Assembly (NCBI RefSeq): GCF_002216065.1
Contig: NZ_CP022282.1
Coordinates: 4,340,001-4,404,000, forward strand
Length of the DNA stretch: 64,000 bases
Source of the DNA: Chryseobacterium sp. T16E-39
GTDB taxonomy: Bacteria > Bacteroidota > Bacteroidia > Flavobacteriales > Weeksellaceae
Direction: 5' to 3'
The notes beneath the pieces were generated by a model. That model saw only the letters and a program-made list of their open reading frames with translations, did not search any database and was not told the DNA's origin. The translations under genes and the position numbers were made by a program. Positions 1 to 64,000 of this stretch are shown here, one piece after another; position 1 is the stretch's first letter; each line of letters begins with the position of its first letter.

Positions 1-212
1 CAAAGATAATCAAAAATGTTAAACTCATGTTAATTTTGTTTAAATCTAAATCATTGATTATGAGTAGTTATTTGCCTGATTGTTTATATTGGAAAAGGGT
101 CTTAATTCCCTGTGTTATATTATGCTATTATTGCGTACACGTATGATTGTGAATGCTTTGTGTTTGGTGTGGAATCAATATTGATGATCATTTTTTTTAA
201 AATGTCATAAAA

Positions 213-878
213 CTATAAAAAAGGAGCATTTAAGAAATCATTGAAAGGTTTCATCAGTTTAAAAACTTTTGTGAGTTCCTTTACCGCGTTCTTATCCAGA
301 ATAGTCTCATCTTTCACTTTGTAAACGACAATAAAACTTTTCAGTTTTAGATATTCTCCCATTGGATCTTCCTTTTCAAATCCCTGTGGGATCTTTTTTA
401 ATTTGTCTTCCTGGTCTAATTCAGGAAAATGTTTTTTAAAATCCTTGTTGTTGATGATTTTAATGAAATCGTCTCCATATAATGAAATCTCTTTTCGAAC
501 TTCTTTTAAAAGAGAGGATTCAGGCATATAAATTCCGCCTGCCAAAAAACTTTTCCCGGGTTCCAAATGAAGATAGTATCCTCCTTTTTGACTTCCTTTC
601 CCCATTCCTAATGAAGCTCCGAAATTCGTTTTGTAAGGAATTTTATCTTTTGAAAATCGCGTATCTCTATAAATTCTGAATAGTGCTTTTTTTGCATCGA
701 TCTTGGCCAGTTCTTGGTCGAACCCAGACATTTCCTTTGTTAAATCTTCCAGAAAAGCAATGACATTCTCCTGTGATTCAGTATACAGGTTTTTATTTTC
801 ATTGAACCATTCACGGTTGTTATTTTTGGTAAGTTTTTTTAGAAAATCAAAAGTTTTTGTAGAAATGGTTGCCGACAT
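213..878 (-). CDS. DUF2461 (TIGR02453-type) family protein
   Basis: A 221-residue soluble protein of the DUF2461 family, whose biochemical role is unknown. The family signature is visible: an N-terminal NNREWFNENK stretch near residue 20 and the central RIYRDTRFSKDKIPYKTN motif near residues 68-85, followed by a Gly-rich segment and a YYLHLEPG strand. Length is normal for the family. No signal peptide or membrane segment is seen, so it should be cytoplasmic. It is transcribed alone, after the exporter operon on the same strand. A TAnnTTTG-type box lies at 895-902 just upstream of the ATG. Confidence 0.85.
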   Translation of the reverse strand: MSATISTKTFDFLKKLTKNNNREWFNENKNLYTESQENVIAFLEDLTKEMSGFDQELAKIDAKKALFRIYRDTRFSKDKIPYKTNFGASLGMGKGSQKGGYYLHLEPGKSFLAGGIYMPESSLLKEVRKEISLYGDDFIKIINNKDFKKHFPELDQEDKLKKIPQGFEKEDPMGEYLKLKSFIVVYKVKDETILDKNAVKELTKVFKLMKPFNDFLNAPFL

Positions 879-909
879 GTTTTTTTATTTTAATCAAATT
901 TAATTAAAT

Positions 910-2139
910 CTATTCATATCTCAATGCTTCGATCGGATCAAGTTTAGACGCTTTTAAAGCGGGGTAGTATCCGAAAAATACTCCAGTGATTGCGCAGACA
1001 ATAAATGAAATAAGGATAGATGATTCTGTAATAAATGTAGGCCAGGATAAAAATGCGGTTACCAGTTTTGAAGTCAGTATTCCTAAAATTACCCCTATAA
1101 CTCCTCCTGTAATACTGATCAGTATAGCTTCAATAAGGAACTGATATAAAATATCTTTACCTCTTGCGCCAATCGACATTCTTAAACCAATTTCTTTTGT
1201 TCTCTCAGTAACGGATACATACATAATATTCATGATCCCGATTCCTCCAACAATCAGAGAAATCCCGGCAATAGCGGATAGTAAAACAGTCAGGAGCTGA
1301 CTTGTAGAACTCATTGTAGAGATAAGCTCTGCCTGGGTCCGGACAGAAAAATCATCATTATTTCCATCTGCAGAAAGCTTATGCTGTTTTCTTAAAATTT
1401 CAGAGACTTCATCTGTGGCTTTCTGGGAAGTACTCGCATTGGTTGATGAAGCATAAATAGTTTGTACGTAAGTGATTCCTAAAAACCTTCTTTGTACGGT
1501 ACTGAACGGAGCAATGATGACATCATCCTGATCCTGGCCAAATGCGTTAGATCCCTTTGAGGCGAGAACACCAATTACCTTCATCGGGACTTTATTAAAT
1601 CTGATAACAGAGCCGATAGGGTCTTCACCGTTAGGAAACAGGTTTGTAACAACCGTTTGTCCGAGAAGACAAACTTTATCTGATGTACTTACGTCTTTCG
1701 TGGAAAATGAAGTACCATCTGACACAGCCCAATCTCTTATGCTGAAATAGTCCGCATTGACACCCTGTAATTGAGTAGGCCAGTTGTTGGGACCGTTAAT
1801 AGATTGGCCATTAGTCTGAACGGCGGGAGAAACATAGGATACGTCGGGAGCATTCTTTGAGATTGCTTCAACGTCCTGTGGTTTTAGGGTTTGAAGTCCG
1901 GAAGCTCCGATTCTTGCACCTCCGGAAACATTAATGTTACTTGATGGCCGTATGGTGATCATATTAGAACCCATAGATGAAAGTTGGTCACTAATGCTTT
2001 TTTTAGAACCTTCACCAATTGCGGTCATCGCTATAACTGAGGCTACCCCTATAATGATTCCAAGCATTGTAAGGAATGCCCGGAGTTTATTTCTTAAAAG
2101 TGCCCGCCATGCAATTCGAAAAAGGTTTGAAGTATTCAT
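910..2139 (-). CDS. MacB-type ABC transporter permease (FtsX family)
   Basis: A 409-residue inner-membrane permease of a MacAB-like tripartite exporter. An N-terminal transmembrane helix (residues about 20-42) is followed by a periplasmic MacB_PCD domain (about 50-260). Three more helices form the FtsX domain (about 280-400) with the typical VGGIGIMNIM and ERTKEIGLR motifs. In Proteobacteria MacB fuses this permease to its ATPase; here the ATPase is the separate gene just upstream in the operon, the usual arrangement in Bacteroidota. It is the last gene of a four-gene operon with the ATPase, adaptor and outer-membrane channel. The substrate (macrolide, peptide or lipid) cannot be told from sequence. 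Confidence 0.9.
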   Translation of the reverse strand: MNTSNLFRIAWRALLRNKLRAFLTMLGIIIGVASVIAMTAIGEGSKKSISDQLSSMGSNMITIRPSSNINVSGGARIGASGLQTLKPQDVEAISKNAPDVSYVSPAVQTNGQSINGPNNWPTQLQGVNADYFSIRDWAVSDGTSFSTKDVSTSDKVCLLGQTVVTNLFPNGEDPIGSVIRFNKVPMKVIGVLASKGSNAFGQDQDDVIIAPFSTVQRRFLGITYVQTIYASSTNASTSQKATDEVSEILRKQHKLSADGNNDDFSVRTQAELISTMSSTSQLLTVLLSAIAGISLIVGGIGIMNIMYVSVTERTKEIGLRMSIGARGKDILYQFLIEAILISITGGVIGVILGILTSKLVTAFLSWPTFITESSILISFIVCAITGVFFGYYPALKASKLDPIEALRYE

Positions 2140-2162
2140 TGCTTTTCTTTTTTTGGTTGGGA

Positions 2163-2912
2163 TTATTTGTAATCATCATTCACAGGAAGCTGTTCAAGCG
2201 CTTCTTTAGCGGACTTTATATTTTCATTTGAAATATCTTTAATAACCTTGCCATCCCTCAGTGTCACGGTTCTGTTGCTGAATGCAGCAATATCGGGTTC
2301 ATGGGTTACAAAAACAATCGTTCTTCCTTGTAAGTGAAGATCCTGCATCAGGGCCATAATCTCATAAGAAGTTCTTGTATCCAGGTTACCTGTCGCTTCA
2401 TCAGCTAATATCATGACCGGCTCATTCACCAGGGCTCTGGCAATGGCAACTCTTTGTTGCTGACCGCCAGACATTTGATTGGGGAGATGGTCTATTCTGC
2501 TTTCCAGTTTAACGGCTGTAAGAGCTTTTAAAGCACGGTTATGGCGTTCTTCAGTAGATATTTTCGGATTATAGAGCAGAGGAAGTTCTACATTTTCTTT
2601 AGCTGTCGTCCTGGGTAAGAGATTGTATGACTGAAAAACGAATCCGATTTTCTGATTTCTTAGAACGGCCAGTTCATCACGATTCAGGTTTTTAATATTA
2701 ACACCATCCAGGATATAGTCTCCGCTTGTGGGTTTATCAAGGCATCCCAGAATGTTAAGGAGTGTCGATTTTCCCGACCCGCTGCTTCCCATAATGGTTA
2801 CAAACTCGCCACGTTCCACAGTGAAAGTAACCCCTTTTAAAGCGTGTACAGTTTCCTCACCCATCTTAAAATCTCTTTTCAGATCTCTTATTTCCAGAAT
2901 TTTTTCAGCCAT
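2163..2912 (-). CDS. MacB/LolD-type ABC transporter ATP-binding protein
   Basis: A 249-residue ATPase that powers the neighbouring FtsX-type permease. It has a complete Walker A (GSSGSGKST, near residue 42), Q-loop (FVFQSYNL), ABC signature (MSGGQQQRVAIARAL) and Walker B (ILADEATGNLD), followed by the switch His in FVTHEPDIA. The length matches stand-alone ATPases of the MacB/LolD group. It lies 23 nt from both the adaptor gene upstream and the permease downstream, consistent with one transcript. Confidence 0.93.
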   Translation of the reverse strand: MAEKILEIRDLKRDFKMGEETVHALKGVTFTVERGEFVTIMGSSGSGKSTLLNILGCLDKPTSGDYILDGVNIKNLNRDELAVLRNQKIGFVFQSYNLLPRTTAKENVELPLLYNPKISTEERHNRALKALTAVKLESRIDHLPNQMSGGQQQRVAIARALVNEPVMILADEATGNLDTRTSYEIMALMQDLHLQGRTIVFVTHEPDIAAFSNRTVTLRDGKVIKDISNENIKSAKEALEQLPVNDDYK

Positions 2913-2935
2913 GATCTTTATTTTTTAATTGAAAA

Positions 2936-4192
2936 CTATCTTGGTCCACCGCCGCCGCTGTTTTTGTTGTTACCTCTTGATCGTTGAGGCAGGAATGGGC
3001 TTTTTCCAGCGTTGCCTGAAGATTTTTTAGATAATGCTTTATATCCTGTAATCACTTTATCATTTTGAGCCAATCCTGAAACAACCTGTATTTCAGTGTC
3101 ATTGTCTAATCCTGTTTTTATTTTTTTACGGGAGATAATACTGTCCTTAGCAATGATCCAGACTCCTGCTTCATTTTTATTGCTGTTAGGAAGTGTAGCC
3201 TTTCGTGATTTTTTTCCATTCTTTTTCCCATTGGCAAAAGGAGAATTGATTTTGTAATTTTTCATAACCAGGCTATCCGGCCAGAAAGTGGTTGCTGCAA
3301 CAGGAATTTTCATTACGTTTTCCAAAACATTTGTATAAATGGTAATATTTGCTGTCATACCAGGTTTTAATTTCAGACCTGAATTATCCGCATTGATGAT
3401 AGTGGTGTAATTCACTACATTTGAAGAGACTGTAGGATGAAGCCGGACGTCTGAGACTTCTCCATTAAAAGTTTCATCGGGAAATGCATCCACCGTAAAA
3501 GTGGCTTTCTGACCTACTTTTACATTACCGATATCAGCTTCGTCTACAGAGGCACGAACCTGCATCTTGGTCAGGTCTTTTGCAATACTGAAAAGAGTAG
3601 GAGTGCTGAAGCTTGACGCTACAGTTTGTCCTTCACTTACATTTCTGTTCAAAACAGTTCCGTCAATTGGGGAGTAGATGTTTGTTAAGGATAGATTTTT
3701 ATTGGCTGCGGCAAGCTGAGCATTAACTGAATTTACCTGTGCTTTTGCTGCATTATACTGATTTAATGAATTGTCATAATCAGCTTTGCTTATCGCACCT
3801 ACTTCATAAAGTTGCGACTGTCTGTGGAAGTTGGTGTTGTTGTAGGCGAGGTTGCTTTTTGCATTTTGTAAATTGGCATTGATCTGTAACATTTGGTCAT
3901 GAAGCAATTCCGGATCTAAAGTAGCCAATAATTGTCCTTTTTTAACCTGCGAATTAAAATCAACGTAAAGATTCTTAATAATTCCTGAAACCTGGGTACC
4001 CACTGCAATGGTATCTACAGGTTGAATGGTTCCGGTAGCAGTAATTGAATTGGAAATTTCACCCATTTCAGGTTGTACGGTTTCGAGTCGGATTTTTACT
4101 TCTTTTTCTTTAAAGAAGAAATACCAGGCTACTCCAATAACAACAATGCCACCGATGATCCAAATGAGCCATTTTTTATTTTTTGATTTCAT
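2936..4192 (-). CDS. HlyD/MacA-type periplasmic adaptor of the exporter
   Basis: A 418-residue membrane-fusion protein linking the inner-membrane ABC pump to the TolC-like channel. An N-terminal membrane anchor (residues about 8-26) is followed by a first half-lipoyl segment (TGTIQPVDTIAVGTQVSG), a coiled-coil hairpin (about 105-165), the second lipoyl half (IYSPIDGTVL) and beta-barrel domains. The C-terminal tail is basic and Gly/Asn-rich. A Lys-rich insert near residues 320-335 (NGKKNGKKSRK) lies inside the last beta domain and is unusual, though such inserts occur in Bacteroidota adaptors. Two nt separate it from the upstream tolC-like gene. Confidence 0.9.
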   Translation of the reverse strand: MKSKNKKWLIWIIGGIVVIGVAWYFFFKEKEVKIRLETVQPEMGEISNSITATGTIQPVDTIAVGTQVSGIIKNLYVDFNSQVKKGQLLATLDPELLHDQMLQINANLQNAKSNLAYNNTNFHRQSQLYEVGAISKADYDNSLNQYNAAKAQVNSVNAQLAAANKNLSLTNIYSPIDGTVLNRNVSEGQTVASSFSTPTLFSIAKDLTKMQVRASVDEADIGNVKVGQKATFTVDAFPDETFNGEVSDVRLHPTVSSNVVNYTTIINADNSGLKLKPGMTANITIYTNVLENVMKIPVAATTFWPDSLVMKNYKINSPFANGKKNGKKSRKATLPNSNKNEAGVWIIAKDSIISRKKIKTGLDNDTEIQVVSGLAQNDKVITGYKALSKKSSGNAGKSPFLPQRSRGNNKNSGGGGPR

Positions 4193-4194
4193 AG

Positions 4195-5505
4195 TTATTT
4201 GAGTGTTATAGGGTTACCTTCGTAAAATTCATAGATCTGTTTATTAAGTACCGCGGAATATTTTGCCTGCAGATAATTTTGTATGGCCTGGATATAAGCC
4301 AGTCTCTGTTGCTGAAGCTGAACGTAATCGATGCTTCCGATTTTCATTTGAGCACTTACGATGTCGTAGCTTTCCTTGCTGATGTTCATTTGCTTAAGAG
4401 CAGATTCGTATTGGGCAAGTGAGTTTTGTAAATTGATATAAGACTGTTCGACCTGTTGGTTGAGCAGTGTTTTAGTATTCTGCAACTCGAGATCCGCTTG
4501 CTTGATGGCAATTTTTGATTTTTCAATTTCAGTTTTATAGATTCGGTTATTGTAGATCGGGATTCCGAGGCTTAGCCCAACGGGTAAATAAAAATTATTT
4601 CCCAGCTGATTAAAATAACCTCCGTTTCCATTGGAATAATTCGTAGAAACACTTCCGACCAGGTTAAGTGTAGGTTGTATAGAAGCACGTGTCATTTTTA
4701 AATTGACATTTGAATTTTCAAGGTTGAGTTGACTGTATTTTACCTCTGGACGTTGGTCCTGTGCCAAATTCTGAACATCCTGTAGGGTCTTTAAATTGTT
4801 GTCTACAATAATACTGTCGGGTTTTGCAACTTGAAAGTCATAGGATGAAGGCAACTGAAGGAGTTGTTTTAAGTTGACAATATTGGTTCTGAGATTATTT
4901 TGGACAGAAACAAGGTTATATTCATCCTGAGCTACCTGAGCCTGAATCTGAAGAAAATTCAATTTGGAAATATTTCCCGCTTTATAAAACTGGCCGCCTT
5001 GTTTTAACTGAGTTTGGGTTGTTTTTAAAACATTTTCGAAAGAAATGATATTTTCCTGCGACATTAAAATATTTAAATAAGCCTGAGTGATGCTTAAAGT
5101 TATATTGTTTTCTGCCTCCTGTACAGATAGATCAGCCATTTTTACTAAAAGATCTTTCGAGATTTCATTATTTTTAATGTAATTGGCATGATAGAGGGTC
5201 ATGGAAGAGTTTGCACTTATATTTTGAGAAGGAGCGCCATTCAACTGCAGTCCGTTGGATCCGTTTACAGCAAAAAGATTTTGGGATACAGAAGCGCTCA
5301 GATTAGGATATTTTGAATCTTTTGCCTGTAGTAAGTCCTGCTGAGCTGAGTTTTTTGATAACCTGAGGGTATTGATGGAAATATTATTTTCTTTTGCATA
5401 CCCTATACAGTTTTCAAGGGTCCACTTTTCAGGATAAACAGATGCTTGGGAAAAAAATGCAATTGTTTTGAAAAGGAATATCAAAAAGAAAAATTTGCGT
5501 TTCAT
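4195..5505 (-). CDS. TolC family outer-membrane efflux protein
   Basis: A 436-residue outer-membrane channel and the first gene of the exporter operon. The signal peptide ends at about residue 20 (FFSQA). The body is long amphipathic helices with two repeated OEP domains (about 30-215 and 235-425); the start WTLENCIGYAKENN is typical of Bacteroidota TolC proteins. It would connect the MacA-like adaptor to the outside. No clear TAnnTTTG promoter could be picked in the 227-nt gap before it. Confidence 0.9.
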   Translation of the reverse strand: MKRKFFFLIFLFKTIAFFSQASVYPEKWTLENCIGYAKENNISINTLRLSKNSAQQDLLQAKDSKYPNLSASVSQNLFAVNGSNGLQLNGAPSQNISANSSMTLYHANYIKNNEISKDLLVKMADLSVQEAENNITLSITQAYLNILMSQENIISFENVLKTTQTQLKQGGQFYKAGNISKLNFLQIQAQVAQDEYNLVSVQNNLRTNIVNLKQLLQLPSSYDFQVAKPDSIIVDNNLKTLQDVQNLAQDQRPEVKYSQLNLENSNVNLKMTRASIQPTLNLVGSVSTNYSNGNGGYFNQLGNNFYLPVGLSLGIPIYNNRIYKTEIEKSKIAIKQADLELQNTKTLLNQQVEQSYINLQNSLAQYESALKQMNISKESYDIVSAQMKIGSIDYVQLQQQRLAYIQAIQNYLQAKYSAVLNKQIYEFYEGNPITLK

Positions 5506-5704
5506 GATTTTATTTTTGAAAATTCATTAATACCAAAGAAAAAATCAATCCAATTTAACAAAAAAAAATATTGTTTAATAGTTTTTTAACATAAAGCATG
5601 ATTTTTTGCGTTTAATTTTTTAAAAATTAAAAATACATTAAAGGATTCTGAAATTAAGATTCGTTATTTAACACTTTATTCAAAAAAAAGTCAAATATTA
5701 ATTG

Positions 5705-5712
5705 TATCTTTG
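5705..5712 (+). promoter_or_regulatory. -7 promoter box (TATCTTTG) of the DEAD-box helicase gene
   Basis: TATCTTTG matches the Bacteroidota -7 consensus TAnnTTTG and lies 20 nt before the ATG at 5733. No TTG at ideal -33 spacing was picked out. Confidence 0.6.
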
Positions 5713-5732
5713 CAAAAATTTTAAAATATTTA

Positions 5733-7439
5733 ATGAATTTATTTACGGAGTCCAATTTAAGTCCTGACATCCTTAAGGCAATTGGCGAAATGGGTTATGA
5801 AAGCCCGACAGAAATCCAAAAACAGACTATCCCTTTTATTCTTTCAGATATACGCGACTTGATCGCACTTGCGCAGACTGGGACAGGCAAAACTGCAGCG
5901 TTTTCGCTTCCGATTTTGGATATGATTGACGATACGAGTCGCAAAATCCAGCTATTGGTGCTTTGTCCGACACGCGAACTATGTCTTCAGATTTCTAAAG
6001 ACATTAAAAATTATTCTAAGTACATGCAGAACATCAAAAGTACAGCAGTATATGGTGGGAGCAGTATTATGGATCAGATCCGTTCTTTAAAGGATAAACC
6101 GCAAATTATTGTGGGAACTCCGGGAAGAGTAATTGATCTTATCAACAGAAAAGCACTTGACTTTTCGGCTATTCATTGGTTGGTTTTAGATGAAGCTGAC
6201 GAAATGCTTTCAATGGGTTTCAAAGACGAATTGGAAACAATTTTGAGAGAAACTCCTGAAACAAAACAAACATTCTTATTCTCGGCAACGATGAATAAAG
6301 AAGTGGAAAGAATTTCTAAAAATTATCTTACAAAGCCACATCGTATTTCAGTAGGTTCTATTAACGAAGTTAAGAAGAATATTAAGCATGAATACTATGT
6401 TGTAGGATACCGTAACAAAAAAGAAGCTCTTAAGAGATTAATTGACGCAAATCCTAATCAGTATTCCATTATTTTCTGTAGAACAAGAATGGAAACTCAG
6501 GAAGTTGCAGATTTCTTAATGCAGAATGGATATGCAGCCGATGCTCTTCATGGTGATCTTTCTCAGGCGCAGAGAGATACGGTAATGAAGAAATTCAGAT
6601 TGAAGAATATCGATATTTTGGTGGCAACTGATGTTGCTGCAAGAGGATTAGATGTAAACTCTTTAACTCACGTTATTCATTATTCTTTACCTGATGATCC
6701 TGAAGTATTTGTTCACAGAAGTGGTAGAACGGGTAGAGCTGGAAAAGACGGTATTTCTATGGCTTTAATTAAGCCTGAAGAAAGCAGAAAGCTAAAACAG
6801 ATCAAATCAACAACGAAAATTGATATCGTTGAAAAAACTATCCCTACAGGAGAAGATATCATTAAAGCTCAGGTTGGTGGAGTTTTTGAAAAACTATTCA
6901 CTGAACATGAAGATTTGTTTGAATTTGATGACAGCTTGATTCCTGATCTTAGTAAGTTTACAAAAGAGGAACTGGTACATCAGTTATTGCAGTTTCAGCT
7001 AAAAGATCTTGCTTTGTACTACAAAGATAAACATGATCTTGCCGAGCAGAAATTAAGCAGTAGAGACGATGATTACTCAAGAAGAGACAGAGGTCGTGAT
7101 AGAGATGGAAGAGACAGAGATAGAGGAAGAGATCGCGATAACAGAAGTGGAGACAGAGGAAGAGATCGTGGTGGAAAACCAAGAAGAAAGAATGATGATA
7201 TGGTAAGATTCTTCTTCAATCTTGGAAAAAAAGACCAATTGAAGAAACTGGATGTTTTAGATATTATCAATAAAGCGACTGCTGGAAACAGTAAAAAAAG
7301 AGCTGAAATTGGGGATATTGAAATTTTAGAGAAATTTTCATTCTTTGAGATTGAAAAATCATTTAAAGGAGAACTTTTAAATAATATTTCTTCAATGAAA
7401 TTCAGAGGAAAAGATATGAGAGCTGAAGAGGCTAATTAA
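5733..7439 (+). CDS. DEAD-box RNA helicase with Arg/Asp-rich linker and DbpA-like RNA-binding domain
   Basis: A 568-residue ATP-dependent RNA helicase of the DeaD/CshA type, likely acting on ribosome assembly or cold-stabilised RNA. Walker A AQTGTGKT is at residues 47-54, DEAD at 153-156, an SAT motif near 285 of the nucleotide-binding core, and HRSGRTGRAG near 329. The core is followed by a low-complexity linker built from RD, RG and DRGRD units (about 448-487) and a C-terminal DbpA-type RNA-binding domain (about 490-560, starting MVRFFFNLGKKD). The linker DNA is internally repetitive and so could vary in length between strains. A strong terminator follows at 7461. Confidence 0.93.
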   Translation: MNLFTESNLSPDILKAIGEMGYESPTEIQKQTIPFILSDIRDLIALAQTGTGKTAAFSLPILDMIDDTSRKIQLLVLCPTRELCLQISKDIKNYSKYMQNIKSTAVYGGSSIMDQIRSLKDKPQIIVGTPGRVIDLINRKALDFSAIHWLVLDEADEMLSMGFKDELETILRETPETKQTFLFSATMNKEVERISKNYLTKPHRISVGSINEVKKNIKHEYYVVGYRNKKEALKRLIDANPNQYSIIFCRTRMETQEVADFLMQNGYAADALHGDLSQAQRDTVMKKFRLKNIDILVATDVAARGLDVNSLTHVIHYSLPDDPEVFVHRSGRTGRAGKDGISMALIKPEESRKLKQIKSTTKIDIVEKTIPTGEDIIKAQVGGVFEKLFTEHEDLFEFDDSLIPDLSKFTKEELVHQLLQFQLKDLALYYKDKHDLAEQKLSSRDDDYSRRDRGRDRDGRDRDRGRDRDNRSGDRGRDRGGKPRRKNDDMVRFFFNLGKKDQLKKLDVLDIINKATAGNSKKRAEIGDIEILEKFSFFEIEKSFKGELLNNISSMKFRGKDMRAEEAN

Positions 7440-7460
7440 AAACTCATTCTTCGTCATATT

Positions 7461-7485
7461 AACCGGCTTTACAGCCGGTTTTTTT
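7461..7485 (+). terminator. Rho-independent terminator after the DEAD-box helicase
   Basis: An 8-bp perfect GC-containing stem (7461-7468 with 7473-7480, loop TTAC) is followed by a T-run. Confidence 0.9.
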
Positions 7486-7592
7486 ATTTGAAAATCAGTA
7501 CTTAAACCAATGTTAACAAAACTTAATGTTATATGCTTTTGGGTAAGGTCCTTTTTTAGGAAATTTGCAGACGAAATTATAAATACTAAAAA

Positions 7593-8231
7593 ATGGGAAT
7601 TGGAAATATTTTCCACGCTTTTCAGCCTAAAGATAAAATCTTCTTCGTACTTTTTGAAAAAGTAACTGAAAACCTAGTGGCAATGTCTGAGGAATTCAAC
7701 AACGGAATCAAAGATTTTGACCTTAATGATGACTCTATGTTGAAGAAAATGAGTGATTATGAGCATAAAAATGATGAGCTTACTCACGAGATCTTTATTG
7801 AGCTTGGAAAAAACTTTATAACTCCTTTTGACCGTGAAGATATTCACACATTAGCGACAGGTCTGGATGACATAGCAGATTACATCTATGCTTCAACAAA
7901 ATATATTTTCCTGTATAAATCTCCACTAATGAAGGCTTATGCAGACTTTTCACTATTGATTCACAAAGCATGTCTTGAAATCCAGAATGCGATGAAAAAC
8001 CTGAAAGGGTTTAAGAATATGGATCAGGTAAAAGAAGCTTGTATTAAAGTAAATTCTATTGAAAATATTGCGGATGATTTACTTTCCAATTCAATGGTAG
8101 AATTGTTTGAAACGAATGATGCAATCAATATTATCAAAGTTTCATCTGTACTTAATTATCTTGAAATAGTAACTGATAAGGCAGAAGATGTTGCCAATAC
8201 TATTGAGAACATCATGATCAAATACGCATAA
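7593..8231 (+). CDS. DUF47 family (PhoU-like) phosphate transport accessory protein
   Basis: A 212-residue all-helical cytoplasmic protein of the DUF47/PhoU-like family. Members are typically encoded just before a PiT transporter and are thought to regulate or assist it. Here the PiT gene starts 15 nt downstream, which strongly supports the pairing. Conserved features include a FDREDIHTLATGLDDIADY metal-binding-like helix near residues 79-97 and ENIADDLL in the second half. The length is typical. Confidence 0.9.
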   Translation: MGIGNIFHAFQPKDKIFFVLFEKVTENLVAMSEEFNNGIKDFDLNDDSMLKKMSDYEHKNDELTHEIFIELGKNFITPFDREDIHTLATGLDDIADYIYASTKYIFLYKSPLMKAYADFSLLIHKACLEIQNAMKNLKGFKNMDQVKEACIKVNSIENIADDLLSNSMVELFETNDAINIIKVSSVLNYLEIVTDKAEDVANTIENIMIKYA

Positions 8232-8246
8232 ACAATATAACAAAAA

Positions 8247-9389
8247 ATGGAATTTCCGATTTTACTTACGGTTATTATTGCTTTAGCTTTAATTTTCGAT
8301 TATATTAATGGTTTTCATGATGCGGCCAACTCTATTGCTACTATTGTTTCTACAAAGGTTTTAACTCCATTCCAGGCTGTACTTTGGGCAGCGCTTTGGA
8401 ATTTTGCGGCATTCTTCTTAGCTGCTTACGTAATAGGTGAATTTAGAATTGGAAACACCATTGCTAAAACAGTTAATGAAAACTTTATTACTCTTGAGGT
8501 CATATTTTCAGGCCTTGTGGCAGCTATTGCCTGGAACCTTTTAACGTGGTGGTTTGGTATACCGTCTTCTTCTTCTCATACGCTGATTGGAGGATTTTTA
8601 GGAGCTGCATTAATGCATGCTTTTATGCTGGATTATCATGATGTAGTAGCATCACAACCTAATCTTGGTTCATTTGAAACATTAAAACAGGCTTTTCATC
8701 AATTAACAACGCAGAGTGTTGTGAAATTTGACAAAGTAATACCTATTTTCCTGTTTATTTTTATGGCACCGGTTATAGGGATGGTGATCTCGATCATTAT
8801 TACGTTAATTATTGTTCATCTTTATAAAAGATCAAATCCATATAAAGCGGATAAATCGTTTAAAAGATTGCAGCTTGTATCATCAGCTTTATTCAGCGTA
8901 GGGCATGGTTTGAATGATGCTCAGAAGGTAATGGGAATTATTGGAGCGGCATTGATCTATTATCACGTTGAGATGTTGCACGATCCTGTTTATCTTAACA
9001 TACCTTCAGCAGGTCGTTTTGATTATTTTGCTCAACATTATCTTTGGGTTCCTTTAGTTTCCTTTCTTGCGATTGGTTTAGGGACGATGAGTGGTGGATG
9101 GAAGATCATCAAAACCATGGGGACTAAAATTACGAAAGTGACTCCACTGGAAGGAGTGAGTGCTGAAACAGCGGGTGCAATAACTTTATTTATTACGGAT
9201 CAGCTAAGTATTCCGGTTTCTACTACCCACACAATTACCGGTTCGATTATCGGAGTTGGATTAACGAAGAGAATTTCTGCCGTAAGATGGGGTATTACAG
9301 TAAGTTTACTTTGGGCTTGGGTATTAACAATTCCTATTTCAGCAGTTGTTGCAGGAATTACTTATCTTTTGGTGACTTTTCTTTCTTAA
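8247..9389 (+). CDS. PiT family inorganic phosphate transporter
   Basis: A 380-residue polytopic membrane protein of the low-affinity phosphate transporter family. The two family signature repeats are present: GFHDAANSIATIVSTKVL near residues 22-39 and GHGLNDAQKVMGI near residue 219, plus the IPSSSSHTLIGG and IPVSTTHTITGS half-repeats. About ten transmembrane segments are predicted. It is shorter than E. coli PitA (about 500 residues), as is common in Bacteroidota. It forms a two-gene operon with the DUF47 gene and is followed by a terminator. Confidence 0.93.
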   Translation: MEFPILLTVIIALALIFDYINGFHDAANSIATIVSTKVLTPFQAVLWAALWNFAAFFLAAYVIGEFRIGNTIAKTVNENFITLEVIFSGLVAAIAWNLLTWWFGIPSSSSHTLIGGFLGAALMHAFMLDYHDVVASQPNLGSFETLKQAFHQLTTQSVVKFDKVIPIFLFIFMAPVIGMVISIIITLIIVHLYKRSNPYKADKSFKRLQLVSSALFSVGHGLNDAQKVMGIIGAALIYYHVEMLHDPVYLNIPSAGRFDYFAQHYLWVPLVSFLAIGLGTMSGGWKIIKTMGTKITKVTPLEGVSAETAGAITLFITDQLSIPVSTTHTITGSIIGVGLTKRISAVRWGITVSLLWAWVLTIPISAVVAGITYLLVTFLS

Positions 9390-9412
9390 ATAAAATTTAA
9401 AATAACAATACT

Positions 9413-9442
9413 AAACTTTGTCCAAATGGGCAAAGTTTTTTG
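9413..9442 (+). terminator. Terminator after the phosphate transporter gene
   Basis: Arms AAACTTTG (9413-9420) and CAAAGTTT (9431-9438) form a stem with a CC/GG extension around an AAAT loop, followed by T residues. Confidence 0.75.
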
Positions 9443-9473
9443 TTTTATAACGACTTGAAAAATTGTATTTTTG
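9440..9473 (+). promoter_or_regulatory. Promoter of the polyprenyl synthetase gene
   Basis: The -7 box TATTTTTG is at 9466-9473. A TTG at 9440-9442 gives 23-nt spacing, at the long end of the Bacteroidota consensus. The ATG is 20 nt downstream of the box. Confidence 0.6.
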
Positions 9474-9492
9474 TTGGAAATTATAGGATTTT

Positions 9493-10464
9493 ATGGAATT
9501 TTTAGACAAGTACCAACAGCTGGTTGCTGATGCCATTACTAAGTACACTTTTAAAGACAAACCTACGGAATTATACGATCCGATGAACTACATCATTTCT
9601 CATGGTGGGAAACGCCTTCGTCCAATTATGGTGTTAATGGCTTGTGACTTGTTTGGTGGTGATCTTAAAGAAGCAATTAAGCCTGCTTTGGCAATTGAAT
9701 TTTTCCATAATTTCACGCTGATCCATGATGACATTATGGATGAAGCTCCGTTAAGAAGAAACAAACCCACTATCCATACTTTGCACGGTCTTAATGTAGG
9801 AATTCTTTCCGGTGACGGACTACTGCTGAAGGCATACAAGTTTTTCGAAGATCTGGAGCCTGAAATATTTAAAGCATGTATCAGGATATTTACTCATACC
9901 GGACTTTTATTATGTGAAGGTCAGCAATATGATATCAATTTTGAAACACAGGAAGATGTAACTTTTGATGATTACATCAGAATGATCACTTATAAAACCG
10001 GGGTTTTAAGTGCATCTTCTTTTGAGATCGGTGCTTTAATAGCTAAAGCGAATTTTAAAGATGCCAAGTCTATTTTTAATTTTGGAAAACACATTGGAAT
10101 TGCTTTCCAGATCATGGATGACTATCTGGATGTTTTTGGAGACCAGGCCCAGTTTGGTAAAAAACATGCCGGAGATATCTATGAAAATAAAAAAACAGTT
10201 CTTTACCTGATGGCCAGAGAGCATGCAACTGATGAAGAAAGAAAAGAATTGGATCACTGGTATGCTAAAAAGACCGATAATATTGATAAAGTATACGGAG
10301 TAGAGAAAATTTTCAGAAGAACAAAAGTGGATGAAAAAGCTTTACGTTTAATTGAAAAACACAATGAAATAGGACAGAGCTACCTTAAGAAAATAAATAT
10401 TCCTGAGGAGAAGAAAAAACCATTTATCGAACTGGCTAATTATCTGTTAAGCAGGGAGAGTTAA
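9493..10464 (+). CDS. Polyprenyl diphosphate synthase (trans-isoprenyl type)
   Basis: A 323-residue soluble enzyme that condenses isopentenyl diphosphate with allylic diphosphates to build long prenyl chains, probably for menaquinone. The first aspartate-rich motif lies in LIHDDIMDEAPLRR (about residues 76-89) and the second in IAFQIMDDYLDVFGD (about 205-219). GGKRLRP near residue 35 binds IPP. The length is typical. It could be annotated as geranylgeranyl or octaprenyl synthase; chain length cannot be read reliably. Confidence 0.92.
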   Translation: MEFLDKYQQLVADAITKYTFKDKPTELYDPMNYIISHGGKRLRPIMVLMACDLFGGDLKEAIKPALAIEFFHNFTLIHDDIMDEAPLRRNKPTIHTLHGLNVGILSGDGLLLKAYKFFEDLEPEIFKACIRIFTHTGLLLCEGQQYDINFETQEDVTFDDYIRMITYKTGVLSASSFEIGALIAKANFKDAKSIFNFGKHIGIAFQIMDDYLDVFGDQAQFGKKHAGDIYENKKTVLYLMAREHATDEERKELDHWYAKKTDNIDKVYGVEKIFRRTKVDEKALRLIEKHNEIGQSYLKKINIPEEKKKPFIELANYLLSRES

Positions 10465-10534
10465 TACAGGTCGTAGATTGAAGGTAGCAGCAGATTTACC
10501 TGCAACCTTATACCTATAACCTAATACCTACATA

Positions 10535-11485
10535 ATGAAATTCAGAACTGAAGTTGACATCAAGGAGTCCGAAAAAAAGATCACCATTGAGGATAAAATA
10601 TTTTCAATAGGTTCGTGCTTTGCTTCTGAAATGTCAGATTTGTTCCAACAGGGACAGCTTCAGACAGTAAATAATCCTTTTGGGACGATTTTTAACCCGT
10701 TTTCTATCAATAATGCCCTCCAGAGGCTTCATGATTCGGAGTTCTATGCAGAAGATGATTTAATCACCTTTAATGATGAGTATATCTCTTTCGATCATCA
10801 CACCAGTTTTGATACAAGATATATTCATCAGACACTGAGTAAAATCAATGCTAAATTGGAAGAAGGAAATCTTTTTCTACAAGAAACCAATTGGGTAATT
10901 ATAACCTATGGGACTTCCTTTATTTATGAATTTCAGCCGAAGAAAAAAATGGTGGCCAATTGTCATAAAATTCCGCAAAAATATTTTGAAAAAAGACTTT
11001 TAACGCATCAGGAAATTACAGACTCCATCTATAAAACTATTTTAAATCTTCAGGATATCTGTAAAGAAAATGTTCAGATCCTTTTTACGGTTTCTCCTGT
11101 ACGGCATACCAAGGATGGAATGGTGGAAAATCAATTGAGTAAGTCAAAATTAATTACCGCTGTTCATGAAGCTATTTCGGCTTTTGAAAACTGCCATTAC
11201 CTTCCGGTTTATGAAATTCTGATGGATGATCTGAGGGATTACCGTTTTTATAAAGAAGATATGATTCACCCAAATTCTCAGTCTATTCAGTATGTTTTTG
11301 ACAAGTTCGGATCTGCTTATTTCTCAGAAGACACAAAAGAATTTATCAGAGAAAACTTTAAGATCAATAAAGCTTTGGAGCATAAAGCGGCTGACAAAAA
11401 AGATCCTAAATACCTTGAATTTAAGGAGAAATTAAAGCAGAAGATTGAAAACCAGCAGAAAAAAGTAAAACACAAAATATTCTAG
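10535..11485 (+). CDS. GSCFA domain protein
   Basis: A 316-residue protein of the GSCFA family, named from the motif seen here near residue 26 (FSIGSCFASEM). The fold is SGNH/GDSL-hydrolase-like and the family is common in Bacteroidota; its substrate is not known. A second conserved block, DMIHPNSQSIQYVF near residue 244, carries the DxxH typical of the SGNH fold. The C-terminal 40 residues are Lys-rich and coiled-coil-like. There is no signal peptide. The next gene starts within 10 nt, so the two are probably co-transcribed. Confidence 0.85.
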   Translation: MKFRTEVDIKESEKKITIEDKIFSIGSCFASEMSDLFQQGQLQTVNNPFGTIFNPFSINNALQRLHDSEFYAEDDLITFNDEYISFDHHTSFDTRYIHQTLSKINAKLEEGNLFLQETNWVIITYGTSFIYEFQPKKKMVANCHKIPQKYFEKRLLTHQEITDSIYKTILNLQDICKENVQILFTVSPVRHTKDGMVENQLSKSKLITAVHEAISAFENCHYLPVYEILMDDLRDYRFYKEDMIHPNSQSIQYVFDKFGSAYFSEDTKEFIRENFKINKALEHKAADKKDPKYLEFKEKLKQKIENQQKKVKHKIF

Positions 11486-11491
11486 TTGATC

Positions 11492-12019
11492 ATGATAGAC
11501 TTTACAAAAATTGATTATTTGCAAAGTGGCAATCAGAGACAGCGAAGAGCATATGAAGTTCTTAAAAAATATGAAGTTTTTGAAAAGCTGGAAAATTTTT
11601 CTCCCATTTTAGCAGGAACGGTTCCGATTGAAATTGATGTGGAGGGAAGTGATTTAGATATCATTTGTCAAGTAAATCTTACATTTGAAGAAGATTTTCT
11701 GGATGAAATCATGCTCGGTAAACTTATTCCTTTTGGAGTGGAGGTAACAGTTGAAAAAATGATTATCAATGGTGAAAAGAGTATTGTTTTAAACTTTATG
11801 CTTGACGAGTTTCCTGTCGAAATTTTCGGACAAAATAAACCGACGATCATGCAAAATGCCTATCGCCATATGATTGCCGAATACAAAATATTAGAGGAAA
11901 AAGGAGATATATTTAAACAACAAATAATAGAACTTAAGAAGAAAGGGATCAAGACAGAACCAGCTTTTGGTTTATTGATGAATTTGGAGAATCCTTATGA
12001 AGATCTATTAAAATTTTAA
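11492..12019 (+). CDS. DUF4269 family protein
   Basis: A 175-residue protein of the DUF4269 family, function unknown. The region GTVPIEIDVEGSDLDI (about residues 45-60) has the Gly-x-Asp-x-Asp arrangement of nucleotidyltransferase-like folds, so a nucleotidyltransferase-related activity is possible but is inference. I place the start at the ATG at 11492; an in-frame TTG two codons earlier follows the GSCFA stop directly. It precedes tatD by 4 nt. Confidence 0.8.
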   Translation: MIDFTKIDYLQSGNQRQRRAYEVLKKYEVFEKLENFSPILAGTVPIEIDVEGSDLDIICQVNLTFEEDFLDEIMLGKLIPFGVEVTVEKMIINGEKSIVLNFMLDEFPVEIFGQNKPTIMQNAYRHMIAEYKILEEKGDIFKQQIIELKKKGIKTEPAFGLLMNLENPYEDLLKF

Positions 12020-12023
12020 AATA

Positions 12024-12785
12024 ATGATTGATACACATACCCATTTATATGCTGAAGAGTTTGATGAGGACAGAAATGAAGCAATTCAGAGAGCTTTAGA
12101 TAAAGGAATTACGGAATTCTATCTTCCGGCCATCGATTCTGAGTCTCATGAAAAGATGCTTCAGTTGGAAAGTGAATATCCGGAACATATTTTTTCAATG
12201 ATGGGCTTGCATCCCTGCTATGTAAAACCAGAATCATGGGAAAAAGAATTAGATATTGTTAAAACCTATCTGGACCAAAGATCTTTTCCTGCGATTGGAG
12301 AAATTGGTATCGATCTATACTGGGATCGGTCAACGTTGGATATTCAGGTGAAAGCCTTCGAACAGCAGATCGATTGGGCCATAGCGATGGATCTGCCTAT
12401 TGTAATCCATACCAGGGACAGCTTTGATGAGACTTTTGAAGTATTGGAAAGAAAAAAGCATCCAAAACTCAGAGGGATCTTTCACTGTTTTTCAGGTGAT
12501 CTTGAACAGGCAAAACATGCAATTGACTTAAATTTTATATTAGGAATTGGTGGAGTAGTAACCTTTAAGAACGGGAAAATAGATCAGTTTTTACAGGAAA
12601 TCCCAATGGAGAAAATTGTTCTGGAAACCGATTCTCCTTATTTAGCTCCGGTTCCCCACAGAGGAAAGAGAAATGAAAGTGCTTATCTCGATCTGGTGGT
12701 TGGAAAATTGGTTAATATCTACAATAAAGATTTTTCGGAAATAGACAAAATAACAACAGAAAATGCAAAAAAATTATTCATTTAA
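12024..12785 (+). CDS. TatD family metal-dependent hydrolase
   Basis: A 253-residue TIM-barrel hydrolase of the TatD family (metal-dependent DNase or deoxyribonuclease-like). The metal ligands are in place: the N-terminal DTHTHLY, GEIGIDLYWD near residue 92, HTRDSFD near 128, HCFSGD near 153 and ETDSPYLAP near 203. Length and motif order are complete. Its stop codon overlaps the next start by one base (TAATG), indicating translational coupling with the acyltransferase gene. Confidence 0.92.
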   Translation: MIDTHTHLYAEEFDEDRNEAIQRALDKGITEFYLPAIDSESHEKMLQLESEYPEHIFSMMGLHPCYVKPESWEKELDIVKTYLDQRSFPAIGEIGIDLYWDRSTLDIQVKAFEQQIDWAIAMDLPIVIHTRDSFDETFEVLERKKHPKLRGIFHCFSGDLEQAKHAIDLNFILGIGGVVTFKNGKIDQFLQEIPMEKIVLETDSPYLAPVPHRGKRNESAYLDLVVGKLVNIYNKDFSEIDKITTENAKKLFI

Positions 12786-13855
12786 TGAATAATGACACAA
12801 AAATACTTCCTAACATTACCGCGTTAAGATTTTTTCTGGCGCTATTGGTTGTTATGTTGCATGTTCCGCAGTTTTTTCATAACAGGGGAATTGTTACTTT
12901 TAATAGTTTACCGGTATTCAATAAGGGGGGGGAAGCGGTGTATATGTTTTTTTCCCTAAGTGGCTTTCTTATTATAAGACAGCTTTTTGAAGAAAAAGAA
13001 CTGTTTGGGAAAATTGATCTGAAGAAGTTTTACATAAGAAGAATTCTCAGGATCTTTCCGCTTTATTATCTGGTGGTATTTATCGGTCTTATTTATTATA
13101 ATATTGTTCTTCCGGGATTGGGGATGCCTTTTGAAAGGAATTATGATTTAGTAAATGGAATTATCCTTTTGCTGACCTTTTTTCCAAATATCCTTGCCAG
13201 CTATGGACCGGGTGGAATATTGGAAGTACTGTGGTCCATTGGTATTGAAGAGCAGTTTTATATTTTAATAGCCCCACTTTTTGTGATCCCTGTGAAATAC
13301 ATAAAATGGCTTCTTTTGCTCTTCAGCTTTGTATTTGTGTTTTTGTATAACGATGCAAAGCTTCCTTTTCTCGCTGAATATCGGATGCTTTTCTTTTACT
13401 TTTCTTTTGCCGGATGGTGTTCTGTCATGAGAATTAAAGATTATAAATATTCAGGTATTGTAGATATTCTTATCTTTATTTTAGTGACTGTTTATTTTAC
13501 GACCGATATTTTTAAAGAGCATTTTACAGATCTGCAGTATCATATCTTTAGTATGGTTTTATTCGGTACTTTTCTTATTTCATTTACAAAAAAGAGCTAT
13601 TCTTTTTTTCAGCATAAAACCTTGGTATATCTGGGTAAAATATCTTACGGGATTTATATGTTTCACCCCATTGTCATACAATTAGTGGGTTTTATTTTTA
13701 TAAAGTTTTTAGTGAACTATCAATTAAATGATCCTACACTTATTATAATGAGTTTTTCAATGGTGATTGGAATAACCATTTTGATAGCCCATATTTCTTA
13801 TCAGTACTACGAGAAAATATTTCTGAGAATGAAACAGTATCACAGAAGAAGCTGA
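12785..13855 (+). CDS. Acyltransferase 3 family integral membrane protein
   Basis: A 356-residue polytopic membrane protein with about ten transmembrane helices that transfers acyl groups to sugars or lipids at the cell surface. The family hallmarks are the first helix ending in VVMLHVP with its conserved His (near residue 22), the FFSLSGFLI motif (near 55) and the RRILRIFPLYY arginine motif (near 82). The acceptor cannot be inferred. It is the last gene of the GSCFA-DUF4269-TatD run and faces rhlE across a bidirectional terminator. Confidence 0.9.
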   Translation: MNNDTKILPNITALRFFLALLVVMLHVPQFFHNRGIVTFNSLPVFNKGGEAVYMFFSLSGFLIIRQLFEEKELFGKIDLKKFYIRRILRIFPLYYLVVFIGLIYYNIVLPGLGMPFERNYDLVNGIILLLTFFPNILASYGPGGILEVLWSIGIEEQFYILIAPLFVIPVKYIKWLLLLFSFVFVFLYNDAKLPFLAEYRMLFFYFSFAGWCSVMRIKDYKYSGIVDILIFILVTVYFTTDIFKEHFTDLQYHIFSMVLFGTFLISFTKKSYSFFQHKTLVYLGKISYGIYMFHPIVIQLVGFIFIKFLVNYQLNDPTLIIMSFSMVIGITILIAHISYQYYEKIFLRMKQYHRRS

Positions 13856-13886
13856 ATGCTATTATATACAGGATATTATATATAAA

Positions 13887-13914
13887 AAAGCCTTCTCAAT
13901 CATGAGAAGGCTTT
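13887..13914. terminator. Bidirectional terminator between the acyltransferase gene and rhlE
   Basis: A 12-bp perfect stem (13887-13898 with 13903-13914, loop ATCA) has A residues on one side and T residues on the other. It sits in the 62-nt gap between two converging genes. Confidence 0.92.
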
Positions 13915-13917
13915 CTA

Positions 13918-15225
13918 TTATTTCTTTCTGAAAAAGCTTTTATTCTTAGGTTTTTTAAAGCCTACATCTTTCTTTTGTGTTGGCTTAGGTCTTGCCTGGC
14001 CTGGATTAACAGGTTTGTTATTAGAATCTCTTTTTTGTGCTACAAGATTCTCCGTGTGGAATGGATGATCTTTTACCACCGGAATTTTGAGACCGATTAA
14101 TTTTTCCGTGTTTCTTAGGTTCAATAAGTCCAGACCATCTACAAATGATAAAGAAGTTCCTTCCGCACCCGCTCTTCCGGTTCTTCCGATTCTGTGAACA
14201 TAGGTTTCGGAAACATCGGATAGCTCATAGTTGATTACATATTTCAACTCATCAATATCAATTCCTCTTGCGGCAATATCTGTAGCAACCAAAACTCTGG
14301 TTTTTCCGGACTTGAAATTATTCAATGCATTCTGACGTGCATTTTGAGATTTATTTCCATGAATAGCCTCTGCAGAGATGCCACTTTTTTGAAGCGTTCT
14401 TGCAATTTTATCGGCTCCATGTTTGGTTCTTGAGAAAACCAAAACTGATTCGGAAATATGGTCTTTCAGAATATGGGTAAGAAGGCCTAATTTGTCCTCT
14501 TTCTGCACAAAGTATACAGACTGCTTAATAGTTTCTGCGGTTGAAGAAACAGGGGCTACTTCCACCTGTACTGGGTTGTTTAGGATAGAACCTGCCAGTT
14601 TTTGTATTTCAGGAGGCATCGTTGCCGAGAAAAATAAAGTTTGTCTTCGTTGTGGTAAAAGTTTTATAATTCTTTTTACATCATGTACAAACCCCATATC
14701 CAACATTCTGTCCGCTTCATCAAGAACGAAAATTTCCAGATTTTTAAGGCTGATAATTCCCTGGGCAATAAAATCGAGTAATCTACCCGGTGTTGCTACC
14801 AGAATGTCTATTCCTTTTCTTAAAGCAGCTTCCTGAGAACCTTGTTTTACCCCTCCGAAGATCACTAATTTTCTTAAAGGAAGGTTTCTTCCATAAGCAT
14901 TAAAACTCTCTTCAATCTGTATAGCTAGCTCTCTCGTTGGAGTTAGAATTAAAGCTTTTATCTGATTGCTTTTTGGACGTTCTGCAAGGTTTTGAAGAAT
15001 AGGAATAGCAAAAGCTGCGGTCTTACCTGTTCCCGTTTGCGCTGTTCCCAATAGATCTTTTTTCTCTAAAATAGAAGGAATAGCTTTTTGTTGTATAGGA
15101 GTTGGTTTTTCATAACCTTCCTTTTGAAGCGCATCTAAAATGGGCTTAATGATTTTTAAATCTGTAAATAACAAAATATGTTTGTGTATTAAAAATAATG
15201 CGGTCGAAGTAGTATACTTCATCAT
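13918..15225 (-). CDS. rhlE: DEAD-box RNA helicase, RhlE type
   Basis: An ATP-dependent RNA helicase of the RhlE subgroup, 435 residues from the ATG at 15225. It has the Q motif ([11 protein letters not shown]), Walker A ([11 protein letters not shown]), DEAD box in [17 protein letters not shown] and [10 protein letters not shown], then a basic C-terminal tail rich in Lys/Pro/Gln. The start is uncertain: family homology begins only at [10 protein letters not shown], so a TTG at 15174 is a possible alternative. A -7 box at 15312-15319 lies upstream of both. Confidence 0.9.
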
Positions 15226-15311
15226 TTTTAGCGAATCTGCTAAAATTGATTAACAGAATTTTTAAGTAAAATTAATTACTGAAAGGGCTGAGAATGCCGC
15301 GAAATATAATG

Positions 15312-15319
15312 CAAAGGTA
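15312..15319 (-). promoter_or_regulatory. -7 promoter box (TACCTTTG) of rhlE
   Basis: The minus-strand TACCTTTG matches TAnnTTTG and lies 87 nt before the ATG at 15225. Confidence 0.55.
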
Positions 15320-15374
15320 GGGAAAATAATTGAAGAACATCATTTTACCCTTCTCTATTGTAAATTCGCTTGTA

Positions 15375-15986
15375 TTATTTAAATCGATAACCTACCCCTG
15401 CTTGTAAAAAGCCTGCTTTTACAGGGAGGCTATTTTCTTTATTCATTTCAATAAAATTGAAATTATAACGGGCATCTACAAAGAATTTTTTGTTGAATTT
15501 GTATTCTGCTCCTAAAAAAGGGTAGAGGTTTACTGTTTTTATCCCATCAAAATCATACATATCGCTACCCAGGAATGTTGTCTTTACTTTTGTAGGTACG
15601 TTAAATGCGATATTTATTCCAACGGATGCGGAGAGCTGGGGAATGATGCTGTATTTTACGGAAAGAGGAACTTGAATTTGAGAAAATTGGTAGTCATAAG
15701 AAAGAGAGCCTAAATTAACAACTTGATTGTCAAATATGTGTATTCATTCTGTACTCATTTTTCCTCCAATCTGTGTATAAAGCAATTCTCCTTGAACGGC
15801 AACTTTGGGAGACAGAGAGTATTCTACAAGCCCACCAGCATAAAAGAATGATTTAGGATCGAGCTTTTCACCGGTAAATTTTACAGTTGAAAGGTTGTAC
15901 CCAGCTTTTACACCAAAGTTTATTTGTGCCTTTAGAATAACTGAAGCGCTAATCAAAAGTAAAATAAAGAGAAAATCCTTTTTCAT
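15375..15986 (-). pseudogene. PorT-like outer-membrane beta-barrel protein, interrupted by an in-frame TGA
   Basis: A short outer-membrane beta-barrel protein (about 203 residues if uninterrupted) with a clear signal peptide (ILLLISASVILKAQ) and the typical INFGVKAGYNLS barrel start. The frame is broken at 15744-15746 by a TGA after GGKMSTE; the same frame then runs on for 122 codons without another stop. The downstream part still reads as alternating beta strands and ends GVGYRFK, the C-terminal aromatic signature of barrels. This is a nonsense change with no frame shift, so the gene is either a recent pseudogene or a sequencing error. Confidence 0.85.
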
Positions 15987-16090
15987 AAAAATTTAAATTT
16001 AGATTATTGTTTTTTAATGATTAGATGATAAAAGAATAGAGTATACTAGTGCATACTCTATTCTTGTTTATAATAAGATTATATAATTAT

Positions 16091-17074
16091 CTATCCATGA
16101 AGTTTCTTCCAGATGGAATCTTTCAGCTCTGTAAGCCCTTCTCCGGTTACACCAGAGAAAAATAACGGTTGCCTGTTTTCAGGAAACTCCGCTGAGATTT
16201 CTTTTTTCAGCTCATCGTCAAGAAGATCAGCTTTTGAAACAGAAATAATGAAGTCTTTATCCAATAATTCCGGATTGTATTCTTTTAATTCATTTTCCAG
16301 AATTTTAAACTCCTGGAAATGATCTTCAGAGTCTGCAGGAATAAGGAATAATAAAATAGAATTTCTTTCAATATGTCTTAAGAATCTGTGTCCAAGACCT
16401 TTTCCTTCAGCTGCTCCTTCAATAATTCCCGGAATGTCGGCCATTACAAAAGATTTGTAATTCCTGTAATCTACAATTCCTAAGTTAGGAGTTAAAGTGG
16501 TAAAAGCATAATTTGCAATTTTAGGTTTAGCCGCAGAAACAGAAGCTAAAAGAGTCGATTTTCCTGCATTAGGGAAACCTACCAAACCTACATCAGCTAA
16601 GATCTTAAGTTCGAAAACAATGAAACCTTCCTGGCCTTCCATTCCCGGTTGGGCATAACGAGGGGTCTGATTGGTAGATGATTTAAAAAATTCATTTCCC
16701 ATACCTCCTTTTCCACCTTCCATAAGGATGATTTCCTGTCCGTGTTCTAAAATCTCTCCGACGATTTCTCCATCTTCATTTTTAGCAATAGTTCCGATAG
16801 GAACTTCTATATAAACATCAGCTCCATAAGCTCCTGTAAGCTGGTTTTTTCCTCCGTTTTCTCCACGTTCCGCTTTTATGTGACGGGTATAACGAAGGGG
16901 AAGTAAAGTCCATTCCTGGGAATTCCCTTTCATGATCACATGACCGCCTCGACCTCCATCTCCGCCATCAGGACCACCCTTAGGAATGTATTTTTCACGG
17001 CGAAGATGCGCAGAACCTGCACCACCATGGCCGCTTTTACAATGAATCTTTACGTAATCTACAAAATTAGACAT
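16091..17074 (-). CDS. obg: GTPase Obg/CgtA
   Basis: A 327-residue ribosome-associated GTPase essential for 50S assembly and stress control. The Gly-rich Obg fold (residues 1-158) contains [19 protein letters not shown] and [12 protein letters not shown]. The G domain has G1 GFPNAGKST (about 167-175), G3 DIPG (about 214) and G4 SKAD (about 280). There is no C-terminal OCT extension, as is usual in Bacteroidota. It lies just downstream of adk on the same strand, a common pairing. Confidence 0.95.
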
Positions 17075-17082
17075 ATAGTATT

Positions 17083-17135
17083 TGTTACGAGTTGCGAGTT
17101 ACGGGATAGGAAACTCTCATCCCGTCCCCCGAATC
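17083..17135. repeat. Low-complexity repeat in the adk-obg gap
   Basis: The gap holds tandem-like GAGTTGCGAGTTACGGGA units and a CATCCCGTCCCCCGAATCCCG tract of unusually high GC. It looks like a dispersed intergenic repeat rather than a regulatory site. Confidence 0.4.
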
Positions 17136-17139
17136 CCGA

Positions 17140-17718
17140 TTATTTTATTTTTTCTATTTCAGCAAACAGTTTTTCGGAAATTTCGTTGATTTCTCCAACT
17201 CCGTTTACCTCTACATATTTACCTTGCTGCTTATACAATTCAGCAACTTCTGCTGTTTTTGTATAATATTCTTTAATTCTGTTTTGAATGATCTCTTCGT
17301 TGCTATCATCAGATCTTCCACTGGTTTCTCCTCTTTTTAGCAATCTTTCAACCAAAATCGTATCCTCTACAATTAATGAAAGACAAATATCGATTTCGTC
17401 ATTCAGCTCTTCTTTTACGATCTTTTCCAAAGCTTCTGTCTGTACAGCTGTTCTTGGATACCCATCGAAGATAAATCCTGCTGCATCCGTTGGCTTTCTT
17501 AATTCGTCTATCAGCATATCGATTGTTACCTGATCTGGAACTAATTCTCCCTTATCGATGTATGACTTAGCTAATTTTCCCAATTCAGTATCGTTCTTCA
17601 TATTGAATCTGAAAAGATCACCTGTTGAGATTTGTTTTAAGTTGAATTTTTCGATGAGGTTTTGAGCTTGTGTTCCTTTTCCACTTCCTGGAGGCCCGAA
17701 CAGAACAATGTTTATCAT
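17140..17718 (-). CDS. adk: Adenylate kinase
   Basis: A 192-residue enzyme catalysing ATP + AMP to 2 ADP. The P-loop GPPGSGKGTQ (residues 8-17), AMP-binding FDGYPRTAVQ (about 80-89) and the LID segment starting RLLKRGETSGRSDD (about 123) are all seen. The LID is the short form lacking the zinc Cys residues. Length is normal for Bacteroidota. It lies upstream of obg, with hpt further upstream on the same strand. Confidence 0.95.
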   Translation of the reverse strand: MINIVLFGPPGSGKGTQAQNLIEKFNLKQISTGDLFRFNMKNDTELGKLAKSYIDKGELVPDQVTIDMLIDELRKPTDAAGFIFDGYPRTAVQTEALEKIVKEELNDEIDICLSLIVEDTILVERLLKRGETSGRSDDSNEEIIQNRIKEYYTKTAEVAELYKQQGKYVEVNGVGEINEISEKLFAEIEKIK

Positions 17719-17843
17719 AATGTTGCTTTGCTTTTGGCAATTCGCTTTTGGCTTCTTGCTTTTAGCTTTGTTTAGTTAATATTTTACTTTTATTTCGATT
17801 TAATATTTAAGCTAAAAGCCAGTAGCTGATAGCTATCGGCAAT
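17719..17843. repeat. Intergenic repeat of GCTTTTGGC / AAGCTAAAAGCC units
   Basis: Several copies of GCTTTTGGC-like units and the inverted AAGCTAAAAGCC lie between hpt and adk. They look like degenerate, partly palindromic dispersed repeats. Confidence 0.45.
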
Positions 17844-18398
17844 CTAATGATTGATTTTTCCTTCTTCTAATTGATACAGATCTGAAAGGTTTCTTCCCAA
17901 TTCATCATAATCTAATCCATAACCAAGAACAAATTTATTTGGAATTTCTTTTCCAATATAATCCAGTTTGAAATCTTTCTTATAAACTTCAGGCTTCAAT
18001 AAGAAAGAAGCTAGTTTTACTGATTTCGGACGCTGTGTTTCTTTGAAATACTTGAAAAGGCTTTCAACCGTATTTCCTGTATCTACAATATCTTCAACAA
18101 GAATGATGTGACGGTCTTTAACATCTTTCGTCAGTTCCATTTTTTGATAAACGATTCCTGTAGATTCTGTTCCTGCGTAAGAGCTCATTTGAATAAAAGC
18201 GATCTCACAGTTTCCCGGATAATGCTTTAAAAGATCTGAGAAGAACATGATAACTCCGTTCAAAACTCCTATGAAGACAGGAACTTCATCTTTGTAATCT
18301 TCATAAATTTTCAGCGCTGTGGCCTTTACTATTTCCTGAATTTCGGCGTCCTTTAGATAAGGAACAAAAGTTTTGTCGTGAACTTTAATGCTTTCCAT
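17844..18398 (-). CDS. hpt: Hypoxanthine phosphoribosyltransferase
   Basis: A 184-residue purine-salvage enzyme transferring phosphoribosyl from PRPP to hypoxanthine or guanine. The PRPP-binding loop is ILVEDIVDTGNTVESL (about residues 95-110). Other supports are the FIGVLNGVIMF segment near 42 and the C-terminal VLGYGLDYDELGRN block that contacts the base. Length is normal. It fits with adk downstream in nucleotide metabolism. Confidence 0.93.
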   Translation of the reverse strand: MESIKVHDKTFVPYLKDAEIQEIVKATALKIYEDYKDEVPVFIGVLNGVIMFFSDLLKHYPGNCEIAFIQMSSYAGTESTGIVYQKMELTKDVKDRHIILVEDIVDTGNTVESLFKYFKETQRPKSVKLASFLLKPEVYKKDFKLDYIGKEIPNKFVLGYGLDYDELGRNLSDLYQLEEGKINH

Positions 18399-18417
18399 AA
18401 AAATTTTTAGTAGTTGG

Positions 18418-18425
18418 CAAAGTTA
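18418..18425 (-). promoter_or_regulatory. -7 promoter box (TAACTTTG) of hpt
   Basis: The minus-strand TAACTTTG matches TAnnTTTG and lies 19 nt before the hpt start codon. Confidence 0.65.
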
Positions 18426-18478
18426 CGGTTTTTTGATTTTTCATTAAAATGTTTTTCTGTTTAATCCACTATTTGCAT

Positions 18479-18486
18479 TATATTTG
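18479..18486 (+). promoter_or_regulatory. -7 promoter box (TATATTTG) of the ABC-F gene
   Basis: TATATTTG matches the consensus and would give a leader of about 100 nt before the ATG at 18594. No TTG at good -33 spacing was found. Confidence 0.5.
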
Positions 18487-18512
18487 CATTCACAAAACCC
18501 AAAAATACGCAC

Positions 18513-18595
18513 ATGTAGGATATAATTTCTTTCAGATTTAATTTACAATAACTATTCTGGTTATTGATGTTTAACTTCAATTAGAAAGAAATTAT
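18513..18595 (+). promoter_or_regulatory. Structured leader with mini-ORFs before the ABC-F gene (candidate translational attenuator)
   Basis: The leader contains, in order: a start-stop ATG-TAG (18513-18518); a 12-nt arm ATAATTTCTTTC (18522-18533); a 7-bp hairpin (18546-18552 with 18560-18566); a five-codon ORF encoding MFNFN (18567-18584); and the perfectly complementary arm GAAAGAAATTAT (18584-18595), which covers the region before and including the first two bases of the ABC-F ATG. The outer stem would hide the start codon. The geometry is seen directly; regulation by ribosome occupancy is inferred from the known behaviour of ABC-F leaders. Confidence 0.6.
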
Positions 18596-20183
18596 GATTT
18601 TTCTACAAAATATATCCTATAGATTTCCCAACAGAGACCTTCTCTTTAATCATATCAATATAACGATCCCAACATCCTCAAAATCGGCTTTAGTCGGAAG
18701 TAATGGTATGGGCAAATCCACGTTGCTTAAATTAATTGCAAATGAAATTCAGCCTTTAGAGGGGAGTTTAAATATTCAGGGACACCTGTATTATGTTCCC
18801 CAGATGTTTGGGAACTTGAATCATCTTACCATCGCTGAATGTTTGAAAATTGACAAAAAACTCGAGGCTTTACATAAAATTTCCAATGGTGAAGTCGATG
18901 AAATTTATTTTGAAATCCTTAATGACGATTGGGACATCGAAGATCGGGGTCTCCAGGCATTGCATCACTGGAAGCTCGGTCATTTGGATTTAAACCAAAA
19001 ACTGGAAGGCTTAAGCGGAGGACAGAAGACAAAGGTTTTTCTTGCCGGAATACAAATCAATCAGCCGGATATCGTACTATTAGATGAACCCACCAATCAC
19101 CTTGATGTGGAAGGAAGGGATTTGTTATATGACTATATGGATAAAACGAATTCAACAGTGGTTATTGTAAGTCACGACAGGGTTTTATTAAATCAGGTCG
19201 ATACGATATACGAATTAAGTAATCAGGGCATTTCTACCTACGGAGGGAATTTTGATTTTTATACAGAAGAAAAGGAAGCAGAAGAGGAAGCACTCCATCA
19301 TGATATCCATGCCAAAGAGAGGGCTTTGAAAAAAGCAAAAGAGAAAGAACGGGAAACACTGGAAAGGAAACAAAAACTGGATGCCAGAGGAAAAAAGAAG
19401 CAGGAAAAATCGGGTGTGGCCAGAATAATGATGAATACACTTCGAAATAATGCCGAAAAGAATACTTCCAAATTAAAGAATGTCCATACCGAAAAGATCA
19501 ATGATATTTCCGGCGATCTTCGGGGACTGCGTTTGTCTGTGAAAAATACTGAGCAAATGAAAGTGAATTTTAATAATTCTAACCTTCATTCAGGAAAGAT
19601 TTTAATAAAGGCTGAGAATATTAATTTCAAATACAATGAAAAATTTCTTTGGCCGGCAGATCTTACTCTGGAAATCAGAAGTGGAGACCGTATTTCCATA
19701 AAAGGTTCTAATGGATCAGGAAAAACAACTTTGATTAAGCTTTTAATTGGAGCCCTGGAATCTTCCAAAGGTTCTATAGCAAGAACCGATTTTAATACAT
19801 TATATATTGATCAGGAGTATTCATTGATCGCCAGGGAAATAACAATTTATGAGTTTGCTCAAAAATTTAACGATCACGCATTGCAGGAATCGGAAGTGAA
19901 GACGATATTATCTAGATTTTTATTCGGAAAAGAAACCTGGGATAAAAAGGGGGAGATGTTAAGTGGAGGAGAACGTTTAAGACTTTTGCTCTGCGGACTT
20001 TCGATCAGTAATAAAGCTCCCGATGTTATTGTTCTGGATGAACCTACGAATAATTTAGATCTTCAAAATGTGGAAATTCTAACGAATTCTATTAAGGATT
20101 ATAAGGGAACACTCTTAGTAATTTCCCATGATGAAATTTTTCTGGAGGAGATCGGGATAGAAAAGGAGATTATTTTAGATTAA
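18594..20183 (+). CDS. ABC-F family ATP-binding protein
   Basis: A 529-residue soluble protein with two ABC domains and no membrane segment, the ABC-F architecture of ribosome-associated translation factors and antibiotic-resistance proteins. Domain 1 has Walker A GSNGMGKST, signature LSGGQKTK and DEPTNHLDVEGR. Domain 2 has GSNGSGKTT, LSGGERLRL and DEPTNNLDL. The interdomain linker (about residues 215-310) is highly charged and helical. Which subgroup it belongs to (housekeeping or resistance) cannot be settled by eye, but the leader before it resembles attenuators of inducible members. Confidence 0.9.
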   Translation: MIFLQNISYRFPNRDLLFNHINITIPTSSKSALVGSNGMGKSTLLKLIANEIQPLEGSLNIQGHLYYVPQMFGNLNHLTIAECLKIDKKLEALHKISNGEVDEIYFEILNDDWDIEDRGLQALHHWKLGHLDLNQKLEGLSGGQKTKVFLAGIQINQPDIVLLDEPTNHLDVEGRDLLYDYMDKTNSTVVIVSHDRVLLNQVDTIYELSNQGISTYGGNFDFYTEEKEAEEEALHHDIHAKERALKKAKEKERETLERKQKLDARGKKKQEKSGVARIMMNTLRNNAEKNTSKLKNVHTEKINDISGDLRGLRLSVKNTEQMKVNFNNSNLHSGKILIKAENINFKYNEKFLWPADLTLEIRSGDRISIKGSNGSGKTTLIKLLIGALESSKGSIARTDFNTLYIDQEYSLIAREITIYEFAQKFNDHALQESEVKTILSRFLFGKETWDKKGEMLSGGERLRLLLCGLSISNKAPDVIVLDEPTNNLDLQNVEILTNSIKDYKGTLLVISHDEIFLEEIGIEKEIILD

Positions 20184-20283
20184 TAAAGATTTTTGTTAAT
20201 CTCAAAGACGCAAATTATATTATAAGGTATATATTTTTAATGTGCAAGGATTTTATTTGTGATGACCATCTATAATGTAACTT

Positions 20284-20350
20284 TTGTCATTCCGTAGGGA
20301 ACTAAGTAGTCAATATGAAAGTAGTAGCTTAGATTCTTACAGAATGACAA
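20284..20350. repeat. Imperfect palindromic intergenic element
   Basis: Arms TTGTCATTCCGTAGGGAA (20284-20301) and its near complement ending in GAATGACAA (20350) form a long hairpin of about 27 nt per arm with about five mismatches and a 12-nt centre. It lies between two converging genes and looks like a dispersed REP-like unit. Confidence 0.6.
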
Positions 20351-20359
20351 TTTTACATA

Positions 20360-20950
20360 TTATTTGATCTCAATATTGGGTAATTGATAATTCCCAACAG
20401 CTTCTATTAGTTTGGAAGTGTCATTTTTTAGGTTGTTAAAAAACTTCTCTATATTTTCTTTATAGCCTCTTTCGCTAACAGCAAAAAGTAAAACTCCTTT
20501 GTTTTTATTATTTGAAATAAGCTTATAACGATAAACATTTCTTTCCGCAATAAGTATTTCTTTTCCATCTTTTGAATTTTCAGTAATAAGAAAGTCTAAT
20601 ATATATTCTCCATTATTTTCATAAGTTTTGTAATTGACAACCGGATTTGATTTCTTCAGATTCTCAAGTTCAGTTACTTTTTGATCAATTACATCTTCAG
20701 GCTTTAGATTTCCCTGGATATAATCAATCATAACTAAAGTATTGTATTTTTCAATTTTTTCATTTGGACTTAAGTACTCTTGCTTATAGTAGTTGTCATT
20801 TGGATGAGAACTCCATACTAGGTTGTAAGATTTATTATCAATTTTGAGAGGTCCGGGGATATTGAGATAATCATTGATTTTATTCTGTGCTTTTAAAGGA
20901 AGTGCCGAGCAGAAGAATAGAACTACAAGAAGTATTAATTTTTTAGACAT
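20360..20950 (-). CDS. Secreted protein of unknown function
   Basis: A 196-residue protein with a strong signal peptide (LILLVVLFFCSALPLKAQ) and a mixed alpha/beta mature part, with no Cys after cleavage and no catalytic motif I recognise. Residues about 90-175 read as alternating strands ending in a Phe/Leu-rich helix (IEKFFNNLKNDTSKLIE). It is expected to be periplasmic. It stands alone, facing the ABC-F gene across the palindromic element. Confidence 0.75.
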   Translation of the reverse strand: MSKKLILLVVLFFCSALPLKAQNKINDYLNIPGPLKIDNKSYNLVWSSHPNDNYYKQEYLSPNEKIEKYNTLVMIDYIQGNLKPEDVIDQKVTELENLKKSNPVVNYKTYENNGEYILDFLITENSKDGKEILIAERNVYRYKLISNNKNKGVLLFAVSERGYKENIEKFFNNLKNDTSKLIEAVGNYQLPNIEIK

Positions 20951-21019
20951 ATTTGTTTTCGTTTTTGTCGTTATTTAGGGCTAAATATACAACAATCAAA
21001 AAGGATTAATGGAAGTGAT

Positions 21020-21955
21020 CTACAAATGACTTTCGATCCACACATAAATTTCATTCAGCACCTCTTCTCTTATTTCTTCATTCATGATTTCATGCCGCAT
21101 TTCAGGATAGATTTTAAAATTGACTTGAGTAAATTCATCCTTTTTTAAATTATTTACCGTTTGCATAACCCCTTTTCCAAAATCTCCAATCGGATCATCC
21201 TTACCACTTATAAATAAAAAGGGTAGCGATTTAGCAATAGGCTCTGCCCAATTTCTTTTTGTAGCTTTATTATACAGTTTAAATAAGGTGTAAAAAGCAT
21301 TGTTGGTGAAAGGAATCCCGGAAAGTTCATCATGAGTAAACGCATCTCTGTTGGCCTGATTAATACTCAGCCAGCTTGTATCACTGAAATTTTTATCTTT
21401 TTTAAAATGGCTGTTGTTAACAAAATTAAAAAGCGAATTGAAAAATGTTTTTTGATGGGGTGCTATTTTGTTAGCTATTGAAAAATAAGTGTTCAAGAGA
21501 GTAATCCCGGCTAGAGGGCCTCCGGTACCTACGATAATGGCTCCGGCCAATTGATTTCCCATTCTCTGAAGAAGACAACGGGTAACAAAAGATCCCATAG
21601 AATGTCCAAGGACAAAGTGTGGAACTTCAGGATATTGGCTGGCCAAATGATTGCTCATCATTTCTGCGTCATAGATCAGCTTTTTATCAGGTTTGTTCAA
21701 TTGAAAAAATCCAATATCTTTTTTCTCATTTACAGATTTTCCATGTCCCAGATGATCATAGGTAAGAACAGCTATTCCCTGCTTCGCAAAATATTCTGCT
21801 ATTTCAGAATATCTTCCGCTGTGTTCCTGCATTCCGTGAATGATTAAGAGAGTTGCTTTTATAGCATGGGTTTCTGGAATAAACAGGTTGTAGAAAAGCT
21901 TTGGTTGATCGTTGGTATTTTTAGATAAGTATCCTGATTGATGTAATGTTCCCAT
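21020..21955 (-). CDS. Alpha/beta hydrolase, monoacylglycerol lipase-like
   Basis: A 311-residue serine hydrolase of the lysophospholipase/monoacylglycerol lipase (Hydrolase_4) group. It shows the LLIIHGMQEHSGRY oxyanion loop near residue 38, the nucleophile elbow GHSMGS near residue 118, the acid in SGKDDPIGD near 250 and the catalytic His in MRHEIMNE near 290. No signal peptide is seen. The exact lipid substrate is not readable. Confidence 0.88.
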   Translation of the reverse strand: MGTLHQSGYLSKNTNDQPKLFYNLFIPETHAIKATLLIIHGMQEHSGRYSEIAEYFAKQGIAVLTYDHLGHGKSVNEKKDIGFFQLNKPDKKLIYDAEMMSNHLASQYPEVPHFVLGHSMGSFVTRCLLQRMGNQLAGAIIVGTGGPLAGITLLNTYFSIANKIAPHQKTFFNSLFNFVNNSHFKKDKNFSDTSWLSINQANRDAFTHDELSGIPFTNNAFYTLFKLYNKATKRNWAEPIAKSLPFLFISGKDDPIGDFGKGVMQTVNNLKKDEFTQVNFKIYPEMRHEIMNEEIREEVLNEIYVWIESHL

Positions 21956-21989
21956 ATGATAGACGATCTAGATTGTTTTAGAGAATACT

Positions 21990-21997
21990 CAAATATA
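21990..21997 (-). promoter_or_regulatory. -7 promoter box (TATATTTG) of the lipase-like gene
   Basis: The minus-strand TATATTTG lies 34 nt before the start codon at 21955. Confidence 0.5.
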
Positions 21998-22113
21998 CAT
22001 AATAAATAAACGAACAGAGGGTATTTAGCTTTTGTTGACCGGAATTTTATGGTATGAAATCTGTCATAATTCCATGATTTTAAACAAGAATGAAAATAAA
22101 TTTCACCCATAAT

Positions 22114-22144
22114 TTGCCCACCCTATTTTTTCAGAGTAATTTTG
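22114..22144 (+). promoter_or_regulatory. Promoter of purA
   Basis: TTG at 22114-22116 and TAATTTTG at 22137-22144, spaced by 20 nt, match both boxes of the Bacteroidota consensus. The ATG follows 26 nt later. Confidence 0.75.
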
Positions 22145-22170
22145 CATGAATCTAAAAATAAAAGAAAAAT

Positions 22171-23457
22171 ATGTCAACTTACGTAGTTGTAGGTCTTCAA
22201 TACGGAGATGAAGGTAAAGGGAAAATCACGGATGTTTTATCTGCTAAATCGGATTATGTAGTTCGTTTCCAGGGAGGAGACAATGCTGGTCATACGGTGT
22301 ATGTAGGTGAAGAAAAATTTGTTTTGCATCTTCTTCCTTCAGGAGTTCTACAGTGCAAAGGGAAGTGTATCATTGCCAATGGAGTAGTGGTAAATCCTAA
22401 GTCTTTCATTAAGGAGGTTGGACAGATCGAAAGCAAAGGCTTAAGAACTGACCACATTTTTATCAGCAGAAGAGCGCATGTGATCATGCCTTACCACATT
22501 CTTTTGGATACTTACCGTGAAGAAGAACACGGAGGAACTCAAATCGGAACAACTAAAAAAGGAATCGGTCCTTGTTATGAAGATAAAATAGCAAGAGTTG
22601 GGATCAGAATGATCGACCTTTTAAATCCTGAGATTTTAAGAGAAAAAATTGAGAAAAACCTTAAGATTAAGAATTCTCTTTTTGAAAAATACTACGGAAA
22701 GCCTACTTTAGATGTAGAAGAAATTTATAATGAATTTTTAGAAATAGGAAAACAACTTCAGGACAGAATCGTTGATACAGAAGTTGAATTGAATGAAGCA
22801 ATTAGAGACGGTAAAAATGTACTGTTTGAAGGGGCTCAGGCGTTGATGTTGGATATTGATTTCGGAACATATCCTTACGTTACTTCATCTTCTCCATCTA
22901 CAGGAGGAGTTTGTTCGGGAGCTGGTGTTCCACCTACTTCACTTCAGAATTTAATTGGTGTTGCTAAAGCATATTGTACAAGAGTAGGAAACGGACCTTT
23001 CCCTTCTGAATTAGACAATGAATTAGGAGAGAGCATCAGACAGATTGGTGGTGAATTCGGAGCAACTACCGGAAGACCGAGAAGAACAGGTTGGTTAGAT
23101 CTTGTTTCATTGAAACATGCTTGTATGATCAACGGAATTAATAACCTTGTGATTACCAAACTTGATGTTCTTACAGGAATTGAAAACCTAAAGATCGTAA
23201 CACACTATAAAACTGAAGATGGTAAAATCATTGATTATTTCACTTCTTCAACAGAGAAATTATACAATTACGAGCCAATCTATCAGGATTTACCGGGATG
23301 GAATGAAGATCTTACCAAAGTAAGAAGCTATGACGAACTTCCTGATAACGCTCAGAAATATATTGAATTTATTGAGCAGTACTTAGGAATTAACGTATAT
23401 TTAGTTTCTGTAGGGCCTGAAAGAAGTCAGAACATTATCAGAAAAGAATTATTCTAA
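22171..23457 (+). CDS. purA: Adenylosuccinate synthase
   Basis: A 428-residue enzyme joining IMP and aspartate with GTP in AMP synthesis. It starts with the GTP-binding GLQYGDEGKGKITD motif (residues 8-21). Other conserved blocks are GGDNAGHTV (35-43), GTTKKGIGP (about 128), SSPSTGGVCSGAG and TGRPRRTGWLDL (about 300). Length and end are complete. It is monocistronic, with its own promoter and a strong terminator. Confidence 0.96.
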   Translation: MSTYVVVGLQYGDEGKGKITDVLSAKSDYVVRFQGGDNAGHTVYVGEEKFVLHLLPSGVLQCKGKCIIANGVVVNPKSFIKEVGQIESKGLRTDHIFISRRAHVIMPYHILLDTYREEEHGGTQIGTTKKGIGPCYEDKIARVGIRMIDLLNPEILREKIEKNLKIKNSLFEKYYGKPTLDVEEIYNEFLEIGKQLQDRIVDTEVELNEAIRDGKNVLFEGAQALMLDIDFGTYPYVTSSSPSTGGVCSGAGVPPTSLQNLIGVAKAYCTRVGNGPFPSELDNELGESIRQIGGEFGATTGRPRRTGWLDLVSLKHACMINGINNLVITKLDVLTGIENLKIVTHYKTEDGKIIDYFTSSTEKLYNYEPIYQDLPGWNEDLTKVRSYDELPDNAQKYIEFIEQYLGINVYLVSVGPERSQNIIRKELF

Positions 23458-23480
23458 GACAGAATAATATATACATATAA

Positions 23481-23515
23481 AAAAGAGACCGTTGAATCAA
23501 CGGTCTCTTTTTTAT
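23481..23515 (+). terminator. Terminator of purA
   Basis: A 14-bp perfect stem (23481-23494 with 23498-23511) is followed by a T-run. Confidence 0.92.
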
Positions 23516-23522
23516 TGTAAAC

Positions 23523-23557
23523 TTGTCATTGCGAGGAGCAAAGCGACGAAGCAATCT
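23523..23557. repeat. Dispersed GCGAGGAGC-type intergenic repeat
   Basis: A TTGTCATTGCGAGGAGC unit followed by AAAGCGACGAAGCAATCT (TTGC and GCAA inverted ends) resembles a REP-like element widespread in Bacteroidota and some other phyla. It is clearly GC-richer than its surroundings. Confidence 0.6.
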
Positions 23558-23673
23558 ACAGAAATAAATACTCCCACAGATTTCATAATCTCTACAAAGA
23601 TTTGAAATCCATGGAAGTTTTAATTGTAATGCAAAGGGAACTTTTATGATCAATGCATTACGTGTTTAACCAT

Positions 23674-24501
23674 CTAATTATAAGAATATTTTGCATAGGC
23701 CTTAGCAAGCTTTTCATCGTATTTATTTTGCTTATAGCCACCACCATTATAACCTTTTGCGAAATTCGCCCAGTTTTTATTTCTCAAATGGATCAGTAGC
23801 CCATTTTTTTCCAGGAACTTGCCGAATGCTTTCAGGTGTTCTCCTTCATTGATCTCCATTTTAGAAACAAAGTCATTGACATCTGTATAACCTAAGTTTT
23901 TGGCGTGAAAGCCCATAATCTGAAAACTTCCCCAGGAAGCTGAAGATAAGGCGGCTTCTTTGATTTTTGAATCGGTTCCTAATCCGATCGCTTCATTCAG
24001 CCTGTCATATTCTCTTACGCCTCCTTTGTAATAGATTCTGGTCCACTTGGGATAGAGGACATCTTTACTGGAATCATTGTAGTAAGAATTCGGATCAATT
24101 CCTCTTTTTTTAAGCTCATTCCAGAAAATATGTCCTTCAAAAAGGATTTTAGGCTGATTGTTGATTAAAAACCCTTTTCCGCTGCTTTCAATTTCATTGA
24201 CTGCTTTTACTGCAGCCAACTCAAGGCCATATTGATCTGCAAATGCAATCAGATCACTTTCTTTCAGGAATTTATCGGTTGAAGTTATTGGTGTTGAGTT
24301 TTTCTGAAGCAAAACGGCCCATGTTTTCACACCGACAATTCCGTCAACAACTAAAGAATTCTTGCTTTGAAAATCTTTAATGGCGGCATCAACTTCTAAA
24401 GTGAAAGAATCAGAAATTTTAATGGGATATCCCAATTTATAAAGAAGCTCACATAAGGTGAGAACTTCTGGTGCTCTTGTGTTGTATTTTAAAAGTTTCA
24501 T
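23674..24501 (-). CDS. N-acetylmuramidase (DUF3380) with peptidoglycan-binding domain
   Basis: A 275-residue predicted cell-wall hydrolase. Residues 1-68 form a PG_binding_1-like domain (AIKDFQSKNSLVVDGIVGVKTWAVLL). Residues about 90-270 match the N-acetylmuramidase domain found in phage endolysins and toxin cargo. The likely catalytic Glu lies in AVNEIESSGKGFL near residue 105; ASWGSFQIMGFH near 195 and FAKGYNGGGYKQN near 255 are also conserved. There is no signal peptide, so export would need lysis, a holin or a dedicated machine. It follows two large unknown genes on the same strand, 87 nt from the nearer one. Confidence 0.85.
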   Translation of the reverse strand: MKLLKYNTRAPEVLTLCELLYKLGYPIKISDSFTLEVDAAIKDFQSKNSLVVDGIVGVKTWAVLLQKNSTPITSTDKFLKESDLIAFADQYGLELAAVKAVNEIESSGKGFLINNQPKILFEGHIFWNELKKRGIDPNSYYNDSSKDVLYPKWTRIYYKGGVREYDRLNEAIGLGTDSKIKEAALSSASWGSFQIMGFHAKNLGYTDVNDFVSKMEINEGEHLKAFGKFLEKNGLLIHLRNKNWANFAKGYNGGGYKQNKYDEKLAKAYAKYSYN

Positions 24502-24588
24502 GGTTATGTTTTTTTTTGGATTAAAAGATTAAAAGATTTCTTGTTAGATGTCATAAATACATTGTACACGAATACATTTTACAACAAA

Positions 24589-26421
24589 TCAATTAACAGG
24601 TATTTTCGGCATCTTCTCACAAATCATTCCGATCAGGAAGAATGACTTGAACTTCACTTCCTCTCTTTGAAGTTTGTATTCTAAGTTGAGAGGTGTTGTA
24701 CTTGTTATGCTGAAATTTTGATTTAAAATGGCATAATCATCAATTCTCAATTCGATGCTATATTCGCCGATGGCAATAACCTGATTGATCATTCCTATTT
24801 CATTTGTCTCTATTTCGTAAATTCTGCTGTTGTTGGTTCCTTTAATAGAGATCGAACATTTATAAATAGGATCATTGTTTATTTTATCAAAAACCCTGAA
24901 CTGTACATTCGCTCCTGTTGATGGAACCTGGATAGGGAATTTTATTGGGACAAAAATTCCTGTATTTCTGATTGGAATTACCGGTTTTGTAGGTTGGATC
25001 GGATCGATCGGCTGAGGTCTTACAATGGGAGTAACAGGTCTTAAATTTCTTACACTGTTGAGCGTACTCATATTGATTTTGTTGTTAAATGCAATGTTGG
25101 GGTTTATTTTAGCTGTTTCAGCAACAGGTTCGGATATGGTTTTAGCAGTAAATTCTGTAGTAGCTATTCCTGAGTTTTCAACACTGGTTGTTTTCCTGGT
25201 TAGATTGTTGAGCTGGTCAGACTTGATCGTTTTAACGTTCGTAATAGCTTTCAGAAACTTTTGATTATTATTTTTATTTACGAAAAGCTGTTGTTTCATG
25301 ATAAGAGGTCCAAAATAGATCAATTGATTCGGGTTGTTAATGGTATCATTCGTAATAGAGGGATCTAAAACTATTTTTAAATTCTTAATTAAGATCATCG
25401 TTTTTGGAAAGGCGGGCAGCTTAAAATCATTGGAAATATTTTGCCCATCTGATATCTTTTTGGGTTCGTTCCATTCAAAAAGATCGGACATCATAAAGTT
25501 TTTATTGAACCAGCTTCTTTTTAAATGAACAAAAGAGTAGTCTAATTCTACAGCCTCGATAACATTTTCATCATAATCTATCGATAAAATCTCTGCCGGT
25601 AGATTATTATTCGTGTTTTTGGCTTCTGTATGCAGGATATCAAGTTCCGATTTTTCAATTCTCATGCTATTCCATCCGGATTCGTTTTCCATGAAATCAT
25701 AGGGAATGAAATTGATGTCATGAATAGAAGCATTGCTGATTACGTCAGTTTTTTCTGCTGCTTCGAAAGTGTTTTTGGCATTTTGAGCCATCGCTAAATA
25801 GAGATCTGCGTCAGAAGCTTTGTTGATTCTTGTCAGTTCTTTTTCAATAAGGTCTTTATTTCCTTTTATTTTCCAATCAGAAAAAGCCAGTTCTTTAAGA
25901 GTATTGAAATTGACCAATTGATCATTCCAATTGTTTTTTTCTTCATCTGTGTTCAGGTTGTCAAAAAGCTCAAGATGAGCTGCAATCTTATCAACGGCTT
26001 GTTCATAAACTGTTCTGTATTTTTTGTAGGCTTTAAATTCCTTGGTGTCACTCTTTTTTGCATCAAAAAGGATCGTGCTTTGAGTGGCGATCACCTGATC
26101 CAGGCTTTCTTCCAGATTTTTTAAATTGTTTTTATCTAAAATGTCCCTGTAAATATCAAACAGAGAGTTATTTGGATTCAGGTCCCAAAACTGAGATGAA
26201 ATAGGAACTGAATTGAGTTCATACGCCATGTTCTGTTTTTTGATAATAGAAAGTGCTTTTTTCTGGTCATCATTAAGCAGGCTTTGCGGTTTCAGAAGTT
26301 CCAGCTCTTCATTTTCATAGATTCTAAGAGATGGGCAGATCATTGGGAGGTCATTTTCCATCGAGCTTTGGGACAGGTAAGTGTTTTTTAGCTTTTGGTA
26401 AACAGCAATAAAGTATTTCAT
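24589..26421 (-). CDS. Large protein of unknown function, paralogue of its upstream neighbour, with a CarboxypepD_reg-like insert
   Basis: A 610-residue protein I do not recognise. It has no signal peptide or membrane segment. Residues 1-270 are mostly helical. A motif LKRSWFNKNFMMSDLF near residue 305 and a C-terminal strand FFLIGMICEKMPK match equivalent motifs in the adjacent 536-residue protein (ERGWLNQNFIESKYW and IYIIGYKCHVVPK), so the two share a core domain. Between the two motifs this protein carries a Pro-rich stretch (about 460-500) and an Ig-like or carboxypeptidase-regulatory-like beta domain (about 505-590). It sits between that paralogue and the muramidase. Surface or effector function is inference only. 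Confidence 0.75.
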   Translation of the reverse strand: MKYFIAVYQKLKNTYLSQSSMENDLPMICPSLRIYENEELELLKPQSLLNDDQKKALSIIKKQNMAYELNSVPISSQFWDLNPNNSLFDIYRDILDKNNLKNLEESLDQVIATQSTILFDAKKSDTKEFKAYKKYRTVYEQAVDKIAAHLELFDNLNTDEEKNNWNDQLVNFNTLKELAFSDWKIKGNKDLIEKELTRINKASDADLYLAMAQNAKNTFEAAEKTDVISNASIHDINFIPYDFMENESGWNSMRIEKSELDILHTEAKNTNNNLPAEILSIDYDENVIEAVELDYSFVHLKRSWFNKNFMMSDLFEWNEPKKISDGQNISNDFKLPAFPKTMILIKNLKIVLDPSITNDTINNPNQLIYFGPLIMKQQLFVNKNNNQKFLKAITNVKTIKSDQLNNLTRKTTSVENSGIATTEFTAKTISEPVAETAKINPNIAFNNKINMSTLNSVRNLRPVTPIVRPQPIDPIQPTKPVIPIRNTGIFVPIKFPIQVPSTGANVQFRVFDKINNDPIYKCSISIKGTNNSRIYEIETNEIGMINQVIAIGEYSIELRIDDYAILNQNFSITSTTPLNLEYKLQREEVKFKSFFLIGMICEKMPKIPVN

Positions 26422-26451
26422 GGCATTGGTTTTTGATTGATTTTTAAATAA

Positions 26452-26474
26452 CCGACAGAAAAGATTTCTGCCGG
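26452..26474 (-). terminator. Hairpin between the two large paralogous genes
   Basis: A 10-bp stem (26452-26461 with 26465-26474) with one G-U pair is followed on the minus strand by an AT-rich stretch, but only a weak T-run. It may partly terminate or set the ratio of the two genes. Confidence 0.45.
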
Positions 26475-26496
26475 CTATTCTTTATTGAGAAGGATA

Positions 26497-28107
26497 TTAT
26501 GATTTTCCGTCAGTCCATTTCTTGATTTCTGGATTTGGATTTGGAGATTTTGGAACGACATGGCATTTATAACCAATGATATAGATTCCATCAGATGTTA
26601 ATTTCTTACCATTCCACTTAGAATTGGAGTGTACATCCTGATTGTCATAGCTATAGGTTCCTCCGAAAACGAAAGGTCCGATTCCCACAGCTGCTCCTGA
26701 AGTTACTGAGTTTTTAACGTCAGTAAAAGCAGTACTGTTATTGGCGAAATCCAGGCAAACATCTTTTGCAATGATCAGTTCTGTGATCATAGAAGGCATT
26801 AATCCTTTACCTTTTCCATCGCTGATCACATCACCACTTAAAGTTTGTGGAGATTGTTCGTGAAGCTTCCAGTATTTAGATTCTATGAAGTTTTGGTTAA
26901 GCCATCCTCTTTCTACTCTTACTTTTCCAAGTTTGAAAGAGATTTTCATATTAGTATAATCAGTATTGATTTTTGTTTTTTCGTGTTTTCCACCACCTCT
27001 GGCTCCGATTGAGAAAATACCTAAACTAAATCCTGCAGCGGCACTCCAGTTATGAACTGATTTTGAGTAGTCATAATTAGATTCACCCTCTACAATAGTT
27101 ACTGTTGGCCATCCTTTGGATTCTTTTAATGCATTAGCAGCAACCGGAATAGATGGGGAATAATTGGTATAGTCTAAAACCCTTGTTCTTTGACTGTTTC
27201 TAAATTCAGATTCCATTCTTTTTTTGATCACAAGCATGTTCTTTTGCTCAACCTCACTTAGGTAGTTCTGGATTTTTTCTACAGCCTCTTTATATCCTAA
27301 AGATTGCCATGCTTTAAGGGAGGCGTCCTCTCTTTTCTTCATGTTTTTACCGTCAATTGATAGCTTGGCCATTGCCTCTGCATCTCCGTTGTCTGCTGCT
27401 GTTCTTATTTCATTGTTAGCATCTACGATATCGTAATACTTCATCTGATATTCCACATACTTAGAATAAGTTGGAGACACAAAAGTGTGGAAGATCTCAG
27501 GTTTGTTCATATCGTCGATAGGCGAGTTAGGATCAAAATCTGTGTTCTTTACTTTTTTGATTTTGAAAAGCTTGTCTCTTAATGTATTCAGTTTCTTTTC
27601 TACTTTTTCATCAAACTGAGTGTCAACAACGACAGACCATTGTAAAAGATCTTCGTATACTTTAGATACTCTTTTCTGAGAATCATTCATAATGCTCATG
27701 ATAGACATTGATCTTCCGTTTCCAGAACTTGTTAAAGGAGGTAATTGAGAAGGAATAACATCAACCATTGCAGCAAACTGTTCCATTTGAAGATACTTTC
27801 TGAATTTACTGTTCGATAAGGCATTTTGATAGGCTTCCATATCGATTTTAGGGTTTCCGTTAGCGTCAAGGATAGGTTCTCCTTTTGCATCTAGCATTGG
27901 TTTCGGTGATGGGGCATCTCCGAAAAGTCCGTTAAGAGCATAGTCAAAGGTATCTTCGGAAAGAGTAATCCCTACCGGGTCAAATGCAATGAAATCATTA
28001 GGTCCCAGAGAGTCCGGATCTCCACCGTTAGTTACTGTGTCATACACTTGTTTTAAAAGCATGCTCATTAATGAGTTCGATTTTGCTTCTTGAGTTAAAG
28101 TTGGCAT
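26497..28107 (-). CDS. Large protein of unknown function, first gene of the muramidase cluster
   Basis: A 536-residue protein I do not recognise, with no signal peptide. Residues 1-140 are loop-rich and include a degenerate GEPILDANGNPKID segment. Residues about 150-320 are helical and charged. Then comes a Gly-rich part (about 355-385, SLGIFSIGARGGG), the ERGWLNQNFIESKYW motif (about 400), a second Gly-rich stretch (VTSGAAVGIGPFVFGG, about 475) and the final strand IYIIGYKCHVVPK. The alternating Gly-rich segments would suit membrane-inserting beta hairpins, but this is inference. It has its own promoter-like box and probably leads the cluster. Confidence 0.75.
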   Translation of the reverse strand: MPTLTQEAKSNSLMSMLLKQVYDTVTNGGDPDSLGPNDFIAFDPVGITLSEDTFDYALNGLFGDAPSPKPMLDAKGEPILDANGNPKIDMEAYQNALSNSKFRKYLQMEQFAAMVDVIPSQLPPLTSSGNGRSMSIMSIMNDSQKRVSKVYEDLLQWSVVVDTQFDEKVEKKLNTLRDKLFKIKKVKNTDFDPNSPIDDMNKPEIFHTFVSPTYSKYVEYQMKYYDIVDANNEIRTAADNGDAEAMAKLSIDGKNMKKREDASLKAWQSLGYKEAVEKIQNYLSEVEQKNMLVIKKRMESEFRNSQRTRVLDYTNYSPSIPVAANALKESKGWPTVTIVEGESNYDYSKSVHNWSAAAGFSLGIFSIGARGGGKHEKTKINTDYTNMKISFKLGKVRVERGWLNQNFIESKYWKLHEQSPQTLSGDVISDGKGKGLMPSMITELIIAKDVCLDFANNSTAFTDVKNSVTSGAAVGIGPFVFGGTYSYDNQDVHSNSKWNGKKLTSDGIYIIGYKCHVVPKSPNPNPEIKKWTDGKS

Positions 28108-28174
28108 AATTATTTAGTTTTTGTTTTTTTTGCTTACTCTTTTCGGTTTTCAGCATCCCCGGTTTTGTATGGTA

Positions 28175-28182
28175 CAAATATA
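28175..28182 (-). promoter_or_regulatory. -7 promoter box (TATATTTG) of the large-protein cluster
   Basis: The minus-strand TATATTTG lies 67 nt before the start codon at 28107. No TTG at -33 spacing was found. Confidence 0.5.
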
Positions 28183-28426
28183 TTTTGGGTTTAAATTAGA
28201 TATCTCAGTATTTTTCCTGTTTTAAGATGTGGTTTTCACTATTTTTTATTTTATAATGAATTTTATTAATCAAATTGATGTTATTATTGAATAATATGAA
28301 GTTTTAAAGAGGTGTTTTTTAGGCTTTACTATTGCTTGCATAGTTAATTTTAACTATTGTCATAAAGTTTTTTAAAATATTAATGTTTTGTTAAAAATTT
28401 GGCAAATGTTTTGATATTATACCAGT

Positions 28427-28440
28427 ACTTATCGATAAGT
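28427..28440. promoter_or_regulatory. 14-bp perfect palindrome, candidate operator of tonB
   Basis: ACTTATCGATAAGT is fully self-complementary and extends to 20 nt (28424-28443) with one T-G mismatch. It has no T-run, so it is not a terminator. A dimeric regulator site is the simplest reading. Confidence 0.4.
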
Positions 28441-28493
28441 GCTATAAAAACTAATAATCACATTATTTACTAACCGTTTTAATATTTTAAGTG

Positions 28494-29330
28494 ATGAAAC
28501 ACCTACACACTAATCAGGAATTTCGCTTCAATGAAGTTCTTTTTGAGCATCGTAACAAGGAATATGGTGCTTATGTTTTAAGAAATGAATCAGATAGAAT
28601 ACTAACAAAAGCACTATTCGTGGGAGTAAGTTTGTTGGCTGCTATTTCAATTACACCGTTGGTAATTTCAGCGTTCAGGACTCCCGAAATAATTACAGAC
28701 GGGGGTTTTGTATTACCACCGCCGGTTATTATTAATGATACGGAGGATCCGCCTGTACAAGTTGTAAAACCTGTCCAGCCTGTTACCCCTCCGAATACAA
28801 AGCAATATGATAGTTCGGTTCCAACACCAGTAAAAGATGCAATAGAACCGGCTAAAATTACAAAACCTGCTGATGCAGCTCCAGGATTGATTAATAATCC
28901 AGATGGTGAGTCCGTTAAAAACACATATATTCCTCCGGCTCCAACTATTGGGAATGGGCCAATTGCGCCGCCAGTACAACAACCGCCAGCACTTCCTAAA
29001 AATCCTGGCAATTCAATAGCAGATCAAGGTGAACTTAGCGTTGAAGCTAATTTCGTAGGTGGAATCGATTCATTCAGAAATAAAGTAATGAATAATTTTG
29101 ATGGTTCAGGATTTGAAACAGGTGGAATAGTAAAGACTACTATTACTTTTATCGTAGAAATTGATGGAACAATCTCAGGAATTAAGGCTAATGGTACCAA
29201 CGCAGATTTCAATAGCGAGGCGATGAGAACGATAAAATCGATCAGAGGAAAATGGGTGCCTGGAAAAAATAAGCAAGGACAAAATGTAAGAAGTTATTTC
29301 AAATTTCCGATTTCAATGAAGTTTGAATAA
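28494..29330 (+). CDS. TonB family energy transducer
   Basis: A 278-residue protein spanning the inner membrane and periplasm that passes proton-motive energy to TonB-dependent outer-membrane receptors. One transmembrane helix (about residues 40-60) follows a cytoplasmic start FNEVLFEHRNKEYGAYVLR typical of Bacteroidota TonB. A Pro-rich periplasmic spacer (about 75-180) precedes the TonB_C domain (about 185-278, ending RSYFKFPISMKFE). I use the ATG at 28494 rather than the GTG one codon earlier. No exbBD genes lie in the window. Confidence 0.9.
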   Translation: MKHLHTNQEFRFNEVLFEHRNKEYGAYVLRNESDRILTKALFVGVSLLAAISITPLVISAFRTPEIITDGGFVLPPPVIINDTEDPPVQVVKPVQPVTPPNTKQYDSSVPTPVKDAIEPAKITKPADAAPGLINNPDGESVKNTYIPPAPTIGNGPIAPPVQQPPALPKNPGNSIADQGELSVEANFVGGIDSFRNKVMNNFDGSGFETGGIVKTTITFIVEIDGTISGIKANGTNADFNSEAMRTIKSIRGKWVPGKNKQGQNVRSYFKFPISMKFE

Positions 29331-29354
29331 TATATATCAAACAACTCTTGACAG

Positions 29355-29392
29355 TTATCCACAAAATACTATATTTTGTGGATAATTTTTTT
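29355..29392 (+). terminator. Inverted pair of perfect DnaA boxes / AT-rich hairpin with T-run
   Basis: A 14-bp perfect inverted repeat (29355-29368 and 29372-29385) carries TTATCCACA in each arm and is followed by a T-run. It can be read as the tonB terminator or as a DnaA-binding site before parA; the sequence alone does not decide. Confidence 0.6.
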
Positions 29393-29469
29393 TAGCGTTA
29401 ATTTCCTTATTAACAATATTTTAACTCATTTTTACTTTTCATCATTCATTAAGAGCAAAGAAAAATGTG

Positions 29470-29477
29470 TATTTTTG
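29470..29477 (+). promoter_or_regulatory. -7 promoter box (TATTTTTG) of parA
   Basis: TATTTTTG lies 18 nt before the ATG at 29496. It supports that start over an upstream in-frame ATG at 29376, which would lie before the transcript begins. Confidence 0.65.
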
Positions 29478-29495
29478 AGGCTTAAAGTTCTAATA

Positions 29496-30269
29496 ATGGG
29501 AAAAATCATAGGTATCGCTAATCAGAAAGGGGGAGTTGGAAAAACAACAACAGCTGTAAATCTTGCTGCGGCATTAGGGGTATTGGAAAAGAAAATATTA
29601 ATCATTGACGCAGATCCTCAGGCAAATGCTACTTCGGGATTAGGTGTTGAAGATGTACAATATTCTACATACAATCTTTTGGAACACAGTGTGGAAACAA
29701 TCAACTGTATCAAGAAAACGGCAACACCCAATCTTGATATTGTGCCATCTCATATAGACTTAGTAGCCGCGGAAATTGAATTGGTTGACAAAGATGACCG
29801 TGAGTATATGCTTAAAAAAGCATTGCAAAGTGTAAAAGATGATTATGATTTTATTATCATCGATTGCGCACCAAGTTTAGGTCTGATTACTGTAAACGCA
29901 TTAACAGCAGCTGATTCTGTGATCATCCCGATTCAATGTGAATACTTCGCGTTAGAAGGTTTAGGAAAGCTTTTGAATACCATTAAAAACGTTCAGAAAA
30001 TCCATAATAAAGATCTTGATATTGAAGGATTGCTTTTAACAATGTATGACAGCAGATTAAGATTATCGAATCAGGTGGTAGAAGAGGTGAATGCCCATTT
30101 TCCTGAAATGGTTTTTGAAACGATCATCAGTAGAAATGTAAGATTAAGCGAAGCACCAAGTTTTGGAGAAAGTATTTTAAACTACGATGCTGAAAGTAAA
30201 GGAGCAATTCAATATATTCAGTTAGCAGAAGAAGTTCTGTTGAAAAATGAAAATTTAGTAAAGAATTAA
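29496..30269 (+). CDS. parA: ParA family chromosome-partitioning ATPase
   Basis: A 257-residue Walker-type ATPase that moves ParB-bound DNA. The deviant Walker A KGGVGKTTTAV is at about residues 11-21. Walker A' (IIDADPQANAT) and the DCAPSLG motif follow, and SRNVRLSEAPSFG near the end is typical of chromosomal ParA/Soj. The start at 29496 is chosen from the promoter position and because family homology begins at MGKIIGIANQ. parB follows after 109 nt, then dapB and lepB, a gene order conserved in Bacteroidota. Confidence 0.95.
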   Translation: MGKIIGIANQKGGVGKTTTAVNLAAALGVLEKKILIIDADPQANATSGLGVEDVQYSTYNLLEHSVETINCIKKTATPNLDIVPSHIDLVAAEIELVDKDDREYMLKKALQSVKDDYDFIIIDCAPSLGLITVNALTAADSVIIPIQCEYFALEGLGKLLNTIKNVQKIHNKDLDIEGLLLTMYDSRLRLSNQVVEEVNAHFPEMVFETIISRNVRLSEAPSFGESILNYDAESKGAIQYIQLAEEVLLKNENLVKN

Positions 30270-30378
30270 ATTTAAAATAAATAATAGATAATACTGAAAT
30301 TCAGATGAATTGATTTTTGATTTTTATTGATCATTCATCACTTATCACATAGGTTATCATCATTTATCAAATATATCT

Positions 30379-31269
30379 ATGAAGGACAAAAAAAGAGCTA
30401 TGGGACGTGGTTTGGGGGCTATTTTAAGTGCTGAATCCAAAGCAACTGTTAACTCTGCTACTGATGAAGGAGCAGATAAATTTGTAGGGAATATCGTAGA
30501 AGTAGCGATTGAAGATATTTATCCTAACCCAACGCAGCCAAGAACTTATTTTGATGAAAAGGCACTGAATGAACTTGCACAGTCTATTAAAAACTTAGGT
30601 GTAATCCAACCCATTACCTTAAGAAAAGAAGGTGAAAGGTTTGAGATTATATCTGGGGAAAGACGGTTCCGTGCAAGTAAAATTGCAGGCTTAACTTCTA
30701 TTCCTGCTTACATCCGTTTGGTAAACGACCAGGAGCTTTTAGAAATGGCTCTTGTTGAGAACATTCAAAGAGAAGATCTTGATTCTATTGAAATTGCTTT
30801 AACTTACCAAAGACTTTTAGATGAGATCGGAATGACTCAGGAAAATCTTAGCCAAAGAGTAGGAAAGGATAGAAGTACCATTACCAACTCTATCAGATTA
30901 TTGAGATTAAGTCCGGATATTCAGAACGCCATCAGAAGTGGTGAGATTTCTGCAGGACATGGAAGAGCAATCATCAGTATGGATAATGATGAGTTACAGC
31001 AAATTTTATTTGACCTTATTATCAAAGAACAGCTGAATGTACGTCAGGCTGAGCAAGCTGCTACAGCTTTAAAGAATCCAAAATCACCTGCAGCCAAAAA
31101 AGTAAAAGCTGAGCTTTCAAATAACTATAAGAGAGCCCAGAAGACGATCTCTGACATCTTAGAAGTAAAGGTGGAGATCAAAACAACTGGAAATGGTAAA
31201 AAAGGTAAAATTGTTCTTGACTTTAAGAATGAGGATGAGTTGGAATACATTCTATCTCATATTAAATAA
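30379..31269 (+). CDS. parB: ParB family chromosome-partitioning protein
   Basis: A 296-residue DNA-binding CTPase that loads at parS sites and works with ParA. It shows the N-terminal ParA-interacting motif (MGRGLGAIL), NPTQPRTYFDEKALNELAQS, the CTP-binding SGERRFRASKIAGL (about residues 94-107), NIQREDLDSIE, then a helix-turn-helix (about 145-185) and a C-terminal dimerisation domain. Length is typical. No perfect parS palindrome was seen in the window by eye. Confidence 0.95.
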   Translation: MKDKKRAMGRGLGAILSAESKATVNSATDEGADKFVGNIVEVAIEDIYPNPTQPRTYFDEKALNELAQSIKNLGVIQPITLRKEGERFEIISGERRFRASKIAGLTSIPAYIRLVNDQELLEMALVENIQREDLDSIEIALTYQRLLDEIGMTQENLSQRVGKDRSTITNSIRLLRLSPDIQNAIRSGEISAGHGRAIISMDNDELQQILFDLIIKEQLNVRQAEQAATALKNPKSPAAKKVKAELSNNYKRAQKTISDILEVKVEIKTTGNGKKGKIVLDFKNEDELEYILSHIK

Positions 31270-31908
31270 ATGAAGAAATTATTGTTCACTTTTTTCTTGT
31301 GTCTGTATGCATTAGCCTATTCACAAGTAAATCCTAACGATACTATTCGGGTAGAGCACCATCCGAAGGATAGTATTTCTGCGGCAAAACCACAGAAGTC
31401 TGAAGCAAAAGTGGTTTCAGATCTTGAAAAAGCCAACGGCCCTACAGCGAAAACTTTAAAATTAAATCCTACAAAGGCCGGTTTATATTCTGCAGTTTTT
31501 CCAGGGTTAGGCCAGTTTTATAATAAAAAGTACTGGAAAATTCCTATTGTATGGGGAGCTGTCGGAACCGGAGTTGGTATTGCAATGTGGAATGACAAAC
31601 AATATAAGAAATACAGAGAGTATTATATTGCCAAATTAAATGGAACTCCCAATGAATTCATCGATAGCCGTCCCTGGCTGGATAAAATCGCATTGGCCAA
31701 TGTTCAGGACAGGGCAAAAAGACAAAGAGACTATGCTATAGCAATTACAGGATTGATCTATATTCTGAGTATTGTTGATGCCGTTGTAGATGCACATCTT
31801 TACGAAAGCCGCCATGACCCTGATTTAACTTTTAAACCCGCTGTTATTCAGGATCAGTTCAGTATAGAACCTCCTAAAACAGGACTGAGTTTAAGTTACA
31901 GATTCTAA
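31270..31908 (+). CDS. DUF5683 domain membrane protein
   Basis: A 212-residue protein with a signal peptide (LLFTFFLCLYALAYSQ) and a DUF5683 domain (about residues 65-210): the KAGLYSAVFPGLGQFYNKKYW segment, cut here to its core GLGQFYNKKYWKIP, and a transmembrane stretch near IAITGLIYILSIVDA. The function is unknown, but the gene nearly always lies between parB and dapB in Bacteroidota. It begins immediately after the parB stop codon, implying translational coupling. Confidence 0.85.
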   Translation: MKKLLFTFFLCLYALAYSQVNPNDTIRVEHHPKDSISAAKPQKSEAKVVSDLEKANGPTAKTLKLNPTKAGLYSAVFPGLGQFYNKKYWKIPIVWGAVGTGVGIAMWNDKQYKKYREYYIAKLNGTPNEFIDSRPWLDKIALANVQDRAKRQRDYAIAITGLIYILSIVDAVVDAHLYESRHDPDLTFKPAVIQDQFSIEPPKTGLSLSYRF

Positions 31909-31925
31909 TAAATAATATACATTAC

Positions 31926-32627
31926 ATGAAAATAGCATTAGTTGGATATGGAAAAATGGGCAAGATCATCGATGAAATTGCTATGAAAAGAGGGCACGAA
32001 GTCGTTGCCCGTCTGAAAGAAACTCCAACTGCTGAAAATCTTAATAATCCTGATGTTGTTATCGAATTTTCACTCCCGGAAGTGGCATTTAGCAATATAA
32101 AGGCCTGCCTGGAAAATAAGATTCCGGTTATTTGCGGAACTACAGGATGGCTGGATAAAAAGGAAGAAATTGAGAGAATTGCAATAGAAAATCAAACTGC
32201 ATTTTTATACGGTTCTAATTTTAGTTTAGGGGTTAATTTATTTTTTGCATTAAATGAAAAGCTGGCTGACTTAATGAAGAATGTTAATGAATATTCTTGT
32301 CAGCTTGAGGAGATTCATCATATCCATAAATTAGATGCACCGAGTGGAACCGCTATTTCCCTCGCAGAAGGTATCTTTAAAAACAATCCTAAATTTGACG
32401 CGTGGAAGCTTGAAGAAACCCAGGGAAATCAGTTGGGTATTTTTGCGGTTCGTGAAGATGAGGTACCAGGAACCCATAGCGTATTTTATAAAAGTGAAGT
32501 GGATGAAATTGAAATCAAGCATACAGCATTTAACAGAAATGGTTTTGCATTGGGAGCAGTAGTTGCTGCAGAATGGATCAAAGATAAAAAAGGAAATTTC
32601 ACAATGAAAGATGTTTTGGGTCTTTAA
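31926..32627 (+). CDS. dapB: 4-hydroxy-tetrahydrodipicolinate reductase
   Basis: A 233-residue enzyme of lysine and diaminopimelate synthesis that reduces the product of DapA with NAD(P)H. It has the nucleotide-binding GYGKMGKIID (residues 7-16), CGTTGW near residue 75, the catalytic EIHHIHKLDAPSGTA (about 128-142) and a final AAEWIKDKKG block. It is shorter than the E. coli enzyme (273), which is normal in Bacteroidota. It is part of the parAB-lepB block. Confidence 0.95.
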   Translation: MKIALVGYGKMGKIIDEIAMKRGHEVVARLKETPTAENLNNPDVVIEFSLPEVAFSNIKACLENKIPVICGTTGWLDKKEEIERIAIENQTAFLYGSNFSLGVNLFFALNEKLADLMKNVNEYSCQLEEIHHIHKLDAPSGTAISLAEGIFKNNPKFDAWKLEETQGNQLGIFAVREDEVPGTHSVFYKSEVDEIEIKHTAFNRNGFALGAVVAAEWIKDKKGNFTMKDVLGL

Positions 32628-32703
32628 ATTGTAACAAATCTCCCAAATCACAAACTAATACAGCAGTTATTCAACGTAAATTAATAGAATAGGCACGAAA
32701 TTT

Positions 32704-34359
32704 ATGAATTATTTTTTAACATATACAGTATACGTTCTCATTTTATCCCTTTTAATGGGGATTTCGACATGGAAACTATTCAAAAAATTAGGGTATAGTC
32801 CATTATTTGCTTTTATCCCTTTTTACAATTATTTCATTATTCTAAAAGAAACCAAACACCCTAGGTGGTGGGCTATTTTATCATATTTTCCAATTGTGGG
32901 TCCGATTATGATGTCCGTTTTTCATTTATACTTAATGAAAAAATTTGGTAAGTCTCTTTTCAAAGACCAATTGCTTACTGTAATCCTTCCTTTCATTTAC
33001 ATGGCTGTAGTAAATTATGGCAAAGATGTAGAATTGGAAGATGAAAATGATCTGTTTTTAACAGACGAAGAAAAAACAGCGAAAAAGAAAGACTCTTTTC
33101 TGGGATCTGTTACTTTTGCAGTTGTTTTTGCAACGATCATCCACGTTTTCGTAACACAGCCTTTCGGTATTCCTACCGGATCAATGGAGAGAACATTATT
33201 GGTGGGTGATTTCTTATTTGTAAACAAATGGAGCTATGGGTATAGATTGCCAATGCGTCCATTAGCAATACCTTTTTTACAGGGAACTATTATGGATACC
33301 GGGGAGCCGGGAAATCCGAAGGATGATCCTAAATCTTATGTAGATGGTGTAAAATTACCGTATGCAAGGATTATGCAATTCAACAAACCTCAGAAAAATG
33401 ATGTTCTTGTTTTCAACTATCCTCAGGATTCAGTACATACGGCGATAGATAGAAAAGATCCTTATGTAAAAAGATGCGTTGCTGTTGCAGGGGATACTTT
33501 TGAAATGAGATCAGGAAGACTTTTTGTCAACGGAAAGCCTGAAACGGTTTTAGGAGATCAGGAAGTTCAGCATGCTTATACTGTTAATACTGGAGCTCAG
33601 TTAGATATTCCGGGATTGTATAATACATATGGTTTCTTACCGGTAAGAGAAATGCAGACTGACAAAGGTTTTGTTTACATGTTCCAGGGGTTAACGAATA
33701 AAACTGCGGCGGAAATTAAAGCATTACCAAGTGTAATCGATATGGAAGAAAGTATTTTTCCAAAAGATTCTGCAACGGTTCAGCATAAATTAAATGCTGA
33801 TAAAACAGCCTACACAAAAAGTATTGATACCACGCAATCCATATTTCCAATCAATAAACCTTGGAACCAGGATTGGTATGGACCACTTAGAATTCCTAAG
33901 AAAGGGGATGTTGTAGCAATCAACAAAGAAACACTTCCAACCTATCAATGGATTATCTCTGAATATGAGCACAATAGTCTGGAGAATAAAAATGGGAAAA
34001 TTTTCATCAATGGAAAAGAGGCTACTCAATATACCATTAAGCAGGATTATTATATGATGGTTGGAGACAACAGGGATGCATCTTTGGATGCAAGGTTCTT
34101 TGGTTTTGTTCCGGAAGAAAATATTGTAGGAAAACCAATATTTACCTGGATGAGCTTACAAGGTGTTTTCAAGGATGCGAGTTCATCTTATCAGGCACCA
34201 TTTAAGATCCGTTGGGAAAGGATGTTTAAAGCAACCAACACTGGAGAGACTAATAAAACCTCTTACTGGTGGATTGCAGCGATGATTCTTATTTTATTCT
34301 TTGGATGGGATTACTTTGTTAAACTGTTCAGAAAGAAAAAGACAGAAGAAGATTTATAA
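32704..34359 (+). CDS. lepB: Signal peptidase I with extended N-terminal membrane region and internal insert
   Basis: A 551-residue membrane serine protease of the S26 family that removes signal peptides at the periplasmic face. Three hydrophobic helices (residues 5-25, 33-48, 55-78) precede the canonical anchor (about 133-152). The catalytic Ser is S160 (PTGSME) and the catalytic Lys is K256 (YVKRCVAVAGD). The GDNRDASLDARFFG box comes late (about 458) because of an insertion of roughly 170 residues between boxes, as in other Bacteroidota LepB. A C-terminal transmembrane helix (about 522-540) ends the protein. Confidence 0.93.
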   Translation: MNYFLTYTVYVLILSLLMGISTWKLFKKLGYSPLFAFIPFYNYFIILKETKHPRWWAILSYFPIVGPIMMSVFHLYLMKKFGKSLFKDQLLTVILPFIYMAVVNYGKDVELEDENDLFLTDEEKTAKKKDSFLGSVTFAVVFATIIHVFVTQPFGIPTGSMERTLLVGDFLFVNKWSYGYRLPMRPLAIPFLQGTIMDTGEPGNPKDDPKSYVDGVKLPYARIMQFNKPQKNDVLVFNYPQDSVHTAIDRKDPYVKRCVAVAGDTFEMRSGRLFVNGKPETVLGDQEVQHAYTVNTGAQLDIPGLYNTYGFLPVREMQTDKGFVYMFQGLTNKTAAEIKALPSVIDMEESIFPKDSATVQHKLNADKTAYTKSIDTTQSIFPINKPWNQDWYGPLRIPKKGDVVAINKETLPTYQWIISEYEHNSLENKNGKIFINGKEATQYTIKQDYYMMVGDNRDASLDARFFGFVPEENIVGKPIFTWMSLQGVFKDASSSYQAPFKIRWERMFKATNTGETNKTSYWWIAAMILILFFGWDYFVKLFRKKKTEEDL

Positions 34360-34380
34360 ATAAAATAAATTTAAAATAGA

Positions 34381-34411
34381 ATGAAGTATTTGGAAAAATA
34401 CTTCATTTTTG
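34381..34411 (+). terminator. Terminator after lepB
   Basis: An 11-bp perfect stem (34381-34391 with 34396-34406, loop GGAA) runs into a T-run. The wbqC-like ATG lies only 5 nt after it, so read-through or a promoter inside this region must serve that gene. Confidence 0.8.
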
Positions 34412-34415
34412 TATT

Positions 34416-35039
34416 ATGAATATGAAGAATGTACTATTGCCGGTGTTCTATTTACCACCGATTTCATGGTTTTCAGTTTTTTTAAATGCTGAAAACGAAG
34501 TTACTTTTGAGCAGTTTGAAAATTTCCCCAAGCAGACCTATAGAAACAGAACTAATATTTATGGGGCTAACGGAAAACTTTCGCTAATTATCCCAATCAG
34601 TCATACAGGAAAAAGAGAATTAAAAGAAATAGAAGTTTCGAACAGGGAAGACTGGAGGAAACTTCATTGGAAATCTATTAAGACTGCTTATCAAAGTTCT
34701 CCCTATTTTGAATTTTATGAAGATAGATTAATAAAACTGTTTGAATTAAAGGAAAATAATCTTTTTGATTTTAATATAAAGGGTTTAGAGATTATACAGC
34801 AGATCTTGAAAACAGAAAAGGCATACTCTTTGAATGAAGAATATATCAAAAATCCTGAAGAAATTAATTTTAGAGAAAAATTTTCCACAAAAGTCCCTTC
34901 AGAATATGAAATGGATACGTACTATCAAACATTCTCCGATAAATTAGGATTTTTAAATGACTTATCGATTCTGGACCTTATTTGTAACAAAGGACCTGAA
35001 TCTTTGACTTATATTAAAAATATTAAACAATTATACTAG
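34416..35039 (+). CDS. WbqC family protein
   Basis: A 207-residue cytoplasmic protein of the WbqC-like family, associated with polysaccharide gene clusters; its exact reaction is unknown. It starts LPVFYLPPISWFSVFL, shows the TYRNRTNIYGANGKLSLIIP segment near residues 40-60 (core NIYGANGKL) and WRKLHWKSIKTAYQSSPYF near 82-100, all typical of the family. It follows lepB in the conserved block and abuts the subtilase gene with 1 nt between. Confidence 0.88.
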   Translation: MNMKNVLLPVFYLPPISWFSVFLNAENEVTFEQFENFPKQTYRNRTNIYGANGKLSLIIPISHTGKRELKEIEVSNREDWRKLHWKSIKTAYQSSPYFEFYEDRLIKLFELKENNLFDFNIKGLEIIQQILKTEKAYSLNEEYIKNPEEINFREKFSTKVPSEYEMDTYYQTFSDKLGFLNDLSILDLICNKGPESLTYIKNIKQLY

Positions 35040-35040
35040 C

Positions 35041-36723
35041 ATGAAAAAGGTATTACTAGCTGCTGTCTTTTTAGCAGGCTTTAATTCTGCTTTTGCACAA
35101 AAAGCACAGACAAAGAGCGTTGACCCGAAAGAAGATAAAGACTTGATGACCTGGTATCACAAAGATTTTAGCACTACTAAAGTATATGGTATCAATACAG
35201 AAAATGCATATAAATATTTAGAATCTAAAGGACTTAAACCTAAAACGGTGGTTGTAGGTGTCTTAGATAGTGGTGTGCAGGTAGATCATCCAGGGTTGAT
35301 CAAAAACATATGGTCAAACCCTAATGAAGTTCCTAATAATGGAAAGGATGATGATGGAAATGGATATGTTGATGATGTTCACGGATGGAATTTTATTGGT
35401 GGGAAAAATGGTGATGTAGATATCGATAATATGGAAGTAACCAGAGTTGTTGCAAAATATAAACCTGTATTTGAAGGGGATGATTCTACTAAGAACAAAG
35501 CCAATCAAGCTAAAATGCCTGAAGAATTTGCTATGTATATGAAGGCTAAAGAGCTTTTTGGAAAGAAAAGTATCGAGGCAAAACAAAGTCTTCAGCAATA
35601 CACGATGATCAATGATCTTATTCCTAATATGGTGAAGCTTTTGGACGGAAAATCAGTAACTGCTGAAAATGTATCTGCCATAAAAGCACCAACGGACCAA
35701 AAAGATGCAATTGCCCTTAATATCCTGGGTCAGGTTGCTCAAAGCCCGGAATTTAAAGGGAAATCTTCTGCTTATTTTGAAGTGGCAATGAAGAAGGAAA
35801 TGAAAGGAGCTATTGATCATTTTGCTCCTGCAGCAAAACAATACGATCTAAGCTATGATACAAGAGCTGAGATCGTTGGGGATAATTATGATGATTATGG
35901 TCAGAGAAACTATGGGAACAATCATTATCAGGGACCTGATGCAGAGCATGGAACTCACGTTGCGGGTATCATAGCGGGCTTGCCACAAGGTAAAGAGGTT
36001 CAGCATGGTGTCGCTTCAAGAGTAGCTAAAATCATGTCTGTAAGAACTGTTCCTAATGGAGACGAAAGAGATAAAGATGTGGCTAATGCTATACGATATG
36101 CTGTAGACAATGGTGCTAAAGTTTTAAATATGAGTTTTGGAAAACCAGTATCTCCAGGAAAAAATGAAGTATGGGATGCATTTAAATATGCTGAGGATAA
36201 AGGAGTTCTTCTGGTTAAAGCTGCAGGAAATGAAAATGAGGATGTTGCTGAGCATCTTGCTTACCCAACTAATTTTAAAAATATCACAGACGAAAATCCA
36301 TTTGTCAATAACGTAATCGTTGTAGGTGCAAGTACAAATAGAAATAATGAATTAAGAGCAAGCTTCTCTAACTTCAATAAAAAGATGGTGAATGTTTTTG
36401 CACCTGGTGAAGAAATTTACTCTACTGTTCCTACCAGCACTTATGAATATCTACAGGGAACTTCAATGGCATCACCTGTTGTTGCGGGAGCAGCAGCTGT
36501 TTTGTTAGCATATATGCCTAATTTAAAACCGAATCAGATTATTGAAGCATTAGTGAAATCAAGTAATGCAAGTACAGAAAATGGATTTGTTGATCTTTCA
36601 CAGGCTGGAGGTGTTATAGATCTTAAGAAAGCAGCTGAATATGCTTATACCAATTTCTATAATGGGAAAACTTCAGCAGTAAAAAAAGCTGCGAAATCCG
36701 TAAGAAAGACTGTTAAAAAGTAA
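35041..36723 (+). CDS. Secreted S8 (subtilisin-family) serine protease with large insert
   Basis: A 560-residue secreted protease with a signal peptide (VLLAAVFLAGFNSAFAQ). The catalytic triad is D76 (VLDSGVQVDHP), H303 (EHGTHVAGI) and S475 (GTSMASPVV); oxyanion N397 is in AAGNENE. About 225 residues separate Asp and His, against about 30 in subtilisin, so a mainly helical domain is inserted there. Just after the Asp a GKDDDGNGYVDD stretch looks like a calcium loop. The C-terminal tail is Lys/Ala-rich and there is no type IX sorting domain, so it may stay in the periplasm. Confidence 0.93.
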   Translation: MKKVLLAAVFLAGFNSAFAQKAQTKSVDPKEDKDLMTWYHKDFSTTKVYGINTENAYKYLESKGLKPKTVVVGVLDSGVQVDHPGLIKNIWSNPNEVPNNGKDDDGNGYVDDVHGWNFIGGKNGDVDIDNMEVTRVVAKYKPVFEGDDSTKNKANQAKMPEEFAMYMKAKELFGKKSIEAKQSLQQYTMINDLIPNMVKLLDGKSVTAENVSAIKAPTDQKDAIALNILGQVAQSPEFKGKSSAYFEVAMKKEMKGAIDHFAPAAKQYDLSYDTRAEIVGDNYDDYGQRNYGNNHYQGPDAEHGTHVAGIIAGLPQGKEVQHGVASRVAKIMSVRTVPNGDERDKDVANAIRYAVDNGAKVLNMSFGKPVSPGKNEVWDAFKYAEDKGVLLVKAAGNENEDVAEHLAYPTNFKNITDENPFVNNVIVVGASTNRNNELRASFSNFNKKMVNVFAPGEEIYSTVPTSTYEYLQGTSMASPVVAGAAAVLLAYMPNLKPNQIIEALVKSSNASTENGFVDLSQAGGVIDLKKAAEYAYTNFYNGKTSAVKKAAKSVRKTVKK

Positions 36724-36757
36724 CATGTTTCACTGTATTACAGTGTATATAATAAAG

Positions 36758-36782
36758 AGTCCGAATTTTTCGGACTTTTTTG
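36758..36782 (+). terminator. Terminator after the subtilase gene
   Basis: An 8-bp stem AGTCCGAA (36758-36765) with TTCGGACT (36769-36776) is followed by T residues. Confidence 0.88.
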
Positions 36783-36798
36783 TTTTTATTTTTCAATT

Positions 36799-36822
36799 TT
36801 GGCACGGTTTTTTGTAACTTTA
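36799..36822 (+). promoter_or_regulatory. Promoter-like region of the lipocalin-like lipoprotein gene
   Basis: TTGGCACGG (36799-36807) followed by TTTTTTG and TAACTTTA (36815-36822) resembles a sigma-54 -24 element with an off-by-one -12, or a weak -33/-7 promoter. It lies 24 nt before the ATG. Confidence 0.35.
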
Positions 36823-36846
36823 ATGTAACAAAAAATAAACGACAAA

Positions 36847-37338
36847 ATGAAAAAGTTACTACTTGCAGGAATGTTGGGAACATCACTTTTTGCAGTGTCT
36901 TGTTCCTCAGTGAAAAATGCACAAACATCACAAAATCAAAAATCAGACTTTTTAAAAATTAAAGGTGATTGGGAAATTGTAAGCATCGATTATGACAAAG
37001 GATTTAAGATCAAACCTTTTGATGAAGGAGCAGATGCACAATGTTTTGTAGGAAGTCATTGGAGATTAATTCCCAATAACTATACAGGATCTTATACTTT
37101 AAATGGTGGGGGATCTTGTCCCAGCGTAATGCAGCCAATTAAATTTGAAGTTAAAGGTGGAAATACTTTTATGTTCAAGAAAATTGCTGAGGGAACAAAA
37201 GCTAAACAAAATACAGTAGGATATTCTCTAAACATGATCAATCAGTCTACAGATCAGTTTTCACTTGAACAAAACGTTCCATTCGATGGAAGTACAGTAA
37301 GAGTAGTTTATAATTTCCAGAGAACTGGAATGAAATAA
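36847..37338 (+). CDS. Lipocalin-like lipoprotein
   Basis: A 163-residue lipoprotein with signal and lipobox (LFAVSCSS, Cys near residue 19). The mature part begins with IKGDWEIVSIDYD (about 38), like the WxxxSI start of lipocalin-like domains. Alternating beta strands follow, ending VRVVYNFQRTG. The ligand is unknown. It is 25 nt upstream of the OmpA-family gene, so the two are probably co-transcribed as envelope proteins. Confidence 0.8.
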   Translation: MKKLLLAGMLGTSLFAVSCSSVKNAQTSQNQKSDFLKIKGDWEIVSIDYDKGFKIKPFDEGADAQCFVGSHWRLIPNNYTGSYTLNGGGSCPSVMQPIKFEVKGGNTFMFKKIAEGTKAKQNTVGYSLNMINQSTDQFSLEQNVPFDGSTVRVVYNFQRTGMK

Positions 37339-37363
37339 TTAGTAATCATAAAAAATAAAAAAG

Positions 37364-38053
37364 ATGAAATTTAATAAATCATATATCGCAGGGATTTTCC
37401 TATCGTCAACTTTATTATTAACAAGTTGTGAAGCTGTTCAGAATTCTAATCACCAACAAAGAGGTACAGCAGTAGGTGTTGCATCTGGAGCTGTTCTTGG
37501 AGGTATCTTAGGGAATAATGTAGGTAAAGGTGGAAATGGTGCTTTAGGAGCTGTATTGGGTGGTATTATCGGTGGTGTTGCTGGTAACGTTATTGGTAAT
37601 AAAATGGATAAGCAGGCTAAGGAGATCAAAGAAACTTTGCCAGGGGCTCAGGTTGAAAGAGTAGGTGATGGTATTAAAGTAACAATGAATGAAAGTATCG
37701 TTAATTTTGCTTTCGATTCATCAAATCTTACTTCAACGGCTCAAACGAACTTGGATAAATTGGTACAGGTATTAGCAAACAACCCTGATACAAATATTAA
37801 CATCTACGGACACACGGATAGTGTAGGTAAAGATGCTTATAATATGTCACTTTCTCAAAGAAGAGCAGATGCTGTAAAAGCTTATTTAACTGGAAAAGGA
37901 ATTGCATCTGGCAGAATGTTTACTAAAGGAGAAGGTAAAAATATGCCTGTTGCAAGCAATGACACTGAAGATGGAAGAGCTAAAAACAGAAGAGTAGAGT
38001 TTGCTATTACTGCAAATGAAAAAATGATTAATGATGCTAAACAAGGGCAATAA
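37364..38053 (+). CDS. OmpA family lipoprotein with glycine zipper
   Basis: A 229-residue envelope lipoprotein (lipobox LLTSCEA, Cys near residue 22). A glycine-zipper membrane-associating segment (about 45-90, repeated GAVLGGILGNN and GGIIGGVAGN) is followed by an OmpA peptidoglycan-binding domain (about 110-220). That domain has IYGHTDSVGKDAYN and LSQRRADAVKAYL, with conserved Asp and Arg residues that bind diaminopimelate. It would tether the outer membrane to the cell wall, and is followed by a terminator. Confidence 0.92.
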   Translation: MKFNKSYIAGIFLSSTLLLTSCEAVQNSNHQQRGTAVGVASGAVLGGILGNNVGKGGNGALGAVLGGIIGGVAGNVIGNKMDKQAKEIKETLPGAQVERVGDGIKVTMNESIVNFAFDSSNLTSTAQTNLDKLVQVLANNPDTNINIYGHTDSVGKDAYNMSLSQRRADAVKAYLTGKGIASGRMFTKGEGKNMPVASNDTEDGRAKNRRVEFAITANEKMINDAKQGQ

Positions 38054-38083
38054 TTAATTAAAATATAAATATTTTCTTAAAAG

Positions 38084-38105
38084 ACCGCCACGGCGGTTTT
38101 TTTTG
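38084..38105 (+). terminator. Terminator after the OmpA-family gene
   Basis: A GC-rich stem (38084-38088 with 38093-38097) is followed by eight T residues. Confidence 0.85.
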
Positions 38106-38134
38106 TACTTTTATGCTACTCATCTTGAAATTAC

Positions 38135-38142
38135 TATTTTTG
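38135..38142 (+). promoter_or_regulatory. -7 promoter box (TATTTTTG) of the arabinosyl-lipid-like cluster
   Basis: TATTTTTG lies 17 nt before the ATG at 38160, at the head of a tightly packed run of genes. Confidence 0.6.
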
Positions 38143-38159
38143 CAATTGAAATAACATAA

Positions 38160-39047
38160 ATGAAGAAATATCTTAAACTGCTACGTGTAGAGCAATGGGT
38201 CAAAAATCTATTTGTTTTTGTGCCATTATTTTTCTCGGGCAACATCAAAAACCTTGATCTCCTTTCCAAAAGTATTTTTGCTTTTATTATCTTTTCCCTC
38301 GCTGCCAGTATGGTGTACATCCTGAATGATTATAACGATATTGAAGCTGATCGGCAACATCCTGAAAAAAGAAGAAGACCTCTTGCAAGTGGAGCGGTTT
38401 CCAAGTCGAAAGCTATCGGGATTTTATTAGGATTGGTAATTATAGATATTGTACTTATTCTTTTTGCCCAATTTTATTTTGAAGAGGTGCTTTGGAAATT
38501 CGCTACAATCATAGGGTTTTATTTTGTGATGAATCTTGCTTATACCTTCAAATTAAAACATGTTCCCATTATTGATATTTTTATTATTGCTATTGGTTTT
38601 GTTTTAAGAGTGTTGGCTGGGGGGTATATCACAGGCATCAGTATTTCACAGTGGGCCATCTTACTTACCTTTGTACTTGCTTTGGTATTGGCTATAGGAA
38701 AAAGGCGAGGTGAGCTGATCAACGCACAGGTTTCCGGTAAAACGAGAAAAGCATTGGACGGCTATAATGTACAGTTTGCAGATATTGCACTTTCAATTTC
38801 TGTGACGCTGGCTATTATGTGTTATTTGATGTTTACGTTATCACCGGAAGTACAGGCAAAGTTTCATGAAAGAGTCTTTTATACTGTTATTTTTGTTGTA
38901 TTTGCATTTTTAAGGTATCTTCAGCAAACATTAGTATACAACAGAACAGAGTCTCCAACAAAAATTGTATACAGGGACAGATATATACAGGTTACCTTGT
39001 TATTATGGGTTGCTACATTTTTAATTCAAATTTATTTTAAGAAATGA
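38160..39047 (+). CDS. UbiA-family prenyltransferase, decaprenyl-phosphate phosphoribosyltransferase-like
   Basis: A 295-residue membrane enzyme with about nine transmembrane helices. The first catalytic Asp motif is NDYNDIEADRQHP (about residues 57-69), and KRRRPLASGAVSK follows, as in DPPR synthases (mycobacterial UbiA, Rv3806c) rather than quinone prenyltransferases. It would join PRPP and a polyprenyl phosphate. The next gene overlaps it by 4 nt and encodes a DprE1-like oxidase, which strongly supports this reading. The real lipid chain length is unknown here. Confidence 0.85.
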   Translation: MKKYLKLLRVEQWVKNLFVFVPLFFSGNIKNLDLLSKSIFAFIIFSLAASMVYILNDYNDIEADRQHPEKRRRPLASGAVSKSKAIGILLGLVIIDIVLILFAQFYFEEVLWKFATIIGFYFVMNLAYTFKLKHVPIIDIFIIAIGFVLRVLAGGYITGISISQWAILLTFVLALVLAIGKRRGELINAQVSGKTRKALDGYNVQFADIALSISVTLAIMCYLMFTLSPEVQAKFHERVFYTVIFVVFAFLRYLQQTLVYNRTESPTKIVYRDRYIQVTLLLWVATFLIQIYFKK

Positions 39048-40360
39048 AGCCAAATTTTATCCAAAAAGTTACCAATTGGGGTAATTTTCCCATAGTGGAA
39101 AAAGAAATGAAGTCTGAAGACAGCTTTAAAAAAATTAAGGAATTTGTATTAAATCATAATGAAGTCATTGCAAGAGGAAATGGAAGATGTTACGGGGATG
39201 CTTCATTAGGGGAACATATATTTTCAACAAAAAAATTAAATAAATTTATCAGTTTTGACCGTTTGAACGGTATCATAGAGTGTGAATCGGGAGTTCTTCT
39301 TTCTGAAGTATTGGAGATTGCCGTCCCTCAGGGATATTTTCTATATGTAACGCCAGGAACTAAACTTGTTACCGTTGGTGGTGCTATTGCTTCAGATGTA
39401 CATGGGAAAAACCATCATTCCGAAGGATGCTTTTCAGAATACGTCATTGAGTTTAAGTTAATGACAGAAAATGGTGAAATCATCACATGCTCAAGAGAGT
39501 CGAATGCAGATAAGTTTTGGGCAACTATGGGAGGAATGGGGCTTACTGGGATCATCCTCACTGCAAAGTTTAAGCTTAAAAATATCGAATCAGCCTATAT
39601 CCGACAGGAAAGTATTAAAGCAGAAAACCTTGATGAGATTTTCAGGCTGTTTGAAGAAAGTGAAAGCTGGACCTATACCGTAGCATGGATCGATTGTTTG
39701 CAAAAAGGGAAGGATATCGGAAGAAGTATTCTAATGCGGGGAGAACATGCTTTTCAACATGAACTTCCTCAAAGTATGACTAAAAACCCCTTAAGACTTA
39801 AGAAAAAATTTCAACTTGTTGTTCCTTTCTATTTTCCAGGTTTTATTCTGAATGCTTTAACAGTGAAGATTTTTAATTTCCTGTACTATAAGAAACAGAC
39901 TAAAAGGGAGGTTAAAGATTTTATCGACTATGAAACATTCTTTTATCCGCTGGATTTGGTGCATGACTGGAATAAGATTTATGGAAAATCAGGATTTATC
40001 CAATATCAAATGGTTATCCCCAAAAAATCAGGAAAGGAAGGAATGAAGAAGATTCTTGAAGCAATTGCAAATAGTGGAAACGGTTCATTTCTGGCTGTTT
40101 TAAAGCTTTTTGGGAAAGATAATCAGGAAGCTTATAATTCATTTCCGATAGAGGGATATACTTTAGCGTTAGATTTTAAAGTAAACTCTAAGCTTAAAAA
40201 ACTTGTTGACCAGTTAGATGCAATTGTTCAGGAGTTTGGAGGACGGGTTTATTTAACCAAAGACAGTATGAGTAAATCTTCTCTGACCAATTATCTTAAA
40301 AACGTTCAAAGTTCAAAATTTGTGTCTTTACAGCACAAAAGAATCATAAATAATAAGTAG
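39044..40360 (+). CDS. FAD-binding oxidoreductase, DprE1-like
   Basis: A 438-residue flavoprotein of the PCMH/VAO family with an ALO-like C-terminal domain, like DprE1, which oxidises the ribose 2-hydroxyl of decaprenylphosphoryl-ribose. FAD contacts are seen in RGNGRCYGDASLGE (about 45-58), TPGTKLVTVGGAIASDVHG and the family-typical GKNHHSEGCFSEYV (about 124-137). The substrate-domain end KFVSLQHKRIINNK is also DprE1-like. It lies between the UbiA-like and SDR genes, as expected for the two-enzyme epimerase. Confidence 0.85.
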   Translation: MKPNFIQKVTNWGNFPIVEKEMKSEDSFKKIKEFVLNHNEVIARGNGRCYGDASLGEHIFSTKKLNKFISFDRLNGIIECESGVLLSEVLEIAVPQGYFLYVTPGTKLVTVGGAIASDVHGKNHHSEGCFSEYVIEFKLMTENGEIITCSRESNADKFWATMGGMGLTGIILTAKFKLKNIESAYIRQESIKAENLDEIFRLFEESESWTYTVAWIDCLQKGKDIGRSILMRGEHAFQHELPQSMTKNPLRLKKKFQLVVPFYFPGFILNALTVKIFNFLYYKKQTKREVKDFIDYETFFYPLDLVHDWNKIYGKSGFIQYQMVIPKKSGKEGMKKILEAIANSGNGSFLAVLKLFGKDNQEAYNSFPIEGYTLALDFKVNSKLKKLVDQLDAIVQEFGGRVYLTKDSMSKSSLTNYLKNVQSSKFVSLQHKRIINNK

Positions 40361-40363
40361 TAA

Positions 40364-41089
40364 ATGATAGTTCTCGGAAGTACCTCTGAAGTGGCGCAGG
40401 CTTTTGTTGAAAAAGCTTTACAGGAAGGAGAAAAATATGAAAAAATCTATCTGTTTACCTCTAGTAAGGAAACTACGGAAAGATTTGCAAGGCATCTCGA
40501 TGTGAAGTTTCTGCAACAGGCAGAAGTGATCGATTTGGACCTTATGAAAGAAATAGATTATACAAAATTTGACCATATCAATTCAAATGTATTATTTTGT
40601 GCAGTGGGATATATGGGTGATGGAACAGAAGAGGGATTGTATGATCATAGGAATACCGAGCGGATCATTGATATTAATTACGCAAAGCTGATTCCTTTAA
40701 TGAATTATTTTGCTCAAAAATTTGAAAGCAGAAGGTCAGGAACCATTATTGGGCTATCTTCTGTAGCAGGAGATAGAGGAAGGCAAAGTAATTTTATTTA
40801 TGGAAGTGCAAAAGCTGCTTTTACAGCTTATTTAAGTGGTTTAAGAAATTATCTTTTCGATAAAAAGGTACATGTAATTACGATAAAACCAGGTTTTATG
40901 GAGACCAAAATGACGGAAGGACTTCCATTGAATCCTGCACTGACAGCCAAGCCTAAACAAGCAGCTGCAGGTATTTATAATGCTTATAGAAAACAAAAGA
41001 ATGTTGCCTATGTATTACCTGTCTGGGGGATTATCATGATGATCATAAGGAACATTCCAGAATTTATATTTAAAAAGTTAAAGCTCTAA
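40364..41089 (+). CDS. Short-chain dehydrogenase/reductase, DprE2-like
   Basis: A 241-residue NAD(P)-dependent reductase with an atypical nucleotide-binding GSTSEVAQAF (residues 4-13) in place of TGxxxGIG, as found in DprE2. The catalytic Ser is in LSSVAGDRG and the YxxxK pair in YGSAKAAF (about 146-150). It would reduce the keto-intermediate made by the DprE1-like enzyme. The C-terminus is hydrophobic and may touch the membrane. It starts 3 nt after the dprE1-like stop. Confidence 0.83.
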   Translation: MIVLGSTSEVAQAFVEKALQEGEKYEKIYLFTSSKETTERFARHLDVKFLQQAEVIDLDLMKEIDYTKFDHINSNVLFCAVGYMGDGTEEGLYDHRNTERIIDINYAKLIPLMNYFAQKFESRRSGTIIGLSSVAGDRGRQSNFIYGSAKAAFTAYLSGLRNYLFDKKVHVITIKPGFMETKMTEGLPLNPALTAKPKQAAAGIYNAYRKQKNVAYVLPVWGIIMMIIRNIPEFIFKKLKL

Positions 41090-41093
41090 TAAA

Positions 41094-41681
41094 ATGAAAA
41101 AATTGTATTGTTTTGATTTTGATGGGACAATTACCTATAAAGATACCATGTTTATGTATCTTAAGTTTTATGATTCTACAAAATATCATATACAATTTTT
41201 GAGACACGTTCCTCTTTTTATTTTATTAAAATTAAAACTTGCTGAAACGGAGAAAGTAAAAAAGAGTTTTATTGGTTCCATATTAAAAGGGCAATCGCAG
41301 GAAAAAATCGAAAGAAAAGCGAAACAGTTTTTTGAACACCATTACCCAAGAATTGTTCGCGAAAATGCACTGGACTTTATTAAAAATATAGATCGTAATA
41401 ATACTCAGAGTCTATTAGTTACAGCGTCATTGGATATTTGGGTGAAGCCATTTGCTGAAGAACTTCAAATGCAGCTGATTTCTACGCGGGCAGAGTTTAA
41501 GAACGGTATTTTTACCGGAAATTTTATTGGAAAAAATTGCAACGGGAAAGAAAAACTGATACGAATTCAGGAACAAATTAATAATACAAAATACGACAAA
41601 ATAATCGCTTTTGGCGATACTTCAGGAGATAAACAGATGCTTAAGTGGGCAAATGAAGGACATTATCAATTTTTTCACTAA
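41094..41681 (+). CDS. HAD-IB family phosphatase
   Basis: A 195-residue phosphatase of the HAD superfamily. The nucleophile motif is CFDFDGTITYKD (residues 5-16), motif II is in SLLVTASLD (about 104) and motif IV in AFGDTSGDKQM (about 174). In this operon it is a good candidate for removing the 5-phosphate from polyprenyl-phosphoribose, the step between the UbiA-like and DprE1-like enzymes. That assignment is inference from context. It begins 4 nt after the SDR stop. Confidence 0.85.
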   Translation: MKKLYCFDFDGTITYKDTMFMYLKFYDSTKYHIQFLRHVPLFILLKLKLAETEKVKKSFIGSILKGQSQEKIERKAKQFFEHHYPRIVRENALDFIKNIDRNNTQSLLVTASLDIWVKPFAEELQMQLISTRAEFKNGIFTGNFIGKNCNGKEKLIRIQEQINNTKYDKIIAFGDTSGDKQMLKWANEGHYQFFH

Positions 41682-41687
41682 TTTTGG

Positions 41688-42170
41688 ATGGTAAAAATGT
41701 TAAAAATGAATAAACTGTTTATTTGGTTTCTTGCTTTCTTCATGAGCTGTACCAGTGCACCATCTTCAGCATCAAATAATGCAGAGAAAAGTGGAAAAAT
41801 TCTAGTTTCTGAATCTCAGGGTGGTAGTGAAACTGCCGGTTTTACTATTTTAAAAAATCAGGAAGAACTACAGAAAGTAATAAAAGGGAACTCCAGTCTT
41901 GCTGAATTGGGCAAAGAAACAACGGTGAGTTATCCTTCCTTTCCAAAAGACCAAAAAGCTGTTTTATACAATTTAGGAACATTCAGATCCGGAGATCACA
42001 AAATCACTGAAATCAAAAATCTTTCTGTGAAAGATAATGTACTGTATGTAGAAGTTCCTCAACGTGAATCGGGAGGAATGGAAATACAGGTTATATCAAA
42101 TCCTTGGGTGGTTTTCACCGTTCCTTCGAATTATCAATTCAATTCCGTCGTATTAAAATATTCAAAATAA
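41688..42170 (+). CDS. PrcB-like lipoprotein
   Basis: A 160-residue lipoprotein. Three in-frame ATGs lie at the start (41688, 41700, 41706); the signal with lipobox FFMSCTS gives Cys near residue 20. The mature part resembles the PrcB C-terminal domain: SETAGFTILKNQEELQKVI near 47-65 and the ending NSVVLKYSK. Function is unknown; PrcB-type domains are linked to protease complexes in spirochaetes. It is packed between the phosphatase and cysteine desulfurase genes. Confidence 0.7.
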   Translation: MVKMLKMNKLFIWFLAFFMSCTSAPSSASNNAEKSGKILVSESQGGSETAGFTILKNQEELQKVIKGNSSLAELGKETTVSYPSFPKDQKAVLYNLGTFRSGDHKITEIKNLSVKDNVLYVEVPQRESGGMEIQVISNPWVVFTVPSNYQFNSVVLKYSK

Positions 42171-42171
42171 A

Positions 42172-43347
42172 ATGAATAAAGTATATTTAGATAACGCAGC
42201 AACAACACCACTTTCTGAAGAAGTTATTGATGCAATGGTAAGCACCATGAAGATGAATTTTGGGAATCCTTCTTCTACACACAGTTTTGGACAGGATGCT
42301 AAGATCCTTATCGAAAATGTAAGAAGACAGGTGGCTGATTATCTTCATGTTACTCCCGCTGAGATTATTTTCACATCTTGTGGGACAGAGTCCAATAATA
42401 TGATCATTAAATCCAGTGTAGAAAACCTTGGGGTAGAAAGAATCATTAGCTCTCCACTTGAGCATAAGTGTGTTTCTGAGAGTATCATGGATATGAAGAA
42501 CAGAAAGGGAGCAGAGGTTGTTTATATCCGCCCGAATGAAAAAGGAGATATCGATCTTAATAAATTAGAAGAACTTTTAAAATCTTCCGATAAAAAGACA
42601 TTAGTAAGCTTAATGCATGCTAATAATGAAATCGGAAATATTGTTGATATTAAGAAAATTGCAGAGTTATGCAAAGCAAATAATGCCCTTTATCATTCAG
42701 ATACAGTGAAGACAATGGGGCATATGGAATTTGATTTTTCAGATATTCCTGTTGACTTTGCTTCTTGTAGCGCTCATAAATTTCATGGGCCAAAAGGAGT
42801 TGGTTTTGCTTTCGTAAGAAAAGCCACAGGACTGAAAGGAATAATTACCGGTGGGCCTCAGGAAAGAAGTCTTAGAGCTGGAACTGAGAATGTTGCTGGT
42901 ATTGTTGGTTTAGGGAAAGCATTAGAGCTATGCATCAACAATATGAAAGCTTACGCTGACCACATAAGAGAAATTAAAGAATACGCTATCGAAAGATTAT
43001 CTGCGGAAATTCCAAACGTTAAGTATAATGGACGCAGTGCAGAAATGGAGAATAGCGTTGACAGTGTTTTAAGTGTTTTGCTGCCTTATACAGATCCTTT
43101 AATAGGATTAAAACTGGATATGAAAGGAATTGCTATTTCCCAGGGAAGTGCATGCTCTTCCGGAGCCTCAAAACCCTCTATGGTGATGATGATGGTATTG
43201 TCTGAGGACGAAATGGATCATTGTACACCACTGCGTGTTTCATTTAGCCATCTTACGACGAAATCTGATATTGATGCTTTAGTCAATGCCCTGAAAGAAA
43301 TTTCAGTAGATTTTGTTATAGAAAAAACAAATGTTCAGCATAGATAA
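42172..43347 (+). CDS. Cysteine desulfurase (NifS/IscS family)
   Basis: A 391-residue PLP enzyme that takes sulfur from cysteine for Fe-S clusters or tRNA thiolation. It starts YLDNAATTPLSEEV. The PLP Lys lies in CSAHKFHGPKGVG (about residues 197-209) and the active-site Cys in SQGSACSSGA (about 323-332). Length fits group I. No iscU or sufE lies nearby. It starts 1 nt after the preceding lipoprotein gene's stop. Confidence 0.93.
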   Translation: MNKVYLDNAATTPLSEEVIDAMVSTMKMNFGNPSSTHSFGQDAKILIENVRRQVADYLHVTPAEIIFTSCGTESNNMIIKSSVENLGVERIISSPLEHKCVSESIMDMKNRKGAEVVYIRPNEKGDIDLNKLEELLKSSDKKTLVSLMHANNEIGNIVDIKKIAELCKANNALYHSDTVKTMGHMEFDFSDIPVDFASCSAHKFHGPKGVGFAFVRKATGLKGIITGGPQERSLRAGTENVAGIVGLGKALELCINNMKAYADHIREIKEYAIERLSAEIPNVKYNGRSAEMENSVDSVLSVLLPYTDPLIGLKLDMKGIAISQGSACSSGASKPSMVMMMVLSEDEMDHCTPLRVSFSHLTTKSDIDALVNALKEISVDFVIEKTNVQHR

Positions 43348-43366
43348 CCTTATTGCTGAAAAGTAG

Positions 43367-43374
43367 TAATTTTG
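43367..43374 (+). promoter_or_regulatory. -7 promoter box (TAATTTTG) of trxA
   Basis: TAATTTTG lies 58 nt before the thioredoxin ATG. Confidence 0.5.
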
Positions 43375-43432
43375 ATGATCCAATTAAGGATTAAAAAAAC
43401 AATAGAATATTAATTTAAATAAAATAAAAAAA

Positions 43433-43750
43433 ATGGCTTTAGAAATTACGGATAGCTCATTTCAGGAAACGGTTTTAAAATCAGATAAACCGGTATTGGT
43501 AGACTTTTGGGCAGTATGGTGTGGACCTTGTAGAACACTGGGACCAATCATTGAAGAGGTAGCAACAGATTTTGAAGGAAAAGCTGTAGTAGGAAAGGTA
43601 GATGTGGATAACAACCAGGAGATTTCTATGCAGTATGGGATCAGAAATATCCCTACAGTTCTTATTTTTAAGAATGGTGAGGTAGTAGATAAATTAGTTG
43701 GTGTAACGCCAAAAGAGGTGATCGCTGAGAAATTAAGTGCACACTTATAA
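43433..43750 (+). CDS. trxA: Thioredoxin
   Basis: A 105-residue disulfide reductase of the classical size. The active site is FWAVWCGPCRTLGP (Cys near residues 31 and 34), the cis-Pro lies in NIPTVLIFKNG (about 74) and the domain ends with GVTPKEVIAEKL. It is cytoplasmic, with no signal peptide. It is followed directly by a strong terminator and the tRNA-Asp cluster. Confidence 0.95.
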   Translation: MALEITDSSFQETVLKSDKPVLVDFWAVWCGPCRTLGPIIEEVATDFEGKAVVGKVDVDNNQEISMQYGIRNIPTVLIFKNGEVVDKLVGVTPKEVIAEKLSAHL

Positions 43751-43770
43751 AAAAAATAACTTTGATAATG

Positions 43771-43802
43771 AATACCTTCCGCTTTTGGAAGGTATTTTTT
43801 TA
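43771..43802 (+). terminator. Terminator of trxA
   Basis: A 10-bp stem (43771-43780 with 43787-43796) ends in a T-run. Confidence 0.92.
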
Positions 43803-43811
43803 ACAAATAAT

Positions 43812-43841
43812 TTGCAGGTAATTAAAAAAGGTGTAATTTTG
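43812..43841 (+). promoter_or_regulatory. Promoter of the tRNA-Asp cluster
   Basis: TTG at 43812-43814 and TAATTTTG at 43834-43841, spaced by 19 nt, match the full consensus. The first tRNA starts 41 nt later. Confidence 0.75.
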
Positions 43842-43882
43842 CAATCACAAAAAAGAAACGAGTTCTTACAAACATCAAATAT

Positions 43883-43956
43883 GATCCGGTAGTTCAGCTG
43901 GTTAGAATGCCGCCCTGTCACGGCGGAGGTCGCGGGTTCGAGTCCCGTCCGGATCG
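43883..43956 (+). tRNA. tRNA-Asp (GTC), copy 1
   Basis: A 74-nt cloverleaf with acceptor GATCCGG/CCGGATC, anticodon stem CCGCC/GGCGG, loop CTGTCAC with anticodon GTC, and T-loop TTCGAGT. The CCA end is not encoded. Confidence 0.95.
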
Positions 43957-43988
43957 CAATCAAATTTATTTGAAATTAAGTAACTACT

Positions 43989-44062
43989 GATCCGGTAGTT
44001 CAGCTGGTTAGAATGCCGCCCTGTCACGGCGGAGGTCGCGGGTTCGAGTCCCGTCCGGATCG
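43989..44062 (+). tRNA. tRNA-Asp (GTC), copy 2
   Basis: Identical in all 74 nt to the copy before it, after a 32-nt AT-rich spacer. Confidence 0.95.
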
Positions 44063-44096
44063 CATATCAAATTTGATTAAAAAACTCAGGACTACT

Positions 44097-44170
44097 GATC
44101 CGGTAGTTCAGCTGGTTAGAATGCCGCCCTGTCACGGCGGAGGTCGCGGGTTCGAGTCCCGTCCGGATCG
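44097..44170 (+). tRNA. tRNA-Asp (GTC), copy 3
   Basis: Identical in all 74 nt to the other two copies, after a 34-nt spacer; a terminator follows. Confidence 0.95.
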
Positions 44171-44176
44171 CAATAT

Positions 44177-44209
44177 AAAAATGCTGTAAATTAATTTACA
44201 GCATTTTTT
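44177..44209 (+). terminator. Terminator of the tRNA-Asp cluster
   Basis: A 14-bp stem centred on TTAA (44191-44194), followed by T residues, closes the three-tRNA transcript. Confidence 0.88.
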
Positions 44210-44239
44210 GTTTTTAAAAAGCTCTAAAGAAAACTGATG

Positions 44240-44821
44240 TTAATCTTCAATGATGACTTTTATTGAAGAACATTTTCCTCCATTGCATAATCCTTCTGAT
44301 ACACTACAGGCTGCGATACTTAAACAGGCATCCATTTCTGCTATCAAAATTACTTTATCGCCTGGCTTAGAGAGAGGAGCTTCAATAAATAAGGTCCCAT
44401 CTGTATTGATCTTTGTGTACATGAAAAAATTCACTGGTGAAATAACCGATCTTTTGTCACGCAAATTCATATTTATATTATCAAAACAATTGGGGTGACC
44501 GTCTCCGTTATTATAGAAGAAATTATAAGTTTCCTTTCTGCAGCATGGATATAACAGGTCATGCTCACCGACATCATCAGATATAAGCCTGAACATAGGA
44601 TTGTATAGATTCGTATAAATGAAGTCTCCGATCTTTAGTTTTAAAGATTCATTGCAATCAATGGTAACAGATGTAGATAGGAACTCCTTAGGATCTTCTT
44701 TTGTTTCTGCAAAAAAATCAGCGACTTGCTGCCCCTCTAAATCAATAATAGTTAATTTTTGCCCTTTTAGTATGTCTATACCTTTACCACTACAAGGATC
44801 TATTGTATATTCTTGTACCAT
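44240..44821 (-). CDS. DUF1989 (urea carboxylase-associated) family protein
   Basis: A 193-residue protein of the DUF1989 family, often linked to urea or amine metabolism; its reaction is not established. It shows the family's GQQVADFFAE near residue 30, the Cys-rich LYPCCRKETYNFFY near 90 and GHPNCFDNINMNL near 108, which look like metal ligands. The end is IAACSVSEGLCNGGKC. No urea carboxylase or transporter lies beside it. It is downstream of a metalloprotease gene on the same strand. Confidence 0.8.
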   Translation of the reverse strand: MVQEYTIDPCSGKGIDILKGQKLTIIDLEGQQVADFFAETKEDPKEFLSTSVTIDCNESLKLKIGDFIYTNLYNPMFRLISDDVGEHDLLYPCCRKETYNFFYNNGDGHPNCFDNINMNLRDKRSVISPVNFFMYTKINTDGTLFIEAPLSKPGDKVILIAEMDACLSIAACSVSEGLCNGGKCSSIKVIIED

Positions 44822-44846
44822 GCCTTATTTTTATACTATTTTCATA

Positions 44847-45599
44847 TCACTTTCCTCCATTAGCTTTGAGGTCTGCTTTGCAGTTGTTGTCTAATTGAGG
44901 AATATTGCCTCCCGTAAGAAAACTTAGAATATCTGTAGTTTCAGAAGCATAATACATCAGGCACTTTTGATTATTGCAATGATTTCCATTTGCACTATCC
45001 TTATGGTCTGACTGCATCTGTGAGCCTAAATCAACCAAGCCAATTAAATGGCCCATTTCATGTTCCAGTACTGTAGCCTCGAGTTTTGCTCTGCTTATCT
45101 GTCCGATTCCCCCGGAATTATCACGAATGGTTTTTCCGAATAAAGCGATAGAAGTATTGCGGTAAGCAATCCCTAGCGTATTAGAGCTTCCGCTATACTG
45201 CCCATTGGTGTATAGGATATTTACTGCCATCGTAGATCCGCCCGTGAATACCTTACGGTTTGCATTTTCAATCTGCCTGATATCTTCAGCAGATAAGCTG
45301 GCAGATGAGGTTCCAGAAATTTCACGCTGTGTAATGGTGATTCCGCCATTTTTTTGAAGAGTGGCCGACAAAAAGTTCTTTAGATATTCCACTGCCTGAG
45401 AATCGGGTGCATATCCGGGCATGTATTGGATTTCTATCAACAACGAAGTGTAGCGATTATTGCTTAATAAATTGTTGGCAGAAGCACCTACAGGACGGGT
45501 GTGATTGTAATCAGACGGGCCATTACTGAATTCATTATCTCCATTGCAGGAAATGACAGAAATAACCGCCAAAATCGAAAAAATGGTTTTTTTAATCAT
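44847..45599 (-). CDS. Zinc metalloprotease lipoprotein
   Basis: A 250-residue lipoprotein with a metzincin-like zinc site. The signal ends in VISVISCNGD, giving a lipidated Cys near residue 19. The zinc motif HEMGHLIGLVDLG (about 185-197) is followed by a Cys-x6-Cys-x-Met turn-like segment (NHCNNQKCLMYY). I use the ATG at 45599; an upstream in-frame ATG would put a charged tail before the signal. The target is unknown. It is 25 nt upstream of the DUF1989 gene, so the two may be co-transcribed. Confidence 0.82.
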   Translation of the reverse strand: MIKKTIFSILAVISVISCNGDNEFSNGPSDYNHTRPVGASANNLLSNNRYTSLLIEIQYMPGYAPDSQAVEYLKNFLSATLQKNGGITITQREISGTSSASLSAEDIRQIENANRKVFTGGSTMAVNILYTNGQYSGSSNTLGIAYRNTSIALFGKTIRDNSGGIGQISRAKLEATVLEHEMGHLIGLVDLGSQMQSDHKDSANGNHCNNQKCLMYYASETTDILSFLTGGNIPQLDNNCKADLKANGGK

Positions 45600-45693
45600 G
45601 TGTTTTTTGTGTTTATTAATCGTATTACTATACAATATTACTAAAAATAACGTGTAAAGTCATTTTTATGAAGAAGAAGTGCTATGCAGCTAT

Positions 45694-46812
45694 TTATTGT
45701 TCAATCCACTTTTTGAATTCTGCTACTTTATTTTTACTGATAAGGATCATTTCAGAACTTTCAGGCTTTACATTCAGTTTCAGTTGGTTTTTTCCATAGA
45801 TCAGAATACTTTCAATAGCCTTGATGTTAATGATGAACTGTCTGTTGGCACGGTAGAAAATTTCGGTATCTAATGTTTTAATCAATTCATCAAGACTTGA
45901 GTTGACTGTATATTGATTTCCTTTAAGAGTGGTAAGGGAAACTATATTATTGTCTAAACAGAAATAGGCAATCTCTGAGGTTTCCAAAGAGATTAGTTCA
46001 TCCTTATGGTAGGTGATCATTCTTTTTTTTGAACTTTCGGTGGGGTCAGTTTCAGCTATGTTTATGTTTTGTGCTGATTCATGATATTTTTCCTGTAGGG
46101 TATTAAGCTGAGTATTGATAACGGTTAGATTATTGATCTCATTATTAAGATCGCTTATTTCGCTCTCTTTTCCAGTTTCATATTTTTTATAGATCCATCG
46201 TATCAAAACAAAACTTATCCCTAGGATAATAAAGGAAGCGGTTATGAATACTAATAAGAACTTCATGTATAAATCTGTTGTCTGTTGCTCAATACTGCTG
46301 ATATTGGCATGTGAAGCAACCATCCAGTCACTTCCCTGTACCGGATATACACTTACGATCTCCGAACTGCGTTTCATCTGTTCAGGGAAATTTCGAACTC
46401 CTGAAGTGATTTGTCCGGAATTTAGAATATCTGCAAAGTCCACCTGATCTTTATTACCTGAAATAAAACCGGAGTTATTTTTGTCAATTTTCTGGCCGAC
46501 AAGGGCAGGATTGGGATGACAGAGCTCAATTCCACCTCTATTATACATACAGATAAAACCAGTTTGGGTGTCTGTATTGATGATACTACTCTGTAAATTC
46601 TGAATCACGGTCTCCTTTGGAAGTCCCTGCTTAAGCTGAAGCTCTAATAATTTACCAATCTCCCGGGATTCCCGTTTTCCAGCCTCAATTTTACTGTTTA
46701 AAAGATCTTCTTTCGAGGAGGAATATAAATAACGGAAAGAAAGAAAGCTGATAAGTAAAATAACAATACTTACAGCGAAAAAGGTAATGGTATAAAGATT
46801 GATTTTTTTCAT
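45694..46812 (-). CDS. Membrane-bound LytTR transcription regulator with extracytoplasmic sensor
   Basis: A 372-residue one-protein sensor-regulator. TM1 (about residues 5-26) and TM2 (about 182-205) flank an extracytoplasmic domain of about 150 residues that looks Cache-like (CMYNRGGIELCHPNPALVGQ). A coiled coil follows TM2 (about 215-250). The C-terminus is a LytTR DNA-binding domain (about 265-370, ending FYRANRQFIINIKAI...EFKKWIEQ). A histidine kinase is absent. The start is the ATG at 46812 because a -7 box at 46849-46856 overlaps the longer ORF start. It is divergent from the heme/P460 genes and may control them. Confidence 0.85.
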   Translation of the reverse strand: MKKINLYTITFFAVSIVILLISFLSFRYLYSSSKEDLLNSKIEAGKRESREIGKLLELQLKQGLPKETVIQNLQSSIINTDTQTGFICMYNRGGIELCHPNPALVGQKIDKNNSGFISGNKDQVDFADILNSGQITSGVRNFPEQMKRSSEIVSVYPVQGSDWMVASHANISSIEQQTTDLYMKFLLVFITASFIILGISFVLIRWIYKKYETGKESEISDLNNEINNLTVINTQLNTLQEKYHESAQNINIAETDPTESSKKRMITYHKDELISLETSEIAYFCLDNNIVSLTTLKGNQYTVNSSLDELIKTLDTEIFYRANRQFIINIKAIESILIYGKNQLKLNVKPESSEMILISKNKVAEFKKWIEQ

Positions 46813-46848
46813 TTGATAGATCCAGGGGATTGTGAAATATTCCTTGAC

Positions 46849-46856
46849 CAAAAATA
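46849..46856 (-). promoter_or_regulatory. -7 promoter box (TATTTTTG) of the LytTR regulator gene
   Basis: The minus-strand TATTTTTG lies 36 nt before the chosen start at 46812. Confidence 0.55.
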
Positions 46857-46922
46857 ATCATTATTCGGAAGAATATATTCGCCTTTAACGGCCAATTTTT
46901 CCCCTTTAAGGATGAGTTAGAT

Positions 46923-46951
46923 TTGCAAAGCATTGTTTCTTAGTAATTTTG
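46923..46951 (+). promoter_or_regulatory. Promoter of the heme-binding/P460 genes
   Basis: TTG at 46923-46925 and TAATTTTG at 46944-46951, spaced by 18 nt, match the consensus. The ATG follows 36 nt later. Confidence 0.7.
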
Positions 46952-46987
46952 AAGTGTAATATTTAATAAACTATAAAACGATTTATA

Positions 46988-47950
46988 ATGAAAAGAAATA
47001 CTAAAATACTTGGAATCCTATTGATTGTATTTGTTTTGATTCAGTTTTTTCGTCCTGAAAAGGTTAATTATGGAGTACCTGCTCAAAACTTAGACAATGT
47101 TCCGAAAGAAGTGAATGCCATCATAAAAAATTCGTGTTTTGACTGCCACTCTTCCGAGGCTCGCTTAAAATGGTATGATCAGTTGACTCCCGCTAATTTT
47201 TTTGTCATTTCGCATATTAAAGAGGGAAGGAAGGCTCTGGATTTTTCGAAGTGGAAAACATGGCCGAAGGCGCAACAGAATTCTACGATTTATTACGCCA
47301 TTAATAAAGTACTGTCAGGAGAAATGCCCTTACCAAGTTATGCTGCAATACATTCATCTGCTAAACTTAATAACGAACAGATTCAGGTTTTAAAAAAATA
47401 CGCTTTATCTCTTTCTCCAAGAAAGATGACGGATAGTATTCAAGTTCAGAAGGCTGAAAAGCAATATAAGGAGTGGGTGAATAGTAATCATAAATATTCT
47501 GACATAAAACCGTCTCCAAATGGGTTACAATACATCCCAAATTACAGAGAATGGAAGGCTATAAGCACAACGGATCGGTTCGATAATGGAACAATGCGTA
47601 TTATTTTCGGAAACGAGATTGCAGTGAAGGCTATTCAAACAAAACATACCAATCCATGGCCTGACGGAACCGTTTTCGCTAAAACGGCCTGGAAACAAGA
47701 GGTTCATGCGGATGGAAATATATCAACAGGAGAATTTATTCAGGTGGAATTCATGGTGAAAAATGCAGAAAAATATTCGAAAACCAAAGGATGGGGATGG
47801 GGCAGATGGAAAGGAAGTGACCTTAAACCTTATGGTGATCATTCGGATTTTGACAAAGAGTGTGTAGAATGCCATCAGCCCACGAAAAATCAGGATTATG
47901 TTTTTACATCCCCTTTATACCTTATTTCACAACTTAAAAAAATAAAATAA
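46988..47950 (+). CDS. Heme-binding and cytochrome P460 domain protein
   Basis: A 320-residue exported protein with an N-terminal hydrophobic signal or anchor (about residues 8-22). It has a haem-binding domain with CFDCHSSE (c-type heme CxxCH, about 49-55) and a P460-like domain (about 190-310) with MRIIFGNEIAVKA, WPDGTVFAKTAWKQ and a second CxxCH (CVECHQPT, about 297). It probably transfers electrons or oxidises a small nitrogen or peroxide substrate in the periplasm; the substrate is not known. A second P460-like lipoprotein gene starts 2 nt later. Confidence 0.85.
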   Translation: MKRNTKILGILLIVFVLIQFFRPEKVNYGVPAQNLDNVPKEVNAIIKNSCFDCHSSEARLKWYDQLTPANFFVISHIKEGRKALDFSKWKTWPKAQQNSTIYYAINKVLSGEMPLPSYAAIHSSAKLNNEQIQVLKKYALSLSPRKMTDSIQVQKAEKQYKEWVNSNHKYSDIKPSPNGLQYIPNYREWKAISTTDRFDNGTMRIIFGNEIAVKAIQTKHTNPWPDGTVFAKTAWKQEVHADGNISTGEFIQVEFMVKNAEKYSKTKGWGWGRWKGSDLKPYGDHSDFDKECVECHQPTKNQDYVFTSPLYLISQLKKIK

Positions 47951-47952
47951 AA

Positions 47953-48426
47953 ATGAAGATTATAATTTATTTAAGTCTGGTTCTGGTAGCTGTATTGTCT
48001 TGTCATTCGGATTCCAAAGAGAACCTTAATAAAGAAGCTTCTGTTCAGAAAAACGATGGGCTGGCAGAGAATCCATTACTTATGACTCCGATCACATCTT
48101 CTATTCAGCCAAAAGACAGCACAATGTCTACATTGTACGGAAATCAGATAGCTGAAAAATATGCCAAAAATAATTCGGCTTCCCAATATCCCGAAGGGGC
48201 AGTACTTTATGAAGTGACCTGGAAACAGAAGCCTGATGAGCTATGGTATGGAGCTAATGTTCCTAAGGATATTTTTTCAGTAGAGAAAATAACTTTTCAG
48301 AACAACGGAAAATGTAACTATGAAATTTATAAAGGGAATCCTCTTCAAAGACAACAAACAAATGAAAAAAATGAGATCCCACGGATAACGTTTATTACTG
48401 GTCAAAAAATGGCGGTATCCCCCTGA
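47953..48426 (+). CDS. P460-like lipoprotein
   Basis: A 157-residue lipoprotein (signal LVLVAVLSCHSD, Cys near residue 17). The mature part matches the P460 fold of the preceding gene product: TLYGNQIAEKYA, YPEGAVLYEVTWKQK and LWYGANVPKDIFSVEKI. It lacks a CxxCH heme site. It is probably a partner or diverged copy of its neighbour, co-transcribed from the same promoter. Confidence 0.78.
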   Translation: MKIIIYLSLVLVAVLSCHSDSKENLNKEASVQKNDGLAENPLLMTPITSSIQPKDSTMSTLYGNQIAEKYAKNNSASQYPEGAVLYEVTWKQKPDELWYGANVPKDIFSVEKITFQNNGKCNYEIYKGNPLQRQQTNEKNEIPRITFITGQKMAVSP

Positions 48427-48452
48427 TACAAGTCGTAGAGCTCTTATTTACT

Positions 48453-48475
48453 CCGTATTTTTACGGTAATTTTTA
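48453..48475 (+). terminator. Weak terminator after the P460 pair
   Basis: A 5-bp stem CCGTA/TACGG (48453-48466, loop TTTT) is followed by TAATTTTTAT. Confidence 0.5.
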
Positions 48476-48548
48476 TCAGCATTATGATTATTAGGTTTTA
48501 GGTCTGATATTTGCACTGAATAGGAAAAACTAAGGACCTTTTAAATTT

Positions 48549-49583
48549 ATGAACAACATACTTGTGAAAAAATCTTTTTTATTCAGTCTAGTGCTGGTTT
48601 TATTTTTGGTTTCATGTAAAAAGGAAATTGAAAAAATTAATGATACGATAGGTAATGATACGGCGACTACAGAGGAGCCGATAGCGAAAACAGATTCTGT
48701 AAAAAAGGACTCTGTCGTCAGGAAAGAATCTGTACCTCCGGCAATGCAGGAAAATGGCTTCTATAATGCTTTTGTATTACCGAAAGATAAAAAGATGCGT
48801 GACTCCATATATTCGGTATTCAGTAAGAAATATAATGAAAGGGAGCGATACGCTATTTTAGCTTTAAACAGATTGGATTCTAAAAATAAATGGAACTCAG
48901 ATACCCTGGTAGTTCCTGCGAAAATTGACACCACATTGATGTCTTATTCACCTTTTCCAATGCAGTTGGATGTATTGAGTAACGTGAAAAAATTTGTTGT
49001 TTTTTCCTATCCTATTCAGGCTTATGGAGTATATTCCAATGGGAGTCTCGTGAAATGGGGCCCAACGAGTATGGGTAAAAAAGCGGCACAAACAACAAGG
49101 GGATTAACGTTTGCAAACTGGAAAAAGAAATTATCAATTTCTACGGTAAGCAGTGAGTGGAAGCTGCCTTATAATTTCAATATCTTTAATACAGGAGGAA
49201 TAGGTTGGCATCAGTATGATTTACCGGGTTATCCTGCTTCACATTCATGTTTAAGGCTATTGAAGAATGATGCTCAGTGGTTATATTCTTATGCTGATAC
49301 ATGGATCTTAAATCCAGGAGGAGCAACTACAAAGGCAAAAGGAACGGCTGTGATGGTTTTTGGAGATTATAAATGGGGGCATAGAAAGCCGTGGAGAAAT
49401 CTTTTAGATGATCCTAATGCCAATAATATTTCTGTGGAGGAAATGAATAAGCTGATAGAACCTCATATCGAAAAAATAATAAAAGAGCAGGATAACAGAG
49501 AAAAAGTGGCAGATTCTCTTAAAGCTGCAAAGGCCATGGAAATTCAGGAACCTGCAAAGAAACCTGAGATTCTAGCACCTTAG
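48549..49583 (+). CDS. L,D-transpeptidase (YkuD) lipoprotein
   Basis: A 344-residue cell-wall cross-linking enzyme. The signal ends with a lipobox (FLVSCKK, Cys near residue 23). A Thr/Ser/Lys-rich linker leads to the YkuD domain (about 145-265). Its catalytic His and Cys lie in GIGWHQYDLPGYPASHSCLR (about 215-234), the Cys in SHSCLR. The C-terminal helix is charged and Lys/Glu-rich. It ends with a 4-nt overlap with a converging gene. Confidence 0.9.
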   Translation: MNNILVKKSFLFSLVLVLFLVSCKKEIEKINDTIGNDTATTEEPIAKTDSVKKDSVVRKESVPPAMQENGFYNAFVLPKDKKMRDSIYSVFSKKYNERERYAILALNRLDSKNKWNSDTLVVPAKIDTTLMSYSPFPMQLDVLSNVKKFVVFSYPIQAYGVYSNGSLVKWGPTSMGKKAAQTTRGLTFANWKKKLSISTVSSEWKLPYNFNIFNTGGIGWHQYDLPGYPASHSCLRLLKNDAQWLYSYADTWILNPGGATTKAKGTAVMVFGDYKWGHRKPWRNLLDDPNANNISVEEMNKLIEPHIEKIIKEQDNREKVADSLKAAKAMEIQEPAKKPEILAP

Positions 49584-50104
49584 ATTTTCTTTTCAAATTG
49601 CAGGGTAGATTCTTCTGCAAATTTTCTGAGCTTCTGCATTTCATCTTTAGCTTTGCTTTGTCCAAATCTTGCAGCTGCGTAAGTAGCTGCAATACAAATC
49701 AACATCAGAAACGAAGCGTTTAAGGCCCAGGGAAACTCATAGCTTTTAATCTGCTTTTCTACATAGTACATGGTGAAAAAAGTCATCCATAGGATTGAAA
49801 ATGAGAAGTAAAGGAACATAAAGAAAGTCCATACTGCTGAGCTGGGCCCAAATACTCCTCTTATCACGATATCGTCTTCCTCAGCTTCTATACGTAAAGA
49901 AAGTCTGGGTTTCCAGTAATTGTCATATTTTGTTTCGACACAGATAGTCGCGACCTCTTTATTCACATTACCTGAAAATTCACCTTTATGTTCTTTGAGA
50001 TATTTGCTCAGGTTTTCAGCATACTCTTCTTTGCTTAGATGAGTAAACATTTTGAACCTTGGTCGTGTTCGTATTTTGTCTAAGGTCGTTTCTTCCGTTT
50101 TCAT
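49580..50104 (-). CDS. Small membrane protein of unknown function
   Basis: A 174-residue protein with a cytoplasmic N-terminal part (about 1-85) and two transmembrane helices (about 88-110 and 122-143), ending in a charged Lys/Glu helix. No family is recognised. It begins 1 nt after the aspartyl protease gene ends, so the two are co-transcribed and could act together at the membrane. Confidence 0.75.
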   Translation of the reverse strand: MKTEETTLDKIRTRPRFKMFTHLSKEEYAENLSKYLKEHKGEFSGNVNKEVATICVETKYDNYWKPRLSLRIEAEEDDIVIRGVFGPSSAVWTFFMFLYFSFSILWMTFFTMYYVEKQIKSYEFPWALNASFLMLICIAATYAAARFGQSKAKDEMQKLRKFAEESTLQFEKKI

Positions 50105-50105
50105 A

Positions 50106-51428
50106 TTAGTCTTGATAAGGGATTGGATCTTCCAGAAAAAAGCTTAATGTCAATTCCTGATCTTTTCTTTTGATGACCATGGTAATGTTTTTTCCTTCAT
50201 CAGATTTCATTAATTCTATAATGCGCTCCAGAGTCATATCGATGGTTTTTCTTCCATTAATCGTAATAATTTTATCATCTTTTTTTAAACCTGCTTTATC
50301 GGCAGGGGAATCTTTTCGAACTCCGGCAATCGAAAATAAAGGTTTTAAAACAAATTTGTATTGTAAATTATTATTAATAACTTCTACTTCACTACCCACT
50401 TTACTTTTACCCGTTTCAAGAGAAACAAAATCTTTTTCCCACGACAATCCATCCTGCTGAAAGTCGAGACCACTCATATTAAAGTGAAAAGGGTCATCAT
50501 AATTTTTGTTTTTTCTAAGATATATCTTTTGGCTAGGGTAATCAAAAACTACGGTAAAACGACGAAGAATTTCTCCCCCCACGGAACCTCTTCGGTTTTC
50601 AACCAGATTTACATGCTGAATAGAAAATTCGTCAGGCATTGCAGTAAGGGGTTTCTCAAATTTAAAATCTCCAAGATAGAAATTATGAATTCTGCTTCTC
50701 TTCCCATACACATCACCATTGAATCCTCTTCCCAAAAAATCATCAATATTGGGACGGTTATAGACAAAATCCTTAATGAGTGTAGGGAAAAGCCATATAG
50801 GATCACTATTGCCCAAATCTATAAGTAATTTGGAACTTTTCTTTTCATTCGTCATTTCTACATCTGCCTCAATGTAGGGTTTGTTTTTTTCAATAGTAAT
50901 AGGAAGCTCTTCAAATTTTTTGGTTTTTTTTCTAAAAAGGTCGTTATCATTATAGATCGTGATCTTTTTTGAGATATAGTCTATAGAAACAGGATGATTT
51001 TTGAAAAAATGATATCCAATAATTCCATTAACGGGTATACCAACATGTGAGGAGATATTAAAATCCTGATTGACGATGATGAAAAGGCTTAGAGAGTAGT
51101 TGATGAAACTTTTTCCTATTTTCCCGATATTATTATCAGAACGAAATCCATCTACACTAGCGTTTCCCCCTAACCCCGAAAATTTTATTTTTTCAAGTGT
51201 AGTCAGTTTTAATTCTTTATTTTCAAGACTGAATATTGAAGTTTCCGCTACTCCGGTGTCCAATAAAAAAGTGAGTTCAGCTCCATTAATATTAACGGGA
51301 ATAAAGATGAGGTTATTAATTAGTTTAAAAGGAATAACAGTTTTTTTAGCATCTTTAATTTCAAAAGAGTTTTGAGCATTTATAAAAATGCTTAAACATA
51401 AAAACCAAATAAAATGCTTAAATTTCAT
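50106..51428 (-). CDS. Secreted retropepsin-like aspartyl protease with PDZ domain
   Basis: A 440-residue exported protease with a signal peptide (FIWFLCLSIFINAQ). Two aspartyl-protease-like halves follow, the first with the active-site LLDTGVAETS (about residues 55-64) and the second with LIDLGNSDP (about 201), where Thr is replaced by Leu. A C-terminal PDZ domain (about 355-430) has SIAGVRKDSPADKAGLKKDD. This architecture is common in Bacteroidota; the target is unknown. Confidence 0.85.
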   Translation of the reverse strand: MKFKHFIWFLCLSIFINAQNSFEIKDAKKTVIPFKLINNLIFIPVNINGAELTFLLDTGVAETSIFSLENKELKLTTLEKIKFSGLGGNASVDGFRSDNNIGKIGKSFINYSLSLFIIVNQDFNISSHVGIPVNGIIGYHFFKNHPVSIDYISKKITIYNDNDLFRKKTKKFEELPITIEKNKPYIEADVEMTNEKKSSKLLIDLGNSDPIWLFPTLIKDFVYNRPNIDDFLGRGFNGDVYGKRSRIHNFYLGDFKFEKPLTAMPDEFSIQHVNLVENRRGSVGGEILRRFTVVFDYPSQKIYLRKNKNYDDPFHFNMSGLDFQQDGLSWEKDFVSLETGKSKVGSEVEVINNNLQYKFVLKPLFSIAGVRKDSPADKAGLKKDDKIITINGRKTIDMTLERIIELMKSDEGKNITMVIKRKDQELTLSFFLEDPIPYQD

Positions 51429-51467
51429 TTACTGAATATAGTCAATTTATTGGTAATTGGAATAAAA

Positions 51468-51493
51468 AAACATTCTCAATTTTGAGAATGTTT
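51468..51493 (-). terminator. Terminator of the carboxylesterase-like gene
   Basis: An inverted repeat (51468-51479 with 51482-51493) has the A-run at 51464-51470 reading as a T-run on the minus strand. Confidence 0.8.
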
Positions 51494-51538
51494 ATGTATT
51501 TTATAATGATTTAATTGTTATAGTTAGATTTTAATAAA

Positions 51539-52177
51539 TTACTTTGAAAAGAAATCCATCAAATCAATATAGTTTTTTTGATTGACTCCATGTCCACTCA
51601 TATATTCCCTGAAAGTAAAATAGCAACTAAGTTCATAGAGTAAATCTGCGGCTTTTCTTCCCCATTCTAAAGGAATAACCGCATCGTCTGTGCCATGCGA
51701 AACAAAAAATCTAAGCTGTTCCAGTTTCTTTTTATCCCTGACAATGTCTTCTAAGAGTTTTTCTTCAGGATAACTGCTTAAGCATGCCACACGGCTGAAT
51801 AAATCAGGATATTTTAAAGCTAATGCATAGCAAAGGATTCCTCCCTGGCTAAATCCGCATAAATGAGCCCTGCTTTCAACAAGACCATAATGATTTATAA
51901 TTTTAAGAATATTTTCTAAAACGGAACTGAGAGACTCTTTTGCCTGATCAATATCTATGAAATTTTCAGGATTATTAAAATCAATATCGTACCATGAAAA
52001 TCCTTCAAACTGAGTTTCCATTGGAGCCCTGAAACTTATAATAAGCCAATCATTTGGAAGAGTTTCCCTAAAACTAAAAAGATCCTGTTCATTACTTCCA
52101 TAGCCATGAAGCATAAAAAGAATAGGGGTTTTAGGACTAATATGTTCGGGTTCTCTTACGATATAATCTAAATTCAT
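51539..52177 (-). CDS. Alpha/beta hydrolase, phospholipase/carboxylesterase family
   Basis: A 212-residue cytoplasmic serine hydrolase of the YpfH/carboxylesterase group. It has an oxyanion loop FMLHGYGSNEQD (about residues 22-33), nucleophile elbow CGFSQGG (about 112), acid in SHGTDDAVIP (about 165) and catalytic His in MSGHGVNQ (about 194). Its substrate is probably a short-chain ester or lysolipid. Confidence 0.88.
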   Translation of the reverse strand: MNLDYIVREPEHISPKTPILFMLHGYGSNEQDLFSFRETLPNDWLIISFRAPMETQFEGFSWYDIDFNNPENFIDIDQAKESLSSVLENILKIINHYGLVESRAHLCGFSQGGILCYALALKYPDLFSRVACLSSYPEEKLLEDIVRDKKKLEQLRFFVSHGTDDAVIPLEWGRKAADLLYELSCYFTFREYMSGHGVNQKNYIDLMDFFSK

Positions 52178-52401
52178 ACTGCAAAGATAATTAATAAATC
52201 AAATTAGTAAATCTTTAAGTATGGAATCTTTGCAGGCTTAATAATAAATATAAAACAGAGATAATTACTGAAATTTAAGGCAATTTATCTTTTTGCTGAT
52301 TTGATATTGTTTGGAATTTTTTGTTGAAAGTTTTTCATGAAAGTTATTTTTATATTGATAAAAAACCTATATTTGAAACATTAAAAAATCTATTTGGAGA
52401 A

Positions 52402-52836
52402 ATGAAGCAATTTTACAAATCAAAAAGTTTATTTAAACTCTCTTTCTTATTCATCGTATTATTCTCGGCAATTTCTGTTCTCAATTCTTGTAAAAAAGAT
52501 GACGACGATGAGGAATTTAAAGATCACATTATTCAGTTTGAAGTGAAAGGTACTACCAATGTAGTGTCAAAAACCATTGTAACTCAGGTTGGAACGACAT
52601 CAAATACAATGTATAATACCGTATTGACTCCACTTCCTTTGCCTTGGACAAGTGGTGAGTTTTTTGTGAACTCCAGCCAGGCTCAGTTAAACCTTTCCGC
52701 TAATGCTGATATGCCGAACGATGATTCTAAACTGACGGTTACGATCTGGATTGATGGAGAAATTTCTGAAACCAAAACTGTTACAGGTAAAGGAGTTTTA
52801 AGTGTAGCTGTTTTTCATAACTTCTTAGAATTATAA
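52402..52836 (+). CDS. Asp-rich lipoprotein, related to the 55.7-kb lipoprotein
   Basis: A 144-residue lipoprotein. I use the ATG at 52402, preceded by GGAGAA; a longer in-frame ORF starts at 52321. The signal ends in ISVLNSCKKDDDD (Cys near residue 29), and five or more acidic residues follow the Cys, the surface-exposure type signal seen in Bacteroidota. The mature part is beta-rich with WTSGEFFV and KLTVTIWIDGEISE. The same order of elements occurs in the lipoprotein at 55716, and the two flank the two-component system. Confidence 0.75.
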   Translation: MKQFYKSKSLFKLSFLFIVLFSAISVLNSCKKDDDDEEFKDHIIQFEVKGTTNVVSKTIVTQVGTTSNTMYNTVLTPLPLPWTSGEFFVNSSQAQLNLSANADMPNDDSKLTVTIWIDGEISETKTVTGKGVLSVAVFHNFLEL

Positions 52837-52859
52837 AAAAATCAAATTTACTTATAGAG

Positions 52860-52881
52860 AAACCGCTTTTACAAGCGGTTT
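52860..52881. terminator. Terminator between the lipoprotein and the response regulator
   Basis: A 9-bp stem AAACCGCTT (52860-52868) with AAGCGGTTT (52873-52881) is flanked by A and T runs between converging genes. Confidence 0.88.
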
Positions 52882-52893
52882 TCTTATTTTGGT

Positions 52894-53526
52894 TCAGATT
52901 ATATTTTGCTGTAAGGCAAGACTTATCAGTTCAATGGAGTTTTTAGCCTGAAATTTTTGCAGCAAGTTTTTACGATGTGTATCTACCGTTAAGGAACTTA
53001 AGAATAGTTCGTCAGCGATTATTCCACTGGTTTTACCTTGGGCTAATAGTTGTAAAATTTGTTTTTCCCTCTTTGTCAGTCTGGGAATTGTAAATTCATT
53101 TTGGGAAGGTCTGCTTATGACCTGCTTGATCTCATTACAAAATACAATATCCCCGGAGAGTGCTCCTTTTATACATTTTACCAATTCATCAATAGACGTA
53201 TTTTTGAGTAAATAACCACTGGCACCATTTTGAATACATTGCATAATAATGCTTCTCTCGGATCTGTTACTGAACATAATAACTGAAGTGCTTGGGGATA
53301 TCTTTTTGATGTCTTTGCAAAGATTAATGCCATTAGAATCCGGCAGGGCAATGTCCAAAAGAACTATATCTGCTTTGTTGTGAGTAATGAAATTTATCGT
53401 TTCTGATCCGGTTATGAAGCTTTCAGAAATGGAGAACAAAGGCTCATTTTTAAGCATCATTTTTAACCCTTCAATAACGATAGGGTGATCATCTACAATA
53501 ACAATTTTAACGATATCAGATTTCAT
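52894..53526 (-). CDS. NarL/LuxR-type response regulator
   Basis: A 210-residue response regulator. The receiver domain (residues 1-120) has acidic DDHP at the start and the phosphorylated Asp in DIVLLDIALPDSNG (about 56). A LuxR-type helix-turn-helix (about 145-205) has LTKREKQILQLLAQGKTSG. The ATG at 53526 overlaps the end of the sensor kinase gene by 11 nt, as expected for a translationally coupled pair; an earlier in-frame ATG at 53562 is possible. Confidence 0.92.
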   Translation of the reverse strand: MKSDIVKIVIVDDHPIVIEGLKMMLKNEPLFSISESFITGSETINFITHNKADIVLLDIALPDSNGINLCKDIKKISPSTSVIMFSNRSERSIIMQCIQNGASGYLLKNTSIDELVKCIKGALSGDIVFCNEIKQVISRPSQNEFTIPRLTKREKQILQLLAQGKTSGIIADELFLSSLTVDTHRKNLLQKFQAKNSIELISLALQQNII

Positions 53527-55507
53527 AAGAATTGAGTTCAATGTTGATACTTGTTCCTTCATTGTCAGAATTAATTTCCATTTTCCCCTGGAGATAATTA
53601 ACTCTGTTTTTGATATTTTGAAGTCCCATACTTGTAGGTTTTATAAGATCTTTCTGAAACCCTTTTCCATTGTCTTCTATTGTTATGAAAAAAGCTTTGC
53701 CGGTTTGTGAGCATTGTAGCAGAATACTTGTAGCTCCTGAATGTTTTACTGCATTAGCCAGTAATTCCTGTACAATCCTGTAAATATTAAGCTGTGTGGA
53801 CAGAGAAAGATCTTTTTTGATGCAAATAGGTTGAAAATCGATTTCCAGATTCTTTCTTGTATAAAATTCGCATAAATCATGAAGTGCTGCTTCCAGTCCG
53901 AAATTTAATAAAGACTCCGGCATTAAATTCCGGGCAATATGCCTTAATTCATTGACTGAACTGTCCAATTGCCCTAATATCTTATAGAAGTCTTCATGCT
54001 TTTCGCCTGCCAGGTTACTTGAAGACCATGTTGAAAAATTAATTTTTACCCCAGCCAGCATTCCTCCAAGCCCATCGTGCAGATCCTTTGCAATACGTTC
54101 CCGTTCTCTTTCTTCACCTTCGAGAATAGCTTTTGTAAGAGTAAGCTCTTCTTTTTGTTTGATATCACTTATCTTTTGCTGAAGGTTAATTTCTTTCTGC
54201 TCAGATAATTTTCTGTTATTTCTGTAGAGGATAGACAGAAGAATGGCAAGACTTATAAAGAAGAGTGATATCAAACTTAATCCCCATAAATAGGAGTTTT
54301 TTCTGCTTACTTCGAGTTCTTTCTGCTTTTTCTCACTGTTGAGATTGGCAATTTTTCTCTCTTTGTCAGCAGTATTGTATTTTGTTTCCAGTTTATTGAT
54401 TTCCAGTTTTACATTTTCAGAATTTAAACTATCGTTGAGCTTAGAATAGTTTCTCTGCCAAGCCAATGCTTCTTTGATGTTCCCCATTTGTTCATTAATG
54501 CTTGATAACTGAAGATAGATGGTCTTTCTGTTACTGGCATCAATGATCAGGGTTTTTTCGTTCAATATACTTTTCAGTAAATCCCTTGCTTCCGGAAATT
54601 TTTTCTGCTTTCGGAGAATGTCATATTTGTTCAGATAAAACATCTGAGTGAGTAAATTCTGATGAAATTTTTTAGTATAATAAAGCCCTTTTTCAATAGG
54701 GGCCAAGGTTTCCTCGTTTTTTTGCTTTGTAATAAAATATAAAGCCTTACCATAAAAATAATACGAATTGGACGAAGAATCCGGAAACGGTTGAATGAGC
54801 TTTTCTGCCTTATCAAGGTAAGATTTCCCCATATCTCCTTTTGCCTGATAAAAGAAATTACTTGCAATATTTAAATAAGTAAAGAATAATTCAGAAGAGT
54901 TAGGAGCATTTTTTTCAAGAATTTCCAGGGCTTTTCTGTTATAGTTTTCTGCTTTTTTAAATTCTGCATTATAGGTAAACATGAGAGCTAGCTGGGTATA
55001 CTCAAAGCCTAAGTTTCTGCTGTTTTCATATTTTTCAATAAGGGGAATGCTTTTTTCAAGCATGATCTTTATTAAGAATGGGTAGCCTTCTTTATTCTTT
55101 TGAGCGAGACCATAACCAAACCAGGACATTGCCTGTAGTAGATCTGATTCTTTATTTTTGAATTTGGTTAATAATTCTATTCCTTTCAAATAAGATGCAG
55201 AAGCTTTTTCCTTATTACGGTCTGCATGATATTGGCCTTCATAATAAAAGTACTGTGCAGAAATTAATGGATCGGATTTTCCCAATAACCGGCCTGTTTC
55301 CAAATGCTTTTTGCTTAGGACTGAATCTATATTTCGATAATAAGTAGAGAGCAGGAAGGAAGCCTTTGCTTTAGATTGGTTATCCGTTTTCGATTGCATA
55401 ACATTCTGCAAACTGTCCAAATAAGACTTTTCGTTAAGCGGCATAATCTGCTGGGATCGCAATGCCAGTGAAAATAAAATGCTTAGTACAAGGCTAACTC
55501 TTTTCAA
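53516..55507 (-). CDS. TPR-containing sensor histidine kinase
   Basis: A 663-residue membrane kinase. The signal peptide is followed by a periplasmic region of TPR repeats (about 60-370). A transmembrane helix (about 403-425) and coiled coil lead to a HisKA_3 dimerisation domain with the phosphorylated His in RIAKDLHDGLGGMLAG (about 470) and a HATPase_c domain with LANAVKHSGAT and IEDNGKGFQ. It pairs with the overlapping NarL-type regulator. The TPR periplasmic part suggests sensing of a peptide or envelope protein. Confidence 0.92.
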   Translation of the reverse strand: MKRVSLVLSILFSLALRSQQIMPLNEKSYLDSLQNVMQSKTDNQSKAKASFLLSTYYRNIDSVLSKKHLETGRLLGKSDPLISAQYFYYEGQYHADRNKEKASASYLKGIELLTKFKNKESDLLQAMSWFGYGLAQKNKEGYPFLIKIMLEKSIPLIEKYENSRNLGFEYTQLALMFTYNAEFKKAENYNRKALEILEKNAPNSSELFFTYLNIASNFFYQAKGDMGKSYLDKAEKLIQPFPDSSSNSYYFYGKALYFITKQKNEETLAPIEKGLYYTKKFHQNLLTQMFYLNKYDILRKQKKFPEARDLLKSILNEKTLIIDASNRKTIYLQLSSINEQMGNIKEALAWQRNYSKLNDSLNSENVKLEINKLETKYNTADKERKIANLNSEKKQKELEVSRKNSYLWGLSLISLFFISLAILLSILYRNNRKLSEQKEINLQQKISDIKQKEELTLTKAILEGEERERERIAKDLHDGLGGMLAGVKINFSTWSSSNLAGEKHEDFYKILGQLDSSVNELRHIARNLMPESLLNFGLEAALHDLCEFYTRKNLEIDFQPICIKKDLSLSTQLNIYRIVQELLANAVKHSGATSILLQCSQTGKAFFITIEDNGKGFQKDLIKPTSMGLQNIKNRVNYLQGKMEINSDNEGTSINIELNSYEI

Positions 55508-55715
55508 TTTTATGAATTTTAATTGTAATTAAGTATTTTTTATTATATGTCATCCAATGTACTTAAAAATTTTAGCTCTGAAAATACCTGAGATTAGGTA
55601 GAAATAATTACTGTTTTTTAAGGATTGATAATCACTTTGTACTGGAATAGTTTTGTAGATACCAAATCAGCTAATCATAGAATTGAACAATTGTAGAATA
55701 TTTAAACAAAAACTT

Positions 55716-56138
55716 ATGAAAAAAATGTGGTTAAACAATAGATTAAAGAGAGCCTTTATCGCAATGGTTGCGACGGTGCTTTTAGGATTTATATCATCAT
55801 GTAGCAATGATGATGATGACGATAATAATGGAGGTGGTTCGGGAACTAGCCATAAAGTAGTTTTTAAAGCACAGGCATCTCCAGGAAGCAATATATCTAA
55901 TGCTGCATACGGATATGATGCTAATATTACACAAGCAACAGGCCTTAGCGGAACTAGTTGGTCAAGTCCTGAAATTACTGTTCCTGCGGGAGCTGTTATG
56001 GTAAACGGAGGAGTAGTCGGCACAGGGGCTAATGCAACTTCTACATTGAAAGTACAGGTCTTTGTAGATGGCGAATTAAAAAAAGAGGCAACAGCAAGTG
56101 GAACAGTTCTTTCTGCAACGGCTAGCTATAGTTTCTAA
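55716..56138 (+). CDS. Asp-rich lipoprotein, paralogue of the 52.4-kb lipoprotein
   Basis: A 140-residue lipoprotein. The ATG at 55716 is chosen because the signal peptide (FIAMVATVLLGFISSCSN) starts there. The Cys is followed by six Asp residues and a Gly/Asn linker. The mature domain has HKVVFKAQASPG, WSSPEITVPAG and STLKVQVFVDGELKKEA, matching the order and spacing of the 52402 lipoprotein. It is divergent from the sensor kinase gene, so it is a likely target or partner of that system. Confidence 0.75.
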   Translation: MKKMWLNNRLKRAFIAMVATVLLGFISSCSNDDDDDNNGGGSGTSHKVVFKAQASPGSNISNAAYGYDANITQATGLSGTSWSSPEITVPAGAVMVNGGVVGTGANATSTLKVQVFVDGELKKEATASGTVLSATASYSF

Positions 56139-56162
56139 TCATACCGATATTTTATTTAGTGG

Positions 56163-56195
56163 TAAGGCCATGTGAGAAATCTCATGGCTTTTATT
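56163..56195 (+). terminator. Probable terminator after the lipoprotein gene
   Basis: An interrupted stem (56165-56176 with 56181-56190, loop AAAT, 2-nt bulge) is followed by a T-rich tail. Confidence 0.5.
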
Positions 56196-56315
56196 TTAAA
56201 TTAAGATAATCATTTTATAGTGAATGGGTTTAAATTGAGGTTATTAACCATTTGTTTTTTTTAATTAAAGAATAAATTTAAGTATATTAGAATACAACTT
56301 TAGTTAGAAAAATCA

Positions 56316-57998
56316 ATGGTGAAAAGAATTACTGTTTTTGTATTTTTAATGATATTTTCTTCTGTGTTTCCTCAGAATCAAAAGGATATACAGTCTTATA
56401 AAGATAAGTTCTTTATCTATCAGAAAATTGGAGTTGATAGTGCACTCATTTATGTAAATAAGATTTTTTCTTCAAAAAATAGCGCAGATCAGGCATTTGC
56501 TTATTCGGCAAAAAGATATTTATTGACAATTACGGGGAAGGATCAGGATTCCAAAGATTATCTTTCAAAAATTAATGTTTATCTAAAGGAAATTCCTGAA
56601 GAGGAAGGGAATTATTCGAGCCTCTCCCAGATATACAATATTTTGGGAAATACTGATATGGCTAACCAACTTCCGAATGATGCTTTGAAAAAATTTATAA
56701 AGGCAGATTATTTTGCCCAGAAGAATAATGATATTCGGCAACATATAAAAATCAAAGGAAATATTGCTTTTGTAAAACTTAATATCAAGCAAACCGATGA
56801 TGCTATTACAGAAACACATGAGGTTCTAGGGCTTTTAAAAAAGAATAAAAATCTTTATGAGAAGGAAAATTTTGAGATTATCTACAATACTGTATTTTCC
56901 AATTTAGGCCATTTATATTCTGATAAATATATTTCAGATACTGAGAAGAATAAAAAGTATGCAGATAGTGCATTGATGAATTTTAATCAACTTCTTCATT
57001 CTACAAAAGATAAAAAATTGCTTGCAGTTACCTACTTAAAGCTGGGAACGCTTAACAATAAAAAAAAGAACTATAGTAAAGCGACTGAGTATTACTTAAA
57101 AAGCTTAGATATATATAAAGCTTTAGAGTTTAAAGATGAAATTCTTAATCTTAAATATAATTTAGGCGTTAATTTTTACGAATCAAAAGACTATTCAAAA
57201 TCGAAACTTCATTTTTTGGAAATGTCTCATTTAGTTGAAAAAGATTCTCTTGTAAATACAGATTATATATTTGCTCAGGATTATTTATCGAAAATTTATT
57301 TAAAAGAAGGAAAAAGGGATTCTGTAGAGTTTTATAATAATAAATTCATTGAGCTATACAAAGAGAATTCTGAAATTGAGAGAAAGAATATTGCAAATAT
57401 CTATAAAGAAATCAATTCTAAGAATTTGAATGATGAGATCAATAAAAGTTCTTCTATTCTTAAAAGTCGTACGTTTATTATTATTGCTTTGATTTTATTG
57501 ATAGGATGTATTACTGGCTATCTGCTCGTTCAGATGCAAAAGAAAAAGAATGTTGAACAGCGTCTTGATGATCTATTATTGCAAGTAAAAAATAACACTT
57601 TGAATAGTCATCAAAACAAAAATAATTTTTCAATAAGCAATGAAAAAGAGGCTGAGATCATGGGGAAACTTATGGAGTTGGAAGACAAAAAGCTTTATCT
57701 TAAAAATGAATATAATCAAGCTTTTGCAGCTAAAAAATTAGGAACCAATACTACCTATCTTTCGCAGACGATTAACAAATACATGAAAAAGACTTTCAGT
57801 GAATATACCAATGAATTAAGAATTAACTATATACTGAATGCTCTCTCTCAAGATAAAAAATTAAGAAATTATACTACTCAGGCATTAGCAGATATTGTAG
57901 GCTATAAAAGCGGGATATCCTTTGCCAGAACATTCAAAGAAAAAACGGGCGTTACCCCGTTTCAATATATTGAAAAATTGAATGCCGAAAATGCGTAA
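56316..57998 (+). CDS. Membrane-bound TPR regulator with AraC-type DNA-binding domain
   Basis: A 560-residue one-component regulator. The signal peptide (FVFLMIFSSVFPQ) leads to a periplasmic TPR array (about residues 60-355). A single transmembrane helix (about 390-410, FIIIALILLIGCITGYLLV) is followed by a cytoplasmic coiled coil and an AraC-type HTH domain (about 465-555) with KLGTNTTYLSQTINKYMKKT and SGISFARTFKEKTGVTPFQY. It would sense an envelope ligand and bind DNA directly. It faces the two small peptide genes 41 nt away. Confidence 0.88.
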   Translation: MVKRITVFVFLMIFSSVFPQNQKDIQSYKDKFFIYQKIGVDSALIYVNKIFSSKNSADQAFAYSAKRYLLTITGKDQDSKDYLSKINVYLKEIPEEEGNYSSLSQIYNILGNTDMANQLPNDALKKFIKADYFAQKNNDIRQHIKIKGNIAFVKLNIKQTDDAITETHEVLGLLKKNKNLYEKENFEIIYNTVFSNLGHLYSDKYISDTEKNKKYADSALMNFNQLLHSTKDKKLLAVTYLKLGTLNNKKKNYSKATEYYLKSLDIYKALEFKDEILNLKYNLGVNFYESKDYSKSKLHFLEMSHLVEKDSLVNTDYIFAQDYLSKIYLKEGKRDSVEFYNNKFIELYKENSEIERKNIANIYKEINSKNLNDEINKSSSILKSRTFIIIALILLIGCITGYLLVQMQKKKNVEQRLDDLLLQVKNNTLNSHQNKNNFSISNEKEAEIMGKLMELEDKKLYLKNEYNQAFAAKKLGTNTTYLSQTINKYMKKTFSEYTNELRINYILNALSQDKKLRNYTTQALADIVGYKSGISFARTFKEKTGVTPFQYIEKLNAENA

Positions 57999-58039
57999 CA
58001 TAATAAATTTCTGATGAATACATATTTTACATTACTGTT

Positions 58040-58255
58040 TTAGCAAATTCTGGTGTATTCTTTTGTACACTTATCCTGATAGACACATTCTGTAATAATG
58101 ATGCGTGTACAGGGACCTACTACATTCCCTGAGCCACTACCATTGTTTGTACCACCTCCATTTGTACCTCCGTTTAATTCGGTAGTTCCAGCAATAATTT
58201 TTAGCTGCTCTTTTCTTGAAAGTTTTTTTAAACCATTTTTTAATTGAGTTTCCAT
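58040..58255 (-). CDS. Small leader-type peptide with Gly/Asn-rich core and Cys-rich tail
   Basis: A 71-residue peptide. The N-terminal 23 residues (LKKLSRKEQLKIIAG near the end) resemble bacteriocin-type leaders of Bacteroidota, which are cleaved after a small-residue pair. The core has a GGTNGGGTNNGSGSGNV stretch and four Cys in the last 25 residues (GPC, ECV, KCT, RIC). A paralogue with the same leader and core lies 85 nt upstream. No peptidase-transporter or modifying enzyme is in the window. It could be a bacteriocin, signal peptide or modified natural product. Confidence 0.7.
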   Translation of the reverse strand: METQLKNGLKKLSRKEQLKIIAGTTELNGGTNGGGTNNGSGSGNVVGPCTRIIITECVYQDKCTKEYTRIC

Positions 58256-58340
58256 ATTTGTTTTTTTTAATTTAATATTTATAGATTTCAGATATTGGAT
58301 TTGATTCCTCTATATTTCAATTCGTATTTTATTATGAACT

Positions 58341-58529
58341 TTAGGAGGATGAACAGTCCAATGATCTTGGGTCCGGGCATAAAAGGATGACATTTCCTGA
58401 ACCAGCTCCGTTATTAGTACCACCCCCATTACCATATGTAGGATCTTCTACGAGTTCATTCCCGGCAATAATACCCTGTAATTTTTTTCTAGTTAATTGT
58501 TTAAAAGTAGATTTGATTTTAGTTTTCAT
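58341..58529 (-). CDS. Small leader-type peptide, paralogue of the adjacent 71-residue peptide
   Basis: A 62-residue peptide with a matching leader (FKQLTRKKLQGIIAG) and a nearly identical core (GGGTNNGAGSGNV), but a different, shorter tail with two Cys (LLCPDP and LDCSSS). The leader and core conservation against a divergent tail suggests duplication with a changed bioactive end. It is the first of the pair and probably shares its transcript. Confidence 0.68.
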   Translation of the reverse strand: MKTKIKSTFKQLTRKKLQGIIAGNELVEDPTYGNGGGTNNGAGSGNVILLCPDPRSLDCSSS

Positions 58530-58827
58530 TTAGTGTTGCTTTTTTTCAATTTTTTTTCAGTTATACAACAATATAAAATTAGAAATTAATGTTTACTGAA
58601 AATTATAATTATCATAATGAATAATATGATCTCTTAATCATTGATTTAATTGGTTGATAATTATTGTTTTATATTATTTTTTTAAACTTACTTTTTATAA
58701 AAAGTTCTGTTGCTTTTTATAAAATATTCTGGGGTTGTGTTTTTTTTGAGCTGTCCTTTAGCAAAATTTGTACTGAGAATTCTACAATACTCAGTCACTT
58801 AACACTAAGTCCTTAAAAATAAATAAC
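58530..58827. other. Intergenic region, very AT-rich
   Basis: About 300 nt between the divergent peptide and DUF4252-like genes. No ORF, RNA gene, repeat or convincing TAnnTTTG box was found; the promoters must lie here. Confidence 0.5.
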
Positions 58828-59292
58828 ATGAAAAAAATTGTAGTAATGAGTTTTGCTTTATCAGTATTAAGCATTTCAACAATAAAAGCGCAAAGCTTTT
58901 TAGATAAAATTGACCGGGCAGTGAGCAAACTTGATGATGCCTCAAATACAGCAGATAAAGCTTCTAAAACAGGCGGAAAATTAAGTTCATTATTTGGTAA
59001 AAAGAACAAGCAGAATACCGTGAAGGCAACCGAAGACAATAAAACAACCCTTGTGAAAATTTCCAACATAGATCTTGGTAACTTGAAAAAGCTTAACGAA
59101 ATAATTTTAGGATCTAAAGGGGTATCTGATACCAGTATGAAGTATAACTCTTCATTGTCTACAATCACAGTAATGCATTCAGGAAGCTCGGAAAAATTAT
59201 TAGAGAATATACAGCCCAATGCAAAGAATATTTTTACAGATAAAAATATTGAAAGCTTCGACGATGGAATTATAGAGATCAAGATGAAATAG
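58828..59292 (+). CDS. Secreted protein of unknown function
   Basis: A 154-residue protein with a clear signal peptide (VVMSFALSVLSISTIKAQ). A short helical, Lys/Ser-rich part (about residues 25-65) leads to a beta-rich C-terminal domain (about 70-154) that loosely resembles DUF4252. I cannot name its function. It is 27 nt upstream of the type IX substrate gene and may be co-transcribed with it. Confidence 0.7.
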   Translation: MKKIVVMSFALSVLSISTIKAQSFLDKIDRAVSKLDDASNTADKASKTGGKLSSLFGKKNKQNTVKATEDNKTTLVKISNIDLGNLKKLNEIILGSKGVSDTSMKYNSSLSTITVMHSGSSEKLLENIQPNAKNIFTDKNIESFDDGIIEIKMK

Positions 59293-59319
59293 CAAAAATC
59301 ACTAATTAAAATTTAAAGT

Positions 59320-60318
59320 ATGAAAACAGAATATTTACTTTTTGTCTTTTTTTGTATCTTTTTTAATGTACAAATACAAGCGCAGCCCACAATTACCAGT
59401 GCAGATATGATTACCGGAACCTTTCAGTTTACAGCGTTTACTTTTAATCAGGGAATGCATGCACCAGGAAATGGAGGTTCCAATATCACATGGGATTTTA
59501 CAAACATAAGCGGTACAAACGAAATATACAGAATGTTTTATGGTACCTGTCCTGGTATTCCGGAATGTACATTTTTTCCACAAGCTAATCAATATGTAAC
59601 TGTTTTAGATAATGCAGGGAATCAAAGTGCGGATAAAAATTTACTGAAGCTTAATACCGTGCAATTGGAACATTTAGGAGCTAGAAACAACACTACTAAT
59701 TTCACACTAACTTACACTGATACACCCATTCAACTTAAATTTCCAGTTACTTATCTGAACTCGTTTGCTGATACCTCTTCTTCAACAATTAATGGGGTTA
59801 CAACAAATACAAATGACATTATTACGGCAGATGGATATGGTACCATTAAAACTCCGGCTGGAACTTACTCTAATGTTTTAAGAATAAAAAAAGAAAGTAC
59901 AATTACGATCACTACAAGTGGGGTACCGACTTCTACAACAAAGATTACAACATACAGCTGGTATAAAAATAACAGAGAAGTGATTGGTGTATTTTCAGTG
60001 GGTAATTTGTTGTCTCCCATTGTACAGCCATTGCCTTCAAGATTTCAGTATACCAATAATAGTGTTGTTTTAGGAACCGGGGAAGTTAAGGATATGGAAT
60101 CTTTGGTGATTTACCCTAATCCAACTTCTGATTTTGTCACTGTAAAAAATGAAAAAATAATTGATAAGATTGAATTAAGCGATGCAGAGGGTAGAAAAAT
60201 TTCAGAATTTAAAGGAATAAGTACGATCGATATATCTAAATTGTTAAGTGGTGTTTATTATCTGAAAATTGACCTGAAAAATGAGAAAACACAGATAAAG
60301 AAAATTATCAAAAAATAA
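59320..60318 (+). CDS. Type IX secretion substrate with C-terminal sorting domain
   Basis: A 332-residue secreted protein. The signal peptide ends near VQIQAQP. The middle (about 25-245) is Thr/Asn-rich beta structure without a recognised domain. The last 75 residues are a type A sorting domain: LVIYPNPTSDFVTV, IELSDAEGRKISEF and LLSGVYYLKI, with a basic tail KTQIKKIIKK. It should be exported through the outer membrane and attached to the surface or released. The type IX machinery is not in this window. Confidence 0.92.
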   Translation: MKTEYLLFVFFCIFFNVQIQAQPTITSADMITGTFQFTAFTFNQGMHAPGNGGSNITWDFTNISGTNEIYRMFYGTCPGIPECTFFPQANQYVTVLDNAGNQSADKNLLKLNTVQLEHLGARNNTTNFTLTYTDTPIQLKFPVTYLNSFADTSSSTINGVTTNTNDIITADGYGTIKTPAGTYSNVLRIKKESTITITTSGVPTSTTKITTYSWYKNNREVIGVFSVGNLLSPIVQPLPSRFQYTNNSVVLGTGEVKDMESLVIYPNPTSDFVTVKNEKIIDKIELSDAEGRKISEFKGISTIDISKLLSGVYYLKIDLKNEKTQIKKIIKK

Positions 60319-60339
60319 GTATGGTCAGTTTATTTTAAA

Positions 60340-60373
60340 AAGAAACCCCTTTGGTTAGCCAAAGGGGTTTCTT
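60340..60373. terminator. Bidirectional terminator between the type IX substrate gene and tyrS
   Basis: A 15-bp perfect stem (60340-60354 with 60359-60373, loop TTAG) lies between converging genes. Confidence 0.92.
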
Positions 60374-60384
60374 ATATTTTATAA

Positions 60385-61680
60385 TTATTGAACTTTAAGA
60401 ATAAAGTAGGTCTTCTTTCCCTTCTGTAGTAAAAGAAATTTACCGTCAATAAGATCTGTTTCGTTTGCTGTAAATGTATCGTCTACTTTTTGTTTATTTA
60501 TGGAAATTGAATTTCCTTTGATTTCTCTTTGTGCCTCACTTTTTGATTTTAAAAATCCTGATTTTTCTGAAAGTAGATCAACAATATTGATTCCCAAAAC
60601 ATCATTTTTTGCTACTTCTTTTTGAGGAACTCCATCGAAAACTTCAAGGAAAATCTCTTCATCAAGACTTACCAGATCTTCAGCAGTAGACCTTCCAAAA
60701 AGAATTTCAGAAGCTTTCAGAGCTTTTTCATATTCTTCTTTTCCATGAACCCAAACGGTCACCTCTTCTGCAAGTTTCTTTTGTAGTTTTCTTTCATGAG
60801 GAGCTGTTTTATGCTCTTCGATTAAAGCTTCGATTTCCTCTTTAGCTAGGAATGTGTAGAATTTAATGAATCTTTCAGCATCAGCATCAGTAGCATTCAA
60901 CCAGAACTGGTAGAATTTATAAGGAGAAGTTCTTTTTTTGTCTAACCAGTAATTTTCACCACTTTCAGATTTTCCGAATTTGGAACCATCTGCTTTCGTA
61001 ATCAAAGGAACGGTTAAAGCAAAAGCTTCACCTTGAGCCTTTCTACGAATCAATTCGGTTCCTGTAGTGATATTTCCCCACTGGTCAGTACCTCCCATTT
61101 GCAACTTTACATTGTTGTTTTGGTATAGGTGAAGAAAGTCATATCCCTGAATTAGCTGGTAAGTAAATTCTGTAAAACTCATCCCATCAGCTCCGGCTTC
61201 TCCAGAAAATCTTTTCTTTACAGAATCCTTTGCCATCATGTAATTTACAGTGATGTTTTTACCCACATTTTTAGCAAAATCTAAAAATGAGATATTTTTC
61301 ATCCAATCGTAATTATTTACCAATTCAGCTTTGTTAGGACCATCTCCCTCAAAATTTAAAAAATTTGAAAGCTGTTTCTTTAAACAATCAACATAATGTA
61401 AAAGAGTTTCCTCATCCAAAAGATTTCTCTCCGCCGATTTTCCCGAAGGATCACCGATCATTCCTGTGGCACCTCCTACCAAAGCAATAGGCTTATGGCC
61501 ATGCTGTTGAAAGTGTGCTAAAATTTTGATTTGAATAAGACTTCCGATATGCAAAGAATCAGCGGTTGGATCAAAACCAATATACGCAGTCGTTACCTCT
61601 TTATTCAGTTGCTCATCGGTTCCTGGCATCATATCAGCAAAAAGACCACGCCATTTTAATTCTTCAATAAAGGAATTCAT
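60385..61680 (-). CDS. tyrS: Tyrosyl-tRNA synthetase
   Basis: A 431-residue class I aminoacyl-tRNA synthetase. The HIGH-type motif is [12 protein letters not shown] (about residues 37-48) and the KMSKS-type motif is KFGKSES (about 232). A C-terminal S4-type RNA-binding domain lies at about 360-430. I use the ATG at 61680, where homology begins ([12 protein letters not shown]) and which has a TATCTTTG box 29 nt upstream. The frame stays open for about 99 codons further upstream through repeat sequence; that extension is not coding. Confidence 0.95.
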
Positions 61681-61709
61681 ATTATAATTTTCTTTAAAAT
61701 TTAACTGTG

Positions 61710-61717
61710 CAAAGATA
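61710..61717 (-). promoter_or_regulatory. -7 promoter box (TATCTTTG) of tyrS
   Basis: The minus-strand TATCTTTG lies 29 nt before the ATG at 61680 and supports that start. Confidence 0.65.
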
Positions 61718-61767
61718 GTAAATTCATGGGTATGGAGTGTATGTGGAGGGAGCGAAAAGGCAAAATT

Positions 61768-61991
61768 GCAGATTTGTTGATTTGTAAAACTGTAGATTCG
61801 TAAAATTGCAAAATGGCAAAAAAGCTGAGAGGCAAGAGAACTATACGACAGATTGGTAAATTTGCCCTTCCATGGTTTCTCTTCCGGAGTGTAGCAATTT
61901 GATAATTTAACAGTTATATGACTGCACGATTTTACAATTTTACGGTTTTGCTTTTCAGCCTTTTCACGATTGTGCAAATCAACAAATCTGC
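61768..61991. repeat. Inverted repeat flanking the tyrS/sigma intergenic region
   Basis: GCAGATTTGTTGATTTG (61768-61784) is exactly complementary to 61975-61991. A second pair (61799-61814 with 61929-61944) matches in 15 of 16 positions, so the arms are nested in the same order. Confidence 0.7.
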
Positions 61992-62003
61992 AGTTTTACA
62001 TTA

Positions 62004-62034
62004 TTGCCATTTCCCTAAAAATAAATTATATTTG
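62004..62034 (+). promoter_or_regulatory. Promoter overlapping the sigma-factor start (probably leaderless mRNA)
   Basis: TTG at 62004-62006 and TATATTTG at 62027-62034, spaced by 20 nt, match the consensus. Only 6 nt separate the box from the ATG at 62041, so the transcript would begin at or next to the start codon. Confidence 0.65.
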
Positions 62035-62040
62035 TTAGTA

Positions 62041-62601
62041 ATGAACGACGAACAGTTATTTTCACTTATTCAAAAGGCTAAAGAAAAAGATCAGAAAGCC
62101 CAGACAAAACTCATTAATGTTTTTTGGGTGGATGTGTTTTCTTTTGTGATGAAAAAAGTAAGGGATGAGAATGATACGGACGAGATTACAGTGAATGTTT
62201 TCTCAAAAGTCTTGACTAAACTGGATATGTATGATCCTCATTTTCAGTTTAAGACCTGGATATTAACCATTGCTCAGAATACTGTGATTGATTTTTGGAG
62301 AAAAAGGAGTCGTGAAAATCAAGACCCCACCGAAAATCTTGATGAAGTAAAAAACCAGTTTGCAAAATCACCTGAGGAACTGATGATTTCCAATGAGGAG
62401 CAAAAGAAGATCATTAAAACAATTGAATCATTAGATGCCAATTATCAGGATATTATCAAGCTGAGATTCTTTGAAGAGAAGAGTATTAAAGAAATTGCTG
62501 AGGAATTGGGTATTTCCGTTGCCAATACCAAGGTAAGAGTAATGCGTGCTAAAAAAGTATTAGCCGAGCTTCTGAAAAACAATGAGTTTGATGAAGACTG
62601 A
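62041..62601 (+). CDS. RNA polymerase sigma factor, sigma-70 family (ECF-like)
   Basis: A 186-residue alternative sigma factor. Region 2 (about residues 20-90) includes DEITVNVFSKVLTKL and FKTWILTIAQNTVIDFWRK; region 4 (about 125-180) has LDANYQDIIKLRFFEEKSIKEIAEELG. Regions 1 and 3 are missing, as in ECF sigma factors. The ATG at 62041 is chosen from homology and promoter position; upstream in-frame codons lie in repeat sequence. No anti-sigma gene follows directly: the next gene is on the opposite strand and ends against it. Confidence 0.9.
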   Translation: MNDEQLFSLIQKAKEKDQKAQTKLINVFWVDVFSFVMKKVRDENDTDEITVNVFSKVLTKLDMYDPHFQFKTWILTIAQNTVIDFWRKRSRENQDPTENLDEVKNQFAKSPEELMISNEEQKKIIKTIESLDANYQDIIKLRFFEEKSIKEIAEELGISVANTKVRVMRAKKVLAELLKNNEFDED

Positions 62602-63237
62602 TTACAGATGAAATTCTGCTTTTGTTTTTGGAAATATAAAAGTTCTGTCTTTCGAATTTCTATTTTGTAGGTTCACTTTCCAGTCTTTTTTGATCACTGT
62701 TTCTTTTTCCGACTTTCCATTATCAGGATTGTCTTTACCTTCTACTTCTTTAGAGTAAATAAGTTGTCCTGTGGAAAGATTATAATCCATATCAGCCCAG
62801 TAATCTCCGGGTCTTCCATAGCTTAAAGAGTGACCGATCAATTCAAAATGGCCATTTTGAAATCTGTATTTGTCTGTATATCCCCATTTCCAGCTGCTTC
62901 CTCCCGCCTGAGTAATTTCTAAAATGCCCTTTTTTATAGTGATTCCCTGGTAAGGATCTCCCATCATTCCTCCGTGCTTACTTTCCAGAACGGCATTTCT
63001 GGATTTTTCTAAAACAGTCCACTTGCCATTGGCTTTTTTAAGAATTTGAATTTCACGAATGTTACCCATATCCGTAGTGTCCTTTGTATTGTAAACAATT
63101 ACTTTTTCAGGTATTTTATCACCATCCAGATCGCCATCTGCTGTTTCAATTATTTCAGAACCTTGAGGCTGAAATTCTTTTTGAGCAAAACAGATGATAC
63201 TGAATAATAACGATAATAGGCAGAAAGTACTTCTCAT
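62602..63237 (-). CDS. Secreted protein of unknown function
   Basis: A 211-residue protein with a signal peptide (LLSLLFSIICFAQ). Soon after cleavage it has a DGDLDGDKIPEKVIV segment (about residues 34-48) that looks like a calcium-binding or VCBS-type repeat. The rest is beta-rich (HGGMMGDPYQGITIKKG, WADMDYNLSTGQLIYSKE). No enzyme family is recognised. It ends directly against the sigma-factor gene. Confidence 0.75.
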   Translation of the reverse strand: MRSTFCLLSLLFSIICFAQKEFQPQGSEIIETADGDLDGDKIPEKVIVYNTKDTTDMGNIREIQILKKANGKWTVLEKSRNAVLESKHGGMMGDPYQGITIKKGILEITQAGGSSWKWGYTDKYRFQNGHFELIGHSLSYGRPGDYWADMDYNLSTGQLIYSKEVEGKDNPDNGKSEKETVIKKDWKVNLQNRNSKDRTFIFPKTKAEFHL

Positions 63238-63328
63238 AGGTGAAATTTGGTGGGGTCAATTTACAATTATATTTTTAATTATATGTTCCATCAATTTCTT
63301 CATTAGATGGTTTCCATTAAAAATTCCT

Positions 63329-63336
63329 TAACTTTG
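63329..63336 (+). promoter_or_regulatory. -7 promoter box (TAACTTTG) of lipA
   Basis: TAACTTTG lies 16 nt before the lipA ATG at 63353. Confidence 0.6.
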
Positions 63337-63352
63337 AACTTCAATTTTAGAA

Positions 63353-64000
63353 ATGGAAAATTTAGTTCAAGACACTACCGTTCAAAAACCAAAGTGGATT
63401 CGCGTAAAACTTCCTACCGGAAAGAATTACAGAGAACTGAGAAGCTTGGTTGATAAATATAAATTAAATACAATTTGCCAGAGTGGAAGCTGCCCGAATA
63501 TGGGTGAATGTTGGGGTGAAGGAACAGCAACGTTCATGATTTTGGGGAACATCTGTACACGAAGCTGTGGGTTTTGTGGTGTAAAAACCGGAAAACCGAT
63601 GGATGTGAACTGGGATGAACCTGAAAAAGTAGCACGTTCTATCAAATTAATGAAGATCAAACACGCTGTACTTACTTCAGTTGATCGTGATGATTTGAAA
63701 GATATGGGTTCTATACTTTGGGGAGAAACTGTAAACGCTGTGAGAAGAATTTCTCCAGGAACTACAATGGAAACCTTGATTCCGGACTTTCAGGGTCTGA
63801 CAAAACATCTTGACAGAATGATAGATGTAGCACCTGAAGTGATCTCTCACAATATGGAAACGGTAAAACGTTTGACAAGAGAAGTAAGAATTCAGGCGAA
63901 GTATGAAAGAAGTCTTGAGGTATTAAGATATCTTAAGGAAGCCGGACAGAGAAGAACAAAGACAGGCGTTATGCTTGGTTTGGGAGAAACAAGAGATGAG
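63353..64000 (+). CDS. lipA: Lipoyl synthase (5' part, cut by the window end)
   Basis: A radical-SAM enzyme that inserts two sulfurs into protein-bound octanoate to make lipoate. The open frame runs to the window end (216 codons seen of a usual 290 or so). The auxiliary cluster motif C-x4-C-x5-C ([12 protein letters not shown], about residues 42-53) and the radical-SAM motif C-x3-C-x2-C (CTRSCGFC, about 68-75) are both intact. [10 protein letters not shown] and [13 protein letters not shown] are typical. The missing 3' end lies outside the window. Confidence 0.95.

Follow-up and report, generated by a model that had tools for sequence, protein, structure and literature searches.

A one-codon reading frame in the folded leader of an ABC-F gene: conservation in Chryseobacterium and recurrence in the class Bacteroidia

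What can a reading frame of a single codon do ahead of a gene? The question is raised by the window, by which we mean the whole analysed stretch of 64,000 nucleotides of Chryseobacterium sp. T16E-39 (contig NZ_CP022282.1, positions 4,340,001 to 4,404,000), in which the leader of an ABC-F gene holds an ATG directly followed by TAG. A preliminary description had placed this start-stop frame just ahead of a 12-bp stem covering the ABC-F start, and had proposed that a ribosome paused on it would free that start. In our opinion, held with a probability of roughly 0.7 and founded on comparison of sequences, initiating ribosomes read this leader as a translational switch, a one-codon version of attenuators of the vmlR and cplR type.

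The leader and the gene that it precedes

The ABC-F start at 18594 is separated by a 195-nt gap from a divergent gene that begins at 18398 on the minus strand, and the whole leader lies within this gap (Table 1). The coordinates of the start-stop in the preliminary description are exact, and those of the two stem arms, ATAATTTCTTTC at 18522-18533 and GAAAGAAATTAT at 18584-18595, are correct, the last two bases of the right arm being the AT of the ABC-F ATG (18594-18596). The 7-bp hairpin described between the arms is likewise present and is kept in the genus as helix H4. The fold of 18492-18650 has a z score of -3.46, with 2 of 200 shuffles equally stable. A simple consensus scan of 18390-18720 for intrinsic terminators returned 0 terminator-like sites. 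The Rfam search of 18380-18800 gave a single chance-level match, upstream and on the other strand, and thus no described family, and the search of the window's genome for a second copy of the element gave only a weak overlapping match on the opposite strand (E 0.46).

Table 1. Features of the ABC-F leader, in positions of the window
Feature	Position	Strand	Remark
Bacteroidota-type -7 box TATATTTG	18479-18486	+	TAnnTTTG; predicted transcript start a few nt downstream
Helix H1, 5' strand AAACCC	18495-18500	+	partner is codons 10-11 of the ABC-F gene; this genus only
Start-stop ORF ATG-TAG	18513-18518	+	ATG-TAR in 144/144 genus leaders
Helix H2, 5' strand AGGAT	18517-18521	+	partner is codons 7-9; this genus only
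Helix H3, 5' strand ATTTCTTTC	18525-18533	+	core of the left arm of the preliminary description
Helix H4 hairpin, 5' strand	18546-18552	+	pairing count and covariation
Helix H4 hairpin, 3' strand	18560-18566	+	pairing count and covariation
Five-codon ORF ATG...TAG	18567-18584	+	not conserved, probably functionless
Helix H3, 3' strand GAAAGAAAT	18584-18592	+	ends one base ahead of the ABC-F start
ABC-F ATPase, 529 aa, ribosomal-protection-like	18594-20183	+	NCBIfam NF000355 match
Helix H2, 3' strand	18614-18618	+	in codons 7-9
Helix H1, 3' strand	18621-18626	+	in codons 10-11

Upstream of the start-stop lies the motif TAnnTTTG, which we take to be the consensus of the Bacteroidota -7 promoter box. 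Of 143 genus leaders 142 have it, 141 at a distance of 22-29 nt from the start-stop and one at 53 nt, and in three other leader groups it is present in 22/24, 11/11 and 11/13 rows, always at 22-29 nt; the median distance is 25-26 nt in all four groups. Since the box stands upstream of it, the start-stop is most likely part of the transcript, approximately 20 nt from the predicted 5' end. A transcript start downstream of 18535, which the preliminary description had named as an observation against its proposal, is not indicated by the position of these predicted boxes. From the first ATG through the ABC-F ATG the leaders span 79-98 nt (191 leaders; L217, L218, L253, L278 and L288, in which the start-finding pattern was unsuccessful, were left out of this count, and L278 and L288 entered the H3 swap test described below).

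The window protein is an ABC-F protein. It matches the NCBIfam model NF000355 of ribosomal-protection-like ABC-F proteins with 368.3 bits against a cut-off of 380, and its best PDB relatives are ExpZ, PoxtA and Uup. The cut-off is passed by relatives from Empedobacter (390.9) and Parabacteroides (392.9), and a Bacteroides relative remains under it (374.7). That the protein is of the resistance type is likely, a prediction drawn from the score of a relative, from plasmid company and from patchy presence. Three Empedobacter plasmids carry a 61% identical ABC-F copy; two of them were opened, of which one has tet(X) in addition and the second has estT, floR and aadS, and the leader with ATG-TAA is found on both. 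An ABC-F protein match was obtained in 8 of 198 genomes of the class, and patchy presence within genera is described in a review as a sign of resistance ABC-F proteins (PMC6723617). Within the genus, the set searched for the gene comprised 24 of the 26 genomes without a BLAST match to the leader, the two genomes with leader remnants (G104 and G149) and two controls. No ABC-F match at 1e-60 was found in 24 of the 26 tested genomes, so that leader and gene are missing together; the remaining two, G097 and G098, have the gene and, by covariance model, the leader too, with ATG-TAG.

Conservation of the start-stop frame

In a BLAST search with 221 bases of leader as the query, 147 of the 173 genus genomes gave a match. 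From the further matches 116 of 117 primary ones and three secondary ones were taken; G136, in which the match reaches the contig end, was left out. The resulting alignment has 149 stretches, of which 144 are ABC-F leaders. The five dropped are two leader remnants (L156 and L157, from G104 and G149, without an ABC-F match at 1e-60) and three weak secondary BLAST matches (L158-L160). After removal of L004, whose leader is identical to that of L003, 143 distinct leaders constitute alignment A1. A stop directly follows the ATG in all 144 aligned leaders, TAG in 143 of them and TAA in one; the columns 18513-18517 are 100% conserved, and the three preceding bases 62-78%. Analogously, the eight nearest named loci, all of them from Chryseobacterium and with 76-86% protein identity, have ATG-TAG 80-84 nt before the gene in every case (8/8). 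Loss of the mini-ORF in close relatives, by which the preliminary description could have been overturned, is thus not what the genus displays. It should be noted that ATGTAG alone is common, occurring 2201 times when both strands of the 4.87 Mb genome are counted; the above-chance feature is its conservation. In one leader remnant the ATG-stop now reads ATGCAG. The five-codon ORF of the preliminary description did not hold up as a functional part: of the 149 rows, 27 have ATG and 50 have GTG where it would begin, the rest having mostly no start codon there, and it is therefore not a shared part.

The frame recurs outside the genus. A covariance model located the leader in 153 of 296 genomes of the family, representing 9 of 33 genera; from the 27 hit genomes outside the genus, 24 leaders were taken (those of G244, G258 and G264 were not), 19 with ATG-TAA and five with ATG-TAG. 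One further genus of the home family has ATG-TAA, and a genus of another family of the same order, g35 and perhaps Flavobacterium, has ATG-TGA in 11/11 leaders. A class-wide search with a covariance model matched 17 of 395 genomes and 14 of 196 genera. Among its 12 new loci are nine with ATG-stop, one more with GTG-TAG (L283), one with a three-codon uORF, ATG-AAG-CTA-TAA (L279), and one false match (L282), which puts ATG-stop in nine of the 11 genuine ones. Two of the four new matches of a further leader search were true, both with ATG-TGA. L269, L270 and L282 were rejected as leaders, being false covariance-model matches without an ABC-F gene. One locus, L278, has an apparently broken gene copy, with no long ORF at the start, and still has its leader; another, L271 of family f90, has a very Empedobacter-like leader, which might reflect recent transfer or a stray contig. 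The interchange of TAG, TAA and TGA while the ATG stays argues that the start-then-stop arrangement is under selection. The idea of sensing specific to RF1, which came from the 143 TAG codons of the genus, was dropped given the TGA codons in another family.

Leaders obtained by sequence and covariance-model searches are biased toward leaders like that of the window; protein searches are free of this bias. In 16 genomes found by protein alone, ATG-stop is present in nine, a candidate in one (L300), a uORF of 3-5 codons in five (MKISK, MKK, MKM, MRINN and MKI, each followed by a stop) and no short uORF in one (L298); further short ORFs are present in L300 and in L303. Loci on Bacteroidales plasmids, read by eye, have the uORFs MRIAA, MRI and MRITK, again each with a stop. 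Thus, across the leaders compared, ATG-stop prevails with the H3-type leader, and uORFs of 3-5 codons beginning with M[K/R] replace it in some lineages. The layout, of which the preliminary description knew no example in flavobacteria, is by the same comparison not limited to flavobacteria and occurs in scattered families of the class Bacteroidia.

Helices of the leader and the ABC-F start

Four nested helices, H1-H4, were counted on alignment A1, in which 96.3% of their cells are paired; sliding the 3' partners by 1-3 columns lowers this share to 35.5-53.7%. In 500 shuffles the percentage paired, the number of cells with changes on both sides and the covariation score of A1 are never attained; two of five covariation measures, the pair count and the pair types, are reached by 30 and 41 of the 500, and it is a property of this test that related sequences can exceed shuffles. 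The bulk of the covariation comes from H4, with 97.5% of cells paired and changes on both sides in 5/7 pairs. The 12-bp stem of the preliminary description is indeed conserved and start-hiding, but the conserved unit is a 9-bp core (18525-18533 with 18584-18592), our H3, paired in 98.5% of cells over the 143 rows. The outer pairs 18522/18595, 18523/18594 and 18524/18593 form in 97, 101 and 44 of 143 rows, and the full 12-bp stem was rejected as the conserved unit. Complementarity is thus kept in close relatives, where its loss would have spoken against the stem. Within the genus the A/U-rich H3 hardly varies, C-G being replaced by U-A in two rows. RNAalifold, applied to A1, found H4 and a small local hairpin and did not choose H1-H3; the latter therefore rest on the counts for the named structure, on codon constraint and on the wider comparison.

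H1 and H2, which reach into the coding region, are an addition to the preliminary description. Over the 143 rows, H2 is paired in 96.2% of cells and H1 in 91.7%, the latter with six rows in which C-G has become U-A. The species of the window itself has a weak H1 (4/6 pairs) and an H2 lengthened to nine pairs, 18516-18524 with 18611-18619. The single row with TAA in the start-stop, L046, has TCT instead of TCC at codon 8, by which the H2 pair is kept; TCT at this codon is seen in other rows too, and the compensation in L046 is one event only. The swap test for H1 within the genus is weak (17.50 versus 17.24, sd 0.12, the highest of 200 swaps being 17.57), and the support for H1 thus consists of codon constraint and a few compensated rows.

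This constraint was measured in windows of synonymous sites and with codon usage from the 29 nearest near-complete genes of the 143, per-codon counts being taken from all 143. Among 375 windows, the one made up of the first eight informative columns (codons 2-12) ranks first in synonymous constraint. Codon 7 is ATA in 125 of 126 rows with Ile, where the usage of ATA in the 29 genes is 0.18; codon 10 is GGG in 131 of 133 rows with Gly, against a usage of 0.17; and codon 8 is TCC (121) or TCT (19) across all 140 rows with Ser. Given this constraint at codons 7-11, where H1 and H2 have their 3' strands, the RNA fold very likely extends into the ABC-F gene in this genus.

H1 and H2 are not seen in the family's other genera, in which H3 and a hairpin of quite different sequence remain. 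The evidence for the H3 pairing comes mainly from the wide comparison. In 22 leaders from 21 genera, H3 segments paired with their own partners have a mean energy of -10.9 kcal/mol, versus -8.0 for swapped partners (sd 0.4), and none of 2000 derangements is as low. Row by row, 19 of the 22 leaders beat more than half of the swaps, the three that do not being L273, L283 and L206; in L277, L279, L268, L288 and L289 both arms have changed together. In a set of 34 leaders from two families, 98.0% of the H3 cells are paired, and sliding leaves no more than 68.0%. One pair of this set is changed on both sides, in 4 rows, a pair count that 314 of 500 shuffles equal, and the covariation score is matched by 1 of 500. 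The comparison of related genomes that the preliminary description had called for thus gives a conserved mini-ORF, with compensatory changes in H4 within the genus and in H3 across genera.

A ribosome with the leader ATG in its P site was modelled with a footprint of roughly 18499-18529. When this footprint is forced open, the cost of opening the ABC-F start falls by more than 2 kcal/mol in 82 of 84 leaders, and the genus mean falls from 11.0 to 5.3 (36 of the 143 genus rows were sampled); a control block elsewhere in the leader has the same effect in 4 of 84 only. The computed fold is thus one that hides the main start and is incompatible with a ribosome on the uORF, and in this model a ribosome on the start-stop would free the ABC-F start, much as first proposed.

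A one-codon switch, its rivals and its relatives

By comparison, the start-stop and the helices are conserved, the helices co-vary, and the leader is dedicated to one gene. Translation of the leader ATG, stalling of the drug-bound ribosome there, a translational output and feedback are steps that we infer, and they would operate in the following manner. Without drug, a ribosome would begin at the leader ATG, meet the stop at once and depart; the vacated RNA would fold, and H3, together with H1 and H2 in this genus, would keep the ABC-F start closed. Drugs by which ribosomes are arrested directly after initiation, the fitting types being pleuromutilin, lincosamide and streptogramin A, would freeze the ribosome on the leader ATG, where its footprint (approximately as modelled) would mask 5' strands of three helices, namely that of H2, over half of the H3 strand and the end of the H1 strand. 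The region before 18594 would then be freed and the ABC-F protein made, and once this protein had cleared the drug the switch would close again. A leader peptide would be unneeded, the sensor being one codon, and drugs that need a leader peptide should for this reason not act.

The same arrangement could be a general gauge of initiation or termination, responsive to ribosome supply, to release-factor action and recycling or to starvation, with the ABC-F protein as a stress translation factor. A ribosome that has fMet in its P site while its A site faces a stop could respond to slow release or recycling, and the structural argument would be identical to that for a drug sensor. All three stops occur, however, so that there is no dependence on RF1 or RF2 alone, and a gene without a match in 24 of the 26 suspect genomes tested in the genus, matched in 8 of 198 of the class and carried on Empedobacter plasmids with tet(X) or with floR, estT and aadS is unlike a housekeeping factor; we consider this explanation unlikely. 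More improbable still is that ribosomes from the start-stop are handed on to the ABC-F start, with the fold tuning the efficiency of re-initiation or loading. The narrow span between the two ATGs would suit such a hand-over, as would reports that upstream AUGs near the 5' end can aid downstream ribosome binding in E. coli (ptrB; PMC4965119) and that termination-reinitiation takes place at overlapping start-stop sites (PMC9841429), but re-initiation alone leaves unexplained the co-varying stem between the segment after the start-stop and the ABC-F start, as well as H1 and H2.

The least probable of the explanations, to which we give very little credence, is direct sensing of temperature or of a ligand by a structured RNA, with ATGTAG kept as a sequence and not as an ORF. 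The helices consist in part of weak A-U pairs, four of them are conserved in the genus, and the AG of TAG lies within H2, all of which would be compatible with such a sensor. Against it, the unpaired ATGT is invariant, the stop switches between TAG, TAA and TGA where H2 is not kept, and the sole Rfam match is the chance-level one elsewhere on the other strand.

The switch read by an initiating ribosome has its closest known counterpart in vmlR of Bacillus subtilis, the uORF of which, Met-Ile-Asn, lies in a bulge of stem SL-1 and the inducers of which are expected to arrest ribosomes at initiation (PMC9226507). The two leaders share an ABC-F gene, a very short uORF in the bulge of a stem, a proposed arrest of the initiating ribosome and a hairpin sequestering the main ribosome-binding site; vmlR differs in having three codons, a Shine-Dalgarno sequence, an intrinsic terminator and RNA polymerase pausing, whereas the window's leader has one codon, no terminator found and a uORF segment that pairs directly with the main start. 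The uORFs of vmlR and cplR, both of which control ABC-F genes, are tied to initiation arrest (PMC9226507, PMC10201436). The vmlR literature is mixed on peptide-free sensing: the uORF variants MDN, MDK and MRK still allow induction (PMC9226507, figure legend), whereas the uORF sequence is described as crucial for efficient induction by lincomycin (PMC10201436). Short uORFs ahead of ABC-F genes are likewise reported for cplR, VmlR2 and LsaA, with the consensuses MR[I/M], MK[L/Q] and MAGN, and in cplR translational attenuation suffices for repression, to which the terminator adds (PMC10201436). Some orthologues from Bacteroidia (MRI, MKL, MKK and MKI, each with a stop) come near these consensuses; the difference is that the described uORFs have at least three codons, and cplR a terminator, while the leaders studied here mostly have ATG-stop. 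The conserved short leader uORF of the vmlR and cplR kind is found here and a multi-residue leader peptide is not, which makes the single-codon leader a variant of uORF attenuators and not a peptide attenuator; nor did the consensus scan of 18390-18720 find the leader terminator of vmlR- and msrD-type transcription attenuators. Judged by analogy, the start-stop is the limit of a series of short ABC-F leader uORFs, to which vmlR and cplR belong.

The leader peptide of tetQ of the Bacteroides element CTnDOT has three residues, and its target gene is unrelated to ABC-F. The likeness to our case lies in the phylum Bacteroidota, in a ribosomal-protection gene and in an attenuator acting at translation (PMC5418344). 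For E. coli topAI, the site of action of tetracycline and retapamulin is the start codon of the toiL uORF, from where they make a downstream start accessible, but toiL is longer, responds to several drugs at several codons, and involves a toxin gene and a Rho-dependent step (PMC12121999). The msrD leader (MsrDL, MYLIFM) also precedes an ABC-F gene, with stalling at the stop codon that is suppressed by the gene's own product, but msrD requires the nascent peptide plus a macrolide and acts via a terminator (PMC10314930). At the start-stop sites of E. coli (AUGUGA/GUGUGA, narQ), a start followed by a stop affects a downstream start; the two starts overlap there and the role is frameshift correction, with neither leader stem nor drug sensing (PMC9841429).

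No start-stop uORF ahead of an ABC-F gene was found in the literature searched, which was covered in part and is no proof of absence. The leader fits best, by analogy, with one that works like those of vmlR and cplR without their multi-residue uORF and terminator. The recurrence of the one-codon frame and of the start-hiding fold across families suggests a very small ribosome-based drug sensor. We go further with somewhat better than even confidence: in much of the Bacteroidia, ABC-F protection genes may be governed by the smallest possible ribosome sensor, a start and a stop, which would be peptide-free and would for that reason report only drugs that freeze ribosomes directly after initiation, the stop making sure that an unblocked ribosome leaves and the gene stays closed. 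Such a sensor would derive by reduction from the M[K/R]-type uORFs of 3-5 codons that some orthologues have kept, and would travel on resistance plasmids. If this is true, a stalled ribosome can sense antibiotics without any leader peptide, by which sensing through initiation arrest is split from peptide-dependent sensing, and resistance-type ABC-F control would be suggested for a phylum, that of the window's host, which is described as lacking Shine-Dalgarno sequences (PMC6847099). The program uORF4u has a default minimum of nine nucleotides and, in prokaryotes, a Shine-Dalgarno search (PMC10219788); one-codon leaders are shorter than this default, and others may thus be overlooked.

Repeat and conserved motif in the window's own leader

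Two further elements accompany the leader of the ABC-F gene (see the table below). One is a perfect direct repeat, which shares bases with the -7 promoter box of this gene. The other, TTTAAC, follows the hairpin and precedes the right arm, and each of its bases is conserved at 78-99% in the genus leader alignment; a search by eye for a conserved pairing partner of this motif found none.

Additional elements of the ABC-F leader (window positions)
Element	Position	Description
TATTTGCATT	18470-18490	10-nt direct repeat, spaced 11 nt
TTTAAC	18570-18575	between hairpin and right arm

Longer uORFs and leader remnants

Six orthologues (L293, L294, L295, L290, L302, and L303) carry uORFs of 3-5 codons that start with M-R-I or M-K-I, resembling the clostridial cplR consensus MR[I/M] (PMC10201436). 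Leader remnants are present in two genomes of the genus that lack an ABC-F match at 1e-60: L157 (G149) has ATGCAG at the position of the start-stop, and the 5' half of the leader fails to align in L156 (G104).

Duplicated and plasmid-borne copies

Genome G978 contains two ABC-F copies, L278 and L289, each with a start-stop leader; the first, L278, appears to be broken. The gene and its start-stop leader are also found on two small Empedobacter plasmids (L291 and L292), one bearing tet(X) and the other estT, floR, and aadS.
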